Shown: piece after piece, positions 1-16,037 of the stretch
How positions within the stretch are numbered: position 1 is the stretch's first letter
Layout of the letters: every line of letters begins with the position of its first letter
NCBI GenBank assembly: GCA_003695725.1
Contig: RFHX01000202.1
Span: forward strand, 1 to 16,037
Direction: 5' to 3'
DNA: 16,037 nucleotides
From: J061 sp003695725 [NCBI: Candidatus Schekmanbacteria bacterium]
GTDB taxonomy: Bacteria; Schekmanbacteria; GWA2-38-11
The notes under the pieces: generated by a model
What the model was told of the DNA's origin: nothing
What the model saw: only the letters and a program-made list of their open reading frames with translations
Databases searched by the model: none
Program-made: the position numbers and the translations under genes

Positions 1-2
1 CA

Positions 3-986
3 AATGAAGAAGTTGCTCAAAAAAACGAAATATTATCATTCCCTTCGAAAGAAATTAATGAAATAGAAATTTCTTCTTTGGTTAAGGAAAACACAATAGA
101 AGACACCAAAATTTCTCCAAAAGCTATAAAAGATGAATCAACAGATTTACAAAAGGTAATAAAAAATGAAGCTATACCAGAAACAGCAAAGCATCAGGAC
201 AAGGACATACACTCTGAAATCCAAGGATTATCGAAAATAGCTGAAAAGAGTAACCAAAAGTTAGAGGAAGGACAAAACAAAGAAAAAGACTTTGGGAAAG
301 AACTGAAAATAGAAGATAAATTTGAAGAATCATTAATCAGGCAACAAAAAACAAACAGAAAAGGAGAAAGCACTTTCAAATTTTCAGACAGCAATCATGA
401 CACTTTAAAAGAAGAAAGAACTGATAAAATTGAAACTTCAAAGAATCAGAATAACAAAGAGACCGCTTCAAAGATTCATGAAAACACATTTCAAAATCAA
501 CTGCATCCAAAAATCCTTTCAAAGCATAACAGCATTTTATCAAACAATAAAAGTGAACTCTACAACGCCGTTTCAAGGCAAATAGAAGATTCAGTTACAG
601 CACTTCTATCATCGAATAAGAAAGAGATTAAATTGGATATGTCTCCTCCTGATCTTGGTTCTATCAAAGTTGAAATTATTACAAAGAAACATAATGAAGT
701 TGCAATTTCCATCATTGCAAAAGATGCAGATATAAAATCTCTCATCGATACAAACAAAAATGATCTGCTTAACAATATGAATGACAAAGGCATCTTAGTA
801 AAGGAATTTTCCATTGCTGCAGGCAACGATAGAAATATGAATCAAAGATGGCGTGAAAGTTCCAGTGGATCATCAAACAAAAAAATTAGACTAACCGGCA
901 TATCTTCCATAGCAGCAAATTCTGTAGAGGATAGCAGAGAAAAAAGATTTCTCACCTTTGATGGAAAGGTGGATGTTTACATTTAG
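3..986 (+). CDS. fliK: Flagellar hook-length control protein FliK, 3' part (5' end outside window)
   Basis: The frame is open from the window edge with no stop, so about 327 C-terminal residues are visible and the true start lies upstream. The first in-frame TTG (78) has no convincing ribosome binding site and is probably internal. Roughly the first half is a hydrophilic, Lys/Glu/Asn/Ser-rich, low-complexity stretch, as expected for the variable ruler part of FliK. The C-terminal part carries the Flg_hook core: LDMSPPDLG (from 633), followed by alternating hydrophobic strands, an LL-containing helix and a Gly before the last strand. In this family that domain contacts FlhB and switches export from hook to filament substrates. 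The placement directly before flgD and flgE supports the call. The only uncertainty is the missing 5' end. Confidence 0.85.
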   Translation, partial: NEEVAQKNEILSFPSKEINEIEISSLVKENTIEDTKISPKAIKDESTDLQKVIKNEAIPETAKHQDKDIHSEIQGLSKIAEKSNQKLEEGQNKEKDFGKELKIEDKFEESLIRQQKTNRKGESTFKFSDSNHDTLKEERTDKIETSKNQNNKETASKIHENTFQNQLHPKILSKHNSILSNNKSELYNAVSRQIEDSVTALLSSNKKEIKLDMSPPDLGSIKVEIITKKHNEVAISIIAKDADIKSLIDTNKNDLLNNMNDKGILVKEFSIAAGNDRNMNQRWRESSSGSSNKKIRLTGISSIAANSVEDSREKRFLTFDGKVDVYI

Positions 987-1010
987 CTAAAAAAGAAAGG
1001 AGGGTCTGAA

Positions 1011-1685
1011 GTGAATATTTCAGATTTGCAAATGACCTTGTCAAGGTTATCACAGTCGTCAAACAACAATTCCACTGCAAATGGAATAGAAAAAAGTTTG
1101 GGAAGAGACGCTTTTCTTAAAATGCTTCTTGCACAAATACAGTACCAAAATCCCCTTGAGCCAATGGAAAATACAGAGTTTACAGCTCAACTTGCACAAT
1201 TTTCAAGTCTCGAACAATTGAGCTCTTTGAATAAAGAGTTTACATCTCTGTCAAATGCAATTGAATCCCAAAAGAACATAATACTTTCGAATCTCGTTGG
1301 AAGAGAAGTTGAAGTAATAGGAAATGAAATAAAGGTTTCAAATGGCGAAATACCCTCAATCAGTTTCGACCTAAAAGAAGATGCAAAAAAGGTTGAAATA
1401 ACAATCTCGAAGAAGAATGGACCCGTTGTCAGAAGATTGACTTTAGGTAACACAGCAGCTGGGAAACATAGTATTCAGTGGGATGGAAAAAATATGGACA
1501 ATCAGAGTGTCGATGATGGAGCCTATACCTTTATGGTCAGTGCTTATGACCAAAACAACAACCTCATCAGCACATCACCAATAATTAGCGGCAGTGTAGA
1601 TGGTGTTAGATTCAAGGATGGAGTTCCTTATATAGAAATCAGCGGTTTGGAAATAAGTCCGGAAAATATTTTAAAAGTTAAATAA
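1011..1685 (+). CDS. flgD: Flagellar hook capping/assembly protein FlgD
   Basis: The 224-aa protein has the FlgD N-terminal signature: G31-R-D-A-F-L-K-M-L-L, then QNPLEPM (46-52) and a TEF-Q-LAQFSSLEQ stretch (55-69). In this family the segment mediates export and capping. The C-terminal half is the FlgD Ig-like/tudor region, with W157-D-G, G170-x-Y-x-F and a final beta-rich part. FlgD sits at the tip of the growing hook, lets FlgE subunits polymerise and is later discarded. The start is GTG at 1011, preceded by a strong AAAGGAGGG at 996-1004; no nearby ATG fits as well. It lies 24 bp after fliK and 13 bp before flgE. Its length is normal for the family. Confidence 0.95.
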   Translation: MNISDLQMTLSRLSQSSNNNSTANGIEKSLGRDAFLKMLLAQIQYQNPLEPMENTEFTAQLAQFSSLEQLSSLNKEFTSLSNAIESQKNIILSNLVGREVEVIGNEIKVSNGEIPSISFDLKEDAKKVEITISKKNGPVVRRLTLGNTAAGKHSIQWDGKNMDNQSVDDGAYTFMVSAYDQNNNLISTSPIISGSVDGVRFKDGVPYIEISGLEISPENILKVK

Positions 1686-1698
1686 AGGAGGGATAGAT

Positions 1699-2970
1699 AT
1701 GTTAAGTGCTTTGTTTTCAGGGATAAGCGGCTTGTCAGCCCATCAAAATGCCATCTCTGTTATCGGCAACAACATTGCCAATGTCAACACTGTTGGGTTT
1801 AAAGGAAGCCGCACAGCTTTTTCAAATGTTTTGAGCCAAAGCATCATCGATGTAGGACAAATAGGCAGAGGAGTAAAACTTGCCGATGTAAGCAAAAACT
1901 TTGCCCAAGGTTCATTTGAAAGCACTTCAAGTGTCACTGACCTTGCAATCGATGGAAATGGTTTTTTCATAGTTGAAAACAGCAACGGCAGATACTACAC
2001 AAGGGCAGGACAATTTAGTCTGAACAGCGATGGTTTGCTTGTTACGACAGACGGTTCAAGGGTTCAAGGTTATAGTATCAACTCTTCGGGAAGCAGAGAC
2101 GGTTCTCTCGGCGATATAGACTTATCATCTCCATCCTCATCTCCAAAAGCAACAACAAAAGTAACGCTTTCACTTAATCTCAACTCAGATGAAAGTGTAC
2201 CATCTGCATTCAGTACAAGCGACCCTGACGGAACATCAAATTTCTCATCTGCCATAACTGTTTATGATTCTCTTGGAAATGGCCATCTCACAACAGTCTA
2301 TTTCAGAAAAGACTCTGAAAACACCTGGGAATGGCATGCATTAGTAGATGGTGGAGAGCTAACAGGCGGCACTTCAGGGACTCTTCAGGAAGTTGCTTCC
2401 GGTACACTTACATTCAACGAATATGGAGCTCTTGACACCGAAACAACAACCTCATCAGATTTTGATTTTGCTGGCGGGGCGGCACAAAACCAATCAATTA
2501 CCTTTGAATTTGGCACAAGCATTACCACCGATGGAGGGACAGGACTTGACGGAACGACACAGTTTGCCGCACCTTCTGCGACAAACTTTCAAAATCAGGA
2601 CGGCTACAGCTCCGGCTCTCTGCAAAGTCTTTCGATAAATGGCGAAGGAATATTGACTGGTCTATTCTCAAATGGCGCAACAAAAGATCTTTACCAACTT
2701 GCCCTTGCAAATTTCAAAAATCCCAACGGTCTTACAAGCATAGGCGGAAATCTCTTTGCAGAAAGTAAAGACTCGGGGCTCCCGATTCTTGGCGTAGGGA
2801 AATCATCAGGATTCGGAACTATAAATTCAGGGAGTTTAGAACTGTCCAATGTGGACCTCTCACAAGAGTTCGTGAATATGATTACTATTCAGAGAGGTTT
2901 TCAGGCAAACTCAAAAATAATCTTAGCAGGCGATGAAATGCTTCAGGACCTTGTCAATCTGAAGAGATAA
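1699..2970 (+). CDS. flgE: Flagellar hook protein FlgE
   Basis: The 423-aa protein begins with the rod/hook D0 motif (SGISGLSAHQ, then NNIANVNTVGFKGSR) and ends with the matching C-terminal helix (SNVDLSQEF, IQRGFQANS, then DEMLQDLVNLKR). Both ends pack together in the hook tube. The middle (about residues 140-310) is Ser/Thr/Gly-rich and has the FlgE domain motif YDSLGN. The repeated near-terminal motifs DGYSSGSLQ and LYQLALANFKNPNGL are typical of hook proteins rather than rod proteins (FlgG/FlgF). Its length is in the usual range. An AAAGGAGGG (1684-1692) overlaps the flgD stop codon, which suggests coupled translation. It appears to be the last gene of its transcription unit, because a GC-rich hairpin and a 418-bp gap follow. 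Confidence 0.96.
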   Translation: MLSALFSGISGLSAHQNAISVIGNNIANVNTVGFKGSRTAFSNVLSQSIIDVGQIGRGVKLADVSKNFAQGSFESTSSVTDLAIDGNGFFIVENSNGRYYTRAGQFSLNSDGLLVTTDGSRVQGYSINSSGSRDGSLGDIDLSSPSSSPKATTKVTLSLNLNSDESVPSAFSTSDPDGTSNFSSAITVYDSLGNGHLTTVYFRKDSENTWEWHALVDGGELTGGTSGTLQEVASGTLTFNEYGALDTETTTSSDFDFAGGAAQNQSITFEFGTSITTDGGTGLDGTTQFAAPSATNFQNQDGYSSGSLQSLSINGEGILTGLFSNGATKDLYQLALANFKNPNGLTSIGGNLFAESKDSGLPILGVGKSSGFGTINSGSLELSNVDLSQEFVNMITIQRGFQANSKIILAGDEMLQDLVNLKR

Positions 2971-2981
2971 TTGCCTCCCCC

Positions 2982-3016
2982 GGGGTCCTGTTTTGCTATT
3001 ATGGCTGCAGGGCCCC
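2982..3016 (+). terminator. GC-rich hairpin after flgE, candidate terminator
   Basis: GGGGTCCTG (2982-2990) pairs with CAGGGCCCC (3008-3016) over nine base pairs with one G-U wobble. The 17-nt loop may form a further small stem (GCTA with TGGC). It begins 12 bp after the flgE stop, in an otherwise very AT-rich region, and is followed by a T-rich but not uninterrupted tract (TCTATTTTAT at 3021-3030). The strong stem and its position favour a terminator or an mRNA-stabilising 3' structure separating flgE from the sigma-54 unit. The imperfect T tract keeps confidence moderate. Confidence 0.5.
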
Positions 3017-3151
3017 ACCCTCTATTTTATACTGTAATTTTTAATCCTTTCAGTTTCAAACTAACTATTCATATCATAGCTTTCATAACACTTTCTTTTA
3101 CCCAAAAAGTTCATTTTAGTAATTCAATATCTTCATTCTATTCCGTCATAT

Positions 3152-3178
3152 ATTTGACTTCGAAAGCGGAAATTTGAC
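3152..3178 (+). repeat. Paired ATTTGAC direct repeat, possible activator binding sites
   Basis: ATTTGAC occurs at 3152-3158 and again at 3172-3178, so the copies are exactly 20 bp apart start to start, about two helical turns on the same DNA face. A TTCGAA palindrome lies between them, and a TTCG-N7-CGAA inverted repeat follows at 3198-3212. The sites lie about 150-170 bp upstream of the sigma-54 promoter, the usual distance for NtrC-type enhancer binding proteins. This is an inference from spacing only; 7-bp repeats can arise by chance in AT-rich DNA. Confidence 0.25.
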
Positions 3179-3321
3179 GAATAAATCTCACAAAAAATTC
3201 GGATATCTCGAAACTTTCAAATGTTATTTAAATACACTCTTCATATAAGACATAACTTATTGATTTTATTGTTCTTTTCAAATCAAAAAAAGTTCATAAA
3301 AAAATAGTTCCCTTTATCACT

Positions 3322-3338
3322 TTGGCATAGGCTTTGCA
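3322..3338 (+). promoter_or_regulatory. Sigma-54 (RpoN) -24/-12 promoter for the fliL operon
   Basis: The sequence TTGGCATAGGCTTTGCA matches the sigma-54 consensus TGGCAC-N5-TTGCA. The invariant GG (3324-3325) and GC (3336-3337) are separated by exactly 10 nt, as required. The only visible deviation in the -24 block is T for C after TGGCA. Transcription would start near 3348-3350, about 40 bp before fliL, which has a strong ribosome binding site. Sigma-54 control of middle flagellar genes through an NtrC-like activator (FlrC/FleR/FlgR type) is well known in many Gram-negative bacteria. The activator gene itself is not in the window. Confidence 0.85.
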
Positions 3339-3388
3339 TATACATTCAAAGAAAATTTTCACCAATTAAATTTAAGGAGGACATTTAA

Positions 3389-3916
3389 ATGGCTGATGAA
3401 AATGAAGAAAAAAAAGAAGCAGCTGAAGCTGCGACAGCAGAAGCCCCTGCTCAACCGGCAAAAAAGAAATTTCCTCTAAAAATGATAATTATCATCGTTG
3501 TGGCAGTAATCGTTGTAGCAGGAGGCGCAATCGGAGCAATAACATTTTTAAAAGGCGACAAAGAAGGTGTTGAAGCCAAAGAAGCTGCTGCTACTGAAGA
3601 GGTTGAAGAAACCGCTTCCATCGGTATTCCATTGGAAACTTTTATTCTAAATCTCGCAGACAAGGATAGAAACAAATACCTCAAAATTTCAATGGAACTT
3701 CGAGTCGGCTCAGAAGAAGTAAAAAAGGAAATTGATGAAAATATGTCAAAAATCAAGGACATCATTGTTGTCTATCTCTCTGCTAAAACATTTGAAGAGG
3801 TCAAAACGGTAGAAGGCAAACTCCAGCTAAAAGCAGAACTAATGAAAAGAATAAATTCAATACTCAAAAAAGGAAGCGTTAAAGAGCTCTATTTTACAGA
3901 ATTTGTTGTCCAGTAA
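3389..3916 (+). CDS. fliL: Flagellar basal body-associated protein FliL
   Basis: The 175-aa protein has the FliL layout: a short charged, Ala/Glu-rich cytoplasmic N-terminus (1-25), a KKK-flanked transmembrane helix (about 31-54), an acidic linker, and a periplasmic domain starting near residue 75 (PLETFILNLAD, then YLKISMELRV) and ending with VKELYFTEFVVQ. These are typical FliL domain features. In the family, FliL rings surround the MotA/MotB stators and affect torque and surface sensing. A good AAGGAGG (3374-3380) precedes the ATG by 8 nt. It is the first gene after the sigma-54 promoter. No motA or motB lies next to it, unlike in many other operons. Confidence 0.93.
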   Translation: MADENEEKKEAAEAATAEAPAQPAKKKFPLKMIIIIVVAVIVVAGGAIGAITFLKGDKEGVEAKEAAATEEVEETASIGIPLETFILNLADKDRNKYLKISMELRVGSEEVKKEIDENMSKIKDIIVVYLSAKTFEEVKTVEGKLQLKAELMKRINSILKKGSVKELYFTEFVVQ

Positions 3917-3937
3917 AAGGAATTAAAGGAGATAACC

Positions 3938-4951
3938 TTGAATCAGATTCTTTCACAAAATGAAGTCGATGCATTGCTTCAAGGCATAAAGTCAGGGGAA
4001 ATAAAAACTGAAGAAGGTGTTGGAAAGGAACAAGCAAACTCCTCTGCTTTTGATTTTTTGAGCGGCAATCTAAGAATCAAAGGCACATTTCCTGCAATGG
4101 ATATGGTTTATGAAGTCTTTTGCAGGAAATTGAGGGCAGTAATGTCTCACCTTTTTGGAAAAATCGTTGAAAACATCAGTCTTCGCGACACCTGTATGAT
4201 GAAATACAAAGAATATATCGGCAATATACAACTTCCATCAAGCTTTCAGGTAGTAAGAATGAACCCACTGCGCGGTTTAGCTTTGATTGTAATTGATTCC
4301 AAATTAGCATTTTCTTTTATAGAAAGTATGCTTGGTGGAAAAAGCGAGACCGGATTCGTTATTGAAGACCGTGAATTCACAAATATAGAAATGTCTCTTA
4401 TAAAGAAAATGCATACAGATATTGCTTCCGAACTCCAAAGGTCTTGGAATGGTGTTTATCCAATAAAAATTGAAGAAGTAAGCATAGAAACAAATCCTCA
4501 ATTCATATCAATCTGTTTTCCATCGGATATGGTTGTCGTTACTTCAATTGATGTAGACATTCTTGGCTCTATAGATATTTGTATCCCCTGTTCGATTATT
4601 GAACCGCTAAAGGGGAAACTCAATAAAAATTTCAGCAGCATTCGAACTGATGTTGACCTTACCTGGCGCAGAATGATGCTGAATCAGCTTACCCAAACAG
4701 AATTAGAAATTACTGTCGAACTTGGAGAAGCAGTCATTACAGGAAAGGAGCTTCTCAATCTAAAACCGGGAGATGTGATTAATCTCAATACAGGCCCATC
4801 TGACGAATTCAAAATCTATATCGAAGGATACGAAAAACTAAAAGGCGTCGCCGGTGCCGTAAGAGGCAACAAGGCAGCACAATTAACCAAAGGACTTAAA
4901 AAAAGGAGGAATCCTCATGGCAGAAGAGCTAAACGCAAAAGAAGCAGCTGA
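3938..4951 (+). CDS. fliM: Flagellar motor switch protein FliM
   Basis: The 337-aa protein starts at TTG 3938 behind AAAGGAGAT (3925-3933). This start places the CheY-P binding motif ILSQNEVDALL (residues 4-14) right at the N-terminus, as in other FliM proteins. The middle domain has the characteristic MLGGKSETGF (131-140), and the C-terminal SpoA-like domain (about 245-315) carries LLNLKPGDVI. FliM links the MS-ring to FliN in the C-ring and changes rotation direction when CheY-P binds. The last about 20 residues are an unusual basic tail rich in Lys/Arg. It is encoded across the fliN ribosome binding site and the first codons of fliN, giving a 35-bp overlap. The tail is probably a by-product of coupling rather than a conserved domain. 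Confidence 0.95.
   Translation: MNQILSQNEVDALLQGIKSGEIKTEEGVGKEQANSSAFDFLSGNLRIKGTFPAMDMVYEVFCRKLRAVMSHLFGKIVENISLRDTCMMKYKEYIGNIQLPSSFQVVRMNPLRGLALIVIDSKLAFSFIESMLGGKSETGFVIEDREFTNIEMSLIKKMHTDIASELQRSWNGVYPIKIEEVSIETNPQFISICFPSDMVVVTSIDVDILGSIDICIPCSIIEPLKGKLNKNFSSIRTDVDLTWRRMMLNQLTQTELEITVELGEAVITGKELLNLKPGDVINLNTGPSDEFKIYIEGYEKLKGVAGAVRGNKAAQLTKGLKKRRNPHGRRAKRKRSS
4902..4919 (+). promoter_or_regulatory. fliN ribosome binding site inside a small self-complementary hairpin
   Basis: The strong Shine-Dalgarno sequence AAAGGAGGA (4902-4910) lies inside the fliM reading frame. Its GAGG (4906-4909) is complementary to CCTC (4913-4916), which directly abuts the fliN ATG (4917) across a three-base AAT loop. 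Such a mini-hairpin could mask the site until ribosomes finishing fliM melt it. The pairing is seen in the sequence; the coupling role is inferred. Confidence 0.4.
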
Positions 4952-5309
4952 TTACTCTCTTGAAGAGATAAATGAAAAAGATAATGAAGCTAATAAAAAT
5001 GAATCAACAGAGCAGGCAGAGACAACTACAAAGAAGACTTCCATAAAAACAGCAGACCTCAGTCTCATACTTGATATTCCTCTCAAGCTATCAGTGATTT
5101 TTGGAAAATCCAAGATGCGAATAAATGACCTTTTACAGCTTGGACAAGGTTCTGTAATCGAGCTTGACAAAGAAGTAGGCGAACCCCTCGAAATATATGC
5201 AAATGATAAACTATTAGCTTATGGGGAAGTAGTAGTTATCAATGACAAATTCGGAATTAAACTCCTCAATATTGTAAGCCCTGAAGAAAGGATAACAAAA
5301 CTAAAATGA
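4917..5309 (+). CDS. fliN: Flagellar motor switch protein FliN
   Basis: The 130-aa protein has an acidic, Asn/Lys/Glu-rich N-terminal extension (1-45). A single SpoA/FliN domain (46-130) follows with the family pattern: DIPLKLSVIFGKSKM, DLLQLGQGSVIELDK, PLEIYANDKLLAYGEVVVI and FGIKL near the end. FliN forms the lower C-ring with FliM and helps dock the FliH-FliI ATPase to the export gate. Its length is that of classical FliN; it lacks the extra CheC-like part of FliY. The start is ATG 4917 behind a strong ribosome binding site that lies within fliM. Its TGA overlaps the fliO ATG (ATGA at 5306-5309), so fliM, fliN and fliO look translationally coupled. Confidence 0.95.
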   Translation: MAEELNAKEAADYSLEEINEKDNEANKNESTEQAETTTKKTSIKTADLSLILDIPLKLSVIFGKSKMRINDLLQLGQGSVIELDKEVGEPLEIYANDKLLAYGEVVVINDKFGIKLLNIVSPEERITKLK

Positions 5310-5854
5310 AGCAGATATCTTTTACAACTACAATGTTCTTGATGTTGTCTACCTTTTTTTCGCCTATTGTACAGTCTGCCGCAGCAGCGAAAGAAAATGT
5401 TCTAAATGAAAAGAATATTTTTTTGATGAATGAAACTAATATTCCAGAGTTCAAAAGTAATTTTATAGAAAGCATCGGAATCCTCTTCATCCTCTTTGGC
5501 ATTATGACTGTAACTCTTTTTATTCTGAAAAGAATAAAATCAAAAGGCAGACATAGTTCAGGCGCTTTGAGAATAACTTCAAACTGCTATATCGGCAACA
5601 ATAAAAGAATTAGCATCCTTGAAGTAGATGGACGAAGATATCTCATTGGAATCACTTCAACGCAAATAACACTTTTATCCGAACTCCCTGAAGCAAAAAT
5701 CAAAGGGAACTTTGAAAGTGAAAATTTGGGGAAAAAAGAACAAAATTTCAAAAAATACTTTGACTCGCTTACATCTTCATCGGGGAAAGAGATTATCAGG
5801 GGAATAACAAAAGCATTCAAAAAAGAAAGAATAAACCTAAAATACAGCGATTAA
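5306..5854 (+). CDS. fliO: Flagellar export assembly protein FliO
   Basis: The 182-aa protein begins with a likely signal peptide (hydrophobic 9-23, then a run of Ala at 25-28). A short periplasmic segment follows, then one transmembrane helix at about 54-75 ending in the positive LKRIKSKGR. The cytoplasmic FliO-type domain has LRITSNCYIG (88-97) and ISILEVDGRRYLIGIT (102-117), typical of FliO/MopB. FliO helps the FliP ring assemble in the type III export gate. FliO is poorly conserved, and its call rests on this motif plus its position between fliN and fliP. The start overlaps the fliN stop (ATGA). The last about 50 residues are charged and less typical. Confidence 0.88.
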   Translation: MKQISFTTTMFLMLSTFFSPIVQSAAAAKENVLNEKNIFLMNETNIPEFKSNFIESIGILFILFGIMTVTLFILKRIKSKGRHSSGALRITSNCYIGNNKRISILEVDGRRYLIGITSTQITLLSELPEAKIKGNFESENLGKKEQNFKKYFDSLTSSSGKEIIRGITKAFKKERINLKYSD

Positions 5855-5859
5855 TTAAA

Positions 5860-6609
5860 ATGTCTAAAAGAGCAATATTTATAATATTTACAGTCATCGT
5901 TCTCTTACCTCAAATCTCACAGGCTGCTCCTGTCCCGATTCCCAATATTAATATTGGTATCACACAATCAGATAATCCTGCAGATATTTCAGCAGGAATG
6001 AAGATATTGGCTCTATTGACTATTCTCTCACTTGCTCCTGCAATACTGATAATGCTCACTGGTTTTACAAGAATTGTTATTGTTTTCCACTTCTTGAGAC
6101 AAGCATTGGGAACACAACAAATGCCGCCTAATCAGGTAATAATTGGGCTATCATTGTTCATAACCTTTTTTATTATGTCTCCTTACTTCATTCAAATAAA
6201 TGATGAAGCAATTCAGCCTTATCTGCAAAAAAAGATTTCTCAGGAAGAAGCTATAGAAAAAGCCACTGCTCCATTAAAAGAATTTATGACAAAACAGACG
6301 AGAAAGAAAGATTTGGCTCTCTTTTTAGAATTATCAAAGAAAAAAAATTTCAAATCGAACAATGATATTCCATTTATGGTTCTTGTCCCATCTTTCATCA
6401 TAAGTGAGCTCAAAACAGCTTTTCAGATCGGATTTTTGATCTATATCCCCTTTTTGATAATAGATATCGTTGTTTCAAGTGTCTTACTTTCGATGGGTAT
6501 GATGATGCTGCCGCCGGTAATGATCTCATTGCCCTTTAAGATAGTTCTCTTTGTCCTTGTTGACGGGTGGTATCTAATAGTCGGTTCACTTCTAAAAAGT
6601 TTCTATTAG
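5860..6609 (+). CDS. fliP: Flagellar type III export gate protein FliP
   Basis: The 249-aa protein has a cleavable-type signal peptide (1-22, ending QAAP) and about four transmembrane segments. The first FliP signature lies at about 59-107 (PAILIMLTGFTRIVIV, then R80-QALGTQQMPPNQV and FIMSP). The second lies at about 177-248 (PSFIISELKTAFQIGFLIYI, then MGMMMLPP, LPFKIVLFVLVDGW and SF). Five FliP subunits with FliQ and FliR form the helical export pore in this family. It starts 5 bp after fliO with no clear Shine-Dalgarno sequence, so it is probably translated by reinitiation. Its length is normal. Confidence 0.97.
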   Translation: MSKRAIFIIFTVIVLLPQISQAAPVPIPNINIGITQSDNPADISAGMKILALLTILSLAPAILIMLTGFTRIVIVFHFLRQALGTQQMPPNQVIIGLSLFITFFIMSPYFIQINDEAIQPYLQKKISQEEAIEKATAPLKEFMTKQTRKKDLALFLELSKKKNFKSNNDIPFMVLVPSFIISELKTAFQIGFLIYIPFLIIDIVVSSVLLSMGMMMLPPVMISLPFKIVLFVLVDGWYLIVGSLLKSFY

Positions 6610-6618
6610 GAGGAAGAA

Positions 6619-6888
6619 ATGAGCCCTGATTTCGTCATAACTATTTCAGTAGAATCATTAAAGACGGCATTTTTAATTTCTGCGCCAATGCTTTTCTTCG
6701 GCCTTGCGGCAGGTCTATTAATAAGCATATTTCAGGCAGTTACGCAGATTAATGAAATGACGCTTGCAATCGTTCCTAAAATAATTGCTGTTGCCATAGC
6801 CCTCGTTATCTTTGGGTCATGGATGATTAGGTTGATGATAGAGTTTACCAGTAATCTTTTTATCAATATTCCAACATATATCAAATGA
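6619..6888 (+). CDS. fliQ: Flagellar export gate protein FliQ
   Basis: The 89-aa protein has two hydrophobic helices (about 15-37 and 50-72) linked by the conserved FliQ segment FQAVTQINEMTLAIVPKI. It closes the FliPQR pore complex from the outside in the export gate. An AGGAGG (6608-6613) overlapping the fliP stop codon gives a strong start at ATG 6619. The stop overlaps the ATG of fliR (ATGA). Its size is exactly that expected of the family. Confidence 0.96.
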   Translation: MSPDFVITISVESLKTAFLISAPMLFFGLAAGLLISIFQAVTQINEMTLAIVPKIIAVAIALVIFGSWMIRLMIEFTSNLFINIPTYIK

Positions 6889-7667
6889 ATTTATTTTATA
6901 TTGACATAGAAAAGGTACAGTTTTTTCTTCTGATATTTTTCAGAATAATTGCAATCTTTATAATTGTGCCTGTATTCGGAGATCGCGCAACTCCTTCATT
7001 GCTCAAGGCAGGATTTGCCGCCGCAATCTCCTTCATTATATTTCCCATAGTTAGCACCAATATTCACCACTCATTAAATATTCACAACATCTATGAGTTG
7101 ACGGTATTGATTGTAAAGGAATTGGCGCTTGGTCTTTCAACAGGTTTTATAATTAGGTTGATTTTTGCAGGCATTGACTTTGCCGCTCAAATTGCGGGAT
7201 TTCAAATGGGTTTTGGCATTGTCAATGTTTTTGACCCACACTTCGAAGAACAGATGTCGATCATTGCCAAATTTCAGAATATTTTTGCTGTTTTAATCTT
7301 CTTGGCAATAAATGCGCATCATTACATTATAAAAGCTATCACAGAAAGCTTTGAGATAATTCCGCCGGCTGGTATTAATTTTTCAGGCAAAATCACAGCA
7401 TTTATGATTACAGTCAGTTCTGAAATATTCACCCTTGCAATAAAGATAAGTGCACCTGTTGTAGCAACACTTCTTATTTCAAATATTATATTCGGAATAT
7501 TGGTTAGAACCGTTCCGCAAATTAATATTTTTATTGTTACCTTTCCTCTTCTTATCGGAATAGGATTGGTCGTTTTGGGAATTTCAATGCCTTATATTTA
7601 TCAAATCTTTAAATCAAGTTTTACAGAAATGGACATAAAAATGCTGAGATTATTGAGGCTCTTTTGA
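6885..7667 (+). CDS. fliR: Flagellar export gate protein FliR
   Basis: The 260-aa, very hydrophobic protein has about six membrane segments. FliR features include the early RIIAIFIIVPVFGDR-like segment (20-34), VKELALGLSTGFI in the middle, IDFAAQIAGFQMGFGIV (97-113) and the late VRTVPQINIFIVTFPL (207-222). One FliR joins five FliP to make the export pore; it is structurally related to a FliP-FliQ fusion. The start overlaps the fliQ stop by four bases, so translation is probably coupled. The length is normal. Confidence 0.96.
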   Translation: MNLFYIDIEKVQFFLLIFFRIIAIFIIVPVFGDRATPSLLKAGFAAAISFIIFPIVSTNIHHSLNIHNIYELTVLIVKELALGLSTGFIIRLIFAGIDFAAQIAGFQMGFGIVNVFDPHFEEQMSIIAKFQNIFAVLIFLAINAHHYIIKAITESFEIIPPAGINFSGKITAFMITVSSEIFTLAIKISAPVVATLLISNIIFGILVRTVPQINIFIVTFPLLIGIGLVVLGISMPYIYQIFKSSFTEMDIKMLRLLRLF

Positions 7668-7686
7668 CAGATTGAGAGTTTAAACT

Positions 7687-8760
7687 ATGGCTGAAAACGA
7701 TAAAGATAGAAAAACAGAACCTGCAACACCGAAGAGGAGGCAGGAAGCAAGAGAAAAAGGACAGGTTGCGCAGAGTAGTGAAGTAAATACCGTTTTTGTT
7801 CTTTTAAGCACTCTCACGGTCTTCTATTTTCTTGGAAACAATATGTTAGTGAAAATGGAAGAGCTGATGCATGGACTTCTCTCCATCAGCAATCATAAGG
7901 AAATGATAAAGATGGATTTCTACAATTATATGCTTTTTACAATGAACAAAGTCGCCATAATATTGATTCCCATTTTTGCTGCCGTAGTTATAAGCGGTAT
8001 ATTGGCTCAAATTATTCAAGTAGGATTTGTCTATACCTTTGAACCTCTAAAACCAAAAATCTCTAAAATTAGCCCTATACAGGGTATCAAGAGATTATTT
8101 TCCAAAAAGGCGCTTCAAAACCTTCTAAAATCAGTATTAAAAATAATTGGACTTAGCATATGTGCATTCATTGCAGTCAAAGGGGAAATCAAAACTATCC
8201 CATCCCTTATATACACAAATGCTTATCAGTTGGTTGAATATATAGGAACGATTTCCTTTAGAGTGTTTAAATACACTATTGGGCTCTTCGTTATAGTAGC
8301 TGTTTTAGACTATATCTTTGTAAGACGAGAATATGAAAATGACCTCAAGATGACAAAAGAAGAAGTTAAGGAAGAGTTCAAACAAAGAGAAGGAGACCCT
8401 CTCATCAAAGGCAAAATCAGGTCCGTCCAGCGCGAACTTGCAAAAAAAAGAATGCTAAGCGAAGTTCCAAAAGCAGATGTCGTGATTACAAACCCTACAA
8501 CTTTGGCTGTGGCAATCCTCTACAATCCGGAAAAAAATGATGCACCCCAAGTTGTAGCGAAAGGGAAAGGCTTCTTGGCTGAGAGGATTAAAGAAGTAGC
8601 AAGAAAAAATAATGTTCCAATTATGGAGAATAAACCGCTTGCAAGGACTCTTTTTAAAATTGTTGAAGTTGGTATGGAAGTGCCGCCATCACTCTATAAG
8701 GCGGTAGCAGAAGTCCTTGCGTATATTTACAGAATCAAAGGGAAACTTAGGAATCTTTAA
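7687..8760 (+). CDS. flhB: Flagellar export switch protein FlhB with a variant NPTT cleavage motif
   Basis: The 357-aa protein begins with the FlhB motif DRKTEPATPKRRQEAREKGQ (7-26). Four transmembrane segments follow (about 34-52, 88-110, 145-165 and 190-210), then the cytoplasmic linker with KEEFKQREGDP and the C-terminal domain. FlhB recognises export substrates and, after self-cleavage and the FliK signal, switches from hook to filament export. The cleavage motif is normally NPTH, cut between Asn and Pro. Here codons 8491-8502 read AAC CCT ACA ACT, giving N269-P-T-T272, with the nucleophile-side Asn and Pro kept but His replaced by Thr. The rest (ENKPLARTL and VPPSLYKAVAEVL) is ordinary. 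A weak Shine-Dalgarno sequence (TTGAGAG) precedes the ATG. Confidence 0.95.
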   Translation: MAENDKDRKTEPATPKRRQEAREKGQVAQSSEVNTVFVLLSTLTVFYFLGNNMLVKMEELMHGLLSISNHKEMIKMDFYNYMLFTMNKVAIILIPIFAAVVISGILAQIIQVGFVYTFEPLKPKISKISPIQGIKRLFSKKALQNLLKSVLKIIGLSICAFIAVKGEIKTIPSLIYTNAYQLVEYIGTISFRVFKYTIGLFVIVAVLDYIFVRREYENDLKMTKEEVKEEFKQREGDPLIKGKIRSVQRELAKKRMLSEVPKADVVITNPTTLAVAILYNPEKNDAPQVVAKGKGFLAERIKEVARKNNVPIMENKPLARTLFKIVEVGMEVPPSLYKAVAEVLAYIYRIKGKLRNL

Positions 8761-8762
8761 TT

Positions 8763-10841
8763 ATGGCAAATGAAGCGCAAACAGCAGTAAGTATTTTTCC
8801 TAATCTTAAAAAAACTGATGCCCTTATGGGCATTGGCGTAATAGCTATACTTGCTATTATGATTATACCACTGCCGCCAACTTTTCTTGACATACTGCTT
8901 GCAACAAATGTTACTTTGGCTTTGGTAATAATACTAATATCTATGTATATATTGAATCCTCTTGATTTTTCTCTTTTCCCAAGTTTGCTCTTAGTCACAA
9001 CCCTTTATCGACTGTCATTAAATGTCGCGTCAACGCGGCTTATTCTCCTTCATGGCAATGAGGGTGTAGCAGCGGCAGGTCATGTAATAAAATCCTTTGG
9101 TATGTTTCTCATCGGAGGAAATTATTTTGTCGGTCTTGTTATTTTCTTAATCCTATCTGTCATAAACTTTGTAGTTATTACCAAAGGTTCAGGACGAATT
9201 GCCGAAGTTGCCGCAAGATTTACATTAGACTCAATGCCCGGCAAGCAAATGAGCATCGATGCTGACCTTAATTCAGGATTAATTACTGAAAAAGAAGCGA
9301 TTCAGAGAAGAGAACAGATCAACAAAGAAGCCGATTTCTATGGCGCTATGGATGGTGCCAGTAAATTCGTCAGAGGAGAAGCAATCGCAGGGCTTGTAAT
9401 AATGGGCATCAATATATTGGGAGGACTTTTAATAGGAATTACACAAAAGAATATGTCTCTTGCTGATGCCGCAAGGTCATATACAATATTAACGATAGGA
9501 GACGGTTTGGTCTCACAAATCCCTGCTCTTATAGTTTCCACAGCAGCAGGCCTCGTAGTAACAAGGGCCGCTTCAGATGAAACCCTCGGTGATGATGTAA
9601 CAAAGCAGATAATTTCTTATCCGAAAGCCGTTGCAATAGCAGGCATCATCCTTTTTTCCTTTGGTCTTATTCCCGGACTTCCTCATCTGCCTTTTTTCAT
9701 TCTTGGCATAGCAGGTGTCATTGCATCTCAATACTTCGTATCATTAGAAAAATCAGAAGAACAGGAAGTGGAAGATGAAGCTCCGGCTGAAAAATCTTTC
9801 GAGGAAACTTTTGAATCTTTACTTTCACCCGATATGCTTGGGCTTGAAGTTGGATACGGAATTATTCCCTTCATTGACACTTCTCAAAATGGTGAACTGC
9901 TTCAACGAATCAAATCGATTAGAAGACAAATGGCTATTGAATTGGGAATAATGATACCTCCGATTCATGTAAAGGACAATCTAAATTTCAAACCCGGTGA
10001 ATACGCAATACTTCTCAAAGGAATAGAGATAGCAAGAGGTAATATGATGTTGGGACACAGTCTTGCATTAGCTGCTGAGACTACAAAGGGCGAAATTGAA
10101 GGAATCCCGACAAAAGACCCAACATTTAATTTACCGGCATTGTGGATACCTGACAGCGATAAAGAGAGAGCACAAATATTGGGTTATACAGTAGTTGACA
10201 TCCCATCTGTTATTGCGACTCATCTTACGGAAACAATCAAAAATTACAGCCATGAGCTTATAGGGCGGCAGGAAGTTCAAAAACTTATCGATGGAATATC
10301 AAAAACACATCCAAAACTTGTTGAAGAACTCATTCCAAATAATCTCACTCTTGGCGGTGTGCAAAAAGTTCTTCAAAATCTCTTGAAGGAACAAATACCA
10401 ATCAAAGATCTAATAACAATACTTGAATGCCTTGCTGATTATTCTCCTTTAACTAAAGATACTGATGTTTTAACAGAGTATGTAAGGCAAGGATTATCGA
10501 GATATATATCACATCGATATAGAGACGAAAACAATGAAATGAAAGTTGCCGTTCTCGACACTTATGTGGAAGAAACCATAAGCAATGCGATACAAAATAC
10601 TTCACAAGGGTCATACCTTGCTCTCGACCCTGAATTTACGCAAAGTTTTCTTGAAAAGATTTCAATGGCTGTCCAAAAATTTAATACTCTGAATCTACAG
10701 CCAATCATACTTTGTTCACCGATAATTCGGTTTCATCTAAAACGGCTGACAGAAAAATTTATCCCAAATTTAGCAGTTATTTCTCACAATGAACTTACAC
10801 CGGACACAAAGATAAACACTATTGAAATAGTGAGTATGTGA
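8763..10841 (+). CDS. flhA: Flagellar type III export protein FlhA
   Basis: The 692-aa protein has about eight membrane helices in residues 20-325. The FHIPEP cytoplasmic loop between them (about 140-205) has the signature TLDSMPGKQMSIDADLN (154-170) and GAMDGASKFVRGE. Next comes GDGLVSQIPALIVSTAAG (246-263), then an acidic linker (about 328-350) and a large cytoplasmic domain (350-692) forming the nonameric FlhA ring. The family uses the proton motive force to drive export and docks substrate-chaperone complexes. The length is typical. It starts 2 bp after flhB with a modest AGGAA (8749-8753) inside the flhB end. The stop overlaps the flhF start. Confidence 0.97.
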   Translation: MANEAQTAVSIFPNLKKTDALMGIGVIAILAIMIIPLPPTFLDILLATNVTLALVIILISMYILNPLDFSLFPSLLLVTTLYRLSLNVASTRLILLHGNEGVAAAGHVIKSFGMFLIGGNYFVGLVIFLILSVINFVVITKGSGRIAEVAARFTLDSMPGKQMSIDADLNSGLITEKEAIQRREQINKEADFYGAMDGASKFVRGEAIAGLVIMGINILGGLLIGITQKNMSLADAARSYTILTIGDGLVSQIPALIVSTAAGLVVTRAASDETLGDDVTKQIISYPKAVAIAGIILFSFGLIPGLPHLPFFILGIAGVIASQYFVSLEKSEEQEVEDEAPAEKSFEETFESLLSPDMLGLEVGYGIIPFIDTSQNGELLQRIKSIRRQMAIELGIMIPPIHVKDNLNFKPGEYAILLKGIEIARGNMMLGHSLALAAETTKGEIEGIPTKDPTFNLPALWIPDSDKERAQILGYTVVDIPSVIATHLTETIKNYSHELIGRQEVQKLIDGISKTHPKLVEELIPNNLTLGGVQKVLQNLLKEQIPIKDLITILECLADYSPLTKDTDVLTEYVRQGLSRYISHRYRDENNEMKVAVLDTYVEETISNAIQNTSQGSYLALDPEFTQSFLEKISMAVQKFNTLNLQPIILCSPIIRFHLKRLTEKFIPNLAVISHNELTPDTKINTIEIVSM

Positions 10842-12022
10842 TGATTTTTAAAACATTTGAAGCAGACAGTTTTGAGAAAGGGCTAAAGCTGGTAAAGAAA
10901 GAAATGGGGCCAGATGCCATCATCGTATCTACAAGGACTAAAAAGCCAAATATTCTAAAAGGGTCCTTTTCTAAAAAAATAGAAATAGTAGCGGCATACG
11001 ATGATGGAATTTATTCAAGTCCGACTTCTTCGCCTCTCTTAAACAAGTCGGATTTATCAAGTGCAAAGACTACGGGAAAAGAATATGGCTATTTCAATAA
11101 AGAAAGAAGAAAGCACTCATACTCTTTTGTTAATCACTTCTCAAAAAGAAATTCTTCTGAAGAAGATGAGAATTTTCTAACTCCTTTATTCGACAGCTAT
11201 TTTAAAAATATAGGAGATTTCGAAAAGTTCTTCAAAACAGTTGGTATTTATGAAGACATTATAGGCATTCTAATCTCTGAGATATCTCCATATACAAGCC
11301 GCAACTATAATCTATCTACTGAATTGAAACAGAAAGCAGTGTTAAACAAGCTTTCTTCACTTATAAATGTCTCATCACCTCTTACAATTCCTGAAAATGG
11401 ACAAAGAATAATAGCATTAACAGGACCAACAGGAGTTGGGAAAACAACGACAATAGCAAAAATTGCGGCAGAAATGCACTTTTTAAAAGGGAAAAAAGTA
11501 GGTCTTGTCAGCATCGATTCATACAGAATTGCCGCAACAAAACAGCTAAAAACATACGCAGATATAATGGATTTAGAGTTGAAAACGGCAGAAACAAAGA
11601 GAGAGCTTCAAAAGGCAATAAAATCCTTTTCCGACAAAGAATTAGTTTTAATCGATACAGCAGGACACAGCCATAAAAATACCGAAAGAATAAAAGAAAT
11701 AAATGAAATGTTAAAAAACATTTTAAATATTGAGACTTGGCTCTTAATAGCCGCTTCGACAAAAACAGAAGATGCCCTAAATATCGTAAATGAACATTTA
11801 GCGATAGGATTATCAGGAATGATTTATACAAAGCTTGATGAAACATCCAGTTATGAAACCCTTTTTAATACATCACTTGTTTCGGGACTTCCGGTATTTT
11901 ATTTCACAACAGGGCAGGAAGTACCGCAGGATATTGAAGAAGCATCGGCAAAGAAGATTGTAAATTCGCTTTTCAACAAGTTTATAAACAATAACTTTAA
12001 CTATAAAACTTTGGAGAATTAA
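10841..12022 (+). CDS. flhF: Flagellar SRP-type GTPase FlhF
   Basis: The start is most likely ATG 10841, sharing one base with the flhA TGA (TGATG). A GTG one codon earlier (10838) is also possible. From the ATG the protein is 393 aa and begins MIFKTFEADSFEKGLKLVK, like other FlhF N-terminal B domains. The variable region (about 60-130) is followed by an N domain and the SRP54-like G domain. Counting from the GTG, GPTGVGKT is at 196-203, DSYRIAATKQL at 227-237, DTAG at 273-276, TKLDE at 331-335 and GQEVPQDI at 359-366. FlhF recruits early flagellar components to the cell pole and acts with FlhG. No Shine-Dalgarno sequence is obvious, so it is probably coupled to flhA. Confidence 0.95.
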   Translation: MIFKTFEADSFEKGLKLVKKEMGPDAIIVSTRTKKPNILKGSFSKKIEIVAAYDDGIYSSPTSSPLLNKSDLSSAKTTGKEYGYFNKERRKHSYSFVNHFSKRNSSEEDENFLTPLFDSYFKNIGDFEKFFKTVGIYEDIIGILISEISPYTSRNYNLSTELKQKAVLNKLSSLINVSSPLTIPENGQRIIALTGPTGVGKTTTIAKIAAEMHFLKGKKVGLVSIDSYRIAATKQLKTYADIMDLELKTAETKRELQKAIKSFSDKELVLIDTAGHSHKNTERIKEINEMLKNILNIETWLLIAASTKTEDALNIVNEHLAIGLSGMIYTKLDETSSYETLFNTSLVSGLPVFYFTTGQEVPQDIEEASAKKIVNSLFNKFINNNFNYKTLEN

Positions 12023-12952
12023 ATGGACCAGGCAACTTCTCTTAGAAAAATAGCTCAATTTTCAAAAACTCAGGCACATCTAAAAAAATTTGGATATTCG
12101 ACTTCTGAAGAAAAAAATAAAAAAGTAGGCATCATTTCTGTCACCAGCGGTAAAGGCGGAGTAGGAAAAACCAATATTGTAGGCAATCTTGCCTACTCGA
12201 TGTCTCTTCTTGGAAAGAAAGTATTGGTTTTAGACGCAGATTTAGGGCTTGGAAATATGGATGTTCTTTTAGGATTGACACCAAAATACAATCTCCTTCA
12301 TGTCTTTATGGGAATGAAAAGGATAGAAGACATAATAATTGAAGGACCGGGAGGAATTCTTATTTTACCTGCCGCATCAGGTGTTGAAGAATTGACAAAT
12401 CTTTCAGATGAACAAAAACTTCACATTTTATCTGAATTTGAACGACTTGATTTAGACATTGATATACTTCTTGTCGATACAAGCGCAGGTATTTCATCGA
12501 ATGTAATGTACTTCAATAGCGCATCACAGCATATCATTGTGATTGCAACACCAGACCCAGCATCAATAACAGATGCTTATGCTTTAATAAAGGTGCTTTC
12601 GTTAAAGTATGCAGAAAAGAAATTCAATCTAATAGTAAACTGTGCAAGTTCAAAGAATGAAGCAAACAATGTTTACGACACTATAAGCAAAGCAACAGAA
12701 GAATTTCTACATGTTTCAGTGAACTATTTAGGATTCATTCCAAGAGATGTGAATTTTATAACATCTATTCGTCAACAAAAACTTATAACGCAGTTCAATC
12801 CTCATTCAGAAGCCAGTTTGGCAATTAAATCTTTAGCCCAGAAAATAGACAGCTTGACAGAGATTTGCGTTACAAAAGGGAATATTCAATTTTTCTGGAA
12901 CAGATTAATCAATGGAATTTCACCTGAAGACAATGACAAAAACATTGCATAA
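12023..12952 (+). CDS. flhG: MinD-like flagellar number regulator FlhG (FleN/YlxH)
   Basis: The 309-aa protein starts directly after the flhF stop behind GGAG. It has a deviant Walker A motif KGGVGKT (44-50), DADLGLGNMD (71-80) and the Walker B-like LLVDTSAGIS (149-158), all typical of ParA/MinD ATPases. The extreme N-terminus, D2-Q-A-T-S-L-R8, matches the DQAxxLR motif by which FlhG stimulates FlhF GTPase activity in Bacillus. FlhG limits flagellar number and in some species also affects the sigma-54 activator of flagellar genes. Chromosome-partition ParA/MinD is unlikely given the flhF neighbour and this motif. The C-terminus (NIQFFWNRLING) is somewhat amphipathic, as in membrane-binding tails. 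Confidence 0.94.
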   Translation: MDQATSLRKIAQFSKTQAHLKKFGYSTSEEKNKKVGIISVTSGKGGVGKTNIVGNLAYSMSLLGKKVLVLDADLGLGNMDVLLGLTPKYNLLHVFMGMKRIEDIIIEGPGGILILPAASGVEELTNLSDEQKLHILSEFERLDLDIDILLVDTSAGISSNVMYFNSASQHIIVIATPDPASITDAYALIKVLSLKYAEKKFNLIVNCASSKNEANNVYDTISKATEEFLHVSVNYLGFIPRDVNFITSIRQQKLITQFNPHSEASLAIKSLAQKIDSLTEICVTKGNIQFFWNRLINGISPEDNDKNIA

Positions 12953-12966
12953 GGGAGAAATCAGCA

Positions 12967-13146
12967 ATGGATAGAATTCCATCACTATTTAGTCTTATAG
13001 CGGCTTTAATAATCATCACTACAGGACTTATCTGTAGATGGTCGCCTGAAACAATAGTTATAAGGACTCTTATATCAATTGCTCTGACTGCTTTATTAGG
13101 AAAAGGATTGTTAAAAATCATACTTTCTTTGGAGAGAACTAAATGA
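12967..13146 (+). CDS. Small 59-aa two-helix membrane protein, function unknown
   Basis: This short gene fills the space between flhG and fliA. The ATG at 12967 is preceded by GGGAGA (12953-12958) with 8-nt spacing. The TGA at 13144-13146 overlaps the fliA ATG (ATGA), the same coupling used elsewhere in the operon. The product starts MDRIPSLFSLIAALIIITTG, forming a first hydrophobic helix (about 7-23). A short polar turn (CRWSPET) and a second helix (about 30-54) with a central Gly-Lys-Gly follow, and it ends in a charged SLERTK. I do not recognise the family. Membrane location is inferred from composition. The ribosome binding site, overlap and strand make it very likely a real gene; a role in FliA control or flagellar placement is only a guess from context. 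Confidence 0.75.
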   Translation: MDRIPSLFSLIAALIIITTGLICRWSPETIVIRTLISIALTALLGKGLLKIILSLERTK

Positions 13147-13910
13147 GCAAAATAAATGCTTATAAAAAAATACAGCCATTTGATGAAGATTTAAAAGAAA
13201 AGACCATAATGGAATATGCTCCAATAATTAAAAACATTGCTCTTAAACTGGCAAAGAGATTCTCTCCACATATAAGTGTCGATGATATGATAAATGCAGG
13301 AGTCATTGGATTAATTGATGCAATCGAGAAGTTCAATGATTCAAAAGGCGTAAAATTTAGAACATATGCTGAATATAGAATTAGAGGCGCTATGCTCGAT
13401 GAGCTTCGTGGTTTTGATTGGGTACCTCGTTCAACTCGAGACAAGATAAAAGAAATGGAAAAAGCTTTTACAAAACTTGAACAAAAATTCTCGCGTACTC
13501 CAACAGATGAAGAGCTTGCAGATGAAATGAAAATAAGTATTGAGGAAGTCCATTCCATCCTTGCAAATGCAGCAAGAAGCACACTGTTAAGCCTTAATGA
13601 AATTGAAGAGAATTCAAACCTAAAAGAAAAAAGATATCTCCCGAGAATATTATTGGAATCAGATGAAGATATCATTTCAAAACTGAATTTAGAAAATCTT
13701 AAAACCATATTGGCAGAACTAATCGATAATCTTCCAGAAAAGGAAAGGTTGGTAATCTCTCTTTACTACTATGAAGATGTAACTATGAGGGAAATTGGAG
13801 AAATACTCGGTATCACGGAATCAAGAGTGTCTCAAATTCACTCAAAAGCTTTATTTACACTAAAAACAAAAATAAAGAATAGTTTCAACAATAGAAAAAA
13901 TAGAAGTTAA
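13143..13910 (+). CDS. fliA: Flagellar sigma factor sigma-28 (FliA/WhiG family)
   Basis: The 255-aa protein has sigma region 2 at about 22-92: YAPIIKNIAL, VDDMINAGVIGLIDAIEKF, VKFRTYAEYRIRGAMLDELR, and the FliA-specific DWVPRSTRDK at 92-101. Region 3 follows (about 102-150, with TPTDEELADEM). Region 4 (about 190-245) has LPEKERLVISLYYYEDVTMREIGEILGI and a helix-turn-helix that includes TESRVSQIHSKAL. These features are standard for sigma-28, which transcribes flagellin and chemotaxis genes and is usually held by FlgM until the hook is complete. GGAGAG (13130-13135) lies 7 nt before the ATG, and the start overlaps the stop of the upstream small gene. No flgM is present here. Confidence 0.95.
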   Translation: MSKINAYKKIQPFDEDLKEKTIMEYAPIIKNIALKLAKRFSPHISVDDMINAGVIGLIDAIEKFNDSKGVKFRTYAEYRIRGAMLDELRGFDWVPRSTRDKIKEMEKAFTKLEQKFSRTPTDEELADEMKISIEEVHSILANAARSTLLSLNEIEENSNLKEKRYLPRILLESDEDIISKLNLENLKTILAELIDNLPEKERLVISLYYYEDVTMREIGEILGITESRVSQIHSKALFTLKTKIKNSFNNRKNRS

Positions 13911-13928
13911 ATTTACATCGATAATACC

Positions 13929-13953
13929 GAAGAAATGAAGATAAGATTTCTTC
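13929..13953 (+). repeat. Perfect inverted repeat between fliA and the HDOD gene
   Basis: GAAGAAAT (13929-13936) and ATTTCTTC (13946-13953) form a perfect 8-bp inverted repeat around a 9-nt spacer. It lies in the 83-bp gap after fliA, the largest gap in the operon. No T run follows on the + strand, so it is not a canonical terminator. It could be an mRNA hairpin, an attenuating structure or a protein binding site, or chance in purine-rich AT-rich DNA. Confidence 0.35.
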
Positions 13954-13993
13954 TCAAAAAAGATATTGAACTTAAATTTAGGAGTTAAATTAG

Positions 13994-14881
13994 ATGGACA
14001 AGAATGAAGTCAAAAAGAAAATTGAAGAACATCTTGAAACAGGAGAAGAATTGCCATTCTTTTCTGTAACAGTAAAAAAGCTGCTTGAACTTACAGAAGA
14101 CCCTGAAACTTCACTTTCAGAAATCGTCAGCGCAATGGACACTTCTGTAGCTGCTACGACTCTCAAAATGGCAAACTCCGTATATTTTGGCGGAAGCAGT
14201 TTTAGGAATATCAAATCACTTGAACATGCCATAATGGTTATAGGTTTCGACAGTTTAAGAGAGCTTGCCTTCAACGCTTCTCTCATTTCAATGTTCAAAG
14301 AAGATGATGAAAATGTCAAAAAGAATATCCAAGCTCATCTTGAGCACTGTTTTCAGGTCGCCATATCATCAAAACTCTTGGCTTCTCTTTTCAATTATGA
14401 AAATAAAGCTCAATGTTATGTAGCAGGCCTCCTTCATGATATAGGCAAGCTGGCAATTGAAAGATTTTTCCGCAACGAATCTGCCCAAATAAAAGAATTG
14501 CAAGAAAAGGAAGGTATTTCTGATATTGAAGCAGAAAGAAGAATTCTTGGCTTAGATCATATGGAAATAGGCGGCATAATGGGTGATAAATGGAATCTTC
14601 CTGAAAGCATTGTTGAAGCAATCCGCTGTCATTCTAACATTGAAAAAGCTGAAATAGACAAGAAATTTACTTGCATCATATATCTGTCAGATGAGCTTTG
14701 CAAAAAAACTGAAGGAATATTCGACTTTAGATTGGTCAATTCACTTATTAATAATGATATAAAAGAATTCTTCCCTCAACAGGACAAACTTGAAGATGAT
14801 TATTTACAAGATCAATTTGCAGCAAAGTTTGCTCAAGAAACAGAAAATGTATCTTACATAGTAGGTTCAATGCTCAAATAA
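13994..14881 (+). CDS. HDOD-domain signalling protein
   Basis: The 295-aa protein has an HDOD domain over about 20-215. The N-terminal helices carry LPFFSVTVKKLLELTEDPE (20-38), LKMANSVYFGG (57-67) and the typical HAIMVIGFDSLRELAF (78-93). The HD-like core then shows H118, GLLHDIGKLAIE (145-156, H148-D149), H189 in LDHMEIGG, KWNLPESIVEAIRCH (199-213) and SDELC with D233. HDOD proteins are regulatory and commonly found near chemotaxis, flagellar and cyclic-di-GMP genes; their substrates are mostly unknown. Many copies have lost catalytic HD residues, while this one keeps most of the HD pattern. AGGAG (13980-13984) precedes the ATG. It follows fliA on the same strand and is probably co-transcribed. 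Confidence 0.88.
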   Translation: MDKNEVKKKIEEHLETGEELPFFSVTVKKLLELTEDPETSLSEIVSAMDTSVAATTLKMANSVYFGGSSFRNIKSLEHAIMVIGFDSLRELAFNASLISMFKEDDENVKKNIQAHLEHCFQVAISSKLLASLFNYENKAQCYVAGLLHDIGKLAIERFFRNESAQIKELQEKEGISDIEAERRILGLDHMEIGGIMGDKWNLPESIVEAIRCHSNIEKAEIDKKFTCIIYLSDELCKKTEGIFDFRLVNSLINNDIKEFFPQQDKLEDDYLQDQFAAKFAQETENVSYIVGSMLK

Positions 14882-14897
14882 AAAATGAGATATCAAA

Positions 14898-16037
14898 ATG
14901 ATGAAAAAAACGAAGAGAGCCATATACTTAACTATCGTTTTTTCATTTCTTTTGATATTGATTTTTAATTCCTTATTCTACCTTTTAAAGCCTACGAATT
15001 TTTTGACCTTTTTCATTTTTAACTTACTATTCTTGTCATTGTTAGTTTCTCTTTCTATAAAAATGCTAAATCTCGCACTTTTCAATCCTCTAAGTCAACT
15101 CAGGGAAAAATTCAGTAAAGCTCCAGAAAAAAATGACAATAAAAGAACATCTTCCGATGAAGCCGTCACCAAAAACTTTGGACTTAAAGAATTTGAAAAT
15201 GAAATCAATTCTTACATTTCCTTTATCAAGAAAAAGTCGCGATTAGAGACAACAAATCAAATTGTTTCAACAATTTTAAGCAAATTAGATGAAATTGAGG
15301 GATACGACTTTAATCATGAGAAGGATTTAATTTCTATCTTTAATGAAAATTCAGAAAAAGCTATGAAGCTACTTGATGAAACTTTAGGAATAAGCAGTGA
15401 AGAGGTAAAAAAACTTTCTGAAGCGGCATCGATTGCGACACAAAGCCTTAAAACTTTAAGCGAAACAATTGATGGAATCAACAAAATTGCAAGCTCTTTT
15501 GAGGAAACAGAATTTTCTATATCGAGCTTGTACAAAAAAAATAGCGAAATCAAAGAATTGTTATCAGAAATTGAAGGTCAGATTAATTTTTCAGAACATC
15601 TTGCCCTAAATTCAGCTATTGAAGCGGCAAGGTTTGGTGAAAAAGGGCGCAGTTTTACTGTAATAAGTGGTGAAATAAAGAAACTTGCCAAAGAAATTTC
15701 CACAATAACAAAGACTATTACAAAGCAAATCGACGATACCGCTGAAGAAATTCAAAATGCAGTTGATAGACTGGACAATGGAAACAGAAAAGTTGAAAGA
15801 GGAATTTCTTTGGGAAATAACTCAGCAAAATCAATGCTAAAACTTGTTGATGTCATTGATTCAGCAAAAGATGTATCGTCGCAGATAAGCAAGAAGATTC
15901 AAATGTGTATGGCAACCTTTGAAAAAGGATATGACCTATCTGAATTCAACAGAAAATATCGTGAAAACATAAAAAAGATAAAAAATTCCCTTTCTGAAAT
16001 ACTCGATGAAAATAAACCTAAAGACCAAGAAAAAGAG
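14898..16037 (+). CDS. MCP-like signalling protein, 5' part (3' end outside window)
   Basis: The frame is open from ATG 14898 (or ATG 14901) to the window edge, giving 380 residues. Two transmembrane helices (about 7-30 and 35-60) are joined by only about five residues, so there is no periplasmic sensor. A short linker (NPLSQLREKF) vaguely like the start of HAMP leads into a long coiled coil. The hairpin tip reads LALNSAIEAARFGEKGRSF (235-253), close to the canonical MCP LALNAAIEAARAGExGRGF. The stretch before it is unusual (INFSEH instead of the usual QTNLLAL-type sequence). It may bind CheA-CheW weakly or serve a non-chemotactic role. It follows the HDOD gene by 16 bp with only a weak ribosome binding site. 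Confidence 0.8.
   Translation, partial: MMKKTKRAIYLTIVFSFLLILIFNSLFYLLKPTNFLTFFIFNLLFLSLLVSLSIKMLNLALFNPLSQLREKFSKAPEKNDNKRTSSDEAVTKNFGLKEFENEINSYISFIKKKSRLETTNQIVSTILSKLDEIEGYDFNHEKDLISIFNENSEKAMKLLDETLGISSEEVKKLSEAASIATQSLKTLSETIDGINKIASSFEETEFSISSLYKKNSEIKELLSEIEGQINFSEHLALNSAIEAARFGEKGRSFTVISGEIKKLAKEISTITKTITKQIDDTAEEIQNAVDRLDNGNRKVERGISLGNNSAKSMLKLVDVIDSAKDVSSQISKKIQMCMATFEKGYDLSEFNRKYRENIKKIKNSLSEILDENKPKDQEKE

Follow-up and report, generated by a model that had tools for sequence, protein, structure and literature searches.

The small open reading frame (ORF) at positions 12967-13146 of the window (the whole 16,037-nucleotide stretch of contig RFHX01000202.1, from a Candidatus Schekmanbacteria genome) is confirmed by comparative sequence evidence as a genuine, conserved gene for a predicted two-helix membrane protein. 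Given the published work on FlgV, we consider it very probable that this gene encodes a minimal FlgV-like protein, made up of the membrane hairpin without a cytoplasmic tail and having a FlgV-type role at the junction of the MS and C rings of the flagellar motor. Most likely the gene is not new in kind, being probably a minimal FlgV-like motor protein; what is mildly new is the tailless form, its recurrence, and a natural control provided by genomes that have sigma28 and FlgM without FlhA or FliF matches.

The gene between flhG and fliA

The features of the locus to which we refer are as follows.

10838..12022, + strand: flhF, SRP-type GTPase, named from its position and SRP54 GTPase domain
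12023..12952, + strand: flhG, MinD-like ATPase, named from its position and ParA/CbiA domains
12953..12957, + strand: Shine-Dalgarno sequence GGGAG of the small gene, directly 3' of the flhG stop, read from the sequence
12967..13146, + strand: probable flgV-like gene with an ATG start, for a 59-aa two-helix membrane protein without a cytoplasmic tail, called on profile evidence
12976..13032, + strand: predicted transmembrane helix 1, residues 4-22 (approximate), from hydropathy and an AlphaFold2 helix at 4-21
13048..13050, + strand: Glu28, acidic residue at the start of helix 2, common to G001
13054..13125, + strand: predicted transmembrane helix 2, residues 30-53 (approximate), from hydropathy and an AlphaFold2 helix at 27-58
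13063..13065, + strand: Arg33 (R33), the family signature arginine in helix 2, from the alignment of 45 proteins
13131..13136, + strand: fliA Shine-Dalgarno sequence GGAGAG, within the last codons of the small gene, read from the sequence
13143..13146, + strand: ATGA, stop of the small gene overlapping the fliA start, the same in G001
13143..13910, + strand: fliA, flagellar sigma factor 28, with Sigma70 regions 2, 3 and 4 and a score above the TIGR02479 cut-off

A gap of 14 nt separates the flhG stop at 12952 from the small ORF; GGGAG lies 9 nt upstream of the ATG of the latter, and GGAGAG lies 6 nt upstream of the fliA ATG at 13143. Hydropathy places two helices in the product (19-residue windows starting at residues 4 and 35), and so does an AlphaFold2 model of modest confidence (helices 4-21 and 27-58; mean pLDDT 66.8, pTM 0.38; alignment of 3 sequences), in which the protein is two helices, a short turn and little else, almost without a soluble part. 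The initial annotation had described a 59-aa ORF between flhG and fliA with its own ribosome site, two membrane helices and a stop overlapping the fliA start; the ORF and its site are present, the helices are borne out at the modest confidence just given, and the overlap is seen both in the window and in G001. No Pfam model at E up to 1 and no NCBIfam model at E up to 0.1 matches the protein, so that a small flgV-like gene of this sort is easily overlooked. Downstream of fliA the window also carries a gene for an HDOD-domain protein (13994-14881) and an open-ended ORF (14898-16037) with N-terminal hydrophobic stretches, which is chemoreceptor-like by eye only.

Our sample of the phylum consisted of four genomes: that of the window (G000), G001 from the same family, and G002 and G003 from another family. 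At the same flhG-fliA junction G001 has a two-helix counterpart, an ORF of 59 aa that opens with TTG and has the same ATGA overlap, with GGGAG 8 nt upstream of the TTG and with GGAG before fliA at the same distance as in the window. The two small proteins align without gaps over their full length at 39-41% identity (23 of 59 residues identical, taking each start codon at face value, and 41 of 59 BLOSUM-positive), and their BLOSUM sum of 122 compares with a mean of -27.3 and a maximum of 39 in 20,000 shuffles; the neighbouring flhG and fliA products are 71% and 62% identical, respectively. When 60 genomes were searched with the 59-aa sequence, the matches were the window itself, the G001 copy (G001:C3) as the one real relative, and another 12 rows (E 0.004 to 0.77), which we discarded because their fetched flanks contained neither a FliA nor an FlhG match.

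We also weighed the possibility that there is no gene here at all and that a hydrophobic frame merely happens to be open between flhG and fliA, to which we attach a practically negligible probability. The ORF has only 59 codons, the antisense frame over it is also open in both genomes, and the codon-position signal is saturated (30/20/27 differences between the window and G001 at codon positions 1/2/3 over 59 codons, which is near saturation and comes from a single relative). Conservation of the antisense frame is lower, however, with a BLOSUM sum of 66, and it does not match the hairpin-family profile described below (-0.2 bits). A chance frame would also have to be reconciled with a copy of equal length and 39-41% identity in G001 and with the profile scores, which no class-preserving shuffle attains and which make the small ORF the best match in its whole genome.

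A hairpin family and its likeness to FlgV

FliA (TIGR02479) was found in 178 of 386 surveyed genomes. We examined 156 FliA loci, including 30 and 100 further TIGR02479 matches taken in listed order and leaving out L015, L016 and L068 (duplicates) and L042 (no FliA match at the cut). At 43 of these loci a two-helix small ORF (45-260 codons, with a stop from about 300 nt before to 45 nt after the fliA start region) ends close upstream of fliA, and the two-helix design that the initial annotation sought at related junctions in ORFs of 50-70 codons is, in this broader size range, not confined to the window. An FlhG match lies upstream for 24 of the 43 and is not seen for the other 19, in fetched stretches of 1.5-3 kb from which a more distant FlhG would escape.

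Together with L172 and L114 (one helix each by our cut; added by eye), and with L151 trimmed to a later start, these proteins make up an alignment of 45 that centres on one arginine in helix 2 (R in 33 of 45, K in 4). R33 of the window protein stands in this column, which is the most conserved of those tallied even though position and hydropathy were the sole criteria of choice for 43 of the 45 members. The column of Glu28, by comparison, has E in only 3 of the 45 rows, window and G001 included, and K46 near the C-terminal end of helix 2, again common to these two, falls in a variable column (K in 5 and R in 4 of 45). Scattered weak matches to Pfam and NCBIfam (best E 3.1e-4 and 1.4e-4, respectively) were found for the 45-member set, with none of the 25 families listed for each matching more than 3 members. 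A sequence search of the PDB with the family profile at E up to 1 gave 24 sequences (best E 0.013), of which a single one, a Motility protein A chain (E 0.53), carries a flagellar name.

A profile was built from 43 of the 45 aligned proteins, with the window and G001 left out; 41 of its rows come from the 386 surveyed genomes, and L024 and L035, loci of named Bacillota, supply the other two. We found that: (i) among 5508 frames the window ORF matched at 30.4 bits (E 8.2e-8) and the G001 copy at E 6.4e-4, while three frames from flagellar loci, not used in building the profile (L126, L157 and L127), matched at E 4e-7 to 4.6e-6 and the first frame without a claim to the family came at E 0.015; (ii) the window protein alone scored 28.3 bits, with a maximum of 14.3 in 2000 shuffles that preserve hydrophobicity class and of 12.0 in the 1992 full shuffles scored; (iii) the window ORF was the top match in its whole genome (E 5.7e-6, the next at 0.37), and the G001 counterpart was likewise top in its own but weak (E 0.022), short of the 0.001 cut that we used for the 386 genomes; and (iv) a profile-profile comparison of the window with the family, a single comparison, gave E 4.5e-8 and a probability of 94.9.

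Applied to the 386 genomes at E <= 0.001, the profile has matches in 56 of the 178 with FliA (TIGR02479, E <= 1e-40) and in 4 of the 208 without, a tally that is partly circular and not independent because 41 of the 43 profile rows stem from the same genomes; the 5508-frame search and the shuffle tests are cleaner. For fifty of the 56 matches a listed fliA lies on the same strand no more than 4 kb away, and the remaining six comprise L192-L195, directly 3' of flhG, and those of G020 and G167. Of the four matches without FliA, three form part of frames 403-794 codons long. The fourth is L191 (G008:C5:289000-301000), where a flgV-like frame stands between flhG and a partial fliA match and where fliP, flhB and flhA of the flagellar operon match in pieces, owing to decay or sequencing errors.

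Cj0062c and HP1033 are presumably genes that likewise lie between flhG and fliA. By published accounts FlgV was first tied to motility and to FliF in C. jejuni; its ring in the motor came to light only in 2023-2024. Botting et al. 2023 (PMC10655999) describe FlgV of H. pylori and C. jejuni as predicted two-helix membrane proteins encoded between flhG and fliA, and report that the H. pylori protein forms a ring at the MS/C-ring junction, that the C. jejuni protein co-immunoprecipitates with FliF and that flgV deletion results in fewer flagella and less motility in soft agar. They also report that flgV loss in H. pylori leads to hypoflagellation with flagella that are not misplaced, and suggest co-operation with FlhF. 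Zamba-Campero et al. 2024 (PMC11607428) define a Type-1 FlgV, present in many phyla (Spirochaetota, Bacillota, PVC and others), by two helices with an intramembrane arginine in helix 2, an acidic residue at the start of that helix and a polar residue toward its C-terminal end, followed by a variable polar cytoplasmic tail with a conserved hydrophobic/basic peptide at its C-terminus; its gene is described as invariably part of the flagellar superoperon, close to flhFG and sigma28. They also state that flgV occurs in every spirochaete genome. Borrelia has no sigma28; there the same authors find FlgV in the basal body and fewer and shorter filaments upon its loss, and propose that the C-terminal peptide tethers factors.

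The window protein resembles Type-1 FlgV in its two-helix hairpin (by hydropathy and AlphaFold2), in the helix-2 arginine (R33) and in the acidic residue (Glu28) at the helix-2 start, and its gene stands at the junction of flhF-flhG with sigma28. K46 is a candidate for the polar residue expected toward the C-terminal end of helix 2, although its column varies across the 45 proteins. It differs in having neither the polar cytoplasmic tail nor the C-terminal hydrophobic/basic peptide and in its size, 59 aa versus the 159 aa of the 480-bp BB0268 ORF; because the tail is missing, we call it a tailless FlgV-like variant and not a textbook Type-1 protein. The Type-2 FlgV of Campylobacter and Helicobacter (PMC10655999) shares the two helices and the gene position between flhG and fliA, but is longer (118 aa in C. 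jejuni and 104 aa in H. pylori, with a C-terminal domain), has a helix-1 GFFxG motif that the window protein does not, and, as described in PMC11607428, is without the helix-2 arginine. As the named FlgV proteins are known to us by description, we propose the link to published FlgV from the architecture, the helix-2 arginine, the gene position and the range of phyla reported. FliQ, too, is a small two-helix flagellar membrane protein; we rejected this identity for the small ORF, which has no Pfam match up to E 1, as the window contains a separate FliQ-like gene (frame 6610-6885, named by eye and position) that scores 2.2 bits against the hairpin-family profile.

Sigma28, FlhG and the flagellum

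Adjacency to fliA suggests a different scenario, in which the small ORF regulates sigma28, either anchoring FliA at the membrane or partnering it like an anti-sigma factor, or else serving as a leader ORF that sets fliA translation. We think this very improbable. Its attraction is that the stop overlaps the fliA start and that the fliA Shine-Dalgarno site lies inside the ORF, that linkage to fliA is close in other lineages as well, and that pairing is predicted for four of the six fliA ribosome-site bases in G000 and, with that site open, for the fliA start codon in G001; in view of this pairing some coupling effect is possible. However, the paired bases differ between G000 and G001, so that we see no shared RNA switch, and the predicted fold at the fliA start is no better than that of shuffled sequence (z -0.41; 71 of 200 shuffles fold as well). 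As fliA also has its own ribosome site, a governor of fliA translation is not favored. Nor is an anti-sigma factor or FliA anchor, since FlgM, the usual anti-sigma factor, is present (E 1e-14 in G000), a second sigma28 copy has no such ORF upstream and FlgV is reported to act in Borrelia, without sigma28 (PMC11607428); the near absence of a soluble part also argues against it.

The small gene also adjoins flhG, and its product could be a membrane partner of FlhF/FlhG that places or counts flagella, acting before motor construction. In keeping with this, an FlhG match lies upstream of the 24 two-helix ORFs mentioned above, all five profile matches that we followed up (L191-L195) are directly 3' of flhG, one of them (L192) having no fliA within 10 kb and its listed fliA 16 kb off, and H. 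pylori flgV mutants are hypoflagellated, with co-operation with FlhF suggested by the authors (PMC10655999). We nevertheless regard such a partnership as the protein's actual role as improbable, given that: (i) no small ORF separates flhG from fliA in the second such pair of G000, G001 or G003; (ii) the other 19 two-helix ORFs adjoin fliA with no FlhG match in the 1.5-3 kb fetched; (iii) the published location of FlgV is the MS/C ring; and (iv) H. pylori flgV mutants keep their flagellar placement (PMC10655999). Partnership with FlhF/FlhG as one part of FlgV function is possible. The initial annotation had proposed a membrane partner of FlhG or FliA, or a governor of fliA dosage, and these ideas have become less likely because architecture, R33 and gene position match the published Type-1 FlgV.

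The preferred reading, a FlgV-like motor protein, can be set against the distribution of the gene in the four genomes of the phylum. G002 and G003 have no FlhA match (E <= 1e-20) and no YscJ/FliF match (E <= 1e-5), G003 being only 70% complete, and are therefore probably without a flagellum. Both retain a sigma28 homologue and an FlgM match, which in G003 is on the same contig as sigma28, about 1.2 kb off, and in G002 on another contig; FlhG adjoins sigma28 in G003 and is not found there in the stretch read of G002. Neither genome has a small flgV-like ORF, the only profile matches being inside frames of 265-773 codons (E 0.0062 or worse), although part of one 427-codon frame in G003 outscores the G001 copy (E 0.0062 versus 0.022). 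In G000 and G001 there is a second sigma28 with FlhG directly upstream. This pattern in four genomes suggests that the hairpin tracks the flagellum and not sigma28 or FlhG as such.

The locus of the second sigma28 is found in all four genomes (L019/L183 in G000:C322, L020/L180 in G001:C15, L018/L182 in G002 and L017/L184 in G003). Upstream lies a sigma54-type response regulator (identified by Pfam in G001 and G002 and by inspection in G000 and G003) and, in three of the four, G002 being the exception, an FlhG paralogue; downstream lies a kinase-like gene (HisKA in G002; no Pfam match at 1e-5 in G001). FlgM is close by in G001 and G003 and on another contig in G000 and G002. It looks like a sigma28/FlgM switch surviving without a flagellum.

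Tailless forms and a possible mechanism

The window protein continues for 26 residues after R33, with about six lying past the end of helix 2, and the G001 protein is identical in this. Setting the cut for a tailless form at 31 or fewer residues after the signature column (our own choice), 11 of the 45 proteins, spanning ten family codes, are tailless, one of them (L075) without the arginine; the longest has 184 residues there. On a FliA tree of 155 rows (L166 omitted as too short; L126, L127 and L157 counted as tailed) the tailed/tailless label takes five changes, at least two of which are forced by well-supported branches; this is a quick tree with no mixture model and carries a long-branch warning, one long branch being tailless (L096). 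The tree is compatible with gain as well as with loss of the tail. Among the FlgV papers listed, no title or abstract opening is on a tailless FlgV, and in the available portions of PMC12880188 and PMC11870540 FlgV appears only in the reference list.

A plausible mechanism is that the protein forms a helical hairpin across the inner membrane, with both ends probably in the cytoplasm, and that copies of this tailless protein assemble, by analogy with FlgV, into a ring at the junction of the MS ring (FliF) and the C ring. Such a ring would contact the membrane helices of FliF and aid MS-ring assembly and filament formation, the tailless version doing the same job through membrane contacts alone. 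While the location is known from relatives, we infer this role for the present protein from hairpin homology. More tentatively, and with somewhat less than even confidence, we suggest that tailless FlgV recurs in many lineages and thereby reveals the membrane hairpin, rather than the tail or its terminal peptide, as the working core, with the arginine helix packing on FliF in the membrane, and the tail an optional tethering add-on in some phyla. The tailless forms bear on how FlgV works: natural examples from ten family codes would show which half of the protein is indispensable, and the 59-aa form would allow packing against FliF to be tested on a very small protein.

By eye, four long-tailed members (L044, L065, L079 and L134) have a similar short amphipathic peptide at their end, preceded by an acidic stretch (AQAIRTLL in L044 and AKAVRHL in L134 are two such peptides). 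This may be the conserved C-terminal peptide of Type-1 FlgV.
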